Shown here piece after piece: positions 1-64,000 of a DNA stretch of 64,000 nt. Position 1 is the first letter of the stretch, and each line of letters starts with the position of its first letter. This DNA comes from Ursus arctos. Its lineage: Eukaryota > Chordata > Mammalia > Carnivora > Ursidae. The stretch is taken from positions 10,430,566 through 10,494,565 of the forward strand of contig NC_079873.1 of assembly GCF_023065955.2 (NCBI RefSeq), given 5' to 3'. The position numbers and the translations under genes were made by a program. The notes under the pieces were generated by a model. That model was given only the letters and a program-made list of their open reading frames with translations. It was not told the origin of the DNA and ran no database searches.

Positions 1-164
1 GACCTCTACATCGGAGAGAAGTGGTGTTTGTCCCACTGGGTCATTTTCAGTGGGGGCTAAAGGAGTTCGAGCAGGAGAGGACATCTGACTCATTTTAGGC
101 ATGTGCGTTGAAGTTCAGTTGGGTTAAAGACAGGACAGAAGAAAATAGAAAAAGGCAAAAAACC

Positions 165-462
165 AGGCAGTGTCTCTAAATGAGGACTTTAATGAACTGA
201 ACAGTATTAGTGACATCAAAACCAAGCCTTATATGAAATTATCATTTTAGGTCAAAAGAAAATCTTTCATGTTGGCAACAGTACATCTTGCTGACTTCAA
301 GTGGCCAACATATTATATCCAGCCCTGAGATGGACCCCCTGGGACTTTGGTGACATGCTTATTTCTCAGTATAAGAGAAATTTCCCTGAGAAAATGCACA
401 GAAGGAGTGATTCAGTGAATCTAAAAGGAAGGGGGTGAAGGCTGGGTGCCCTGCGCCCGGGC
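165..462 (-). terminator. GEMIN8: GEMIN8 3'UTR with candidate poly(A) signal
   Basis: Downstream of the TGA the minus strand has no AATAAA, but the common variant ATTAAA lies at 193-188. Beyond it (about 165-120) the minus strand is T-rich, as expected of a downstream element. Cleavage would fall near 165-178, giving a 3'UTR of about 290 nt. A longer 3'UTR running out of the window is possible. Confidence 0.5.
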
Positions 463-719
463 TCAGAACTTGAGCGGAATGACCGGCCAGTACTTGGGCT
501 GCTTCCTGTCACAGTGCTTGTCGAAGCTCAGCTGCACGGCGGCCTCCATGGCCTGGATCTTTGCGGCGCTGTCCCCATACAAGCGCTTCATCTCGGCCTG
601 GCGCCGCTCGCCAGGCCTCTCGGACGGGGGGTCCACCGAGCGCCGGGTGCTGTAGTACAGGTCGTGGTCGGCGTTCACGTAGTCATCCAGGCGCTGGGCG
701 TCCAGCTGCTGCTGCCGCC
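463..719 (-). CDS. GEMIN8: GEMIN8 last coding exon (residues 156-240)
   Basis: This exon encodes the conserved C-terminal domain of Gemin8, including [20 protein letters not shown] and the terminal WPVIPLKF, then a TGA stop at 465-463. The acceptor is TTCTTAG ending at 720, with the exon starting at 719. The first two bases (GG) complete an Arg codon begun by the C at 9815. The following [14 protein letters not shown] continues the helical segment of the upstream exon. An ATG at 678 lies inside the exon and is not the real start. The C-terminal half is the part the family uses for contact with other SMN-complex members, and it is essentially unbroken here. Identity is close to certain; the exact acceptor is well supported because it preserves the frame. 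Confidence 0.95.
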
Positions 720-3160
720 CTAAGAACGAACCGACATGGGGGTGGGGTGGGTGGTGAGCCTGAGGATGCGGCTGCCTGCTGCACCGCCAGGTTGGGCCCG
801 GCTGCGCCCGCCGAGACGTTTACTAGGTTCTAAGGCATCGCCCGCACACCATTACCTGCGTGCCTAGGAAAGGCACCGTTCACTTATCTGGGAGGCATAC
901 CCTGCTAGAACAAAAAGCAGCCAGGAATCATGTCACCCAGCACCATCAAACCTCTGTACTGAGCTCCAAATACAGCTCTCTCTCTTTCACTATGCGGCCT
1001 GCCCACAAGCCGCCCAGCTGGGAAGAGCTGGCGGAGCTCGCCCGGTTTCACACACTGTACCAGGCCAGCAGGAAAACGAAATGCTTCCTGCAAAGTCCAG
1101 GGTTGCAAGAAGTAGTACTTCTGCCCACAAATGAAGTGCTGGGGGAAAAAAGCCCCATGTTAGAGGTACCGATTTTAGGTAATCTGGAAAAGAGCAAGTG
1201 CTGGTATTTATAGAATTGCAGTGATGATCCCCGATCCTTCCACACGGCCAAAGCACAGAGCACACCAGGAAATGGAGTCAAATAATTCAACCCTTGCCCA
1301 AGGAAACAGGGCTGAGCCAGGGCAATTCTGCAATGGAAGGAAGACCTGACTTCTGAGCTTCCTGCTGTATTAACAGATCTGCAACGGTGCGCTGACTTCC
1401 TCACCATGGGATTTGTCTTTCCACTTCACAGCTTAGCGTAGGCTAAATTTCAAGGGATAGAGTTATCTGATTTTAACCCTACTAATTTAAATGGATTCTT
1501 GCAAAGCAAGAAATTCAGTATATTCTCCCCCGTATATTTTTTACTAAAACAAGTCCTAATATCAGAACTTCTATTCTTATGTATACAGAAATAACATAAA
1601 CGTATCAATAAAAGAACACTACATAAGGTAAAATTTAGCCAACTGACAGATTTTTGTAAGCGACTCTGTCGGGAAGAGAGATGGACAGCAGAATGCTGTA
1701 GCTACTGCTACAGAGAGAAACGCTACTGAATAAAGAGTGCAGATGGTCACAGGGGATAAAACAATGACCTAAGTCACCCTTTCCTTGTTAAAATAAAAAA
1801 AAAAGAAAAGCAGAAAGCTTAGTGTAGAAGGGAACCCAGAAGTGAGCAGCAAGATATGTCTGTGGCTAGGCAGTCCCGCTCCTAAGTCCGTTCTTCGAAC
1901 GCATCCCCTTGGAGTTGGGGGGAAGGAGTTGTGGACGCTTGGGAACACGACGAATGTGGACGGCCATTTCTGAGTTAGCCCACCCGCAGCTTATCTCTTA
2001 CACCAGGACGTCACCTACACATAGGCCAAATGACGTCAAGCAGTGTAACTGTTCCCTTATCCACAGAAGAGAGATGTAACTGATTCACTGTGAAATGCAG
2101 AACCGAACCAAAATACTGGTGTAATGTGCAGATGAACGGGAGGTCACTAAGCATTTGTTTCTCAGTTTTGGTCTTTTGGCCAAGTCTGAAACATGACGAT
2201 GTAAGTTATTCAGTTCTCCCGGGTGTTTAGATTGTATATCCCCACCCTTCAAAGACTACGCTTCTAAAAGTGTGGCATTTCCACATTAGCCAGGGATAGC
2301 AGTTCCCTGTGCCACCTATGGGAGCCTTGGGCTCATTTCATCGTAGGCCTGGAGGAAACAGTCCCGTGGGGGGCACTGCAGGGCGGGGGGTAGAGCCCGT
2401 GCATCTAGAAGACAGAGGTTCCCAGACCACAGTCCTTTTACTTTCACATTTGTCCCAAGACTATAATCAGCCTCGCCGACAGATCTAGTGACACAGCAGA
2501 TGTTCAACTTCCTGTCTAAATCTGAGTCTTTGCGTTTACAAGTTTTAATAAACACCGGATCCGCGCTATCTTAGCAAGTGTTGCTCTCTGCCGCCAGGAT
2601 ATGTGAATTTAACCTTCTTACTTTTGCATCTTTCTTTTTCTTTTCCTGATAATTTACCATGGTTCTGCTACTCTTCTGACCAAAACTATCTTACAGGTAG
2701 TAAGTAAATCAGTGTAACAATTCTACATCGAGATGTTTTCTCTTATGGTTGACATCTGTCGATGAAACACTGTTAATACGAGCCAAGTGCAGCCGCCAGT
2801 CAACGTAGCCAGTGCAGCTTTCCAAGTTCACACTTGGCACATGCTCATGGCTTACCATCACAGGGTTTCAGTTAATGAAGCTCATTCTGTGTAAGAATAA
2901 CAGAATAAAAGGCATAGCCCTCTGCTCTCAATTCTCTTCTTGTATCTCCTTCCTGTTCAGGTTTCCTTATGAAAATTTAAGATTTAACCCTTGTCCTCTC
3001 CCTGCCTCGAAAGAGGCTTGGAGCTTTCCTGGTTTCCAGTATGGTGAGTAGTTACCCTAAAACATGGACCTAAGGGGGCAGGAAGCCTGTCCCCTGCACT
3101 GACCAGCTAATGCTAAAACCCGCCTGTGGAAGTCATGCATGGGGAAGGGGCACCGTTGCC
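720..3160. other. GEMIN8 last intron, unassigned part
   Basis: Intronic sequence with no repeat I can name and no second gene. The short open frames at 860-1213 and 1048-1407 are low-information and lie opposite each other. Confidence 0.5.
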
Positions 3161-3164
3161 TTCA

Positions 3165-3250
3165 CCATCCCCCACCGTCCCCAGCCCCAGGAGGACACGA
3201 TGCCTGACACTAAGCAGGTGCTCAGGAAATGACTGCTGAGAGAAAGCCTG
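3165..3250 (+). repeat. L2/MIR 3'-end fragment
   Basis: The text CTAAGCAGGTGCTCAGGAAATG resembles the conserved CORE/L2 ending (…AGGTGCTCAATAAATG). It is short and decayed. Confidence 0.45.
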
Positions 3251-3980
3251 GACAGAGGCCATACATTTTTTGTGAACAGCTGTTTCTTCCAGATGTTGTT
3301 AAAGAAAAATGATGACAACTCAGGGATAGAGAAACAGATGCTCAAATCTCAAAAGGTGCTGGGCAGAGCTCCCCTCCCGTGGGTTCCTCAGAGCCTCCAC
3401 AGCACAGAGGCTGGGGGAGACGGGGGCACCAATGAGATCAGGTCTGATCTTGTTCCTTTACATCTGAGTCACTGTGCCTCTACTTAAACAATTAAAAAAA
3501 AGTCCTAAGACTAGACTACAAATTTGAGAACCAGTCAGCTTAAAACCAAATGGCCTAGACTGGCTGGACCCTGGAAGCTACAGCTAGCATCTGAAAGTAC
3601 TTTGGCTTATACTGACTTAGGGGACCAAGCAAATCTTAGAACAGAATATATTCATTTGAAGGCATCACTTACTCCATTTTCTATTTATTGCTTCTTTCCT
3701 CCCAATGAAGGAAAGGATTCTCAATCACTAGTTTTTCTTCCTGTCAAAACAAGGCTCGGGCTCAACCAGATGGAGAATCACGTGACAGAAGCAGAGAAGC
3801 AGAACATCGCACTTCACACAGAACAGGTGCCATGCATGGAGAAGCGGATCGTTTTTTACTGAAAACAGCTGTGGGACTCAATGTTACCCAGTGCTTTTTT
3901 TCTTATAGGCTATTCAGTCATGAGAACTTGTTTTAATACAAATCAGAATATATTTTTAGATTCCAGATTTAATACAGGGC

Positions 3981-4408
3981 TGGAGTGGGTTGAATAGTGT
4001 CCCCCGCAAATTCACATCTATATGGAACCTCAGAATAGACCTTTTTTAGAAATAGTGTCTTTGTAGATATAATTAAGGACCAAGATGGGATCATACTGGA
4101 TTAGTGTAGACCCCAAACCCAATGAGCGTGTCCTTATGAGAGACAGAAAAGGACATACAGAGACACGGGGGGGGGGGGGGACCGTGTAAACAATGAGGCA
4201 GGATTGGAACTATGTCCACACAAGCCAGTGAACACCAGGAGCCACCAGAGGCTGGAAGAAGCAAAGTCCCAGAACTTTTGGAGGGAGTAGGTCCTGCTAA
4301 CACCTTGATTTCAGACTTCTGGCTTCCACAACTGTGAGAATAAATTCTGTTGTTTTGAGCCACCAATGTATGGTCATTTGCTACAGCAGCCCTAGGAAAG
4401 TAATATAA
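3981..4408 (+). mobile_element. MLT1-type (ERVL-MaLR) solo LTR, sense
   Basis: It opens with GGGTTGAATAGTGTCCCCC and ends with CAGCCCTAGGAAAGTAATA, the recognisable ends of MLT1-like LTRs. Internally it carries GTGAGAATAAATTCTG, the LTR poly(A) signal region. A G14 run at 4167-4180 interrupts the middle. No internal retroviral sequence adjoins it. Confidence 0.8.
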
Positions 4409-7185
4409 AGGTTAATATGCATATAGGGTTAAAACAAGAGAACAGCAACATCCTATTAAGGAGAAACGCTACTGGATCCCATCTGGGTTCAGAATATATA
4501 ACCTTGATACCTTCCCCCTCAATCTATAAATTTACATGATGCTACTACCAATGTGGACTTACAGTCTACAAAGGAAAACAAAATCATGAGTGACTTGGAT
4601 TTTAGAAGACCTGAATAGCAGGAAAACATTCACTCAGTATTCCACAGATAATTAGCCCAAAGGCAGAACATTTTGGAAGACAAAGCACTAAGACAAATGA
4701 GAGCTGAAGAACGTTATTTTTTCTCATTTTTCTAGGATTAGCATGTCTTTCTGATTGTATTCTCTGCTATGTTGTCAGAATTAATGATTTCAGCACAACT
4801 GAGCAAAAGCACAGGCTTGATTTATATCACGAGTGACTCATTTCTGGCTTGTCAGCAACACACCCGGAACACAGGTGCTTGCCAGCAGACCTGGAGCCAT
4901 TTCTGCTGGGCCTTCAGCCTCACCTCACAGCCCTCTCTCGCTGACAAATGAAGTCAGTGGATAATTACCACTTTCACTTTTAGAATACAAGTGCATTTCC
5001 ATCCCGCCCTTCCACTTTTCTATGGACTTCTATATGCATCTTCCCACTGACTGGCTTGACGTTCTTCAAGCATCTGAACTAGACGAGACAAACACACACC
5101 GCAGAACTGGACGCCACGCTTTAATCCCATCGGCTAAACCACAGCGGCTCACTCAGTACTGGGCTGTACGTTTCATTATATCCTCCAGGCTTCCCACAGA
5201 GGGTGGACTGGGGCAAACCGGATTGGGTTCCAGCTGACTGACTGAAGGTTTGGTAATGAAAACTGGTCTAAATCTTCCAGCTTCGGTGGACACAACACGA
5301 TGGAGCAGATGTCTCCCATCAAATGTCTAAAAGCACATCTAGGCCCTGTGGTAAGAAGAGCACTCTGAGTGCTAAGTGGGGAGTGGACTTACTCCCTTTC
5401 TTTCTCTCTTGATCCCAATTGACCCCATCCCTCAAAGCCTAGAGCACACTCCATTTTCCACCACTACCCTGTGAAACTTCTCTGATGGCTGAGTTCACTG
5501 GCTCCACCCATCGCTGCCAAAGTATCCATGGACCAGGCCATAGATGGGTCTTCTAGGTATCAGTTTTAATTTATTTTGTCTCCTCTTCCCAACTGGGTTT
5601 AAGCTCTTTGTGAATATGTCTCTGTTTTGACCCAACGGTTACCCCCAAAACACAGGGGATAATATCTGATTGGCTCAAGCCTGAGACAGTGGTGGCGTTC
5701 ATTTCAGAAGGCCTTCTTCTCCGCTGGGAATGATAACTTTCACTCATCTCCCTTCTAAGTATTAGGACTATCATCTTGCAGTCTCAACTGATGGTTATTT
5801 GGGACTAAAACATGATACTTTCCTTAATCTAACAATAAACATTTTTTCCTAAGAAATAACTGAAAACACAGCTGACCTTTAAAACTCACAACTGTCTACT
5901 TTCCCATAAGTAATGTTACCAGCGAAGTTTTGAATAACGGAAATATCTCATTAGGAAATGACATATAACATAATCAAAACATGTCTGTTCCCACCACACA
6001 GGAGGAGTTCTTTATTTATCCTACTTAATTTTTTTATCATTAAAATATGTTAGAGATTATCTGGAAGAGCAATAATCACAAACAAGAACATGCTGTCCAG
6101 TATGAAGGATTTTATTCTAAGAAAATATTAAAGAAGACTCAGATGATGATGACTTATGTAACATATATATTCCCGTGGAAGTGAATAATACTGAAACTAA
6201 AATCCAGTTTAGCTATGTTTTCCCTGCTAGTGATATTCCATAAAATTCTGTGTTCTCTAGATGATCCATATCCAAAGTTGAATTTGCCTTATTGAATAAG
6301 TAGCTTCCAGTGGTTCAAAGAGCAAAACAAAACAACTTTAACCAAGAAGTCACGTTACTCAGGTCCCTAATCACTACTACAATATATCCCAGCTGTGTAT
6401 GTAGCGAAACTTCCATGAACATTTCTAGTGAAGGTAATGGGTTGGAAAGCACCATGGGCATTCACACTGCTTACATCTGAGTTCCATCCTTCAGTACTGC
6501 TCGAAGGAACAGTCTGGAGCTGTATTCATCCTATATGCCACCAAAAGTGCTGGTGCAAAAAATAATGCCCATTGTTTTTGGTGGTATAGGGTCAGGCCCC
6601 GGCAGCTTCTAAATCTTTAGCAGTCAGATTAGACTCTGACACCACAGCAGGTTCTCGCCCTTGCCAGACAATCTCCACATCTCCCAAAGACCCGATAATA
6701 TTTTCAGGGCAGACCGCAGGACACAAAAGCATCGTGGAGACCCTATGACAAGCAGTTTTCAATTACGCTACAACTACACATTTACAAAGCACGAAGAAGC
6801 AGAAGCTCAATGTAGTGTTGTTATTAGTAATAGGGAAGTGGGTTCATTTTTCTCTGTATTTTACTATGTTGTTCCATCAGGCAAGAATGTCCTTGAAATG
6901 GACTAAAAGTTGTGTTAATAACTACTTGGATGAAACTGTGTTAATCACTAAATTAGATCGACACCAAAACTTTAATTCTTTTGCCTTTTAAATATTCTAA
7001 GTCAATTTAAGAATTTGAAAAGTGCAGAGCGGAAATGGCTTTTTTTTGAAGCCACAGAGTATCTTTATTAAAAATATGCACAATCTCAATCAAGCACTAA
7101 TTAACACAGACAGCATCCGAGTAAAATCAGGATATGGTTAGTAATCCACACTAATGGATGACTTATTAGCAACTAACCAAAACAA
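4409..7185. other. GEMIN8 last intron, unassigned part
   Basis: AT-rich intronic DNA without an identifiable repeat, RNA gene or coding exon. Confidence 0.5.
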
Positions 7186-7187
7186 CT

Positions 7188-7372
7188 AACATTTCTTGGG
7201 CACTGACTTCGTACCAAGCATGGTTCTCTAACTTATCTTTTATTATCTCACGGAATTGTCATAATTACCACTCCGTTAATTAGGACCCCCTTGCACAGGT
7301 GAGGTGACTGCGGCACAGACTGATCAGGGTAGGTGACCCACAAACTCAGAACCTCTGGCTGAGAAGTGGTGG
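7188..7372 (-). repeat. MIR SINE fragment, antisense
   Basis: ACATTTCTTGGGCACTGACT, then TTATTATCTCACGGAATTGTC, then CAGGTGAGGTGACTGCGGCAC follow the order of an inverted MIR, with strong decay. Confidence 0.65.
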
Positions 7373-7640
7373 AGGCGGGCGGGGCTCTGTAATGTGAGGG
7401 GATCCGCCACAGCTCGCTCGGTGTAATGTTACGAAAAATAACGTATATACTGAAGAATGAGCTTAAAGATGAAGGCTGTATGGGTTTTCACAAAATTCCC
7501 TTTTTTATTGGTTTGCTGTCTGGACCGTGGTAAAACAAGTATGTATCAGTATCTTCAAAGGGATGGCAAGACCTGTGCAGTTCACCTCAGGTCGCACTCA
7601 CAGACTGCATTTTGGGAACAAAGAAAATTCTCACAGGGGA

Positions 7641-8060
7641 TTGCATTAGTTTCCTAGGGCTGCTGTAACAAAGCACCACAAACTGGGTGGCTTAGCGTTA
7701 ACAGAAATTTCTCGTCTCACAGGTCTGGAGGCCAGAAGTCTGAGATCAAGGTGTGGGCAGGGCTGTGCCCCCTCTGAAGACACTAGAGAAGATCTGGTCC
7801 AGGCCTCTCTCCTAGCTTCCAGTGGCAGAACTCCAGCCTTCACATGGCCTTCTCCTTGGGTGCATGGCTATCTGTGTGTGCAAGTGTTTCCTTTTATAAG
7901 GACACTAGTCATACTGGATCAGGGACCCCCCAAGGACCTCATTTTAACTTGATTACCTCTGTAAAGACTCTGTGTCCATACAAGGTCACATCCTGAGGCT
8001 GGGGGAGGGGGAGGTTAGGACTCCCAACATATCTTTTTTTTAGGGAACAAAATTCAACCA
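7641..8060 (-). mobile_element. MLT1-type solo LTR, antisense
   Basis: It starts TTAGTTTCCTAGGGCTGCTG, continues through TATAAGGACACTAGTCATAC and ends AGGGAACAAAATTCAACC, a full antisense MaLR/MLT1-like LTR lying in the GEMIN8 intron in the same orientation as the gene. Confidence 0.8.
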
Positions 8061-9395
8061 CAACAGCGATGATAACAGTGCAGTTTGGAGCCTTGAAGTC
8101 AACTCAGCAGATTTGGGAATAATATAAAACAAAATACGAAGGTCATCAAGTTTATAAAGCATTCAAAGCCTAACTCATTTGTAAAATGTCCCACATAAGC
8201 ATAACAAGTTTAGCACTTTATGGGATATTTGAAAACCTCCCAGTTTGAGGCTCATAATTAATCCTGAAATCATTCATTCACTCAAAACTGTATTCAGTGC
8301 CAGGCACGACTTAGCAGGTAATTTCTATTTTTTTTTTTTTTTAAACTTACCTAGAATTCTACCTGAGCAAGGCAAGAGGAGGAACAGGGATGGTTCTTAG
8401 CCATATCTGTAACTGAACTGCTGACGTTGGAAAGACACATTTCGTTACTTCATTTTCATTATCTTCACATCCATTTTTTATTGAACAACTATATATTGTT
8501 TATTTTAAATTAGCAGATAATTCAAAATGGTCTTTTGGGTGACTGGGGTCTGCTTCCATCCCTAATCAGAACTGCTATCATAAAAGTATCAATCTCTGGT
8601 GGGAAAAACAAGTTATTCTACCCTCTGCTAAGGACAACAGAAAGAAACCCCACATCCATCATATTTTTTAAAAGCTATAAAAAATGGCATTCCAACCAAA
8701 CGTGGACATGCTTGAACACCTCCTCTCCTTCATCATTGTATACTTTTAAGACACTGAAGGGCATGATACTTTATACAAAGCCCACCGCTCAGTTCCTGAC
8801 ACCCCGTGGGGATCGATAAGCCCATCATCAGGAAAACAGATCAGTCAAAGATGGAACCACAACTTGCCCATCCCCAGACTTCCATGTTTCTGTTTATCTT
8901 GTTTGTTCCTATTTATTAAAAAATTCTAGGTAAAATATCATATAATTAGAATTCAATAAAAACAATATTGAGACTAGATATTGGTTATAACAAGAGCGTT
9001 TGTGTAACTGAGACACTTCAAATGTAAACAGTCTGGTAAATTTTCATAGTAAGGAGAGCACAACAAGCAGTTGCAGTTCTTTGTGGCAACATGGTAAGAA
9101 ATTAAAAAAAGGAAATTCCTGCTTTGCCACGGAAGAGAGAAGAGCATTACTGCGCTTCTCTAACGCTAAGAGTGGACTGCTTCGACATGTGATTAAACCA
9201 GAAAGGTTTGAGTCCTAGACATTTTGCGACTGTTTGGGTTCACACTGACCTCTACTCTGAACACCGCTTAAAAATTAAGACCTGGTAGCTCACTAGCACC
9301 AGGGAAGTCTCAGAACTGTGTACCAGTGAGGTGACAGCAGTATTTTAAAAACCTAGCAGTCTCAGGGACAAAACCTAATCCCTAAGTTTGTGCTA
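8061..9395. other. GEMIN8 last intron, unassigned part
   Basis: No recognisable feature apart from a T run near 8327-8342. Confidence 0.5.
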
Positions 9396-9399
9396 GAGG

Positions 9400-9625
9400 A
9401 AGCGGAACAGGAATTGGGAGTCAGACAGACCTTGATTTGAATCCCAACAGCTCATTACTAGCCTGTACTATGGAGTATGTCAGTCAACCTTCTGAAGGGT
9501 CGCCTGCCTCATCTGTGAAATGGGTGGAATACCCTCGAGGGGCTGGGGTGTAGATTAGGGAACACGAGCACACCCACGTGTACATACGCCCCCATCTGCC
9601 TCTGATACTCAGTAGATGGCAGGGG
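9400..9625 (+). repeat. MIR SINE, sense
   Basis: GGGAGTCAGACAGACCTTG, then ATCTGTGAAATGGGTGGAAT, then ATACTCAGTAGATGGCAG match the MIR order (exact ends unclear). It lies just beyond the donor of GEMIN8 exon 3. Confidence 0.65.
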
Positions 9626-9814
9626 TACCACTGGGACAAGCTTTGTTCTAGAGCTAAAAAAAGTTCTGTATTAAAATGCCTCTGGAAACTGATAGAGCTG
9701 AGGTGGGACTGGATGTAGAATGGCAGGAAGTTAAAAAATAACTCGAGGGAAGAAGATAATGCAAAAGGCAAGGCAAGGCAGCACGGCGGGGGGGGGGGGC
9801 AGGCGCACACTCAC

Positions 9815-10268
9815 GTCGCTCTTCCCTGTGCCTCTCGGTCTGGGCGAAGTACTGGCGCAGCTCCTCGGTGATCTCCATGTTGCTCAGGTCGCACTCCACG
9901 CCCCCGTCTGACTCGGACTCCGCCTCCTCCTCGGTGGGCCGAGCTCGGCGTTCTCTCGGGCGCCGTTCTCCTGGGCGGGCTGGTGGATGCTGCCCAGACC
10001 TTCTGGAATGTGAAGACCCGCAGTGCGAGTCCGTGGAAGCCAGGAGATGGTCACGAGAGGGCCGAGGAGATTTGGCCTTGTTAGTGTAAGAGCTTTGGGG
10101 AAGAGCTGCAGGAGGGAAGGACCACGGGCAACTGAAATACGATTCCACGGCCTTCCTGTAGGCACTATGGTGGCTTCGCATCCAGGCCATCGCCTGATGA
10201 TAATGTCGCCAGTATCTTGCATATACGGGATGAAAAGACCACGGCTCAGTAGCTTTCCAGGATGCCAC
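9815..10268 (-). CDS. GEMIN8: GEMIN8 main coding exon (residues 5-156)
   Basis: The exon encodes the N-terminal signature [18 protein letters not shown] (residues 17-34), a variable middle, an acidic stretch (EEEAESESD, residues 117-125) and the conserved [18 protein letters not shown] (128-145), ending in HREER. It begins with GTG directly after a TTTATTCTGTAG acceptor, so that GTG is an internal Val codon and not a start. The donor is C/GTGAGT at 9815/9814. Residues 95-115 are Pro/Arg-rich ([18 protein letters not shown]) and GC-rich. From memory this central linker differs most from the human protein, while both flanks match it well. A G12 tract (plus strand 9788-9799) lies about 15 nt into the downstream intron. 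Confidence 0.95.
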
Positions 10269-10319
10269 CTACAGAATAAAGGGAGGTGGAGGCTGGACAC
10301 CACATAGTTCTGCAAGAGA

Positions 10320-10460
10320 ACCCTCAAATATTTAATTGACTACACAACATGTATCGAGCGAGTATCTACTAAATACCTACTTTACATCAGGACGCTACTA
10401 CTGGGCCGAAGAGGACACAGGACGGGTCCATGCCCACAATGGACACCAAGTACATGTGCA
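10320..10460. repeat. L2-like fragment in GEMIN8 intron 2
   Basis: GAGCGAGTATCTACTAAATACC followed by a 'graded' GGACACAGGACGG stretch resembles a decayed L2 3' region. Orientation is uncertain. Confidence 0.35.
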
Positions 10461-10848
10461 TGAGGTATGCACAGGACTTAGTTTAAGGTTATGGCCAGGA
10501 TAAAGTGGGACAGAGGCTAATTATGATCATTTTTAGATAAGATGTTGGGAGAGATACAGACGTCAACCATCTTGGCCCTCTCTACCCACTGTAACTAAGC
10601 GACTAGTTCCAAGAACCACATGGACTAATGTTCTCTGGATCCTCCCTTGATACCTGCTGTTACATCTGCTGGTCTGGCCCACTCCTCAGTGTCTGGACAA
10701 AAGCTGTCTAGCAACCTACGCAAAGGTGCTTTTACTTTTAGCTTTTGGATGTATTTGCTTCTTTGGTCTTTTCCATCATGGAATGAGATACTAAGACTCT
10801 AAAGGCTAAAATTTACCCTTTTCTCATGACTTAAGAAGAAAATCTTAC

Positions 10849-10893
10849 CTGTGCTGCCATCTCTGGTTGTGGAAGTCCAGATGGGCACTGAAA
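10849..10893 (-). CDS. GEMIN8: GEMIN8 start-codon exon, four coding residues (MAAQ)
   Basis: The minus strand reads a pyrimidine tract and CTAG, then a short leader, then GAGATGGCAGCACAG followed by GTAAGA. The ATG at 10860-10858 has a strong context (G at -3, G at +4). Only 12 coding bases (Met-Ala-Ala-Gln) precede the donor, in phase 0, which fits the phase-0 GTG that opens the next exon. A second AG six bases downstream gives an alternative exon start at 10887. The coding bases are 10849-10860 and the rest is 5'UTR. The exon is too short for ORF calling and is inferred from splice signals plus the expected MAA-type N-terminus of the family. Confidence 0.85.
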
Positions 10894-11780
10894 CTAGGAA
10901 AGAACAACCACAGTGCAAACATCTGGTCAGTACACGTGGGTGATATTTGTGGCTACTTCACGGTTTACAAAGCAGGTCCTCAGAGGTTGCCTCTTGCAGG
11001 TACCAGGCCTGATCTCCACGCAACATACGCTAGAGGGCCCTGGCGCCGGGGGAGGGATCCCCTTAGGTATGATTAAGTGGCTCAAAGGACACTGCATTTT
11101 TCAAATATTTGTTTACCTTTTGGAAGTAGAGACTGGAAAGAACCATACAGTTAGTAACTAGTACCTGTATAAAAACTATTAATATAGAACATGAACTGAA
11201 AATATACAACTATTACTTAATTTACTAATCCTTAACTCATGCCGATGCCTATTGAAATTAACCCTAGCTGTCCCCACGGCATGAACAGAATACACCTTGC
11301 CAACTCACTGGAAACCATTGTTGGATCTTGCCTCAGCTCTGGGACTTGGAGAAGTCTCTCCAAATAAGATCTCTCTCCAGTCTGGGTTGTACCCTGGGCT
11401 TTAAGCCCCCAGATGAGCCTTGTTTTGGTTATAGTAAGCATCTCTCAGCCAGCGTGTGACACCACACTCTCCCTGCCTAAACACTCTGCATCTTTGCAGG
11501 AGAAACTGTTCCGTGGAGACTCTCCAGCAAGTGCCTGCGTAGAACACCTTTGCTCGACAGCCTTGCTTGGCCGGGATTTACTCCTTTTGCCTCTACCTAC
11601 CTGCTTGTGATGTGTTGTTATGGCCAAAGATACCTAAAGGTAGTTTAATCTGCAACTGTACCTTCTATGAACTATTTAAAGTAATTTTATTTTTTCTCCT
11701 TCCTGTTCAGAGTTCAGAGCTACTAAAATGCCAGCGTACATCAGAACGTACTTAAGAAAAAACAAACTAAACAAAGTATC
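10894..11780. other. GEMIN8 intron 1, unassigned part
   Basis: Unique-looking intronic sequence; nothing else recognised. Confidence 0.45.
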
Positions 11781-11782
11781 CT

Positions 11783-11881
11783 GGGGCATCTGGCTGGCTC
11801 AGTCGGCAGAGCACGCAACTCTGGATCTCAGGGTCATGAGTTCAAACTCCACATTTGGTGTAGAGATTACTTAAAAAAAAT
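11783..11881 (+). mobile_element. Can-SINE, short old type, sense
   Basis: GGGGCATCTGGCTGGCTCAG head, tRNA-like GGTCATGAGTTCAAACTCC, and GATTACTTAAAAAAAA tail. It lacks the CT-rich body of the younger copies. Confidence 0.85.
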
Positions 11882-11884
11882 GAT

Positions 11885-13850
11885 AAAAATTAGAATTAAA
11901 AAAAACAACCAAAAGTAATGTTGTAAAATGACGAGAATTGCAGCATCTCTGAGATGAAACCACTAGCACGATGTGATACTGAGCAAACAGTTACTTGGGT
12001 TTTGAAACTCTGGGAAATCAGATACTGAAGGAGGCCTGTTTTCCCTCCTTCACTTAATTAGAGGGCAGAATTAAAAAATCTCTAAGCCTTAAGAAATAAA
12101 CTTGACTTATTTTGTAATCTCTATCAGATGTTTTGCTATGGTTAATGTCGAAAATTGAGATGTTAAATTGACCACATCTTTTAAGATTTAGCCTGAAGAG
12201 AACCATTCACTTTCTTTTTAAATATAATAGGCTTTCCAGTAAGCCATTTCTAAAAGGGTTGACATGATCTTCTGTAAAGTTATCTTAAACACAGCCCACA
12301 CTTCCTGTTCCCTGTTCTAAATTCAGGAATACACACACATGCAGGGAATGTAAACTGGAAAAAAGCTAACCAATGCAGTGATAATATAAATGTAAATTAA
12401 GTTCACATTACTTTAAAACTATAATTTAAAGGTTTAAAACGTGAGCAATTACCTGAAAACCTGGCTAACTGCCTATGTGGTTTACAAGCTACTGAAGAAA
12501 TATAAAAGTCAATACAATTAAGGGGTTAACCACCCAGAGAAGTAACACTAACATAAATGAAATTACAGTAGAAATCAGCCCATACTTAAGTGCTAAACTG
12601 TAAGGTGCAGCGCGTAAGTGGCTAATTCATTCCAGCCTGGTTTCATATTTGTATCACTGAAATCTGCATGTTTTTGAGAGCCTGCAGCACATAATGCCAT
12701 TAAAGTGAACTCCGTGTGTCTTAATCAAATTTGTTTTAAAGATTAACAAGTAGCGTAGGAATTAAATTTGGAAAGTCTAGGAGGCATCTGTGTGTCTTCT
12801 GGAAATTAAGAGTTTTGAATCCAGACTTTGATGCCTCATAAAACGTACTTAGAACCAGATCAATGTAAATATTAATTATCCCCAACTGGGAAGTCTGGAT
12901 TTAGCCTCAAATATGCCATAAACATTATTGTAATTGAACACTACTGCAGACCTTGGGAAAGCCTGTTTTTATTTACAACTGGGAAAATCCAGCCTGGCTT
13001 TAAAAGTAACAGTACCAGTATTCTGAAAATGTACAAGATGGCTTATGAGAGGTTCCACTTTGCAGACCTAGAAGTGTAGGCACACATGATCAAGTAGGTA
13101 ACTGTTTAAGAGGCTCCAGTGTCATTCATCACGTTCACCAGGCTGCTCAAATGTCAACGGCAGTGATTAAAAGGGGGCAGGGAGAGCTAATCTGAGGAGA
13201 GGCTACTTATTTATGCCCTTGATTTGACAAATAATTTGCTAGGAGGGCTGCCATGTTACACTGTCTCAGAGATCACGCAAGGCACACCCTGAGCCCTTCT
13301 GAAAGAAGGAAGCCAGGACAGTGGGCTGAGATGGCTGAAGAAAGCTGATTCCAGGGTCTGGAGAACAAGCAGCTCGGATTCAGCCTGCTGTGCCAGTGCC
13401 CTACGAAGTAGACCAACTAGTCAGCTAAGGCACTGGACTCTTTCAAGACCCAGGCCGTTAAGGAAAGCTGAATTTATCTTGATGATGGCATACAGGCATC
13501 TCTGACATCGATTTTATTCTGATAGTACTTTCCTGTTTTGGCCACTGGGACACTTATGATCAAATCTGCCACCATCCTCCGGCAAGTCTAGAGTCCTGGA
13601 GCTGTGCGTCACACATGCTCATTCACCCCTGGCTTTATTATTCTCCCTCTCCAAATTCCCAAACCTATGTATCATATTCTTTTACATTTTAAGTACTTTA
13701 AGATTCCTAAAATCCTACAAATATTCAATTAAAAGTAGTTCCTGAGAATGACAAATTAAGTAAACTCTCAGAAATCAAATGAAAGGAGGTCTAGAAAAAT
13801 ATGTCTAAAAGAGTAGCAGCTTGCACGCAGCTTTACAATTATTGCCTTGC
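11885..13850. other. GEMIN8 intron 1, unique AT-rich sequence
   Basis: No repeat recognised. The stretch 12600-12960 is AT-rich but not low-complexity and contains several ATTAA/TTAAT motifs, so a conserved non-coding element is possible but unproven. Confidence 0.45.
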
Positions 13851-13867
13851 TCTTTCCAGCATTACTC

Positions 13868-14303
13868 TTGGTATTTCATGCCAGCAAAATTTTTCTGTAA
13901 AGGGTCAAATAGTAAATATTTTGGGCTTGTGGGCCACATATAGTCTCTGTCATACATTCTTCATATTCTTTTTTTTTTTTTTTTTTTTTAATTTAAAAAC
14001 AACCCAGGGCGCCTGGTTGGCTCAATCGGTTAAGCATCTGCCTTCAGCTTAGGTCATGATCCCGGGGTCCTGGGATCCAGCCCCGCATTAGGCTCCCTGC
14101 TCGGCGGGGAGTCTGCTTCTTCTTCTCCTCTGCCTTTCACTCCCTCGGCTTGTGCTCTTTCGCTCTCTCTCAAATAAATAAATAAAATCTTCAAAAATAA
14201 ATAAATTTAAAAACAACCCTCCGACAATGTAAACACCATTCTTAGCACCCGGGCAGTAACAAAAACAAGCTGTGGGCCATCCTTCGCCAGCCCGCTCCAT
14301 GTG
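13868..14303 (+). mobile_element. hAT-Charlie non-autonomous element split by a SINE
   Basis: TTTTCTGTAAAGGGTCAAATAG, AGTAAATATTTTGGGCTTG and GGGCCACATATAGTCTCTG, a T20 tract, and after the SINE CATTCTTAGCACCCGGGCAG and TGGGCCATCC follow the order of an old hAT-Charlie family. The T tract appears to belong to this element and not to the SINE. Confidence 0.7.
14006..14204 (+). mobile_element. Can-SINE, sense
   Basis: GGGCGCCTGGTTGGCTCAAT head, CT-rich body and AAATAAATAAATAAAATCTTC tail. A perfect 15-bp target duplication (ATTTAAAAACAACCC) lies at 13991-14005 and 14205-14219. Confidence 0.95.
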
Positions 14304-14304
14304 A

Positions 14305-17300
14305 ACATATTGTTCAGCTGCACAGACTCTGCTCTCGGCACGTAGCATGCTCTCACTGTTGCTCTCTCTCCACCTGGCACTGCATGGAGGAACTCTGTGA
14401 TTCTCACTCGTCTCGTAAATTATTAGGGCTGGAGTAAGCCTAGGGGAAGCAAGACAACCGTGATGATGACCACCAGCAATCTTGGTGACCAGTTCCTAAT
14501 ATCTGGGACAAAAGAATCGTCTCCATGACTAAATAAGGAAATTGGACTATTTCTTAAAGATCTACATAGATATTTAAAGACTTAATTTAAAAAAAACCAA
14601 ACTCCTGCAATCAACTAGGCTTAGAATGCACACGTAGTGCCATGATTTCTGATGGGAGAACCTACTAGCTGCCATGGGCTGGACAGCTACCCAACAAAGA
14701 CGGGAAGCAGGAGAGAGCTCCCAGAGTCTCTTCCCTGGAAGAAAGAATACATGTCCCTTCCTGCTAAGTGCCTCAGCTCCTAAGGGAAGGCGAGAACCTC
14801 CTCTAAGAATGGGTCCTGTTAACTTTTTAAAACTGGCTACTCTTTCTACACAGAGAACTTAAGGACCTAAAAAATATGCCTGGGTTTCTGAAAAGCCAAC
14901 ATGAAACTAATTCTAGACATTAAAGCAACACTTTCAGCCACCAGTTCAAAGAAAAGCAAACTTATAGTCACAGATTTAGATGCCTTTCAATGGTCTTTAA
15001 TTTTCTCTTTCATTCGCCACCTCTGGGAGTGTCTCCTACTCTTCCGCGGCACACGTCTTCATGGACTGAACAGCAGCTTTTCTCCTAATGGAATGGTGGA
15101 GCTGAAAGAAAAGAGAATGGCAATGTCAGGGCAGGCCGGGATCCACAGTACCACCAAACCGGCAGCCCTCCCCAGCGAGCACAATGGCATAATAGTCACT
15201 ACCCAGCTGAGCCCAGGCGAGCACAGAGACTGAATTCATTGTCTGTCCTCAACCACCAGAGAAGGAAGGAAAAAAACAGCGCTGAGGTCATTCACGAAAC
15301 ACTGCTGAGGCCCGGGGCCCACTGGCAACACAGTGCCCCGGGTCTTGAGCCATATATTTTCCCATATAGCCTTTCTTAAAAAATGTACTCATTCTTCAAC
15401 GAATCTGCTTATCCTGGAAATGTATTTTTCAATGCATAAATATACATGAGGAATAATAGACAACAGCTTTGTCGTTTTCGATGGAAAAAATCCAACTATT
15501 TCCATCAAGTTATTAAAAAATTCCACAAATAAGTAATGTGACTTTGTTGAAAGGTAGCGACAGCGTACATACTCTTTTTACTATTCCTATAAATACAGGA
15601 TCTAGGATGTGTCATTGCAACCAATGAATAAAATAAAAACACAAATTCCCCTCAAATGATAATGTACACTCTGCAACTGGATTTTCCTCTCTACCCTCCT
15701 TTTCTAGTAGAATTCTGAAAACCAAATACATGAAAACTCACCTGCTTTGATTTTTGCATAGAAACACATTGGAGGTCAGTCATAAGTTATGCTGGCTGAA
15801 GCCCCTAAAGTCAAACCTTTCTGAGAAGGTTCCCAGTGATTTGGTTCTCTGAACCAAACACATCATTTGTAACATCTAATTTAGGCCTTCAGGATATGTT
15901 CAGGGTAGAAGGGGGTCTGCTGGAAATTGCTCAAAATAAATGAAGGTACAACGAAAAATGGAAATTACATGAAATGAGTCATGTGTGGTTCTAAGGAATT
16001 TCTGTATGTTTAGTAATAACCCTATCAGAGAAGATGTCTTCCAATAATGCACATACCAGTAGGAACTTCCTCAACTAAGATAATAAAAGGAGGGTTTTCT
16101 GACAGCATTGCTTCCTGCCTGCCACCCCCAGCTGCCTGATGGCAGTTTCAACTGGCTTGATGCCCTCGTGGGCTCCCTCCTGTGGCTTAGCATGGTCTGT
16201 GCTGGGTAATGTGGACAACAAAGATGGCTCAAGACTGAATGTCCTCTCACCCTCAGGAGTCCAGGCTCTGTCTTATGGCCAGACACAGGCCTCCCGCAAG
16301 AGCACATACTACCCAGTTTAGAGAGCCCGCACCTCTCTGTCTGTAACAACCATCGTTAAAACTGATGGGCGAGGGAGCCAAAAAAGTTTTATTTCCTTTT
16401 CATTCCTTTAACTCCAAACCCCAATTTACTCTCTTCTGGATGTTGCAGTTGCAAGTAATGTCACAAAGGCAGGCCTAGCATGGGGAAGGAGAAAGACTGA
16501 AAGGATGTAATTAAGCTTTCTTCTTTTTTTAAAAAAAATACAAATAACCTTCCACCCACAGAATGGCATTGTTTAATTTGTCAGCTGGGTGATGGATTTG
16601 TGAGTGGATTTATTTGCAAGTTCACCAAATCCCCATGTGGCTAACGTCAAACTCTTGAGTGAAATATGAGGCCACTCAAAAACAAAATGACCCTCTGACT
16701 CATGAACACAGCAGGCAATGGGAGAGTTGAAAACCGGGATAACAAAAACGACATAACAGTACTACAACTCAAACGAGGAAACAGGTAAGTTCACTTCACA
16801 GCAAGTGTATCCCTCACAAAATAAAACCTAGCGTGACTCTAAAGGACTAAGGGTTGTACAGGCAGGTTATACAAGTTCAGAGGCTATCAGCAAAAGCCAT
16901 GACTAGTTTAAAGTGGTTAAGCCCACCAGATTTCAGGAGCTTTATTTCAAGTTTACTTCTATAAACACACACATGGTAATTCCACTTAATTGCTGTTGTG
17001 TTCTGAATTTATATGGCACTCACTACGTCCCACTCATTTAATCGATTACTTGTAGGCATGGATTCTGCAATCAATTTCTTTTAAATTTCCTATTTTCCTT
17101 CCAGCATAAAAACCATAGCTATATTTTCTTGCCTTTGGATGCTGGTGAGATTGTTGTTTCCTGAAAATAGTCCCTCCTCCTCTTTCTACCTTCCCTAAAT
17201 AAAGTGAGTCGCTAGTCACTCAAGTAACCGTAAAGCTCCAAATCTTTTCGGGAAGCAGACCTACAAATACATTAGTATGTTTTCAAAACTATTTTCAATT

Positions 17301-18270
17301 CATCCGATCTTTGATCAACCACAGTTATGCTCTTTTTTCACTTGTCCAACTGTTCTATGGCTGGATTTCCTATTGGAGAGAAGAGGTCCAAGAGTTCTAC
17401 ACCAGTTTGTGATCTCTCCAGCCTCCACTCTGGCCTGAATTGTTCAATTTTCCCCCATCCTTTTCATCTCACCCCACCCTTAAATGCTTGGTCCTAAAAA
17501 CCAAAATAATCCTTCACCATTTGTAAAACAGTTTTAGAATGAAAATTTCTCTCTGGAGCTTTAGTTTAGATACCTTCCCAGCAGAGCAATAAACACAGAG
17601 GAGATCTGTATACCTTACTGTGAACCTGTCTTCAGTTATACCTACCCCAAGTCACTAACCAATGATCTTTAAAAATATATGGTATCTCTTGACACTGCTA
17701 TCCCAAAGGGGCTGTTATAAACTGTATTTATAAGTTATATTTGTAAATGTTATCTCCACCCCACAATTCATGGAAACCCTGAGAGTAAATAAGCCCCGAA
17801 GTGTTATTAATCTTTAGACTTTCTAATAATGTTCTGACTTACGGTGCAAAACAGCTGAATACAGAACCTAGCCTATGAAACAACTTTAAAATTCATTCCT
17901 GAAAACGATAATATTGTTCAGAACCTTTTGATTTGTACTAAGGAACTCCCAGGATTTCAGAGCTAAAAAGTACTTTGTCGGTCCCTGGTTCAACTCCACT
18001 TAATTACTGAGGAAGAAAAGTGGGCAAAGACCCTCTCCACCTCCACAGGTAAAGCGCATAAAAGACCCCGGGTGCCAAATGTTCTCTAGATAACTTCCAC
18101 CAAAATTTCTGACCTCCCACAGAGGTAGGAGTGTGAGGAAAAACAAAGAAAACCCCAAGTTTTGAGTAGACGGGCCAATATTCCAGACATCCCTCCAAGG
18201 ATGAGGGTGCCCTGGGCTACGTTCTGTTCAGATACTGGGCTGTACAGCCAAAGTCCGAATTCACTTTCCA
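14305..18270. other. GEMIN8 intron 1, unassigned part
   Basis: About 4 kb of intron with no SINE or other repeat that I can name. Open frames here (for example 14901-15233) have no recognisable product. Confidence 0.5.
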
Positions 18271-18271
18271 G

Positions 18272-18465
18272 ACTTGGCTTAACACACTGTTATTCAGCAC
18301 CTCAGAATCCCGTGGGGGAGTTTAATAAAAATACCGATGCCTGGGCCCCACTTCTAGAGATTCGAATTTAATTGGTCTAGGATGGGGGGGGGCCCAGGCA
18401 TCAGAATTCTTAAAAGTCCTCCAGTGATTCCGAAGCACGGCAGCTGAGAGTCTCTGGAACCAGTC
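18272..18465 (+). mobile_element. MER5-like hAT-Charlie MITE
   Basis: AGAATCCCGTGGGGGAGTTT, CCTGGGCCCCACTTCTAGAG and CCAGGCATCAGAATTCTTAA follow the pseudo-palindromic layout of this MITE group. It lies about 0.2 kb inside GEMIN8 intron 1. Confidence 0.65.
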
Positions 18466-18529
18466 CCCTGTCACAAATAACCAGCAATGATTTAGAAATC
18501 CCACGCGCCCCGCGGGATGAGGCTAATTA

Positions 18530-19045
18530 CGACAACGTGACAGAAAAGCCCTCAGCTCTCCCGGCATCTGAGGAAGCCAGGCGCCGGGGCCTCCAGGCTC
18601 CTCCCTCACTCCCCAAAGGAAACCCAGCCGTCCCCGGAGTCACCTCGTGGGCTCGTAGCTCGCGGATCTCGGGCGGTGGGCGAGCAGGGGCCTATTTCCC
18701 GTGAGGAGGCAGAGGGGGCGCGGGAGGGAGGGGCTGTTGCCCGGGAGACCAGAAATGCACTTCCGGCGCGGATCACGTGACTGCGCGCCGGAAGTCCGCG
18801 CACGCCGCCGCTGACGCCACGTCCGCTCCGCGTTCTGCGCCACGTGTGGGACTGTCGCGAGATGAGGCCCCGCCTTCCGGGGCGGAGCGTAGGGGATTGG
18901 CTGGAGGAGGTTGGTGGGCTGAAGGTCTGGGCGAGGCTCCGGCGTCGCCGCGTTGTGTCGAGCACCTGTATCTCCGCTGACGCGAGTGGCGTGCCGAGAA
19001 GACGAGGGTTGTTTCTGCGCCACCCTCGTCCCTGGGCCAGTCCTT
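18530..19045 (-). promoter_or_regulatory. GEMIN8: CpG-island promoter of GEMIN8
   Basis: This stretch is strikingly GC- and CpG-rich against AT-rich flanks. Motifs on either strand: an inverted pair of ETS sites (ACTTCCGG / CCGGAAGT) around CACGTG at 18759-18795; a second CACGTG at 18841-18846; TCGCGAGA at 18855-18862; GC boxes at 18868-18874 and 18879-18885; and CCAAT on the minus strand at 18896-18900. The order CCAAT, GC box, E-box, ETS, donor on the minus strand fits a TATA-less housekeeping promoter driving GEMIN8. Whether it also drives a divergent plus-strand transcript cannot be judged. Confidence 0.85.
18644..18750 (-). other. GEMIN8: Probable GEMIN8 non-coding first exon
   Basis: Within the CpG island the minus strand carries a good donor, CACGAG/GTGACT at 18644/18643. 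It is the best-placed donor downstream of the ETS/E-box cluster at 18759-18795. The start near 18750 is an estimate from the position of the promoter motifs; no TATA box is visible. The exon would splice across about 7.7 kb to the start-codon exon. Cap-site or RNA-seq data are not available here, so the boundaries are provisional. Confidence 0.5.
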
Positions 19046-19164
19046 GACTGTCGACTTTTCGCCCTTCTCTCAGCTCTCTTATCTTCCTCGTCTTGTTTTT
19101 AGTTAGCTTTTCCTCTCTCTTTTAAAGTGGCAATGCTAGAGGATGTGGCCCAGGAGGACACGCC

Positions 19165-19275
19165 CAGGCTTTGGAAATAGCTTTTAGTTTATTAACCTCG
19201 CGAGCCTTGGGTTCTTGCCCATAAAATGTGAATAATCCCTAGTGCACAGTGCAGTGCCTGGTGCGATATAGCGGA
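19165..19275 (+). repeat. MIR 3'-part fragment
   Basis: TTCTTGCCCATAAAATGTGAATAAT followed by AGTGCAGTGCCTGGTG resembles the MIR core-to-tail region; decayed and short. Confidence 0.45.
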
Positions 19276-19389
19276 CCAAAGTTCGTACCTATTAACATTA
19301 TTTGTATCACAGGCATTATCAGCCCTGTTAGCATCACAGAGGATTCGTTAATAAGCAAGCAAAATCCACCGAAGTCTAAGTGGTATATC

Positions 19390-19640
19390 CTTTCTGGGGT
19401 ACTTTGGCAAACCGGGGCAAGAGCCCTAAAAGGGCGTACTTTTGTCTTAAAATTTTCACTTCTGGGAATTTGTTCCAAAGAAAAACACGTTAAACCGGAT
19501 GTTCATTGCAGAATTATTTTTAAAAGTGAAAACGAAAACACTTAAGTGCCTAATAAGAGCAAATGGCTAAGTCAATTAGGCTCTACCCTTGGCATGAATA
19601 TTCCTATATTACAGAAGAATTAAACAGTATAGAAGATTAA
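19390..19640 (+). repeat. Old L1/HAL1 ORF2 3' fragment, sense
   Basis: TTTTCACTTCTGGGAATTTG, GATGTTCATTGCAGAATTATTT and AACACTTAAGTGCCTAATAAG match the familiar C-terminal ORF2 region of old L1 or HAL1 elements, with many changes. Confidence 0.65.
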
Positions 19641-19675
19641 CAAGTATGTACTGGCTGCCGACTGTGTCTGGGCTT

Positions 19676-19980
19676 ATTCTGGTTCTGCACCGTCCATTGC
19701 ACGCCCCCAGACGCATGTGGCTGTTGAGAGCTTGTGGAGTCTGGACTGAGGTGAGCTGGAAGGATAGATCACACAGTGGATTTTGAAGAATTAGTATGAG
19801 ACAAAGAATGTAAAATACCTCGTTTTACTAGTGATAAAATGTTAGGGAAAGACTGTTTAGGTTAAATAAACTGAGATCAAAATTAATTTCACCTTTCTCT
19901 TTTTCCTTTCTTAATGTGACTGCTAGAACATTTGAAATGACATATGTCCCACGCATCATATATATTTTTATTGGATTCTG
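19676..19980 (+). mobile_element. hAT-Charlie MITE (MER33-like)
   Basis: CATGTGGCTGTTGAGAGCTTG, GTAAAATACCTCGTTTTACT, TCAAAATTAATTTCACCTTTC and GTGACTGCTAGAACATTTGA occur in the order of a long hAT-Charlie MITE. The family name is from memory. Confidence 0.6.
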
Positions 19981-19984
19981 GTAT

Positions 19985-20200
19985 TCTATTTACCAGTTAT
20001 ACGGTGGTGAACAAGACAGTTTTTGTCATAAAAGTAACACTCTGTTGAGTACAACATGGACAATGAACAGGTAAATAATGTCGTTGTACATCTTGGTTAT
20101 ATGAAGAACATAAAGCAAGGGTAAGGGCCGGAAAAGGTGTATGTATTGAAGGGGGTTATTTTAGATGAGATTCTTCCTCCCCTGTTCAGAAAATGGATAT
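19985..20200 (-). repeat. L2 fragment, antisense
   Basis: ACGGTGGTGAACAAGACAG, GAACAGGTAAATAATG and TTATTTTAGATGAGATTCTTCC parallel the inverted L2 3' region. Confidence 0.5.
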
Positions 20201-20524
20201 GGTAAGAATGAGATCTCTATGGACAGGATGGGAAGAGGATGGTAGGAGTGTGGTGTCTTCGGGGCAAAGTCAGCTATGGAATGAGGCTGATAAATCATTT
20301 GGTCCTGGTGGACTCTCTGCCTTAGGGAAGAAACCACATCAGGAGAGGAAGGAAAGAGAGAAGAGGGTTAAGATACCAGGGGGAAAGAGCTCAGGGGGCC
20401 CCTGGGAAACAGAACAAAGTAGGCCTGCAGTGGGTAAGTTTCAGGTAGAGCGGTTACGGGAGTAGTACCAGAATGTATGCTATAGTACCGTGGGTGTGTG
20501 TATATACACATAATGAATATACTG

Positions 20525-20800
20525 TGGTATTAGATGGCATATTATTTTGGCTGCTGTCACAGAGACTCAGGAGAGTGGCTCACAGTGTTGAAAATGTATT
20601 TCTATCTCTCTGGGCGTCAGGTGTCCAGAGTAGTAAGGTAGATATATGGGGCCAGGGACTCAAATTTCACCTATCTGGGAGCTCCACACTCCTGGGTTCG
20701 TTGCCGTGGCCCCGCATGGTCAAAGACTTGGCCGAAGATGGTGCACCCGTGTACCTTCCTTCCAGCCAGGGGAAAGGGGGAGAGGAGAAGCTGGGGCCTG
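20525..20800. repeat. Probable old interspersed repeat, family unassigned
   Basis: TTTTGGCTGCTGTCACAG, TGTATTTCTATCTCTC and GCATGGTCAAAGACTTGG follow an LTR-like or other old repeat pattern that I cannot name. The 152-codon frame 20473-20931 overlaps it and is not a gene. Confidence 0.35.
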
Positions 20801-20818
20801 CCCCTTCCCTCGAAGGCA

Positions 20819-21005
20819 GGGTTTTCCACCTGGGCACTATTCATATTCTGGACGGACAATTCTGTGTCCTTTTGGGGGGCTCTCTTGAGCATTGTAGGAT
20901 TTTAGCAGGATCCTTGGCCTTTACCCACTAGGTGACAGTAGCATCCCCCAGTATGACAACCAAGCATGTCTCCAGAAGTTGCCAAATGTCCGCTCGAGGG
21001 CAGTC
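20819..21005 (+). mobile_element. MER20-like hAT-Charlie MITE, copy 1
   Basis: GGGCACTATTCATATTCTGG, GCATTGTAGGATTTTAGCAGG, CCACTAGGTGACAGTAGCATC and AGTTGCCAAATGTCCGCTC follow MER20 along most of its length. Confidence 0.8.
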
Positions 21006-21633
21006 CCCTTTGGATGAGAACCCTTGCTCCAAGTGCCCTACTACCTAGGAGGTACTCACAACACTTCTGCTCAAATCCCATGAATGGCCAGAAATTCATC
21101 ACTCAGCCATCCTAAGGGCAAAGGAGTCCTGGAATTGTCTGCTGGCCAGGTGCCCAGCTAAAAGTTTGCTAAAGGAGGCAGCAAGATGCTAGCAGATTCT
21201 TCGGCCCCCTTGTTGCCACAGGGAATGGAAACTCCGCAGCTGATTGAGGAGGTGGCCCTGTTCTTTTCATCTTCCAGAATGAGTTTTAGTCATTGTTCAT
21301 TTCAATTCACTTGCATAAAAATATTGGTGGTGGGAAACACTAAGTACCTAAAAAGTGGGGAAACCATTTGAAAAGGATGGGCATTGTTACTGCAGAGGGC
21401 TGACCAGGGAGAGAAGCCGGATTCAGAAATGGAAGTGGCAGAATGTTGGATTTTTCTCTTGTGTTGTAGCGCCATCTGGTGGAAATTTGTAAGTCCTACC
21501 GTTCTTCACCCGCTTGCCTGGGATGGGCTTACACTCCTGTCCGGTGTAAACCTCAACTTATTAATAACCCTTAAGTGGATTTTAGCAAAACTTTAAGGGT
21601 CCTCCTCTTTAAGATGAAGAACTCTTTAAAGTG

Positions 21634-21841
21634 GAGTTTCTCACCTCCGGCACTATTGACGTTTGGGGCCAGGTAATTCATTGTGGGCGCTGTCCTGTGA
21701 CCCCGAGGATCTTCAGCAGCCTCCTTGGCCTCTGTTCACTGGAGGCCAGTAGCCCCCCCCATCCCTCCCCTCTCCTCTGGTGACAACCCCAAATTACCAA
21801 ATCTCCCCTGGGGGCCAAATCGCTTCCTGCTGAGGACCGTT
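21634..21841 (+). mobile_element. MER20-like hAT-Charlie MITE, copy 2
   Basis: TTCTCACCTCCGGCACTATT, GCGCTGTCCTGTGACC and GGAGGCCAGTAGCCCCC occur in MER20 order. It is about 0.6 kb from copy 1 in the same orientation. Confidence 0.75.
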
Positions 21842-21844
21842 CCT

Positions 21845-22420
21845 TCAAACATAGTATCCGAAAGTCCACGGACCCTTAAGGCCATCTGCCACAGCGTTTC
21901 CTGTCTGTGTACCCTGGGAGGGGGAGGGGCACGTCTGGGAGAAACAGGAAGACAGTAGTGGGTGAAAACCAGGCTCCAGATGCAGCGTGACATGTCCTCT
22001 TTGCAATACTCTGGAGAGCTCTGCTTCCGCTTGTCCCAGCAGCTGGAGATGAGATTGACGGAGGGCTGCCGGAAGGCCCAGAAAGTGGATGTAAAATTTC
22101 TTTAAATCCCCCAGCGCAAGGGAATCTATAGCAGTTATTGCCTAAAGCACGAAGGCGCACAGAATAGTCCCAGACTGTGGTGGTGTGGGGGGGCAACGTC
22201 CTCCTGAGGGATGAACGGGTGTGGGTGACCCGGCTAGGCGTGGGAAGCCCTGGTTCATCTCCTGCGACTTTTTGGACCTCGCCATGCCTGGTCCCTCTCT
22301 GCTGCCTGAGTGTTGGAGAAGCTGGTGAGGAGCCAGTCTCCTTGCCTGGGTCGAGTGAGTGGTGCTAAAGCCAACAGTCCTGAGTTCTTACCCGGGAGCT
22401 GCATAAAGGAAGGTCAGTTT
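21845..22420. other. Intergenic, unassigned
   Basis: No repeat or gene recognised. Opposed short open frames here are shadows of moderately GC-rich sequence. Confidence 0.45.
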
Positions 22421-22423
22421 TGA

Positions 22424-22905
22424 TGTGAAACGTTGGGGTCCGGGAGCGAATGGTCAAGAAAGAATTCTTGGCAAAAAAAGGTGGTTTTATTAAAGCCCAG
22501 GGACAGGATGACTGTATACTCTCACGTTGGGAGGGGTCTAGGGAGACCATATAAGTCTCTAAGGAATTTGGGAGCAAGGTTTTCAGGACCTTGAGGGGCT
22601 AGCTGCCATGAAGATAAGGTCATTTATGACTGTCTAGTAAAACCTTACTCATGAGACCCTTCAGATGTGTATCAGTGGACCACATGTTTGGAGGATGACT
22701 GCTAACACATATCATGGTAGGGGGCAGTGGGTAGAGATAAAGAAAGTTTCCAAAAGGATTTTTACAGGATCCTGGACGTCGGGCTACTGTCAAGCTAAGG
22801 TTGTCTTTTGCCTCTAGCGAAGTATTCACATTGAGGCAGTTGAGTTCCTGGAGGAAGGTCACTCTGCCTGTCTCGAGTACTTGTCAGTGGGCTGCAAGTT
22901 GTAAG
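22424..22905 (-). mobile_element. ERV1-type solo LTR, antisense
   Basis: Read on the minus strand it contains GGCTTTAATAAAACCACC (poly(A) signal complement at 22486-22491), AAGAATTCTTTCTTGACC and a CGGACCCCAACGTTTCACA end. It shares GCTAGAGG…ACCTTA(A/G)CTTGACA with the LTR at about 34069-34520. No gag, pol or env remnant is adjacent, so it is a solo LTR. The distal boundary is approximate. Confidence 0.7.
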
Positions 22906-22909
22906 GACA

Positions 22910-23980
22910 TTTAATTTTTTCTACATTTCTTTTGTCTTTGTTCTGCACATCAAGTTTCCCAGGAGCATTGCCTAGTGGCAGCTTGGCCTCTGGGCCCCCT
23001 GAGGGCCTCTGCTATACTTTCCGCCTTATCTGACCTTCTTGTCAGCTTTGCCCCACCATCCCGTCCCTCCGCCTCCACGGAGAACCTCACTCCTGATGAA
23101 AACGAAAATGCCCAGGTACAGGTCTCATCACTTCGGAATGCAGCGCCTCTTGTTTCGTTGGCAGAGGTATCCTGGCTTCTGCCTACGCCCATCCATCCTC
23201 GTGTTCTCTGGATCCAGTCCCAGGTCCTCAGGGGCTCCTTGCTCCCTCAGTTATGTCCCTCTTCTCATATCAGTGCCTCTTCCTTTCCCAGCCCCTTCCC
23301 CCTCAGCATCAGCCTTGCTCAGGCTCTCCGATCCTTACAGAAGTTTTAGTGGCTTTTTTATCTCTTGCTCCTTACTCTTCTTTCTCCTCTCTTTTTGGTC
23401 CTGCTTCTGTATGAAGTGGGCTACCTCAGTGTCCTCCCCTTCCTTGCTCTCAACCCGCTGCCATTTCTCTTCTAGCACATCCGGTACAGTACAGCTGTGT
23501 CCCTGAGGCTCTCTGCTGACTTCTGCCTCTCTGCTGCCTACCATTATTTGGCTCCTGCAGTATTTGATCCTCTTGGCCATGTCCTCTTTCTTTTTTTGCA
23601 ATCACCACATTCTCCCTCCCCAAACTGCAAAGTGATATGTGCTTAGTGCACAGAACAAAACACAAGAAGAAAGCCACAAATCTCAGAAGACACAGGTACT
23701 TAAGCACAAAGGAAAACAACAAGAATCCCTCCCAACACCATGACTTTAAAAGAACCATTCTTTCTAATTAGTGTACATCCTCCCACTTTTGTCTTATGCT
23801 AATAATTTTTCTTATACATGCACCTATAAAGCCAAATGGCTTCCTCTTGTAGCTCCCTATTGAGCAACTCTTCCCCAGGAAGCTGGCTCTGTGACAGAGC
23901 TTAGGGTGGACGGTACTTATGAAGAAATGAGCTTGGCACCAACACCCATGAAAGGAAAATGGAGTAAGTAGGATAGGATG
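22910..23980. other. Pyrimidine-rich intergenic sequence
   Basis: The plus strand from about 23000 to 23620 is strongly C/T-rich. This creates open frames on both strands, and the minus-strand ones are rich in Lys and Glu. No product is recognised and I see no exon structure. Confidence 0.45.
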
Positions 23981-23986
23981 GAACAC

Positions 23987-24243
23987 GGTTTCTCAGCAGA
24001 GTGTACTGACATTCTGGAGCAGGCCATACTTTGTTGTGGGTTCTGTCCTGTGCATTGTGGGATGTTTAACAGCATCTCTGGTTTCCACCTTCTAGATGCC
24101 GGTGCCATGTTCATGTGTGCGTACAAACACCTCTCCCCCTCGTCCTCCCCCAGTTGTGATGACCAAAAATGTCTCTAGACATTGCCAAGTATCTCTTCTG
24201 GGGGTGAAGGGGGGACAAAATCACCCCCAGTTGAGAACCACTG
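23987..24243 (+). mobile_element. MER20-like hAT-Charlie MITE, copy 3
   Basis: GTTGTGGGTTCTGTCCTGTG, GATGTTTAACAGCATCTCTGG, TCTCTAGACATTGCCAAG and CACCCCCAGTTGAGAACCAC show an almost complete copy with a small insertion in the middle. The 179-codon frame 24096-24635 is an accident of this repeat. Confidence 0.85.
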
Positions 24244-24504
24244 CGGTAGAGAGAAGAAATGAACTAGGAAGCAGCCTAACAGTCATCTTCATGGACCGCA
24301 CAGGCATCTCGGGAGCTGGAATGGCCCTTCTGAGTTGTCAGCAGTTGGGCGGAGATGGGTTGGCCATTATTCTCTCATACGGAGCCATCACCGGCCATGG
24401 CTGCTGGAAGGGGGCCTGGCAGTGGGTGAGGTGGCTTTCTGTGGCTGGAGCAACAGGTCCTTCACTGAAGGGGGATGGGGGCCATCCCAGTGTTCATGAT
24501 ATGG

Positions 24505-24640
24505 GTTACTCTACAATTATCAATTTACTTGTCAGCATCTTCCACTCAATGACAAACCTCCTGAGAATTGGGGCCATGCCTTATTTGGCTCTGTGTCACC
24601 CAAACCTAGCATGGGAATCAATACGGGTTAAATGAAATAA
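24505..24640 (+). repeat. L2 3'-end fragment
   Basis: CTCCTGAGAATTGGGGCCATG, TGTCACCCAAACCTAGCAT and GTTAAATGAAATAATGAAATG match an L2 end with its terminal short repeats. Confidence 0.55.
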
Positions 24641-24644
24641 TGAA

Positions 24645-25555
24645 ATGAAATGGGACAATAATTGTGGTTATGTGGATTTTTGCAAACTGAAAAACTATAG
24701 TGAAAGGATTCCCTATTATGCATTTTCTTGTGATGTGGGAAACTCCAAAAAGATTAACCCATATTTACCTTATGATATTTAATTATGCGTACTTTTTTGA
24801 GAAGTTTAAGAGTGAGTATCAGCCGACAATATTAACAGTTCTGAGCTAATCTTTAACAGTGTTTTGAATCTTCGGTAGATGAGATTCTTTAACAGTAATT
24901 TATAAAGAGGATTAAGGGATTGGTGTAGGATAGAGCCAACTGATTATGAAATATTACTCAGAATTCAAGTGATGAACATTTTTGCTTAAATAGATAGGAT
25001 TATAAAGCACTATATTACGTCTATGCAGAGCTCTGCAAAACGCTACCCTCTTCATCCAGCAGAGGGCACAGCTGTATAGAGTTAGCGATGGAGAAATACT
25101 TGACAAAAAGTAACTGGGAAGTGCGTTCATCTCACAGCCAGACACGTTAGTGACACATGCCATCCCATGTAAATGAGTGAAACTATCCATCTAAAGTTCA
25201 CCAATGTGCTGTCTGTAGACTGCTTTCCCAACTCTGTTCTTTCACATTTTTAAAAAAGTTCTATCATCCACAAACTCAGGATTAGGTTAATCTCTAAATA
25301 ATACTGTTAATTTCAACTGGCTAAAAGCATTTGAGCCCAACAACGTGTAAGCGTTTTCTTAGAGCATGACTTCACGTATGGCATGTTTTCTCTTCTCACC
25401 AGATACGTTACAGGTCATGACACAGAAGTAAAGCACACCTACATATACTGGGCGCTATTCTCTTTCTAGATTACCGGGGGGAAATCATGTTCATAGTTCC
25501 CCACCCCCGGTATTTTCCGATTTTGCTGGGCATGGATATTGTACACCATGAGCTC
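24645..25555. other. Intergenic, unassigned
   Basis: AT-rich sequence, nothing recognised. Confidence 0.45.
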
Positions 25556-25561
25556 ATGTGT

Positions 25562-25760
25562 TGAAATGGACAGAACTGCTCTAGGGGCTGGAAGATCTGA
25601 CTTTGTTCCTTCCCGGTTGTGTGGCCTGGGTCAAGTGACTCCTTCTCAGAGCCCATCTTCCTCTGTTACTAGAGGAACAATAATGCCCACTGGGCCCTCT
25701 TCGCAGATGGACGGTGTGTGCTCGCGGTGTCAGAGCCGAGGACAGGCGCTCCTCGCAAGC
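25562..25760 (+). repeat. MIR SINE, sense
   Basis: GCTGGAAGATCTGACTTTG, TTGTGTGGCCTGGGTCAAGTG and CCATCTTCCTCTGTTACTAG follow the MIR core. Confidence 0.6.
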
Positions 25761-26087
25761 AGGGGTCAGCTGTTACAGGAGTAACTGACAACGGCCGCTG
25801 TCACAAGTGTCCACCAGATGGCGGCAAAAGTTTCTAGCTTTCTCTGTGAAGCACTTGAACAAATCGCCGGGTTCTTGGGCAATTTAGAGCAGTGGGAGGA
25901 AGCAGGATCCAAGCGGGGGGTTAGGTTGAAGCTAATCTGGGGAGGAAGGTTTTGATTAGTATTAAGACCACCTGTAAAGCAAATCGTTGCTTCAGATACA
26001 TTTCTCGCTTTAGATTGCTAATTCCATTTTGGAGAATTTATCCTTTGTTAGTAATTGAAAACTATAAAAGAACATAATAGCTATATA

Positions 26088-26171
26088 TCTATACCTATAT
26101 AGGTATAGACGTTTATTACAGTATTGTGTTAAAAAAATAAAATTCAACTGATCTTTACATTTGTAAAGATC
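26088..26171. repeat. Two adjacent near-perfect palindromes
   Basis: TCTATACCTAT/ATAGGTATAGA (26088-26109) is a perfect 22-bp palindrome. GATCTTTACA-TT-TGTAAAGATC (26150-26171) has 10-bp arms around two bases. A Can-SINE starts within a few bases of the second. Confidence 0.9.
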
Positions 26172-26173
26172 TT

Positions 26174-26276
26174 GGGGTGCCTGGTTGGCTCAGTCAGGAG
26201 AGGAAGTGACTTTTGATCTTGGGTTGTGAATTCAAGCCCCAGGTTGTTTGGTCATAGAGTTTACCTTTAAAAAATA
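26174..26276 (+). mobile_element. Can-SINE, short old type, sense
   Basis: GGGGTGCCTGGTTGGCTCAG head and TTGTGAATTCAAGCCCC tRNA-like segment, ending in TTTACCTTTAAAAAATAATG. Confidence 0.8.
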
Positions 26277-26279
26277 ATG

Positions 26280-27510
26280 AAGATCTAATTGGATTTATTA
26301 AGTGACTCACGAATGGAGCAGTACGCCAGCGAACAAGTACTTGTAGAGAGAGAATGGAGGAGTTGTACAGATGGAAGGTTTTCATAGGAAGGAGAGTGGG
26401 GCATAAAGTTAAGTTATTAGCAAAAGAAAAGAAAGGATTTTTACTTCTGGTTTGGCAGGAAGGGAATAGGAGTGCTTTTATTATGCAGAGGACCTCACTA
26501 GTGCTATTCAGGACATTTCAGACTGACTGTTACAAGATCTCATTCCTGGGAGAGGTGGAAACTAACTAAATTTGGGTTTGCTTTTAGGGGGTGGTGGCAA
26601 ATGACTGCATTTCGAGCTTTTTGTTTCTTTCTTTTTAAAACCCTCCTAATGGAAGTATTTTTATTCTATGCACAAAGAGTTAGCATTAGTGCCGGAATCT
26701 TGGATATCTGCTGTTGAGGTGGGTATCCAGGATGACCTACTCAAGAAAGTTCACTGAATCCGGTTTACCGCAGCCTGAATCCTCCGCATACTGACCGAGA
26801 CCCTGGCGGTGCATACTGAGGGCATATTTCCAGATCAGACGGGCCGGTTTGCATAGACGCTGCAAGAAAGAGAACCCTGGCCAAATCTCCTTGCATGCAT
26901 CCAGTAGAGCTGCTGGTGACCCATCTTGCAGTCTCGGAGGCAACAAGGCAAAAGGAAAGAGCTTCTTGTTTCTTTTTTTTTTTTTCTTTTCTTTTCTTTC
27001 CTTTTTTTTTTTTAACAATTGTATACGGATAATTAGTAAAATTGGAAGCGATTTAGGAACATGGAATGTTAGGCAGCCATCAAAATGAAAATTAGGAATA
27101 TTATCTAGGTGCATGGAAAGCAAGCCTGATGAATAGGTAAAATAAAAGAAGAATGAATTATGTGTCATGTTAATAACTAGATTGACACTGAGAACATATG
27201 CGGCTGGGAAACAAAAGCAAGAAAGACATAATAACCCTGGCATGTCAGAGAGTTAGTAGTCTCGCTCTTTCTGTATCTCTCTGTCTCTGTGTGTGTCTCT
27301 CTCCTTCGGGAATCACATTATTGCTGTTAGTGATCTTTGCAGAACACGACACTTCTAAAGAGATTTTCATGCTTTGTTTGTAATACAGTAATGCCTAATG
27401 TATCTAGCGTGTCCCGGAAGAACTGGCATATTTAAATGACTTCTGAATCTGATATTTTTTTTCTGTTACTTTTTTTTTTTAGCAGATTAAAAAGTAAAAG
27501 ATCTTTTTTT
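26280..27510. other. Intergenic, unassigned, with T-rich tract
   Basis: No gene recognised. A T/C-rich tract at about 26968-27014 explains the Lys-rich reading of the 168-codon minus frame 26737-27243. Confidence 0.45.
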
Positions 27511-27512
27511 GG

Positions 27513-27722
27513 GGGGCGCCTGGGAGGCTCAGTTGGTTAAGTGGGTGGCTCTGATTTTGGCTCAGGTCATGATGTCAGGGTCCTGGGATAGAGCCCAGCA
27601 TCTGGCTCTGTGCTCAGTGGGGAGTCTGCTTGAGGATTCTATCTCCTTCTCCCTCTGCTCCCCCCACCCCACACGCTCTCTCCCTCTTTCTAAAATAAAT
27701 AAATACATCTTAAAAAAAAAAA
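27513..27722 (+). mobile_element. Can-SINE, sense
   Basis: GGGCGCCTGGGAGGCTCAGT head, CT-rich body and A-rich tail. The flanks AAAAGATCTT / AAAAAGATCC suggest a short target duplication. Confidence 0.92.
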
Positions 27723-27977
27723 GATCCCCCCATCTTTACTTATTTAAACACGAAAACTACAGCAAAAACATTTTGGCTAGAAGTCTTTCTAAAATGTACT
27801 GCATACTTCCTGCCTTTTCCAGTGGTTTCCTGAACATACCTTGTTCTTGTCTTTTTATCTCAGGCTTACCATGATGAATGTCAGTTTCTCTCCCACATGC
27901 AGTTCAAGTATGGGGTTACCTGCCTCTACACAGCACGATCAGATCTCCTCTGAGTTTTGTTTGATTCCTTGATTCTT

Positions 27978-28184
27978 TTTTTTTTTTTTAAGATTTTATT
28001 TGAGAGAGAATGAGCGAGAGAGAGCGAGCACGAGTCGGGGCAGGGGTGAGGGGGACTAGGCAGAGGGAGAAGCAGAATCCCCACTGAGCAGGAAGCCTGA
28101 CGCAGGGCTTCATCCCAGGACCCTGGGATCACGACCTAAGCCGAAGGCAGACACTTAACCAACTGAGCCACCCCGGTGCTCCCT
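27978..28184 (-). mobile_element. Can-SINE, antisense
   Basis: Poly-T, AAGATTTTATTTGAGAGAG, and a tRNA-like end AACCAACTGAGCCACCC. Target duplication CCTTGATTCTT at 27967-27977 and 28185-28195. Confidence 0.95.
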
Positions 28185-28199
28185 CCTTGATTCTTGTTT

Positions 28200-28890
28200 T
28201 TACAGGTTTTCTTTTTGTGTTCTTTGGTCTTTTCTTAAAGTCTATCAGGAGTCATTTTCATGGTTGCCAGTGTCCCAGCCTTTGGCAACCTTCCCTTCCT
28301 AACCTCTACACAAACTTGCTGTTTTTAATGTGCTTTGCTAGAAAATCACACAGTAGAGTTTATGGGAACTGTGTGCAGAGAGCTCCAAAGGGCTTTCCTA
28401 TTTATGAAGTGTTTGGACAGTGGAGACATAGCCTTATCTATTTTGGTTGCTCGGAGGTGTTTTGGCTTATTTCGTAACTCTTGGCTGTTTCCTGGCTCTG
28501 CCGGGGTCTCTAGGAAATGACCTATGCACCAGGGACATGCTGCTGCAGGGGAAAATACAATACTGGCTCTCAAAGAAAAAAAAATACTGGCCCTCAGAAA
28601 GAAAGCATCACAGTAGTAAATCCAGTCAACACCAACAGATCGATGGCAACTGAGAGCAGAGCCAAGCAATCAATAGTCATCACAAACCCGCATTTGCATC
28701 TGTTCTCTACTTCTTCCATGTCCCTTCATCCTTCCATTCACAGCCTTCATCCTGGGCCATATTCACCTCCACTTTAGAAAGGAGCAACGGAATGATAAAA
28801 AGCAGAAGTTAGACAGAATAATGTAGAGAAGAATAATTTATGTGATTCAACGATCTTTTCCTTAGCCAGTCAATAAATGGCATGCATTTT
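28200..28890. other. Intergenic, unassigned
   Basis: Nothing recognised. Confidence 0.4.
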
Positions 28891-28912
28891 GAACATAAAA
28901 GCCATATTTTTT

Positions 28913-29093
28913 AAAAAAGGTTATATTTATTTATTTGAGAGAGAGAGAGCACAAGCAGGGGAGTGGCAGAGGCAGAGGGAGAAGCAGACTCCCCACTGAG
29001 CAGGGAGCCCCATATAGGGCTTCATGCCAGGACCCTGGGATCATGACCTGAGCCAAAGGCAGACGCCCAACCAACTGAGCCACCCGCGTACCC
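28913..29093 (-). mobile_element. Can-SINE, antisense
   Basis: T-rich tail, GAGAGAGAGAGAGCACAAGC, and AACCAACTGAGCCACCC. Target duplication CATAAAAGCCATATTTTT (28894) and CATAAAAGGCATATTTTT (29094). Confidence 0.95.
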
Positions 29094-29114
29094 CATAAAA
29101 GGCATATTTTTAAC

Positions 29115-30515
29115 ACATAAAGCAGGTTGCCAGATGCCATGAAGATTCAAAAAAAGTAGGCATTTATGCTCTCTATTCTTTGTTGGTTTGCAAAGAGTTA
29201 ACTGTAGGAGTGGACCATTCGTGCAATTAAAATTGAATTAAATGTCATTAAATCAAATGACACATAACTCTCCTCTCTGGGAATCTATGTGTTATGTGAA
29301 TTCACATATTTCTGCTATCCAGGGTCAATGCTGTTTTCTTTTGGTTCTGGAGTCTAAAGTAAGACTCCGATTCAATGTTAGCCACAATGGGTATGTAGAC
29401 ATTCTTTTGAAGAGATTTTCAACCACAGTTTATTTGACTCTACCGTGCTCTTGAAAGTATTTATGTACTTACAGGGCCTGGGAAAACTCATGACACTCCC
29501 AAGCCTTCTCTTTATTCCACTTAATTCCATTATTTATTTATTTTCATACCCAAGAAAATTGGCAATAACCACAAAGCAAAATAAGCAAACCCATTCCCTG
29601 ATCTTCAGAGTAGTTGTTGAAAGATAACTTGTGATCGAACGTAATTTTTGGTTTCTTTGGCTTAATTCTGATGAAGCTTTTGGATTCTGTGGATCAGTGT
29701 GTGAGGAGTGACCTACACTTAGATCAATGCCTGAGAAGTGACCATCTTCTAAGAATCAATGAAAATTGCTGGATGCATTTTTGTTCAGTGATTAGAAATG
29801 ATCATCAATACTAGAGAAATGATTAGAAGGTGTAGACTGTCCAGGGAGTGAAAGAGAGGATGCTTGGAATGAGTAGCGCTGTTTTATCTCCATCAGACAC
29901 TATTTGCTGGTCATTGTGTTAGAAAGCAAGTTGAGAAAATGGTCATCTTTTCCATAGTCTGAAGGCGATGTTATAAAACCCGACCATATCCTGCTGCTGT
30001 CTGAATAAATCCCATATTAGAAATGCATTTGTTGCATTTGATGCATCTATTGAATTCTGTATTGTTCCTGGTGGTAGAGACAAGGTGAACTTGTAGAAAA
30101 ATCACCTAATTGAAAATCTTGGAATAATCCAAAAGAAAGTATTTAGAGCCCTGAAACCATTCCAAACCACATTTTACCCAATCATTAAAAAAATTTCTTT
30201 TCATAACAATTTTACAATGTTGTGAACAACTATGAAATTGCTAATGTCATTTCCATGTTTTTTGTTCATTTTCTCCTGGAAATGATGATGGGAAACAAGA
30301 TGGCCAAAAAGCTAGGAAGTAGAGAATACTTTCCCTTCTGGCTAGGGAACTCTATAATAAACGTCCACAATTTTGATGATCACTGAATGTTGATAATAAT
30401 ATATGTACTCAATTTATTAGGTAACCGTTTGGTTTTCTATTAAGCTAAACAAATGCAATCAGTTTAATATACATAATTGATAGGACCCATAGAAATAAAG
30501 TACTAGTTGAATAAT
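29115..30515. other. Intergenic, AT-rich, unassigned
   Basis: No repeat or gene recognised in about 1.4 kb. Confidence 0.45.
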
Positions 30516-30521
30516 TTATAG

Positions 30522-30693
30522 CAGTGGTTCCTAGCTTTGGATTCATACTAGCAGCACTTGGAGAGCTTTTAAAAACCCTAAACCCAGGCCACATCCCAGA
30601 CCAATTAAATTAGAATCTCTTGGGGCTGGGACTCAGACATCAGTATTTTTTAAGCTCAGTAGGTGATGCTAATATGTAGTTTGGGAAACACTG
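30522..30693 (+). mobile_element. MER5-like hAT-Charlie MITE
   Basis: CAGTGGTTCCTAGCTTTGG start, AATTAAATTAGAATCTCTTG centre and GTAGTTTGGGAAACACTGG end form its terminal inverted repeats. Confidence 0.75.
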
Positions 30694-31009
30694 GTTTATA
30701 GAATGTTTGTGTTTACTCTTAGGTAAGCTTACGCACATTAGGGACTCTTTCTTTACCAATCTTTACCAGCCTCTTCTTAGCCTTCAGGGACTGTTTCTGT
30801 TTCTTTTGCTTTAAACAAAGGTAAATCAGTCCAAAAGAACAAGTGTGTTTGTTTTCATTTCTTCCTCTTTTTCTCTGCTCTTGGTTTTTCTGCCATATTG
30901 ATCAATACAGCGAAATAGCAAATACAGGTCGGGCTATTTACTATTTACCACATTGGCAACGTATTTAATCTCTAAACTAGTCCCTGCCCCCAGCCCCCAC
31001 CATCTATAG

Positions 31010-31200
31010 TAGTGGTTCTCAACTGGCAGTAATTTTACCCCCCAGGAGACATTTCGGATTGTCACCACTAGGGGGTTGCTTTTGACACCTAGCGGGGAGA
31101 GGCCAGCAATGTTGTTAAACGTTCGACAGTGCACAGGACGGCCCTCGCGGCACGGTATTATCTGGCTCCAAAGGTCACTAGTGCTGAGGTGAAGGAACCC
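31010..31200 (-). mobile_element. MER20-like hAT-Charlie MITE, copy 4, antisense
   Basis: AGTGGTTCTCAACTGGCAGT, CAGGAGACATTTCGGATTG, GACAGTGCACAGGACGGCC and ATTATCTGGCTCCAAAGG give the inverted MER20 order. Confidence 0.8.
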
Positions 31201-31204
31201 TCGT

Positions 31205-31400
31205 CCGAGTGAGGCTCTGGCGTCCAACTGCCTGTATTCAGATTCTTGCTCCTCCACTTGCTAGCTATGAAAGCTTTAGCACCTTATTATTCCTGCCCGA
31301 ATCCATCGAAAATGTGAATATTATCAGCACTCCCCTTGGAGCTGACATGAAGTTTAAATGGGCCAACGCAGGTAGAGCATGGATGGTGCCAAGTAGCTAA
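31205..31400 (+). repeat. MIR SINE, sense
   Basis: GAGGCTCTGGCGTCCAACTG, CTCCACTTGCTAGCTATG and GACATGAAGTTTAAATGGG follow MIR. It abuts MER20 copy 4. Confidence 0.6.
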
Positions 31401-31404
31401 TTCT

Positions 31405-32028
31405 CACTGAAATATGTCTCTATTTTGAGGCATTCATGCCTTCTTGTCAGGGTCCTTAAGATCGTTTGCTTGACCCTACTCTTGACAACCTCAGCATTAA
31501 TATTTCATACTTTGGTGGTAGGAAGGGAAAAGGGGTTGTAAGATGGAGTTGCTTCGAACAGGCACCTGCTTTGGACTCGAAGTGGATATTAAGAGGCGAC
31601 AAGCCTACAGAACACCGTTCAGTTCCTTCCCCCACCACCTTCCACGTGCCTCTGCCACCTTACCACTAGCTAGACACCTGTGTTGGGTGGAGTGTCCAAA
31701 TAAACAAGCTTGTAGTGGGTCAAAAAAAAAAAAAGTCAAAGGTATTCTTGCAAGTGCTGATTCTAAGAGGGTTAATGCCAATGAACACAGTTCTGTAATA
31801 AACTTTATAGTTATTATTAATAAGAGGCAGATAGCTACAGGAGTCACACTCAGCAAAGAGCTCCGTGCCATAAATAGACTGGGGATCATTACTACAGAAG
31901 GAGTTGAGGTTATAGGTTGTAATGAAACCGTGAGGGAGGGTGTAGGGAGGAGAGAGAAGGGGCTCAGGATATAACCCAAGAAATATCTGCTTGACTAATA
32001 TTTCTTGCGGACCTAATGTGTGTCTGCC
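31405..32028. other. Intergenic, unassigned
   Basis: No feature recognised apart from an A12 run near 31722. Opposed frames 31543-31974 and 31605-31979 have no recognisable product. Confidence 0.4.
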
Positions 32029-32043
32029 AGTTGCCGTTCTTTT

Positions 32044-32255
32044 CTTTCTTTTCTTTTCTTTTTTTTTTTTATTTTAAGATTTTATTTATTTATTTGAGAG
32101 AGAGAAACAGAGAACACGAGTTGGGGGAGCGCGAGAGGGAGAAGCATGCTCCCGCTGAGCAGGGAGAGCCAGATGCGGGACTCTATCCCAGGACCCTGGG
32201 ATCATGACCTGAGTGGAAGGCAGACACTTAACCAACTGAGCCACCCAGGTGCCCC
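32044..32255 (-). mobile_element. Can-SINE, antisense
   Basis: T/C-rich tail, ATTTATTTATTTGAGAGAGAG, CCCAGGACCCTGGGATCATG and AACCAACTGAGCCACCC. Flanking GTTGCCGTTCTTT / GTTGTTCTTT is a likely target duplication. Confidence 0.92.
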
Positions 32256-32269
32256 TGTATGTTGTTCTT

Positions 32270-32500
32270 TAAAAATGTTATTTGATATGCATTATCCTGG
32301 CCATCATCCCTCATAATCAACATTTAAATTAGCTTCAAAGTATTCTTTCAAATGGCTGTATTGTAATTTACTGGACCATTCTTCTATCTGGAGACATTTA
32401 GGCTGTTTCCAGATTTTTACCATTACAGACAGATTTCCCTGCATACCGATTTTCTAATGTTTGGATTATTTTCTTAAGCTACTTACAAGATCCATTTTTG
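32270..32500 (-). repeat. Old L1/HAL1 fragment, antisense
   Basis: TACTGGACCATTCTTCTATC, GAGACATTTAGGCTGTTTCC and TTTACCATTACAGACAG match the inverted 3' ORF2 region of old L1 or HAL1. Confidence 0.6.
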
Positions 32501-32504
32501 AAGT

Positions 32505-33160
32505 GTTTCTTTATCCGTGAAGAATGTATAAAAGAATATGCAGCTGGAAAATCTTGTGTGATGGAGAAAAGATTCTATCAGGGATTAATATTTATCATCA
32601 AAAGTTTAAACTGGCATAAAGCTCCCATTAAAGAGAAGGATTCCAACCACGAAGTGAACACTAGTTGGGCCCACCTACTCTAGCTTTGAACAGAGATGGA
32701 AAGGTCTTCTCTGATTTCCACTTGAATAAAGACAGAACTCCCGATGCTCGCTATTGAGCCGGTACACTTCAATTTATTATTGCCCGAAAGTAGATTTTTA
32801 TTGGATACAAAACAGGAAGTAAACGCAAACAGAAGGAAGGACAGTCCTCCTCCCTGGAAATAATCATTGCGTCTTTCTCCAGGGCCCCTGGGTGAACGTC
32901 TTCGAATCACTGGCAGGTCTGTACCACCTCCAGTGGCTGAGCCTGAGGAAGACCACCTCCTGGCAGTTTTAACAAATGCTGGGGCCCCCCGAGCTCTGAA
33001 ACGGCTGCACTGGTTTCAAGGAAATCCTCTTGGAGAGAAGTAACATTTATTTCTTTTTTCCTTGGTCTTCTGGTTAGTTTATATGTATTTAAGGGCAAAA
33101 TTCATACAAATATGTATAAGAAAGTTTCAGCGGGCTCTTCTACTTACTTCAGAAAATTGA
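32505..33160. other. Intergenic, unassigned
   Basis: Nothing recognised. Confidence 0.4.
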
Positions 33161-33176
33161 TTCAAAATTGGAGTGA

Positions 33177-33374
33177 TGGGGGCACCCGGGTGACTCAGTC
33201 GGTTAAGCATCTGCCTTCGGCTCAGGTCGTGATCTCAGGGTCCTGGGATCGAATCCCGCATCGGGCTCCCTGCTCAGGGGGGAATCTGCTTCTCCCTCTG
33301 CCCCTCCCCTACTTATGCTTGCGTGCGCGCGCGCTCTCTCTCTCTCTGAAATAAATAAAATCTTTAAAAAAGAA
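33177..33374 (+). mobile_element. Can-SINE, sense (outer of a stacked pair)
   Basis: GGGGCACCCGGGTGACTCAG head, a body containing a GTGCGCGCGCGCTC tract, and an AAATAAATAAAATCTTT tail. AAAATTGGAGTGA flanks it at 33164-33176 and 33375-33387. Confidence 0.95.
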
Positions 33375-33387
33375 AAAATTGGAGTGA

Positions 33388-33502
33388 CGGGGCACCCGGC
33401 TGGCTCAGGCCGTAGCGCATGTGACTCTTGATCTTGGGATCCCCAGTTTGAGCTTCGTGTTGGGGGTTAAGCGATTACTTAAAAATAAAATCCTAAAAAA
33501 AT
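33388..33502 (+). mobile_element. Can-SINE, short old type, sense (second of pair)
   Basis: GGGGCACCCGGCTGGCTCAG head, no CT body, tail ACTTAAAAATAAAATCC. It is flanked by the same AAAATTGGAGTGA at 33375-33387 and 33503-33515. Confidence 0.92.
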
Positions 33503-33683
33503 AAAATTGGAGTGACACTAATTCCCAATGCATTAATTAGACAGCTTGCGGGGCCCATCTTCTGCTAATTTAAATCATTTCCCTAAGTTCTATTTTGTCA
33601 CTTTTGTATGCAAAGATGTGCCACTGAACTAATTTGATTGTCAAAAAAGGGACTTCTTTGGACTCTAAAGAAACAGGCCTTTA

Positions 33684-33878
33684 GGGGCGCCTGGGTGGCG
33701 CAGTCGTTAAGCGTCTGCCTTCGGCTCAGGGCGTGATCCCGGCGTTATGGGATCGAGCCCCACATCAGGCTCCTCCACTATGAGCCTGCTTCTTCCTCTC
33801 CCACTCCCCCTGCTTGTGTTCCCTCTCTCGCTGGCTGTCTCTCTCTGTCAAATAAATACAATCTTTAAAATAAAAAAA
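33684..33878 (+). mobile_element. Can-SINE, ursid-type subfamily, sense
   Basis: GGGGCGCCTGGGTGGCGCAG head, GGGCGTGATCCCGGCGTTAT and TATGAGCCTGCTTCTTCC are diagnostic of the subfamily I associate with bears and panda. Target duplication AAACAGGCCTTTA / AAACAGACCTTTA. Confidence 0.95.
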
Positions 33879-33954
33879 AAACAGACCTTTAAAAAAAATC
33901 TTCGAATGTCAAATGTTGACTATGGTAATACTTGCACACACATATTATTCATAT

Positions 33955-34015
33955 TCAAACACGTATTGAGCACTTACTGTGCGTAAGGCAAGATGCTGGG
34001 ACCATGGTCTCAATT
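33955..34015 (-). repeat. L2 end fragment
   Basis: CGTATTGAGCACTTACTGTG and AGGCAAGATGCTGGGACCATGG resemble the inverted L2 (or MIR) terminal region. Confidence 0.45.
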
Positions 34016-34068
34016 ATAAAGTGGGTGGGGTGCTAGGGGGAGAAAGACTCATCTTGAGGCGGAAAAGT

Positions 34069-34520
34069 TGTATTATGAATGGAAAAGGGTCTGATGAGGG
34101 AGCAGAAGGCTGGCTGAAGACAAAGCATAAGTTGACACCCTACAACCTCCCCCTATCCCCACTCTTGGGTGGGACATGTGTGACATTCTTCCCGGAAGCT
34201 CCCAACTATCTTCATGTTAATGCCTTGCTAGAGGGAAAAACCACCTTAACTTGACAATGGCAAGGCCTCTGGTATCCTGTGAGTCTTCTTTAACAGTTGA
34301 GAAAGTACCTTCTCAACCTCCCTCTTTCCTACCTCCCCCGACCCCATAGCATATAATCAGCCACCCTCACAACCCGGGGCAGCAGCTCTTTCTGCCCGCG
34401 GGTCCTGTCCCTGTGCTTTAATAAACCACCATTTTGCACCAAAGATACCTCAAGTATTCTTCCTTGGTCCTTGGCTCTGAACTCCACCCCACTGAACCTC
34501 ACCGATATTCCAAAATGACA
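34069..34520 (+). mobile_element. ERV1-type solo LTR, sense
   Basis: It has a TATA-like GCATATAATCAGCC, a CTCTTTCTGCCCGCGGGTCC block, a poly(A) signal AATAAA at 34420-34425 and a U5 beginning CACCATTTTGCACC, laid out as in a gammaretrovirus-like LTR. It is related to the antisense LTR at 22424-22905. No coding retroviral sequence flanks it. Boundaries are approximate. Confidence 0.75.
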
Positions 34521-35001
34521 CCAGGTCCATCGCATAGGGATTCTCTGAGGATTTTCTAGATGCTAGCATTATTTCCTTTTCCCTTTTTAGAAATCAGAGG
34601 TAAAACCCAAACAGGCTGGAAGCAGGGAAGGCCCTGGGGGTGTGTGACCAGCAAAAGAGCAGGTGTGGAGCTGTCCCTGTTTGCAGTGCTGGGAGGAGTG
34701 TGAAGCCTGTCAGTAGGCCTGGGAAGTGCAGGAGAGCAGCAGATTTATCTCGCTGTGCAATTCTGCCCTGGTCCCTACAATGGAGGCACATGCCCCAGGG
34801 AAATGTGTGCAAAGCTGTCTTCCCTTGAAATCTCTTACGCTTCTTTAGAAAAATACAAACAGCTTGACCCCGAGCCTCAAGACTGTGACTCAGTTTGTGG
34901 GCGAGGAGCCTGGCAATCTATATTTTTACAAAGCTTGCTGGGGCAATGCTCAGGAACCGCCAGTTTTGGGAATGTGTACGATGTACTCATCCCACATATG
35001 C

Positions 35002-35178
35002 CAGTGTTGCCTGATGACCGGGATGCACATAGGAATCATCTGGGGGGTGATTAAAAGTGCCGATGCCCAGGTCCCATCCCTGGAGACTCTGATGTCATTG
35101 GTCTCCGGTGGGCCTGAGCACCGGGATTTTTCCAAACTCCCAGCTGATTGCGATGGGCAGCCAGGCTGAGAACCACTG
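35002..35178 (+). mobile_element. MER5-like hAT-Charlie MITE
   Basis: CAGTGTTGCCTGATGACC start, GGAATCATCTGGGGGGTG, CAGGTCCCATCCCTGGAGAC and CAGGCTGAGAACCACTGG end. Confidence 0.75.
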
Positions 35179-35181
35179 GCT

Positions 35182-35785
35182 TACAGGCATTCGATCCTGA
35201 TGAATCATCTGTCTTGCTGTCAAAGCTCAAAGTGAAGAAATGGTGGCTGTTTGAACTGATTCAGAGAATTCAAGAGAATTGAGAGATCCAAAGAAAGGAC
35301 TGAGAGCAGACGGTTATAGAGGGAGCAGACAGGCACATCCATATCAACGCGACAGAGACAGTTGTTAGCCTTCGCGGGGGAGGGGGAGCGGGGAGCACCA
35401 CCACTCCTGGAAAGACCTGCAGCTTCCGTAAGGTTCGTAAAGTGGCCAGTGCCTTCATTATGAAATGAGGCCCTTGTTTCTAGAGGACAAGCAGCCTCTA
35501 CCCGTCTCCAGGGCCAGTGGAAACGTGGGAAGAGCACCAGCCGGTGATGTCCTCGCCCAGAGGCAGCACACCCGAGCCGAGGAGGGAGGTGGCCCGACCA
35601 GGTCACAGAGAAACCAGGCCGATTGCTTCCCTAGACTCCGCACTTGTAACCGTGCATTGCGTTGGGTTTGCGCTCCTTTACAAACGGCACGGCACGGCAG
35701 ACAGCGGTCGAGCCGGAAGAACGAGATGGGCCCGTGATCATCTCCATGGCGCCGCCTACGCAAGAGAGCAGAGTCTGGGAGCTGC
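35182..35785. other. Intergenic, locally GC-rich, unassigned
   Basis: Moderately GC-rich around 35500-35760 with CpGs, giving several overlapping open frames on both strands. No product or promoter architecture is recognised. Confidence 0.4.
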
Positions 35786-35787
35786 AC

Positions 35788-36015
35788 AGTGTCTGCAGAA
35801 GCACTGATAGACCTTTCTGGGATGATGGAACTCTTCTATATATGCACAGTCTAGCACAATAGCCACCAGCCCCATGAGCTCTTGAGCACATAAACTATGG
35901 CTAGTGAGAGCAAGGAACCGAACTTTTAATTTTATTTCATTTTAATGAAGTCCAATTTAAATTTAAGTAGCGACGTGAGGCTAGTGACTTCCATATTGGA
36001 TGGTGCAGTTCTACA
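35788..36015 (+). mobile_element. MER3-like hAT-Charlie MITE
   Basis: TGGGATGATGGAACTCTTCT, ACAATAGCCACCAGCCCC, TTTTAATTTTATTTCATTTT and CCATATTGGATGGTGCAG follow MER3 across its length. A SINE has inserted at its right end. Confidence 0.8.
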
Positions 36016-36023
36016 GAATGAGG

Positions 36024-36194
36024 CTTTTTTTTTTTTTAAGAGCAAGGAGGGGCAGAGGGAGAAAGAGAGAGAATCCCAAGCAGGCTCTGTGCCCAGCACA
36101 GAGCCCCACATGGGGCTCGATCTCACAACCCTGAGATCATGACCTGAGCCAAAATCAAGAGTTGATGCTTAACCGACTGGGCCACCCAGGCGCC
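36024..36194 (-). mobile_element. Can-SINE, antisense
   Basis: T-rich tail, GATCATGACCTGAGCCAAAA and GACTGGGCCACCCAGGCGCC. Imperfect target duplication TCTACAGAATGAG / TCTAGAGAGTGAG. Confidence 0.93.
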
Positions 36195-36199
36195 TCTAG

Positions 36200-36290
36200 A
36201 GAGTGAGTTTTGACTCTGTCACTTACTACCTGCTTAACCCAGGACCGATTTCAAAACTTCTTAAAGCCCTGGTTTCCTCATCTGTATTTC
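36200..36290 (+). repeat. MIR fragment, sense
   Basis: TCTGTCACTTACTACCTGC and CTGGTTTCCTCATCTGTAT match the MIR core. Confidence 0.6.
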
Positions 36291-36659
36291 TTGTTTGCTG
36301 GTGCCAAAATTCCTCACAGAGACAGAATTCTCTTTGTTTGCAAAAATACCTGATGGTATCGTGAAAATAAAGGCCTGGAAAGCTTCTGGAGAGGAAATGC
36401 AGAATACAGGAAGGGCCATTCATTTTCTATAAGAACACGGGAGAAATCAATCATTTATTCTTGGCCCTGTGAGAAGGAGTAAGGGAGAGGGGGAAGGAGG
36501 CACCAGTAAGAAAGGCTGGGGCTACGTGGAATACTGAGGTGACTGAAAGGACTCCAGGAACAGAGAGAGCTAATCTTACTTCCAGTTTATTTCTCTTACT
36601 GTGCTGTACACCTATTATATCTTTCTAATTCTTTGGTATAATTTGCTGTAAACGGAAAT

Positions 36660-36718
36660 GGGTTGGTTGGGTGTGTATGTGTGTGTGTTGATGTGTGCAT
36701 GTGTGTGAGTGTGTGAAT
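36660..36718. repeat. (TG)n-rich microsatellite
   Basis: Imperfect TG/TGTA dinucleotide array. Confidence 0.85.
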
Positions 36719-36879
36719 TAAGTAAAGGAATGGGCCTGGTGTTTAATGTAGAAATGCACGTAAGAGGGAAGGATGGAAGGATCAGACAGTTATGAAGCAA
36801 AACTCATTCAGCTAAAGCAGGAGCTCACAGGCAGGTAAACCACGAGAAAGTAAGGTCCTAAGGACGGATGTGGTAAAAA

Positions 36880-37064
36880 GGGGCGCCTGGGTGGCTCAGT
36901 CGGTGAAGCGTCTGCCTTCGGCTCACGTCATGATCCCAGGGTTCTGGGATCGAGTCCCTGCCACCCAGTGGGGAGCCTGCTTCTCCCTCTCCTCTTCCCT
37001 TCTTGTGCTCTCTTTCTCTCCCTCTGTCAAATAAGTAAATAAAATCTTAAAAAAAAAAAAAAAA
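36880..37064 (+). mobile_element. Can-SINE, sense
   Basis: GGGGCGCCTGGGTGGCTCAG head, CT-rich body, and AAATAAAATCTT with an A16 tail. Confidence 0.95.
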
Positions 37065-37154
37065 GGAAGTGCTAAGAACCATGGGGCTAGCATCGGTTTT
37101 CCATGAAATGGAGGTTCTCACCAAGCTTATACAGAGCTCAAAAGGAAGGGTCCT

Positions 37155-37290
37155 CCTAGTAATACTTGTAATATATGTAAACTGTGGTAAGAACACCTAC
37201 TTGAAGGGTTGTGGTAAAGAGTAAATGCGATAATGTATGTAAAGTGCTTAGTTCAGTGCATGGCACACAGTAAGAGCTTAATCAAAGATT
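37155..37290 (+). repeat. MIR 3' part, sense
   Basis: GAAGGGTTGTGGTAAAGAG, GATAATGTATGTAAAGTGC and CATGGCACACAGTAAGAGC match MIR. Confidence 0.75.
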
Positions 37291-37803
37291 GTGAAGCTTC
37301 AGTTTCATATTTTAAAATAAATACACGGTTTCTTTTTAAAGAAAATTAAGAGAGACACCATGTAAAGCTCTTGGTTCTCAGCAAGTGTTCCTTAAATGCC
37401 ATGCTCCTTCCTTTTTTGGAAAGGAAACGTCTTCCGGACCCCGACTTGCTAGCTATAGCATTTTACACTATAGAACCACGCGGGCCCCGGAAACTTCTTG
37501 GGAACAAATGGGGTCTCCCGTTCTCTCCCTTCTCTCCGTTACAAATGACATCTTTCTGAGGAGCAGTGAAACGATGCAAACTACCTTGGGGAATTACAGC
37601 ACTTCTAAGCTATTGTCTTGCGTCCAGGCTCGTCTTTCATCTTCAGCCACAAGATCCCGATTCTCTCTCTCTCTCTCTCTCTCATAGCTCACACAAGCTT
37701 AGTGCCTTCCATCGATGTGCCTAGCTTTCATCTAGTTTTACCCATTTGGGGGTCTGGTTCACCCAATCAGCTGTCCTTGCCTCTTCTAGTGGCCTTCATT
37801 TTC

Positions 37804-37992
37804 TTTTTTTTTCCCTTAAGATTTTATTTGAGAGAGAGAGAGAGAGAACAAGCAGAGGGGGAGGGGCAGAGGAGAGGGAGAAGCAGACTCCTTGCTGAGC
37901 AAGAAGCCTGATGTGAGGCTTGATCCCAGGACCCTGGGATCATGACCTGAGCCAAAGGCAGATGCTTAACCAACTGAGCCACCCAGGCGTCC
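37804..37992 (-). mobile_element. Can-SINE, antisense
   Basis: T-rich tail, (GA)n body and AACCAACTGAGCCACCCAGG end. A perfect 18-bp target duplication (CTAGTGGCCTTCATTTTC) lies at 37786-37803 and 37993-38010. Confidence 0.97.
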
Positions 37993-38014
37993 CTAGTGGC
38001 CTTCATTTTCAATT

Positions 38015-39715
38015 GTTTCTATTCCTCCTACTTTTCAAATGTCACTAATTGTCTATTCAGTACTTGCTGCCTTTGGCTGAAATACGTTATTTGCACCTTA
38101 AAAAAAGTCTTATTTGTGTCACCTTGGTCCTTGTTGCTGAGTACTTATAGATCATTCTTGTACGTAGGAATCAAGCCTCTTCCTGAGAGCAAGCAGGGAA
38201 AGTTCTGAGAATTCTATAGAACTTTGACTATAGCTTCTGAAAAATTCAGAGAGTACAGGTTGCTCTCATGGTCACCAGAGAGTTGGCTGGTTTTCCTCAC
38301 AGATGATGTGATAACTTAAAGTTTGAAGATTCACATTAAAAGTATTAACAAAACACAATTACCACCTCGCCTGCAATTCCACGGCCCGACCTCTGGGTGA
38401 TGGCGTGTTCAGTCCAAGCCACTCACCGGCCCTTGTGGCCAACCGGAAGCGTGCTGATCGGAATATAGATAGACATGGCTTTTGTCCCTCAAAATAGGTT
38501 TCCTATAAGACAGTTGAGTGTAAGTACCATGGCATAAGAGATCACGTTTCTTACTTGAATTTTCAGCTAGCGTTTTCATCCAAGAAGTGGAGAACTGCAG
38601 GGTTCCTTGCAGATTCTGGTGCTGGCTGTTTCATGATTTAAGGCCTGGGGAATCTTGTGTTTTCCAGTATGCTTAGATTTTTAATACGGGGGCTCAGGTG
38701 TCCTGAGTAAAGACAATTGCAGCTCCACTTGTGAAAACCCAATAGCAGAATGCTAATCCAGGAAAAGCTGTGTTCCACATTCTGCTATCTCAAGAGAAAG
38801 CTCATTTTGTACTCATTTCATTTCTGCTGTTCACTCTCCATGGTGAATAATAAACACAGGCATAAACTAGAAAAAGATATTTTCTCTTCCAGGAGATGGA
38901 ATTGCCTAGAAAACTCTGGAATTAAAAAAAAAACCCACCTTAAATATAAATCTTGTCAGACCTGATAACTAATGCTTGAAATTTCTATCTACTCTCAGTG
39001 GTGAGAGCTACCAAAGACTGTATTAAGAAAAGCATCCCAGTTTGTCTCTGAAGAGGTAGGGTGTTTATCAGTCAGTATTATGTATGAAAAGTTCCCCACA
39101 GATTTAGCACATCCTGTCGAGCTCTCTTGTTTTACTGTGTTTGTAAATCAGAGCGTGTTTGAAATATAAAGTGATGCTGAGCTCTGATGTGTGCTGAAGG
39201 GTTTCCATTAGTGTCAACTTTTTCTTCCAACACCCTTACCTAGAGCTCCCGCAAGGAAAATACTAGTGTGCAAAGGGAGTACATGCTGAGAAATGGCAAA
39301 TATTGGAAAGGTGTATTGAACATTTTTTTTTTTTTGAGGGGCAAGTTCCTTTTAGGACCCAAGTCACAGTTTTTGAATATCCCTGAGGTTGGCGTATCAG
39401 GTGAGGTACAGCCAGAAGAGAGGCCACACAAGTTATTTGAACTCTCAGTGGAATAGTTTGTGAAGTTCTGAATTTTCACAAAAGGTTACCTAATGTTTTC
39501 TCACCGTCTCCATGGTGCCGCAAACCGCCATCATCGTAATCTGATGCGAAAACCAAAGTTATGTACTTTAGCAGTTTCCATGATTCAGACACAAATATAG
39601 TGAGGTTTATTTTTAAAAATTATGCTTGAATCTGAATAATTCTATTGTAGAAGCAAATACTAATTATGAAGGAAAATATTCAAGCTAAATTGTTAGGTGG
39701 ACAAAGCAAGTTATA
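38015..39715. other. Intergenic, unassigned
   Basis: About 1.7 kb with no repeat or gene recognised; a T13 run lies near 39323. Confidence 0.45.
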
Positions 39716-40665
39716 TGGGCAGAGGATTTCCAGTTTTAGCGATGGCAGAATAGCTTGGCTTGGACCAACTCCCCTACATATATAAATTGTAATCCTCTGA
39801 CAAAATATTAACAAAGCAACTATTTGAAGGCGTTAGAAAATGACAAAAAGGCTGCAGAAACAGGATTTAACTCTTGAAAGGAGGAAACTGCACTTGATAC
39901 GATCCAAGTTCCCGCAGCTCTTCCTTGGAAGGCGTTCTCCAGTCTGTGCTAAAACTCAAACTGAAAGCTGACGTCATATTGGCCAGAGGTGTCAGAAGAC
40001 TGAACTGGGAGATGCAAGAGTGGCTGGAATTTGGGTAGTAAAACATCTAGAAAGGAGGGAGTCACAAAGATGGCTGCATACAATCTCCCGTTGAATCCCA
40101 TCGATGCATCTGGGTATAATCTCCCCTTACATCTTGGGCTGATCCCTGAATTGACCTTGCACCAAGGAGCATCCAAGGATACCAGTGGAAGGCAACAACT
40201 AAAAGGCTGAACTATGTGGGCAGAGATTTAAACTCCTGCCCACAACAGGGGAGACAGAGTTGGAAGTTTGGGTCCTGCCAGTTATAGAGGTTTGGCAAGT
40301 AGTTTTGGATTTCCACTGAAATTCCAAAAAGGCCATGCCTAGGGTGCTAAAGCTTTGTCACAGGACCAAGAGATCAATTCTAAGACCAAGGACAAATCAA
40401 AACAGACCCCCCCACCCCGCCCCGGACAAAGTGTAAAACCAAGCCTCCACAAACTTAAGGTTATCAGTCTAGAATTTAATAACCCGGTAAAACAAAAACC
40501 AACAAAGTTTCATAGGGCATAACTGAGTTCAGATTCTTTAAAATATGACTTTCATAATGTCTAATATACAATAAAAATGGCAAGACATGCAAAACAGGGA
40601 AACATGTGACCTAAGAGCACTGGTAATGAGAAATATTTGCACACATGTAAAAGACTCTTTCTGTG

Positions 40666-40837
40666 GGGTGCCTGGGTGGCTCAGTCGGTAAAGCGTCTGC
40701 CTTCAGCTCAGGTCATGATCCTGGGGTCCTGGGATCGAGCCCCACTTCGGGCTCCCTGCTCAGCAGGGAGTCTATTTGTCCCTTTCCCTCTGCCCCCTCA
40801 TGCTCTCTCTCTCAAATAAATAAATAAAATCTTTTAA
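40666..40837 (+). mobile_element. Can-SINE, sense
   Basis: GGGTGCCTGGGTGGCTCAGT head and AAATAAATAAATAAAATC tail. Target duplication AAAAGACTCTTTCTGTG / AAAAGACTCTTTTTGTG. Confidence 0.96.
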
Positions 40838-41026
40838 AAAAGACTCTTTTTGTGTTTAATCTTCATTTCCTTAAAATTCAAAAGACTCTTTAAAGCAAAA
40901 ACAGTATTTTATTTTGGCATTAATAATAGGAAACAATGATAAGAAGAGAGAGGGTAATAGAATTATACTGTTACAAGTTTCTTACATGTTATGCAAAGTG
41001 GTATAATGTTAAATCTACATAGTTTC

Positions 41027-41219
41027 TTTTTTTAAAAATATTTTATTTATTTATTTTAGAGACAGAGTACAAGCAGGGGGAGGAGCACAAAGAGGGAGAA
41101 GCAGACACCGTGCTGAGGGCAGAGTCAAACGCAGGGCTCCATCTCATGACCCATGAGATCATGACCTGAACCAAAACCAAGAATAAGAGGCTTAACCAAC
41201 TGAGCCATCCAGGTGCCCC
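41027..41219 (-). mobile_element. Can-SINE, antisense
   Basis: T-rich tail, ATTTATTTATTTTAGAGACAG and AACCAACTGAGCCATCCAGG. Target duplication AAATCTACATAGTTTC / AAGTCTACAGAGTTTC. Confidence 0.95.
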
Positions 41220-42159
41220 AAGTCTACAGAGTTTCCAATAAGTTTAGGATACACAGTGTGATGTTTAGACTAACTACTAAAAGCAATACAAAAAGGTATA
41301 GATAAAAAGTCAATAGAGGAATTAAAATGGAGTAGAACAATATTTGATTCCAGAGAAAACAAGGGAGTAGAAACAGAGGGACAATGACAGAAAACAGGAC
41401 AAATCAAAAAAAAAATATTTTAAAATTTACCTAGTAGAATCAAGAAATAGAGAAAGACCAAGAAAAGTGAAAAACAGTGTTCTACCTGATATCAAAATGA
41501 TAAAATTATACTGCTTAAAATATTGTAATACTAGTGTAGGAAAAGAGAGGTCCATGGAAACAGGCCCACGAACATAGGAAGATTTGGTATTTAATAAAAA
41601 TGGTATTTCAGCTTGGTGGTGGCAGTGGGGGACCTACAGCTAACATACTCATTGGTGAAAGGCTGGCCACTTCCCCCCAAGATTGGCAAGAAAGCAAGGA
41701 TATCTGCTCTCACAACTTCTACTCCATGCTGTATGGTCTTTATCTGCAGATGATATGATTATGTCAAGCTAATCCAGTGGGGGAATGGGGTAACCTTTCC
41801 AACAAATGTTCCTGGGACAACTGGATATCCATATGGAAAAAGACTAAGCTTGGCCCAAAACTTAGCCTCAGGTGAGTCAACCTTCCTCAGCTGAGGACCA
41901 CCAGCCGCCCCGGCCCGCAGACCTTCAAGGGGATCTGGTGGGTGCCTCAGAGCATCTCCTACCCTCCATCTTCCGTGCCACGTGGGAGCCCTTGCATCTT
42001 ATAATAAGTTCTGGGAATAGCTTCTTTACAAGTCGGCTTGTTCTCTTTTCCTGCCAGAACTTTTGTGAGTGAGCGAGTAAGCACTGCGACCTTCATCTCT
42101 GCATCTCTTCTCCAGGTGGCGACTGTTACTCGCCAGCTCTCCCCTCTAGTGCCCATCTT

Positions 42160-42545
42160 ACATTCTACTCAGCCTCGGCTATCAACAGGGGCTGGAGTTA
42201 ACACATGGTACAGCCATGGGCTGCCATACTGCTACGTGCGTATGGTGGAAAATGGCTAAGCAATAACAATGAGTTAACTCTTTCTACATGCAACAACATG
42301 AATGAATCTCAAGAATGTTTTGTTGTCTGATTCCGTTTTTATGAAGTTCAAGAACAGGCAACACTAATCTACAGTGACAGATATCAGAACAGCGGTTGCC
42401 CATGGAGGGTGGGGGTTGACTGGAAGGAGCTACAGGAATCCTTTCAGGGGAGACGGAAGTATTGTATCTCTGGATTTGGGTGGAGGTTACATGGATGTAT
42501 ACATTCATCAGAATTCATCCAGTTGTACGTAAGACACAAGCCAAA
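42160..42545 (+). repeat. Old L1/HAL1 3' end, sense
   Basis: CATGCAACAACATGAATGAATC, TATGAAGTTCAAGAACAGGC, GGGTGGAGGTTACATGGATG and ATTCATCCAGTTGTACGTAAG match a familiar old L1/HAL1 3' end. Confidence 0.75.
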
Positions 42546-42549
42546 ATGT

Positions 42550-44370
42550 TAACCATGTTGGAATCGAGTGAGTTTGTTTTCTTATTTGCTATCTCTGTGC
42601 TTTCCCCAATGAACACACACTTTTTGAATAACTAGAATTTATTTTTAAGAAATAAATGGTTTTATTCTTTGAATGGTGAGTTATTTTTCTTTTTTTCCCC
42701 CTAATTTGGCTATTTACAAGTCGATGTCTGCACTTTCCCTGGATGTACTTAATGCTGTAACATTCGTATTAGCATGTTGCTTACAGAAGATTTCAAAATT
42801 CTAGCAAATCATAGATTCTGTATGGTTGGACAGTAACTTGAAAAATCAGCTGGTCCAGAAGATTAATGTCCATAGCACTCACGAGAGGTGGTAATTTAGG
42901 TTTCGTGTATATGTATGTACACATTTTTTTCTGGTATATCTCTAGGTATAGAGATACTTAAGCCAGCCTCTTTCAGTACTTTATTATCTTGATGGCTAAT
43001 TGCTTAGAAGATCCTTTTGAGGCAGGTAAAGCCAGAGAGAATACTATTCTAATGCAGACCAGTGAGATGGTTGATTTCTAGAATGTTCTTCCACCCACCT
43101 GATCCTACTGCTCCATGGTTGATATTTCTATATTTTGATTTTTCTATTATCTATCATGCAATTAAAGAGCTGTTTATGTGTGAAACTCACTTTTCTTTAA
43201 GGACAACTTCCTTTTATTATTTAAGAAATTTTTACCATGAAAGAACCTCAACTCCATAATGATGCTTTGTCTTTAGTTCAGAATAAAATCATTATATGCA
43301 TCTATACCTTCTTCTATTTAGTAGACTGTTGTTTATATATTAAGGGAGGAAATGCCTTGTCCAGAAACTTGTATAAATACCTTAAATTTGTATGCGGACC
43401 AGATGTTTACAAATAGAGAGTCATGGCTTTGTATTCTGTGTGAGTCAATGACTACAGCTCCCTCTCCCTTCCTTCATCCCCTTCACTCCATCCTTTCTTT
43501 TCTCTCCTACTCATCCCTTTCCTCTCCCCTAATCTATTCCACAAGACTACCACATGCTAGCATCTGAGAGGTAATTCCAAAGGAAAGTTGGAGATGTTCA
43601 GGAATGCTAACTGGGACTCAGAATTTCTTATTATGTCAAATCAGAAGAGAATGAAAATATATGCTGGAATCCTTCAATGTGGACACCATTGGACCAAATA
43701 ATTTCTCTTCCAAACCAGGACACTTCTGAGAGGGAAAGGGGTACTATTACTAATTTAGTTAGCAAACAGCCATAAATGGGACTGTCCCAGGCAATCCAGA
43801 CTAGAACAAGCTCGTCTAAGCTGCTTTTAGCCGACCTGTGAGTAATGGCTATAGCGTGCATATTTGTGCGCGGGAGTGAAATGAGGGAATGGTGTCTAAA
43901 GACAGGGAGATTCCTGGTAAGGCAAGTTTTGTATTTATGAGTTTAAATAAAGAAGAAAAGTAATCTATTCCCGTTGAAGTCCACAGTTGTCATGAATATT
44001 GTTACAAATACAGATTTCATTACATTTTTGTGGTTTATGATGCTGTGAATATTGGTGGGAATATGGTAGGGTGGGAAGCTATTTTATTTTGGGGGTGGTC
44101 TGTCTTCCTCCTGATTTTCGTGTGTGTGCATTGTGTGTCTGTTTGTGAGAGACAATCTGTTGGCCTGTTCGTAAGAAAACTTCCCTTTGATTCAGTTTTT
44201 GGCCTGCTCAGCGCTTCCCTCCATTACTGTTTTGCTTTACACGAATCAAACATTGATAGCTGTCAACTTACTGAAACCATTCTGATTTTAGGAGTATTTT
44301 TGCACACCGAGTGCTCCTTGCTTATGCCTATAATTGGTAGAGTGGCTGCAGGATCATTTTTACATTTAAT
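42550..44370. other. Intergenic, unassigned
   Basis: AT-rich sequence without recognised repeats. The 117-codon frame 44030-44383 reads as hydrophobic Cys/Phe/Leu-rich text with no known product. Confidence 0.45.
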
Positions 44371-44379
44371 TGGCTGTTC

Positions 44380-44860
44380 TTGACTTTCTTTTAAATAGTT
44401 TTTTGTGTGCAAAACAGCTACTGAGTAGTCTGATGAGAATAGCGTACATCAGTTTAAAAGCATAGTCACGTTCCTGGGTCTGCACTGAGGAGGAGGAAGT
44501 TTGTTAAGGAAAAATGTGTGCGCCCTGAAGTGCACTCTCAATATTCGGTCATGTTGGGAACGAATAAGGGCAATGCAAACACGATGACTTGCACTTAATT
44601 CAATCACTTGTTACTTTGATTCTATTTAATTTGATCAAAAACCCATGAAAGCAAATCATTTGTAATAAGGGCAACACAACTCCTCCTCTTTTATTTTGAT
44701 AGATGTTAATTACTGCAGGCGGGAGCTATGGAGTAATTCAATTACTGGCTGTAATAATGTTGTCATTTAATTAATAATGCATGCCTCATATCTGAGCGAG
44801 AGAGAAGAGCGTGAAGGTTTTGGAGAATGACTGCAACAACAAAAAAATGTAATTCAGATA
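44380..44860. promoter_or_regulatory. Candidate conserved non-coding element with homeodomain-type sites
   Basis: Repeat-free segment with clustered TAAT/ATTA cores: TTAATTA at 44706-44712, TAATTCAATTA at 44733-44743, and TTAATTAATAATGCATG starting near 44767, which includes a POU-like ATGCAT. The surrounding sequence is not low-complexity. Conservation cannot be measured here, so enhancer function is only a suggestion. Confidence 0.35.
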
Positions 44861-44875
44861 AGTCCAAGAACTATT

Positions 44876-45072
44876 TTTTCTAAAGATCTATTTATTTATT
44901 TATTTGACAGAGAGAGCACAAGCAGGGGGAGGAGCAGGCAGAGGCAGAGGGACAGGGAGAAGCAGGGCCCCCGCTGAGCAGGGAACCTGAGGCGGAACTC
45001 GATCCCAGGATCCCAAGATCATGACCTGAGCCAAAGGTAGATGCTTAACCAACTGAGCCAGCCAGGCGCCTT
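44876..45072 (-). mobile_element. Can-SINE, antisense
   Basis: ATTTATTTATTTATTTGACAG, GGCAGAGGCAGAGGGACAGG and AACCAACTGAGCCAGCCAGG. Target duplication GTCCAAGAACTATT / GTCTAAGAACTATT. Confidence 0.95.
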
Positions 45073-45859
45073 GTCTAAGAACTATTGCCAAGAGTAAACG
45101 CCTGCTGGCACCTGCAGTGCCAGAGAGTGCCTTTAGGCCAGGAGCTGTGGGGGATGACTGTAGGAAGTTGGGCCGCAGGTGCTGAAGTGGTAAAGGCTAG
45201 AGACCCTAACAGCATTTACTACAGTCCTTCATAATGTCTACAGTTTTAAAAGCGGGCTATGAAACAAGATGTATAGAATGACTTCATTTTTGCAATCCCA
45301 CTCCAAATGCATATGTGCACACACTTCCAGACATGTCGGCCCTACCACTGGCTCGCTGTGGTTCTCTTCCCTCCAACCCTCTGAGCTCTGGATCCCATCG
45401 TTTTATATCTTGTTGAGCACCTCACACCTTTAGCCAATCTGTCTGCTCCCCCTCCCCCCGCCCAACTTCCCTGTCGAAGACCTTCTTCTATTGAAATATT
45501 TGCAGCTGCTATGCATATACTCTACTAGTGCTCATGTTTTCCCATGAGGAGATGTTTGTCGTGACCAGAGACTGCAAACACACGGCTAAGCCTGGAGTTC
45601 AACAGTTTAACTAAGACATGCCTACGTGTGGTTTTCTTTGTACTTATTCTGCTTGGGTTTCACTGAGCTTCTGGAATCTGTGGGTTAGTATCTCTCATTG
45701 GTTTCCTCAGTATGGGAGACATTCTTTACCGCTTTTGCTTTGCTTCGAGCATTGGTTCTGTATCATTCTCTTCATCTCCTTTCTTTCTAGGAGTCCCTTT
45801 ATGCTTGCATTAGGCCTATTCTCCATATCTCACATGGAGATATGTTTTGGTTTTTTTCT

Positions 45860-46009
45860 TTTTTCTTTTTTTTTTAATGATTTTTTATTTTATTATGTTA
45901 GTCACCATACAGTACATCAAAAGGGCGTCTTGCCTCCCCGTCAGGGAATCGAACCCCAGTCTCCCGCGTGACAGGCGGGGATACTCACCACTATACTAAC
46001 GAGGACGGC
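45860..46009 (-). mobile_element. tRNA-Asp/L1 3'-end chimeric retroelement
   Basis: Minus-strand order: GCCG, a complete tRNA-Asp(GTC) sequence, GCA (a mutated CCA position), a short linker, then GATGTACTGTATGGTGAC…, which I recognise as the carnivoran L1 3' end, then AATAAAATAAAAAATCATT and a poly(A) tail. A perfect 12-bp target duplication TGGTTTTTTTCT brackets it at 45848-45859 and 46010-46021. This is the structure expected when L1 reverse transcriptase primes on L1 RNA, then switches template to a mature tRNA. It sits inside an older antisense L1. Confidence 0.85.
45934..46005 (-). tRNA. tRNA-Asp(GTC)-like retropseudogene (72 nt, near-intact)
   Basis: The minus strand from 46005 to 45934 folds as a full cloverleaf. 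The acceptor stem is TCCTCGT/ACGGGGA with discriminator G, and the anticodon GTC lies at 45972-45970 in a CCTGTCACG loop. The A box (TAGTATAGTGG) and B box (GGTTCGATTCC) are intact. Against the nuclear tRNA-Asp sequence recalled from memory I see two changes, both in the T stem and both C-to-T at former CpGs, leaving wobble pairs. The fusion to an L1 tail and the target duplications mark it as a retro-copy and not a resident tRNA gene. Its Pol III promoter looks usable, but there is no T-run terminator directly after it. Confidence 0.9.
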
Positions 46010-46146
46010 TGGTTTTTTTCTATCTTTTTTTTTTGTATTTTCTATCTTTTTTACACTCTGTGCATCAATTTGTATATATCTAGTCACTTGGCTTTCTCTG
46101 TTCAATTGTATCTAATCTAATATTAAACCCATTTATTGCATTCTTT

Positions 46147-46256
46147 AAAAAAAGATTTTATTTTTGAGTAATCTCTACACCCAATATGGGGCTCGAACTT
46201 ACAACCCTGAGATCAAGAGTTGCATGCTCTAAGGACTGAACCATCCAGGTGCCCCC
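46147..46256 (-). mobile_element. Can-SINE, short old type, antisense
   Basis: AAAGATTTTATTTTTGAGTAATC, GGGGCTCGAACTTACAACC and GAACCATCCAGGTGCCCCC. Confidence 0.88.
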
Positions 46257-46570
46257 CCACCCCTACAATTTATTGAATTCTCAAGTGTAGATATTTTCTT
46301 TTTCAGAGGGAGTTCTAGAACTTGTTGACTTTTCATTATGGATTCCAGGTATCTGCTGAAAATTTTCATCTTTTCCTATATTAATTATTTTAAGAGTCTA
46401 TTAATGTTAACTATTTTAAGATTTTTAATATCATGGATCACTTGCCATTTTGTTTAAATTGCTTGTTTTATTTCTCTTGGTTTTTGGTCAACTATTCCTG
46501 CTTTTAATTTTCAGGTTGGCCTATAACTTTTTACTGTACTCTAGATATTGTGGGCAAAAATTGTAGAGGT

Positions 46571-46770
46571 CTGGGGCGCCTGGGTGGCTCCGTCGTTAAG
46601 CGTCCGCCTTCGGCTCAGGTCGTGATCCCGGCGTTCTGGGATCGAGCCTCACATCGGGCTCCCTGCTCAGCGGGAAGCCTGCTTCTCCCTCTCCCTCTGC
46701 CTGCTGCTCCCCCTGCTTGTGTTCCCTCTCTCGCTGCCTCTCTGTCAAATAAATAAATAAAATCTTTAAA
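46571..46770 (+). mobile_element. Can-SINE, sense, young-looking
   Basis: GGGGCGCCTGGGTGGCTCCG head, CTGCTCCCCCTGCTTGTG body and AAATAAATAAATAAAATC tail. Perfect 15-bp target duplication AAAAATTGTAGAGGT at 46556-46570, repeated from 46770. Confidence 0.96.
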
Positions 46771-47151
46771 AAAATTGTAGAGGTTCTGAATGATATTATC
46801 CTCTTCCGAGGAGGGTTAACTTTTCTTTTGGCAGTCAGACAGAGTGCCAGTGGCTCACCTTGGTCCTCTTGCGCCTTGGCTTTTAGGTGTTGTGGGGGAT
46901 GATCTACTTCAGCCTTCCCTTAATCCTAGAGCGTATTTCTGTCTTGGTGCATGATGCAGGAGCGCGTGCCAAGGCCCTTCTACCTTGGTAGAGCTGGAGC
47001 TACCATGGTCTTCTTAGCACCATGTGGTTGCTGTGACCTCTGCCTAACTTGTTATCCCTGGGGACTCGCCCTGTGCATGGACAGTTTAGGAGGAAGCTGA
47101 TCACTTGACGGGAAATTTTATGCAGATTTTGGGGCTCAAAAACTCTCTGGG

Positions 47152-47346
47152 GGGTGCCTGGGTGGCACAGCGGTTGGGCGTCTGCCTTCGGCTCAGGGCG
47201 TGATCCCGGCGTTACGGGATCGAGCCCCACATCAGGCTCCTCCGCTATGAGCCTGCTTCTTCCTCTCCCACTCCCCCTGCTTGTGTTCCCTCTCTCGCTG
47301 GCTGTCTCTATCTCTGTCAAATAAATAAATAAAATCTTTAAAAAAA
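47152..47346 (+). mobile_element. Can-SINE, ursid-type subfamily, sense
   Basis: GGGTGCCTGGGTGGCACAGC head, GGGCGTGATCCCGGCGTTAC and TATGAGCCTGCTTCTTCC. Target duplication AAAAACTCTCTGGG at 47138-47151 and 47347-47360. Confidence 0.97.
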
Positions 47347-47649
47347 AAAAACTCTCTGGGATTTTGTCTTTCTAGTTCTAACCACTTTGGCAGCTCCAAA
47401 CCATGCCTTCCATCTCCTCAGCTCAGTCACTTGATGCTGCCTGCTTGGGCCATGGGCATGAACTGCTCTCAGAGAAAATCTAGGGTGAAAGTGGAGCTTA
47501 CTTCTTGTATTCCTCTTTTCTCAAAGCTTCCAGCCCTGTTTGGTTTGCCTGCACTGATGCTCCATGTTGCCTTCGAATGGTTGTTTTCTATATCTTGCTC
47601 GACATTTATAGTTCTTTCCAGCATGAGTATTAGTCTGATATTTACTGGT

Positions 47650-48000
47650 CTTCCTTTGGCAATGCTGAAATGTCATTTCCTCAGAGAGGTGTTCTCTAGC
47701 TACCATACCCAAAGCGTCCTCTCTCTTTATCTCTTCTTCATCTGCCTCTTAGTTTCTTAAAAAAAAATTTTTTTTTAATTTTTTAAGTAATCTTTACACT
47801 CAATGCGGGGCTCGAACTCACAACCCCAAGATCAAGAGTTGCGTGCTCCACCCACTGAGCCAGCCAGGCACCCCTGTTTCTTAGTTTTTATTACAACATG
47901 TTCTTTAATTTGTTCATTTACTTTTTTAATGCCTGTTACCCCCCTGAATGAATGTGCTGGAAAAATTCTGCCCATGGAAATCTTACTCACAGGCTATCTC
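47650..48000 (+). repeat. L2 3' region, sense, split by a SINE
   Basis: GAAATGTCATTTCCTCAGAGAGGTG, CTTTAATTTGTTCATTTAC and TGCCTGTTACCCCCCTGAATG match L2 order on both sides of the SINE. Confidence 0.65.
47760..47875 (-). mobile_element. Can-SINE, short old type, antisense
   Basis: AAGTAATCTTTACACTCAATG, GGGGCTCGAACTCACAACCCC and TGAGCCAGCCAGGCACCCC. Target duplication GTTTCTTA at 47752-47759 and 47876-47883. Confidence 0.92.
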
Positions 48001-48179
48001 TTAAGTTAATGGGTTGTGGAGGATGGTAAGGAAGTGTGACAAATGGACAAGGGTGGACACAAAGAAGCTCCCTACTTTGCAAGGGGTGGGCTTGGTGGGA
48101 GGGGTTGCTAGGACCTCCAGGGAGTGAGCTGTAAGATGCTGGCATGGGTGTCTATGAGCTGACAAACCAGGTTCTGAGG

Positions 48180-48345
48180 CTAGTTCCTAATATGAACATA
48201 CAATTCATCTGTACTCTTCCCAGGGACTTGGAGGTAGACACCATTATCCCCACTGCCCAAGGGGCACACAGAGAGGCAGGATTTGAATCCAACCCAAATC
48301 TGTTTGACTTCATAGCCAATGCTCTTTTTCCCACATCTTCAGATC
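48180..48345 (-). repeat. MIR fragment, antisense
   Basis: CACCATTATCCCCACTGCCC, GAGGCAGGATTTGAATCCAA and CTTCATAGCCAATGCTCTTT match inverted MIR. Confidence 0.7.
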
Positions 48346-48526
48346 ACACATTTTGGTATGTATAAGTTTCTGATTCTAGGTCTAAGCTGAACTCAGCCAT
48401 CTGCTTTAGGTGATTTGGATATTAGTTGCCCAGTGGACATCACTGGAAGTCTCCTGTTATGGCAGTGAATTAAATTCGAGCTTCAAAGATCTTATTAATA
48501 GCCTCTAACTAAAATAGACCATTATC

Positions 48527-48650
48527 GGGGCACCTGGGTGGCTCAGTCCATTAAGCATCTGACCCTCGATCTCAGCTCAGGTCTTAATCTCAGGGTCATG
48601 AGTTCAAGCCCCATGCTGGGCTCCACGCTGAGCATGGAGCCCACTTAAAG
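48527..48650 (+). mobile_element. Can-SINE, short type, sense
   Basis: GGGGCACCTGGGTGGCTCAG head and GGTCATGAGTTCAAGCCCC. Perfect 16-bp target duplication AAAATAGACCATTATC at 48511-48526 and 48651-48666. Confidence 0.96.
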
Positions 48651-48669
48651 AAAATAGACCATTATCATT

Positions 48670-48925
48670 AAGTGAAAAAAAGTAAGGGGCATTCCAGTGC
48701 ATCCAATATGGATATAAAGAGGGAAGGAAAAAATGGATTTGGATTTGCATTTGCTTGGGTGTGCAGAGAAAACCTTTAGATGATACACAGAAACTAGTAT
48801 CATGGGAAGGGAAATGGGTAGAGAGGGACATGGTGAGAAGAGATTTTTTGCTGTATGTCCTTTTGTAACTTTGAGTTTTGTATCTTGAAAATTTAATATG
48901 TATTCAAAAAATTAAATTAAAAATA
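48670..48925 (+). repeat. Probable old LINE 3' end
   Basis: GTATCTTGAAAATTTAATATG and TTCAAAAAATTAAATTAAAAA form an A-rich end typical of an old LINE; family not assigned. Confidence 0.4.
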
Positions 48926-48929
48926 TCCA

Positions 48930-49895
48930 CTTAATACCTATGCTTATATAAATGATTAATATTCTTTGCCTTGGACTATCTGTCTACTGCGCCCCTTATA
49001 AACCTTCTGTTTCAGGCTCCTCCTGCCAAGAAGCCAGTTTTGGGCATATCATGTGGACATTCTGGACAAACTTCTCACAGGAATACATGGAAATTAGAAT
49101 TATAATTACAAATTTATATTATATTTAGCTACCCAATCGATTAAATAGGGTTTCTGATTGTCTTGATCTTGTATTGTACTGTTTCTATGGGATTACATAT
49201 TCCAAGTTTCCTAAAATACAGACGTATTAAACGAACATAACACAACTTTCATAGGCTGTCATCATTTAGGTAAAACATACCTCTGACTAATTAAAAATAT
49301 GTTTTGTTCAGCATTTTCATCTTCATGTGGGTACAGCTGCTAACTTTTGGTGTTGAACAGGGAAAAGTTAGGCTTTCATTTTAAAAGAGAAAACTGACTT
49401 TCTGGTTGATGACAGGAGTGAAGAGTGTTAAGACATAATTCTATAATTCAAGCAGACTCTTAGGAATCAAAGAATTCTTTGATGATCCAATTGCCTACTT
49501 AAAAGAAAGGATTTTTTTTCCTCTTCTGTTCTCTCCGGGATAACTGGTGTTATTCATCTGAATAAAACGTGGCTTTTAAGAGAAAGAAAGCATGCACTAT
49601 GCCTTTGCACTTAGTGTATTTTTCTCCAGTGGAGTTTCTTACCCTTACTCCATTAGAGCAAAATAAATGATTCTGCTCCTTAGTGTCACATATGGTCATG
49701 TCTAAGTGAGGCTTTATGTGTATCTTAATATTTTGGCTTAAAGGCAGTAAATGAAGTCTTCAGCTTCTTTAAATCCTAGGGAGCACCATCTGACTGTCTG
49801 AATAACACTGAAAACAGTGCACTGATAACTGGGCAATTCTATGTCTCAAGAGCCTTGCTAATTGAAGACGTATCACACCACCCCCTTAATTTCAG
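48930..49895. other. Intergenic, unassigned
   Basis: Nothing recognised in this AT-rich stretch. Confidence 0.4.
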
Positions 49896-49899
49896 CATT

Positions 49900-50070
49900 C
49901 TGCTCTGCAAATGATGACTGCTCTTTTACATTTGTGCTTTTCCTTCCAAGCAAATCATGCTCGGTCCACATCAAGGAAGATACAGGGACTGCTTCATGGG
50001 ATGAAGCACCTAGCAAATGCCTGGTACGTGGCAGTCAGTCCTCAATACATGGTATTATGATCTAAGAGCA
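49900..50070 (+). repeat. L2/MIR-type fragment
   Basis: AGCACCTAGCAAATGCCTGG followed by CAGTCAGTCCTCAATACATG matches the conserved L2/MIR end. Confidence 0.5.
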
Positions 50071-50084
50071 GTAAAAGGAAGATT

Positions 50085-50560
50085 TGTTTGAGTTCTGGTT
50101 CCCCAGAAGCAGACTCTGACAGGAGAATTGGAGAGCAAGGGATTTCTCAAGGAAGTGGGAAGGTGCTCCCCAGAGGGAGGAAGTGCTCTGGAGAGAAGGG
50201 AAGGAGGGCGTGTGCAGGACAGGGAACGCTCAGCCTCAGCCTCAGCCTCATTCCTGGGAGCTCTGCGGGATAACTGAGCCTCTAGGCCTCCAGGCCTTAA
50301 AGGGAAGGAACTAGGTCTTCCATATTGCCATTCTCCTGGGAAGGAAGTGAACCCCCAGACACTTCTGCTCTCAGTACAGGAGAATGAAGTGGTTACGGAG
50401 GCTGGGGACAGTGCTCTGAGGAAAGTTGCAGTACCAGCCTTCAGAGGCAAAGCCCACAGAAGCCAGGTGAAGGATGCACAGAACCTACAAAAGAAATCTG
50501 AGGTGGTCAGGGCGGGATACCCAGCATGTCTGCTGCAAGGCCAAGGTAGGGTCTGCTTCA
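50085..50560. repeat. Possible old LTR, family unassigned
   Basis: GGTTCCCCAGAAGCAGACTCTG and AGGGATTTCTCAAGGAAGTGGG resemble an old LTR family that I cannot name. The 168-codon minus frame 50055-50561 overlaps it and is not credited as a gene. Confidence 0.35.
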
Positions 50561-50655
50561 TGGGTATGTGACCAGTGCAACTGCACAGGGTCCTACCCTC
50601 AGAAGGGCTCTGCCTCTGGGATTCAGTACTCTACAGTCATCATCTTGAAATTCTT

Positions 50656-50890
50656 TTTTTTTTAAGGGGATACATGTTCTTCTTCTTCTTCTTTTTTTTT
50701 TTAAAGATTTTATTTATTTATTTGTCAGAGACAGAGACAGCCAGCGAGAGAGGGAACACAAGCAGGGGGAGTGGGAGAGGAAGAAGCAGGCTCATAGCAG
50801 AGGAGCCTGATGTGGGGCTCGATCCCATAACGCCGGGATCACGCCCTGAGCCGAAGGCAGACGCTTAACCGCTGTGCCACCCAGGTGCCC
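50656..50890 (-). mobile_element. Can-SINE, ursid-type, with extra 3' sequence, antisense
   Basis: Minus-strand order: SINE head and body (GCTATGAGCCTGCTTC; GGGCGTGATCCCGGCGTTAT), a first A tract, then (GAA)n and CATGTATCCCCTT, then a second A tract. The whole is flanked by a perfect 18-bp target duplication (CATCATCTTGAAATTCTT) at 50638-50655 and 50891-50908. The non-SINE piece lies inside the duplication and so moved together with the SINE. Confidence 0.95.
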
Positions 50891-50909
50891 CATCATCTTG
50901 AAATTCTTA

Positions 50910-51180
50910 ATTTTGTCTTCTACTGTTATGTTTTGTAGGTGAAGTCTGATGGGATAGTGGCGCATGTGCAGCCCCTCCTCCCACCACCTGATGCCTCCCT
51001 GGGACCAGTTCTCAGCCACTGGTGTAGCTGTTCTGACCCTGGAGCCTGGTGCCCACCTGGCCTTCCCCACTCCTCCTTGCCCAGTGACCATGGCTGACCT
51101 CTGTTTGGACAACCACTGTTGTGAGGGTATGGGTGGGGTGGGGGGAGGCCAGGGTTCCACAGCTCCAGAGGGACATGTCT
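50910..51180. other. Intergenic, unassigned
   Basis: Nothing recognised. Confidence 0.4.
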
Positions 51181-51182
51181 CC

Positions 51183-52280
51183 TGAGGCAAGGGAAATAAA
51201 AGCAAAATAAACTATTGGGAGTACATTAAAAGCAAAAACTTCTACATGGCGAAGGGAACAGTCAATAAAACTAAGAGGCGACCTACAGAATGGGAGAAGA
51301 TACTTGCAAATGACATATTCAATAAAGGGTTAGTGTCCAAAAATATAAAGAACTTACACAACTCAATACCCAAAAAACAAATAATCCAATTAAAAATGGG
51401 CAGAAGACATGAACAGACATTTCTCCAGAGAAGACATCCGGATGGCCAACAGATACGTGAAAATATGCTCAACATCACTCATCATCAGGGAAATACAAAT
51501 CAAAACCACAGTGAGATATCACCTCACACCTGTCAGAACAGCTAAATCAACAACACAAGGAACAACAAGTGTTGGTGAGGATGTGGGAAAGAAGGAACCC
51601 TCTTGCACTATTGGTGGGCATGCAAACTGGTGCAGCTGCTCTGGAAAACAGTATGGAGGGTCCTCAAAAGTTAAAAATAGAACTATCCTATGATCCAGAA
51701 ATCACACTAGTGGGTATTTACCCCCAGAATACGAAAACACTAATTCAAAGAGATACATGCACCCTGATGTTTATAGCAGCATTATTTACAATAGCCAAAT
51801 TATGGAAACAGCCCGAATGTCCATTGACGGATGGATAAAGAAGATGTGGTATATATACACAATGGAATATTATTCAGCCACAAAAAAGGACAAAATCCTG
51901 CCATTTGCAATGACATGGACAGAGCTAGAGAGGATAATGCTAAGTGAAATAAGTTAGTCAGAGAAAGACAAATACCATGTGATTTCACTCATATGTGGAA
52001 TTTAGGAAATAAAACAAATGAGCAAAGGAAAAAAAGAAGAGAGAAAGAGAGATAAACCAAGAAACAGACTCTTAACTATAGAGAACAAACTGATGGTTAC
52101 TAAAGGGGAGGCGGGTGGGGAGGATGCGTGAACTAGGTGATGGGGACTAAGGAGTGTACTTGTCATCACGAGCACTGGGCGATGGTTGGAAGTGTGGAAT
52201 CACAATGTTGTACACCTGAAACTAATATAACACTGGATATTAACTATATTGGAATTAAAATAAATTAAAAAAGTAAAGAT
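51183..52280 (+). mobile_element. 5'-truncated L1: ORF2 C-terminus and 3'UTR, sense
   Basis: It begins inside ORF2 (AGGCAAGGGAAATAAAAGC) and runs to the conserved C-terminal words MWYIYTMEYYSA and the ORF2 stop at about 51957. About 300 nt of 3'UTR follow, ending in ATTGGAATTAAAATAAATTAAAAAAG. The coding text is spread over three frames, so it is dead. It is less decayed than the other L1 pieces in the window, but it is not the L1 type whose 3' end is joined to the tRNA at 45860-46009. Confidence 0.92.
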
Positions 52281-52284
52281 AAAC

Positions 52285-52860
52285 AAGCAGAATTAATTTT
52301 AATAACCTATTTTATTTAACCCAATATAGTCAAGATATTATCATTGCCAACTGTAAGCACCATAAAAATTATGAATGAGAAATCATATATTTTTTTCAAC
52401 CCTCGAAATCTAGTATGCATTTTACACTCCAGGCACAACTTCATTTGGATATTAAATTTTTATTTGACATACTTAGTTCATGTTTAGATTCTATAAAAAT
52501 TAGAGTTGAAAACAGATTCACATATGCAAGATATTCCAAGCATACTTAAAAGCTTCCCAGTAACTGAATCAAGCATTTAATTTCCTATTTACTTTGAAAA
52601 TTAATTAAAGTGATATAACATAAAAAATTCAGTTCCTCCAGTGCTCTAGGCATATTTCAAGTGCCCAACAGCTATACATAGACAGTTACCACTGACTTGG
52701 ACAGCACGGCTCCAAGATATATGGAGGCAGCTGTGGGAAGCTTTCTGCAAGGGTCTTGAGATAAACTGGGAAAGAGTCAAAGGACATGAAAGGTGAGAGG
52801 AAGGGGTACAGGAGGCAGCAGTAGCACCTTCTCAGGTGCAGAGCCAAAGCACGTTCCAGT
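52285..52860. other. Intergenic, AT-rich, unassigned
   Basis: Nothing recognised. Confidence 0.4.
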
Positions 52861-52865
52861 CTTTC

Positions 52866-53560
52866 CCATCAATAGTTATTGGGTGCCAACTATGCATTAG
52901 GCCCTGTTTGGAGGGCTGGAGTTACAGGAGCTGTCCTTGCCCTCGATTTCATGTTCGTGGTGTATGTAGCAGGGCCTGGGTGAAAGATGGACTATAAACA
53001 TGTCTATTAGATTCCTGGGGCTGGTATAACAAAGTGCCACCAATTGGATGGCTTAGAACAACAGACATCCAATTTCTCACGGTTCTAGAGGCTAGATGTC
53101 CTAAATCAATGTGTTGGTAAGCCCATGGTCCCTCCGAAAGGCTCCAGGGAAGAATTCTTCCTTGCCTCTTCCTAGTTTCTCAGCCTCAGGTGTTCATTGG
53201 CTTTTGGCAACATAACTCCAATCTCTGCCTCTGTCTTCACATGGCTGACCTCTGTCTCTGTGTTTGTGTCTATGTCCAAATTTCCCTCTTCTTATAAGGA
53301 CACCAGTCATATTAAATTAAGGGCCCACTCTACTCCAGTACCATTCATAGGTATCTGAGGTAAAGACTTCAACGTATCTTTTGTGGGGGGATACAGTTCA
53401 ACCCATAGCAAAATGTAATCCTGTAAAAATAAGGTCAATTTCAGAAAGTGCTTCAGTGAAAATAAGGCAGGGAATGGGATTAAAAATGCTGCGTAGAAAG
53501 TGGGCTGGAGCTAAATCTCACAGGAGAAGGCATAAGCTGAAGGATTAAAGGAGAGACACA
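52866..53560 (-). repeat. L2, antisense, split by an MLT1 LTR
   Basis: The left part (AGTTATTGGGTGCCAACTATG, GTTTGGAGGGCTGGAGTTAC) and right part (TAAGGTCAATTTCAGAAAGTG, AAATAAGGCAGGGAATGGG) are consecutive in L2. The LTR at 53000-53420 lies between them. Confidence 0.6.
53000..53420 (-). mobile_element. MLT1-type solo LTR, antisense
   Basis: TTAGATTCCTGGGGCTGGTAT, TTCCTTGCCTCTTCCTAG, TATAAGGACACCAGTCATATT and GGGGGGATACAGTTCAACCC give full antisense MLT1 order. Confidence 0.8.
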
Positions 53561-53564
53561 CCAA

Positions 53565-54240
53565 CTGTCTGCCAGCTGGGCCAAAGGTGCTTAAGGACTG
53601 ACAGCCATTTCACTTCCTCCTCCTTGACCTTCCTAGTCTTGCATGGGGATTCCAGCCAGTGGCCCAAGGGAGTTGGAAGCTCAGGGGAGTTAGGTGTTCC
53701 CTGTGGTCTGTGAGTACCCACCACTCTTACTCCATTGCTCTTTCTTCAGCTCCTCGTTAAACTTGTGAATTAAGAATCACCACAAACAAGGATGAACTTG
53801 TCAGCCAACATTTTATCCCCACTACATGCACAGTAACCCAAGAACAACCCTGAAGGTGAGCAAGACAAGTTGTACCCAAACCCAGTTCTATGAGACTCGG
53901 TCAAGTGGACACAGACCTGGATTGCCAGTAAGTGTTATCAATGCCCATGCTATCATGGTGTCACCACTCAGGTAGCTTCCCTTCCTCTTCTTTAACTTGA
54001 ACTCGATTTTATTAACATTTACAGTTGTACACTCTGGTTCAAGTCCCCAGTGGACCAAGTCTGGAATCAAGAGATGTCCATGGAAAGGAAAGGGGGTATA
54101 ATACAAGTCTCTGAACATTACTCTTGAATTAATTCTTTGGTGAATCTGCAGTTAAATTATTCTCTATGGCAATATGCACAAAGATAATTGAAAAAGTTAG
54201 AATAAAAAGAAAAAACCTCGCTCCTTCAAAAACAAAACAA
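53565..54240. other. Intergenic, unassigned
   Basis: Nothing recognised. Confidence 0.4.
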
Positions 54241-54259
54241 AATTCCAAAACCCGTACCA

Positions 54260-54283
54260 ACCAACCAACCAACCAAACAAGAC
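54260..54283. repeat. (CCAA)n microsatellite
   Basis: Five CCAA-type tetranucleotide units. Confidence 0.8.
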
Positions 54284-54429
54284 ACAAAATGCTGCCATCC
54301 CCCTCATTTCTAGAGTTAAAGCCCTAATTTTCACCATAACGAACATCAATGCCAGGTGGACTAGGACTCATATAGGAAAAGTAAAACTTTCCTAGAAAAA
54401 CAGGTAGAGTTCTAATACCCAATTCCGAT

Positions 54430-54480
54430 GTGTGTGTGTGTGTGTGCGCGCGCAAGCACATGCACGTGCACGTGTGTGTG
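54430..54480. repeat. (TG)n(CG)n alternating purine-pyrimidine tract
   Basis: TG repeats pass into GCGCGCGC and then CACATGCACGTGCACGTGTG, nearly unbroken purine-pyrimidine alternation for about 50 bp. Confidence 0.9.
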
Positions 54481-54489
54481 ATTTTTCCC

Positions 54490-55245
54490 ACACCACCAAA
54501 CAATTCTTGGACACCAGCTAGTGTCCTACAGTTCAACTCAATTCTGACTCGATCTACTAGAGACAGCATCAGATTGCACAAGTTAAGGGCTCAGTCCCAC
54601 GAGACTGCGCCCCACCTCAGATGCCAGTTGCTAGTCCCAGTGGTCACCTGTGCCCTGACTGACCGGCTGCAGATCCGAGGTTCCAATGGCCTCCACCTTG
54701 GATTTGATTAATTTGCTGGAGTGTCTCACAACTCAGAGAAACATTTTACTTACTCATCACCAGCTATTATGAAAGGATATAATTCAGGAATAGCCAGATG
54801 GAAGAGTCGCAGAGAGCAAGGTATGGGGAAGAGGTGTGGCGCCTCCCTGCCCCTCTAGGTGCACCGGTCTGCCCCACACTTCCATGTATTCGCCAACCCA
54901 GAGGCTCTCTGACCCTCACCCTTTTGGGTTTTTATGGAGGCTTTATTACATCGTCATGATTGATTATTTCATTGGCCATTAGTGACTGAACACAATCTCC
55001 AGTGCTGATCTCCCCTCCCTGCAGGTCAGCGGGCAGGACTGAAAGTTCCAACCTAATCACACAGTTAGTCCTCCTAGCAATCAGCCCTCATTTGTAGGTG
55101 TTTTCCAAAAGTCACCTCACTAACATAAACAAAGGACGTCTTTGTTGCTCCATCACTTAGGAAATTCCTAGGGTTTTAGGAACTCTGTGCCAGAAATGGG
55201 GAGGAAGGCCAAATATGTATCTTATTATAAATCACAGTATCTCAA
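54490..55245 (-). mobile_element. Probable old ERV-type LTR, antisense
   Basis: GAATAGCCAGATGGAAGAG, GGTTTTTATGGAGGCTTTATT (inverted poly(A) signal), CCTAGGGTTTTAGGAACTCTG and TATCTTATTATAAATCACAG follow an old ERVL-like LTR that I recognise but cannot name. No retroviral coding sequence is present. Confidence 0.5.
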
Positions 55246-55264
55246 CAGGAAAATATTTTCTTAA

Positions 55265-55466
55265 ACTTTTTTTTAAAGACTTTATTTATTCATTTGAGGA
55301 GGGGGGAGAGACGGAGAGAGCACAAGCAGGGGGAGAGGCCGAAGGAGAGGGAGAAGCAGACTTCCTGCTGAGCTGCGAGCCCAATGTGGGGCTTGATCTC
55401 AGGACTTGGAGATCATGACCTGAGCTGAAGGCAGATGCTTAACTATCTGATCCACCCAGGTGCCCC
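55265..55466 (-). mobile_element. Can-SINE, antisense
   Basis: T-rich tail, ACTTTATTTATTCATTTGAGG and CTGATCCACCCAGGTGCCCC. Target duplication AATATTTTCTTAA on both sides. Confidence 0.95.
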
Positions 55467-55499
55467 AATATTTTCTTAATCTTGACATGAAGTCTCCCT

Positions 55500-56575
55500 T
55501 ATGAAGTCAGAAACATTAAAATATTGAGAGATTTGACTTCACGAAAAATATGAAAACACCTTACAGGTGACCAAAAATACCGTAAATTAAAAGATAAATA
55601 CTAACCCATGGAAAAATATGCAATATATATGACAGAAAAAAATATGGGGGGTATTAGCTATCATGTAACAGTCTTACAAATCAATAAAACAACCAGCCCA
55701 ATAGAAAAAGTGGGCAATAGATGGACATAAACAATCAGTTCTTTCTTTTTAAAGATTTATTTATTATTAGAGAGAGAGAGGCAGAGAGCGTGTGTGTGAG
55801 TAGGGGGAGGGGCAGAGGGCGAGAATTTTCAAGCAGACTCCCCCTGAGCACAGAGCCTGACGTGGGGCTCCATCCCACGACCCATGAAATCATGACCTGA
55901 GCTGAAACTAAGAGTTGGACGCTTAACTGACTGAGCCACCCAGGCACCCCAACAATCAATTCTTGAAAGCAGTTCAAATGGCTAATGCATGGGTGAATAT
56001 ATGCTCAACTTTGTTAATCATGAAAGAATGCAAATTAAAATAACAAGATATACATTTTGACTTATTGGTTGGTAAAGACCAAAAAGATTGGCAATGCCCA
56101 GGATTGCGACGATATGAGGAAAGGGGTCCTTACACACCAGTGGTGGAAATCTAAATTCATGCAAATTTGGGGGTGGACAATTCAGCAGCATTCATCCCAG
56201 TGACTAAGAGGCATATCTTTTGTTCAAGAAATTCTGCTCCTCAAAATGTATCTTGACAATGTAATCAAGCAAGTGAGCAAAGATACTGGGAGTCTTATCA
56301 CAACACAGTAATCGTGAAAAAAGGCGCCCAACACTAGGGGACTGGATTACTAAATGATGATCCATTTGTGCAATGGCGGCTCATGGGGCCATTCATAAGG
56401 CTGAAATAAGTGTAGAGACATGAAACTATGCTCATGATATATTTGATTTAAAAACTTGAGTTTTGGAATATTGAATACAGTAGGAGCTTTGTTTTGTTTA
56501 AAAAGATGATCTGAAAATGTTTAGTTAAGAGTAATTTCCTCTAGGGAGTGGATTAGGGAAGACGCTGTTGTTTCT
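55500..56575 (+). repeat. Old L1/HAL1 3' region, sense, split by a SINE
   Basis: GATTTGACTTCACGAAAAATATG, GAAAGAATGCAAATTAAAATAAC and GGGGACTGGATTACTAAATG follow the ORF2 3' half of old L1 elements. Confidence 0.65.
55744..55950 (-). mobile_element. Can-SINE, antisense
   Basis: TTTAAAGATTTATTTATTATTAG and CTGACTGAGCCACCCAGGC. Target duplication AACAATCAGTTCTT / AACAATCAATTCTT. Confidence 0.95.
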
Positions 56576-56589
56576 TTCAAGGTAATGGC

Positions 56590-56850
56590 AGGCAGTGTTT
56601 CAGAGCCAGACTTCTGGGGTTGGACCATGGGGTTCCAATTCCGGCATTGCTATTTACTAGCTTTCTATCGCTAGGCCTGTTTCTTAATCTCTTTCAGCTT
56701 CTGTTGCATCATCTTTTAAATTGGGCACAGACACAGTGTCTAGCTCCCAGGGTTCTCGTGAAGATTCAGACCCGTATGTATTGGTTCATTTCAGCACAGT
56801 GTTAGCAAATGGCCAGGGCTTAGTACATGTTAGCTATTGTTATGACATCT
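56590..56850 (+). repeat. MIR SINE, sense, long copy
   Basis: TTTCAGAGCCAGACTTCTGG, CGCTAGGCCTGTTTCTTAATC and AGGGCTTAGTACATGTTAGC cover nearly the whole MIR. Confidence 0.8.
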
Positions 56851-56915
56851 TTCTATATGCCTTGAATTTTACAACAAACATCTATTGCTTTAACAGTAAA
56901 AAAGCAATACATATA

Positions 56916-57028
56916 CGAGGTGGCCAAAAAGTGGAAACATAGGCATATATGCATATAAAATGCCTCATCGGTGTTATATCACAATATAACAAACCAGCAT
57001 CTATGAGTCCTGACTTTATGATCCACCC
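56916..57028. mobile_element. Candidate mariner-like MITE
   Basis: The left end CGAGGTGGCCAAAAAGTGGA and the inverted right end AGGGTGGATCATAAAGTCAG are similar and are flanked by TA on both sides. At about 113 bp with no coding capacity, it fits a mariner/Tc1-type MITE. The family is not named. Confidence 0.5.
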
Positions 57029-57174
57029 TATTTATTTTTTTTTCTAGTTTTTTTTAAAATTGAGGTGAAATTCACATAAAATAAAATTAACTATTTTAAA
57101 GTGAACAATTCAGTGGCATTTAGTACATCCAAAATATTATGCAGCCATTCCTTGTGTTTAGTTCCAAAGTATTT

Positions 57175-57358
57175 CTTTTTTTTTTTAAAGATTTTATTTA
57201 TTTGACAGAGAGAGAGAGCACAAGTGGGGGGAGCAGCAGGCAGAGGGAGAAGCAGGCTCCCCACTGAGCAAGAAGCCCGATGCGGGACTCAATCTCAGCA
57301 CCCCGTGATCATGACCTGAGCCAATGGCAGACGCTTAACCATGAACCACCCAGGAGCC
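57175..57358 (-). mobile_element. Can-SINE, antisense
   Basis: AAAGATTTTATTTATTTGACAG and ACCATGAACCACCCAGGAGCC. Target duplication TCCAAAGTATTT / TCCAAAATATTT. Confidence 0.95.
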
Positions 57359-57759
57359 TCCAAAATATTTCCATCACCCCAGAAGGAAAGTCTGTATGTG
57401 TTAAGCAGTCACCCCCATTCCCTTCTCCCCCGCCCTTGGGAAACAGCAGTCTGCTTTTTGTCTTTATGGATTTACCTGTTCTGGATAGTTTTTATAAGTT
57501 GAATCATACACTATGTGTCTGGCTTCCTCCGCTCAGCATCAAGTTTTCGAGGTCCACCCACGTTGTAGCAGGAGTCAGACCTTCATTCGTTTTTATGGCT
57601 GCATAATACTTCATTGTATGGACAGAGTACACATTGGTTTATTCATGTCTTTGTTGATGGACGTTTGGGCTCTTTACCCCTTTTGGCTATGTGAACAAGC
57701 TGCCACGAACAAGCACGGGCAAGTGCCTGCTGGAGTGCCTCTTCCAAGTCTTCTTTTTC

Positions 57760-57948
57760 TTCTTCTTCTTTTTTTAAGATTTTAGTTATTTACTTCAGAG
57801 AGAGAGAGAGCACGAGAGGGGGGAGGGTCAGAGGGAAAGCAGGCTCCCTGCTGAGCAGGGAGCCCCGTGCAGGACTCGATCCCAGGACCCTGAGATCATG
57901 ACCTGAGCTGAAGGCAGACGCGTCACTGACTGAGCCACCCGGGCGCTC
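57760..57948 (-). mobile_element. Can-SINE, antisense
   Basis: (CTT)n tail, AAGATTTTAGTTATTTACTTC and GACTGAGCCACCCGGGCGC. Target duplication unclear. Confidence 0.93.
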
Positions 57949-58394
57949 TCTTTCAATTCTTTTGGATACATCCCTACTAATGGAGTTGCTCGGTCACATG
58001 GTAATTCTAGGTTTAACTTTTTGAGGATATGCCACTGTTTCCCACAGCAGCCAAGCCATTTTGCATTCCTATCAGCAATGCACAACGGCTCCAATTTCTC
58101 CACATTCCCACCAACGCTTGTTTTTTTTTTTTTTTTTGATTATAGCCATCCTGGTGGGGAGAAGCGGTATGTCACTGGGGTCTTGGCAGCATTTCCCTAA
58201 TGACTGATGATGTGGAGCATCTTTTCAGGTGCTTGGTGGCTCCTTGTATCTCTCTTTAGGAGAAATAGCTGTTTAAGTCCGTTACACTTTTTTTTTAAGT
58301 GGGTTGCCTTTTTGTTGTTGAACCGTAAGAGTTCTTTATATATTCTGGATGTATATTTGATTTTGAAAACAGACTATGACTCATCCTTTGAGGA

Positions 58395-58610
58395 CTCAAC
58401 TCAGATCCTCCAAGAAGCCTAACTTCCCCAGCTAGAATTTTATTTCTCCACAGTCAGAGAACATGCAACAAAGGCTATGGGTGGCTCACAAAGCCTAAAA
58501 TATTTACTACCTAGCTCTTTACAGAAGGTGTTTGCTGACACCTGGCCTATAGATTCCTCAAGGGCAGGGATCATTCTTGGCAGAGCCTTAAATGCTCAAA
58601 ATGATGGCCC
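58395..58610 (+). repeat. L2 3' region, sense, split by a hAT element
   Basis: CAGATCCTCCAAGAAGCCTAAC on the left and TCCTCAAGGGCAGGGATCATTC on the right are consecutive in L2. Confidence 0.55.
58445..58545 (-). mobile_element. hAT-Charlie fragment, antisense
   Basis: GTGGCTCACAAAGCCTAAAATATTTACTACC-type text and CTTTACAGAAGGTGTTTGCTG match the end of the same hAT family as 13868-14303. Confidence 0.6.
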
Positions 58611-58614
58611 TCGG

Positions 58615-59500
58615 TTACTGAAAAATCTGGTGTTTTGCATGTAATGTAAAGGGAACTAATATAGTTTGGAAGAAATTCCTTCCCAAATGATTATGACCCA
58701 AAGAATTCTGACCTTCAAATTTATTTATTTGAACACTTAACTTGTCTGTAATATTTGAATACTTTATGTTCCGGTAAAGCAGAATAAACAAAGTGTTCCT
58801 ATAATTTTGTTCACCACATATTGTGGCTGAGCTCTTAGGAAATGATTTGAAAAACAATTTACATGCTTCGAAACCCTGACGTCTGAAACACAGGGTAAGA
58901 CCGAAAACATCGTTATCATTTTGGTCCGTTGCTGTTCTCATTTGCTGCTGTGGAAACACAAGGATTATTGGCACAAAGTGTCACTCAGTTTATGGCTCGG
59001 GAATTAGAGGCAGCAATTACCTCGCGGATAGCTAAGGCCTGTAAATGTCTCGGCTCTTACCTGCAGAGGCTTCAGACTGACGGAAGAAATGTGCTTAAAA
59101 ATAATGCATCTATTTTAGAGTTCCTGAAACGTGGACATTTCCACATCGCTACTTCCCCCTTAGTCTCGGCTTCTCCATACGGCAGAAATAGCACAACGCA
59201 AGAGGCAGCTTGCCCTTTGCTTAGCTGTTTTACCTTGATTTTGTCAGTCCCGGCCCAAGCGTTTCTCAGGCCTCGACAATCAGAAGGAATTGCAGAGCTG
59301 ATGGCAGCCAGTGGAGGGACATTATAAGTGGGGACTGCATTAGCCTCCGGTCTTCTGCGTGAATGGCTGAGGTCTGGATTCGATTCTAATTAAAAGCAGA
59401 CAGGGACCCCTGAGGTGAAAGCAGCAGAGAGTAGGAGTCCGTATTCGCCGGGGCGGGGGGAGAGTCGTGCTAGCAGGGAGCCGGGAAGCAGATAGCCTGG
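58615..59500. other. Unique intergenic sequence with a 132-codon open frame
   Basis: Repeat-free by eye. The plus-strand frame 58929-59327 contains helix-like text (ARELEAAITSRIAKACKCLG) but no recognisable domain, splice context or promoter. It is noted without a coding claim. Confidence 0.35.
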
Positions 59501-59505
59501 ACGCA

Positions 59506-59690
59506 ATCAGCAAACTTTTTCTCTAACGGGCCAGATAAGTAAATATTTCCACTTTTGCACGCCTGACAGTCTCTGTTGCAACTGTTTAACTCTGCCACTG
59601 CCTAGACAAGAGAAAGAAATAGCAGGGCTGTGCTTTAATAAGACTTCATGTTCACAAAGGGGCTTTGGGCTGGATTTGGCCAATCCAGGT
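59506..59690 (+). mobile_element. hAT-Charlie MITE, sense
   Basis: CAATCAGCAAACTTTTTCTC, ACGGGCCAGATAAGTAAATA, GTCTCTGTTGCAACTGTTTAA and GGGCTGGATTTGGCC. Confidence 0.75.
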
Positions 59691-59694
59691 CTAC

Positions 59695-60380
59695 ACGATC
59701 AGTCTGAGGTTTGGCAGCTGTGTTTTTCCTCCTGCTGGCATCCTTTGGAGCATTTCTGTGTTTACGACCCACCCAAGGAAGGTGACCAGGGAAGGGAGAG
59801 AGATCCTGTTCTCTCGGAGCCCATTTTCTGTTAAGATTCTGCTAAGGCATTCGTCTGGGGACAAGGCTAAAGTCATAGCTAATGTGAGATTGATGATCCA
59901 TGGAGTGCCGGGCACATTTTTGTAGCAGATTTAACTGGAAGAATCAAGAATCGACTGTTATTTATAGGCCTCAAGTAAATGGGTAGACAGTTTTTCTCAA
60001 GACGGGGTATGTCCACCACTCTTTTTCTCTGATGATGATTTTGGTTCACATCTTGTTTGTTTTCTCTTAGTAAACCTGATGTCAACGATCTGGGCGTAGT
60101 GTCCGTGCAGATTATTCAGTCATATGCTGGGTTTTCCTTTCCTAACAAAAATACTCCCAAGATGGCCTTTAATAACTTCTGAGAAGACCTTGGAGTAATA
60201 GCGTGGAATGGTCTTTTGTCACGCGTTTTAACATTAACAGATGGGCCATGTACGCTAACATGACAGTAGCTGGAACAGTGTTGAGCTAGTATAAGACAGG
60301 ACAGGCAGATAAATATGATGGCTTCGAATTGCCCCCCATCTTAACCCTCATACTAGATCCCATTTTTGCCCTTATTTATG
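59695..60380. other. Intergenic, unassigned
   Basis: Nothing recognised. Confidence 0.4.
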
Positions 60381-60424
60381 TATAATTTTTTTGGGGTTTT
60401 TTTTTTTTTGTTTGTTTGTTTTGG

Positions 60425-61095
60425 ACCTTAGACACCAGTGTTTACAAAAGAGAAAAGAATATTCACAAATCAGTGGCGGAAAGGGTGGATCATGTAATAA
60501 TGATAACAGAAGAACTGAATTCAGAAAAATAATTTGTAAAGCAAACAGTTTAGGACTTTGCCTCACACCATACACTAAATAAATTCCACATGTTATGAAG
60601 GGTTAAATGTAAGATATGCAGTGTAATAAAATCCAGGAGAAAATATGGTTGACTCTTCAAAGGATCTCTGAGTAGGAAACGCCTTTCCATGCACACAGCA
60701 AAGGGAGGCACCGAAATGGAAATGCTGCTGGCTTATAAATTTACGGCAATCTGTAGTCTGCAACCAACTTATACAATTTAAAATCTTCTCTACAATTGAA
60801 AATACAAAAATAAAATTAAAAGATCAACAAACGAGGAAAATATTTGCCAGAATAAGAAGAGTTAATATGCCCACTATATAAAGAACCCACGTGACTTTAA
60901 AGAACAAACAATATTTCAGTGATGAACAGGAAAACGGCACACAACAGACATGGAAACGGTCAATGAACATACAAAATTGTCCAACTTCACTGGTAATCCG
61001 AGAAACGCAGAGTGAAATAGGATACTCATTTTCATCCATCAAATTTTCAAAAGGTAAAAAGTGGTAACAGTCAAAATTGGCACGGGTCCGGTGAG
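60425..61095 (+). repeat. Old L1 ORF2 fragment, sense
   Basis: CTCACACCATACACTAAATAAATTCC-type text, GAGAAAATATGGTTGACTC, AACGAGGAAAATATTTGCC and GTAATCCGAGAAACGCAGAG follow L1 ORF2 3' order, heavily decayed. Confidence 0.65.
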
Positions 61096-61315
61096 ACAGA
61101 CGCTTTCGGACAGTGCCGTGGAGCACTACGCACCTTTCCGACGCGCGACTTAGCCGCGTGCATTCAGAGCCTCCCAGTCACACTCCCTGGCCCAGGTGGT
61201 CAGGGCTAGGAGTTATTACAAACCCATCCAAAGGAAATGATCAGAAATTTGACAAAGATTTTCTGCAAATGCCTACTATAATATATATATATATGTTTAA
61301 CTGGGGAGAAAAACA

Positions 61316-61800
61316 TGGGTTGGCGAACTATGGCCTGTGGGCTTACCACCTCATGCGGCCTGTAAGCTAAGAGTGTTTTTTTTTTTTATTTTATTTATTT
61401 ATTTGAGAGAGAGAGAGAGAGAGAGAGCGTGCACAAGCAGGGGGAGGGGCAGAGGGAGAAACAGACTCCCCACTGAGCGTGGAGACCCACGCGGGGCTTT
61501 GAGGACCCTGAGATCACAACCTGAGCTGAAATCAAGAGAAGGACGCTTAGCCGACTGAGCCACCCAGGGGCCCCAAGAATGTTTTTTTACATTTTTGAAT
61601 GTTTGAAAAAAATTCAAAGGAAGACTATTTCATGACATGTAATAATTACATGAAAGTTTTACTGGAACACAACTACACCCATTCAGCGACACAGTATCTA
61701 GGGCTGCTATGTACTTTAGCAGTGGGCCTGAGTCATTGGACAGAGGCTGAAGGGCCCACAAAGCCCCAAATACTTGCTGTCTGGCATTTTTAGAAATACT
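61316..61800 (-). mobile_element. hAT-Charlie element, antisense, split by a SINE
   Basis: GGTTGGCGAACTATGGCCTG on the left; TTTCATGACATGTAATAATTAC, TTTTACTGGAACACAACTACAC and AATACTTGCTGTCTGGC after the SINE. A second SINE has landed at its right end. Confidence 0.75.
61383..61574 (-). mobile_element. Can-SINE, antisense
   Basis: ATTTTATTTATTTATTTGAG, (GA)n, and CCGACTGAGCCACCCAGGGG. Target duplication AAGAGTGTTTTTTT / AAGAATGTTTTTTT. Confidence 0.95.
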
Positions 61801-61809
61801 TGCTATCTG

Positions 61810-62009
61810 TTTTTTTTTTTTTAAGATTTTATTTATTTATTTGACAGAGATAGAGACAGCCAGCGAGAGAGGGAACACAAGCAGGGGGAGTGGGAGAGGA
61901 AGAAGCAGGCTCATAGCAGAGGAGCCTGATGTGGGGCTCGATCCCACAACGCCGGGATCACGCCCTGAGCCGAAGGCAGACGCCTAACCACTGTGCCACC
62001 CAGGCGCCC
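61810..62009 (-). mobile_element. Can-SINE, ursid-type subfamily, antisense
   Basis: GACAGCCAGCGAGAGAGGG, AGCAGGCTCATAGCAGAGG and AACGCCGGGATCACGCCCTG. It is nearly identical in body to the copy at 50656-50890. Target duplication TGCTATCTG at 61801-61809 and 62010-62018. Confidence 0.96.
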
Positions 62010-62029
62010 TGCTATCTGGCTTTTTGCCA

Positions 62030-62590
62030 AGCGCTGGTATAATACATAATGGAACGCTCACATGATATAATATTTGTAGCTATTAAAATGATATTTGCAA
62101 TTAATTTTTAATAACATGAGAAAATACTCATAACATCTTGTTGCATGAAAAAATCTGGAATAGGGCTATTTATACTAGAGATTCACAAGGGGTATTCTGT
62201 TGTAATAATAGAATTCATGTATTGAGAAATCTGAGTTTAAAAACTTATGCAGGACCTCTCCTGGCTTTTACTATGCTATTTTGCAGAGTGAATCTCTATG
62301 AGGGAGAATATGGTATGCTATATTCCCCAATTTTTGTTCATGTATTCCAATGTTTCATGGAACATAATCTTGGAAATGTTGATTTATATATAATGGTTTC
62401 CATTATTCTAAAGTATATTTTATGTTCACATGTGCATGGACACACGATTTAAAAATGATTCAAAATGTTGACTGTTTGTTTCTTGGTGATAGGATTATAG
62501 ATAGTTTTGGGGTGTTGTATTTTTATATATTTTCTAGAACAAGCATGAATTAATCTTATGATCAGAAAAAAATGTTATCAAGGACAGAAT
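62030..62590 (+). repeat. Old L1/HAL1 3' end, sense
   Basis: GTAGCTATTAAAATGATATTTGC, CATGAGAAAATACTCATAAC, TCTTGGTGATAGGATTATAG and GAACAAGCATGAATTAATC match an old L1/HAL1 3' end. Confidence 0.7.
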
Positions 62591-62909
62591 ATGGACTGAT
62601 GTCTGTTAAAGGAAGAAGATTCTGGAATCAAAGTAGAACCTTTGAGTAGATTAGGAATGTGTAGAATACTGTGTATATGCAGCAAAATTTCAAGTCATTT
62701 CCATTTATTCAGTCTGTTTCTCACCTGCCTCTTTTCCTTTCTATGTATTTATGTACATACATATTTAGATAGATACCATTTAAAACAACTGTCTAGACCA
62801 CTTAGGACAGGTTTCATATTGTAATAGAGAAGATAATCTTGTTTTTGCCTCCACGTAAGTAAGAATCATCATTTTCTCCCAGTCAAACTCAACCAGTTTC
62901 TTTCTTTCT

Positions 62910-63018
62910 CTTTTTCTTTTTCAAGTGAACTCTACCCCCACCATGGGGCCGGACCCACGACTCCGAGATCCAGAGTCACGTGCTCCTGCTCCACTGACTG
63001 AGCTGGCCAGCTGCCCCC
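62910..63018 (-). mobile_element. Can-SINE, short old type, antisense
   Basis: CAAGTGAACTCTACCCCCACC, GGGGCCGGACCCACGACTCC and CTGACTGAGCTGGCCAGCTG, decayed. Confidence 0.8.
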
Positions 63019-63053
63019 TCCTTTTTTTAAGTAAAAGACTAGTTTAATTTTTT

Positions 63054-63226
63054 GTTTTTATTTCTTTTAGAGAAGGAGGGAGGGGCAGAGGGAGAGGGAG
63101 AGGATCTTAAGCAGACTCCCACCCCAGTGCAGAGCCCGACTAGAGGCTCGATCTTACGACCCTGAGATCATGACCTGAGCCCAAATCAAGAGTCCGACGC
63201 TTAACTGACTGAGCCACCCAGGCACC
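63054..63226 (-). mobile_element. Can-SINE, antisense
   Basis: GAGGCTCGATCTTACGACCC, GATCATGACCTGAGCCCAAA and TGAGCCACCCAGGCACC. Target duplication CTAGTTTAATTTTTT / CTAGTTTCATTTTTT. Confidence 0.93.
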
Positions 63227-63239
63227 CTAGTTTCATTTT

Positions 63240-63560
63240 TTAAACAAATCTTTTACTTTGGAATAATTTTATATTTACAGAAAAGTTGTGAAGATGGTAC
63301 AGAGAGTCCCCAAACAACCTTCACCAGCTTCCCTCGACGTTGACACCCTCCGTAACTGCAGTGCGTTTGTCCACACTGCAGAATTAATAGTGGTATGTTA
63401 CTAGTAACTAAACTCCAGAGCTTTGATGGGTTTCCATCACTCTTTTGCTGATCTCCTTTTTCTGTTCCAGGATCCAATCCAGGAAACCGCATTGCGTTTA
63501 GTGAATTGGTTTCTCTTAATTCACTAAAGACTTTTAGAATGAACTCCATCTCAATTTTGT
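63240..63560 (-). repeat. Old L1 3'UTR-type fragment, antisense
   Basis: TTTACAGAAAAGTTGTGAAGATG, AGTGGTATGTTACTAGTAACT and GTTCCAGGATCCAATCCAGG match an old L1 3' region. Confidence 0.7.
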
Positions 63561-63829
63561 GACTTATCAAGCCCTAAATATGGGTAAAGTATCTGGCTGT
63601 CCCTTATTAAATTCCTTTAAATGGGCAGGAGGTGTCCAGGAGACCCCCTACTTGGGTTTCTAGACTTCACATGGCTTCTGCTCTGAATAAGGAGCTTTCA
63701 ATTTTACAACGAGTTTGTATGAATATCTCAATCTGTCATCCCAGTCACCCCATGGAGGAGGCAAGGCACATGTCAGTTTGTTCTTTCCCATTTTACTGGC
63801 TAAAGAATGAAACCTAGAGACAGTTACAC

Positions 63830-63985
63830 TTGTGTACTCGCCCAGGCTCTTGTGCTCAGAAGGACCCCATGTTGGTTTAAGGCTCTGGTGCAACCTTCTT
63901 GAAATTCTTCGAAGTTTATGAACAAGGGGCCCTGCATTTGCATTGTGCACAGGTCCCTGCAAATTATGAAGCAGGTCTTGCCCAG
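63830..63985. repeat. Probable ancient mammalian repeat, family unassigned
   Basis: TCTTGAAATTCTTCGAAGTTTATG, AACAAGGGGCCCTGCATTTG and CCCTGCAAATTATGAAGCAGG follow a common old mammalian repeat that I recognise but cannot name. Confidence 0.45.
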
Positions 63986-64000
63986 AAGAGCTTGCCTTGC

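Follow-up and report, generated by a model that had tools for sequence, protein, structure and literature searches.

A tRNA-Asp unit with gene-type leader and trailer joined to a LINE-1 3′ end inside one target-site duplication

In the window, the 64,000-nucleotide stretch of DNA that was analysed, an insert on the minus strand consists of a tRNA-Asp(GTC) unit, a LINE-1 (L1) 3′ end and poly(A), enclosed by one perfect 12-bp target-site duplication. Read in the sense of the insert, the order is AGAAAAAAACCA (target duplication), GCCG, a 72-nt tRNA-Asp(GTC), GCAAGACGCCC, TTTT, GATGTACTGTATGGTGACTAACATAATAAAATAAAAAATCATT, an A-rich tail and a second AGAAAAAAACCA (Table 1). We consider it highly likely that all of this arrived in one L1-driven insertion of a hybrid of two RNAs, in which a full primary pre-tRNA-Asp was joined at its 3′ U-run to a young L1 RNA, represented by its last ~43 nt and poly(A), with both parts in sense orientation. 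The sequence shows where the insert begins and ends, that leader and trailer are of gene type, that the tail is an L1 3′ end, that a single duplication encloses everything and that the two parts have the same orientation. The pre-tRNA would comprise a 4-nt leader, the 72-nt tRNA, an 11-nt trailer and four terminal Us. An earlier note on this DNA had described a bipartite tRNA/L1 retrogene within one L1-type target duplication, a description that our analysis bears out. It had also proposed a mature, CCA-bearing tRNA as the template, which is contradicted by a leader and a trailer, up to the Pol III terminator, that are both of gene type.

Table 1. Parts of the insert and their positions in the window
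Feature	Position	Strand	Basis or remark
Target-site duplication, 5′ copy in insert sense (AGAAAAAAACCA)	46010..46021	-	identical 12-mer on both sides
Pre-tRNA 5′ leader GCCG	46006..46009	-	matches readable tRNA-Asp unit L002 (= L031 unit); match ends at next base
tRNA-Asp (GTC) body	45934..46005	-	ARAGORN, Rfam, alignment
A box	about 45987-45998	-	by eye
B box GGTTCGATTCC	45945-45955	-	by eye
C-to-T changes	45958 and 45943	-	alignment; each turns a T-stem G-C into G-U (pairing by eye)
3′ trailer GCAAGACGCCC	45923..45933	-	matches readable unit save one A; fits readable flanks of 3/5 array units exactly
TTTT, Pol III terminator, final pre-tRNA bases	45919..45922	-	array unit: TTTTTGG after trailer
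L1 3′ end, begins GATGTACTGTATGG	45876..45918	-	motif and L1 copy comparison; last 17 bases 1 off young L1 group
Poly(A) tail, one G inside	45860..45875	-	sequence
Target-site duplication, 3′ copy in insert sense	45848..45859	-	identical 12-mer

ARAGORN predicted a single tRNA in the window, tRNA-Asp (gtc), and the same bases matched Rfam RF00005 at 54.5 bits (cut-off 29), the sole gathering-level match in the 64 kb. The minus-strand tRNA-Asp with anticodon GTC that had been noticed from the letters alone was thereby confirmed, and the A and B boxes, which had been called intact, are kept when read by eye. The minimum-free-energy fold of the 92-nt pre-tRNA stretch contained no cloverleaf and was not better than the folds of shuffled sequences (z -0.68; 49 of 200 shuffles were as good), so that the tRNA call rests on the tRNA models and on the match to a gene. 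Phage records yielded four matches, all to tRNA-Asp and none with 80% query cover.

The window's own assembly (2.42 Gb) contains, on contig C114, a tRNA-Asp unit that aligns with the insert from GCCG through TTTT (query 13-103), with 89 of 93 columns identical. The match ends at both bounds: on the 5′ side, the last A of the target duplication in the insert is opposite a C in the unit, and on the 3′ side the unit reads TTTTTGG where the insert has TTTTGATG. Compared with this readable unit, the insert has two substitutions, both C-to-T at CpG, and two 1-base indels, owing to an extra T in the anticodon loop and an extra A in the trailer of the unit. The exact parent was not seen among the units of the array to which it belongs, the readable one differing by these two indels. 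For three of the five array units, gene length and readable flanking bases are consistent with a 72-nt tRNA that carries the exact trailer of the chimera, and for a fourth with a trailer that has the extra A; in these four units, the fit is one of lengths and flanks, not a base reading of the tRNA.

Because the leader and trailer match the gene and a mature tRNA has neither, the GCA at the position of CCA is not a CCA. The GCA that had been reported after the tRNA is indeed present, but it opens the gene's own 3′ trailer rather than being a CCA remnant, and the short linker that had been set apart as a separate element belongs to this trailer and to the terminator TTTT. The insert does not start at tRNA base 1 and end in CCA, as a retrocopy of a mature CCA-tRNA would. 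A switch of ORF2p from L1 RNA to a mature CCA-tRNA, followed by a short linker of undefined origin, would account for the complete tRNA body and the GCA at the CCA position. We regard it as very improbable, given that the tRNA-Asp unit agrees with the insert over the four bases preceding the tRNA and, with one exception, over the 15 that follow it, and rejected a mature CCA-tRNA origin on this agreement of leader GCCG and trailer. Judged from its flanks, the captured RNA is an unprocessed primary pre-tRNA-Asp and not a mature CCA-tRNA.

The array holds five tRNA-Asp-type units, spaced 7.69-7.73 kb apart, in the 48 kb read. The readable unit lies at 1501-1593 of L002 (the same in L031), where ARAGORN reported tRNA-??? 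with anticodon gttc; its extra anticodon-loop T may be a real variant or an assembly error. One tRNA-Gly(TCC) was present in each of L030, L031 and L032 of the ~7.7-kb tandem array (array loci L030, L031, L032, L035), which we take to resemble the human 1q tRNA array. A census of tRNA-Asp genes across the genome gave 0 matches, a figure without weight, since the tRNA of the window itself is among the letters unread there. A second, diverged tRNA-Asp (L003 1515-1589, minus strand; 90% to the insert) is directly followed by a SINE-like repeat, seen by eye, and is either a gene or a retrocopy. At L009 (about 1478-1558), a short tRNA-Asp-like 5′ piece without an A tail ends near the anticodon loop and lies between 20-bp direct repeats (CACAATGTATACAATTATCA, by eye); it resembles a tailless tRNA retropseudogene that may include some leader.

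The readable unit contains ten CpGs, corresponding to 20 CpG positions, and two of these are changed in the insert; the other 73 positions carry no substitutions and two indels. The two C-to-T changes at CpG that had been proposed therefore hold against a tRNA-Asp unit of the same genome. The view of a fairly recent copy undergoing CpG decay was likewise borne out. When CpG rates of 1-2 x 10^-8 per year are assumed, the two changes correspond to about 5-10 million years, a rough estimate based on two events and on assumed rates.

The direct repeats TGGTTTTTTTCT at the two ends of the insert are identical, in agreement with the perfect 12-bp duplication described before. A match of at least 12 bases occurred in 0.035% of 20,000 random placements in the same window and at the same spacing (offsets up to 5 on each side); both repeat copies are T-rich, so the local chance of a 12-base match is higher than this figure. 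The target nick is also T-rich, TTTTTTTCT/AT or TTTTTTT/CT, and matches the L1 endonuclease site, TTTT/AA, only partially by eye. Of the features of an L1 chimeric retrogene, one duplication around both parts, a 5′-truncated L1 3′ end and poly(A) are present. The single duplication, the same orientation of the parts and the poly(A) fit target-primed reverse transcription begun on L1 RNA.

Two other histories of the locus were weighed against this evidence. That a tailless pre-tRNA retrocopy and an ultra-short L1 inserted independently at the same place is improbable. Tailless tRNA copies are known (accessible text of PMC2912911 and PMC5322556), and this genome has ultra-short L1 pieces that start at or beside GATG and carry duplications of their own (6 of 19 other distinct L1 3′ ends, in a biased search), but here a single duplication surrounds both parts. 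Moreover, had an ultra-short L1 inserted after GCCCTTTT, another copy of those bases should follow its poly(A), and no such copy is present. That a resident tRNA-Asp gene had an L1 land beside it is scarcely credible: the tRNA looks intact, with leader, trailer and terminator, but the match to the array unit ends at the leader and at the terminator, the fourth T is immediately followed by L1, and tRNA and L1 lie within one duplication.

For the joint insertion of pre-tRNA and L1 RNA, the nature of the L1 part and of the join can be read from other L1 copies. The 26-base L1 motif at 45893-45918 is the sole match in the window when up to 3 mismatches are allowed, and its 24-base core has 29,172 occurrences genome-wide; the earlier assignment of the tail to an L1 3′ end was confirmed. 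We sampled the first 30 listed of the 29,172 occurrences, all on contig C1 and chosen without regard to upstream sequence. Nine of these 30 L1 3′ ends differed from the chimera at one of 17 tail bases. The 11 copies with an ATCATT tail (one ATCGTT) had a median mutual difference of 3.5% over 120 upstream bases (55/55 pairs), and the median among the other 19 copies was 10.1% (153/171 pairs; 18 pairs without a 60-base alignment were dropped). The tail of the chimera fits best to the youngest-looking group of L1 copies in this sample. The L1 partner was probably a young L1, to go by these copies, and we take its end to be of the carnivore type and the neighbouring repeat to be CAN-SINE-like.

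All nine nearest L1 copies have CCGGG directly before GATG. Since they read GG and not TT before the join, the four Ts most likely all come from the pre-tRNA; the TTTT would then not be L1 sequence, and the join would most likely be free of microhomology. More diverged L1 copies have ATT or CTT before GATG, and the join may include a 2-base overlap (TT) with L1. A switch led by microhomology at a shared TT is disfavoured by the CCGGG of the nearest copies and by the finding of a T before GATG in only one of the 30 sampled copies (L045).

TTTT directly before the exact 26-base L1 motif was found at three places in the genome, namely this locus, L006/L028 and L021/L029, the last two both having the appearance of very short L1 inserts. 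At L004, L005, L014, L020, L021 and L024, L1 inserts as short as about 40-70 bp start at or beside GATGTACTG, and each has its own direct repeat. These represent 6 of the 19 other distinct L1 3′ ends in a set obtained with a biased query that itself begins at GATG, and L006 and L026 are similar by eye. An L1 truncation hot spot at GATG was not borne out, as all 30 sampled L1 3′ ends extend beyond it by eye. The insert at L006 (about 1500-1580) carries a short inverted L1-like piece (CTACAGTACATC) on its 5′ side, as twin priming would give, again by eye. Viral contigs contained no exact match of the 26-base L1 motif. Elsewhere in the window, an open frame at 9654-10268 on the minus strand matched Pfam GEMIN8 (E 4.1e-58, profile 1-145 of 229) and probably represents a coding exon or a portion of a gene copy. 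As human GEMIN8 lies on the X chromosome, contig C1 may be the X as well.

Target-primed reverse transcription would have started at the L1 poly(A), copied the L1 3′ end and then proceeded along the pre-tRNA. On the better-fitting reading of the four Ts, the join falls between the fourth U of the Pol III transcript and an internal L1 base, with no bases in common. We consider it somewhat probable that ORF2p passed to the pre-tRNA by an end-to-end template jump. Ligation of the two RNAs before insertion is, by analogy with the proposal for U6/L1, a serious possibility. The ligase RtcB needs a 3′ phosphate or cyclic phosphate; the U6 end is a cyclic phosphate that RtcB can use, whereas a Pol III pre-tRNA ends in a 3′-OH bound by La and normally lacks such a phosphate. 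Because the La-bound end is unlike an RtcB substrate, we lean slightly to the template jump. Pre-tRNAs are nuclear, which makes the nucleus the probable meeting place of the two RNAs.

tRNA-derived SINEs with LINE tails consist of a Pol III tRNA head and a LINE-type tail, with no Pol III terminator between promoter and tail. In the insert, TTTT stands between the two. With a terminator between the A/B boxes and the L1 tail, the expected transcript would end before the tail and would not be remobilised as a poly(A) SINE. The insert might instead be the founder or a member of a young tRNA-Asp/L1 SINE family, given its retained A and B boxes, its poly(A) and a layout like that of LINE-tailed SINEs; four Ts can be a leaky Pol III terminator in mammals, and read-through is possible. 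We give this reading very little credence, because TTTT separates promoter and tail and because no other locus joining both parts was found in the genome searches. Of the 24 scored matches from the own-genome search, 23 cover just one of the two parts, and the remaining one is this locus. The junction 30-mer had three genome matches, and only this locus has a tRNA upstream, the other two being short L1 pieces. These searches skip very common words, and some tRNA letters are unread, among them the ones of this very locus in the genome; within this scope a single junction was found, where a SINE would show repeated copies. Neither suggestion of the earlier note on this point, a newborn SINE or a member of an unnoticed small family, is supported: the terminator stands between the promoter and the L1/poly(A) tail, and under the search scope just given the genome yielded a single junction. 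By these sequence features, the locus is probably a single dead-end insertion and not a SINE family. It illustrates how a fusion of this kind may fall short of becoming a SINE, since the terminator that made the RNA end stays between promoter and tail.

L1 chimeras are known with U6, U6atac, U5 and U3, and U6 and U6atac, which share a Pol III U-run and nuclear location, are the snRNAs most often joined to L1 (accessible text of PMC4476161). The same accessible text gives the U-run and nuclear location as possible reasons for the joining of U6 (Doucet et al. 2015, PMC4476161). A pre-tRNA likewise has a U-run and a nuclear location. Ligation of U6 to L1 was reported by Moldovan 2019, as cited in the available parts of PMC13247085 and PMC13174262. 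As in U6/L1 and U6atac/L1, a sense Pol III transcript is here end-joined to a 5′-truncated L1 3′ end within one target duplication. The whole RNA is joined at its terminal Pol III U-run, as in the U6/L1 type, with a possible 2-base L1 overlap. Unlike in U6/L1, the partner is a pre-tRNA, an RNA whose two ends are both normally trimmed.

Law and Burns 2026 described 21 human tRNA/L1 chimeras, typically half-length and predominantly antisense to L1, and in the accessible part of that paper tied them to tRNA halves and twin priming (PMC13174262). In these chimeras, as far as that part describes them, tRNA and L1 were inserted together with target duplications, as here. Unlike the main human type in the same text, the present locus is full-length and sense, with leader and trailer, rather than half-length and antisense; individual loci of this form may be among the 21 human ones. 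The tRNA/L1 chimera is already known in human, and the full-length, sense, unprocessed form is a variant of it seen at one locus. Tailless tRNA and pre-tRNA retropseudogenes (Schmitz 2004, as described in the available parts of PMC4476161 and PMC2912911) are likewise L1-mediated copies of tRNA or pre-tRNA, but are 3′-truncated and, according to those parts, without an A tail or L1 part. LINE-tailed, tRNA-derived SINEs (PMC3747384, in its accessible portion) share the head and tail layout, but have many copies, are self-propagating and carry the tail within the Pol III transcript.

No pre-tRNA/L1 chimera was found described in the literature surveyed, which took in few subscription papers and no supplementary tables. 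The locus separates two ideas on RNA capture by L1, cleaved halves with twin priming on the one hand and joining at a U-run on the other. Tentatively, we propose that every nuclear Pol III precursor with a retained 3′ U-run, and not just U6, can join end to end to L1 RNA and that pre-tRNA/L1 might form a recurrent class beside U6/L1. The unprocessed leader and trailer would then place the joining inside the nucleus, ahead of the action of RNase P and RNase Z. Should further loci of this kind exist, a U-run and nuclear location, and not something specific to U6, would set the choice of partner.
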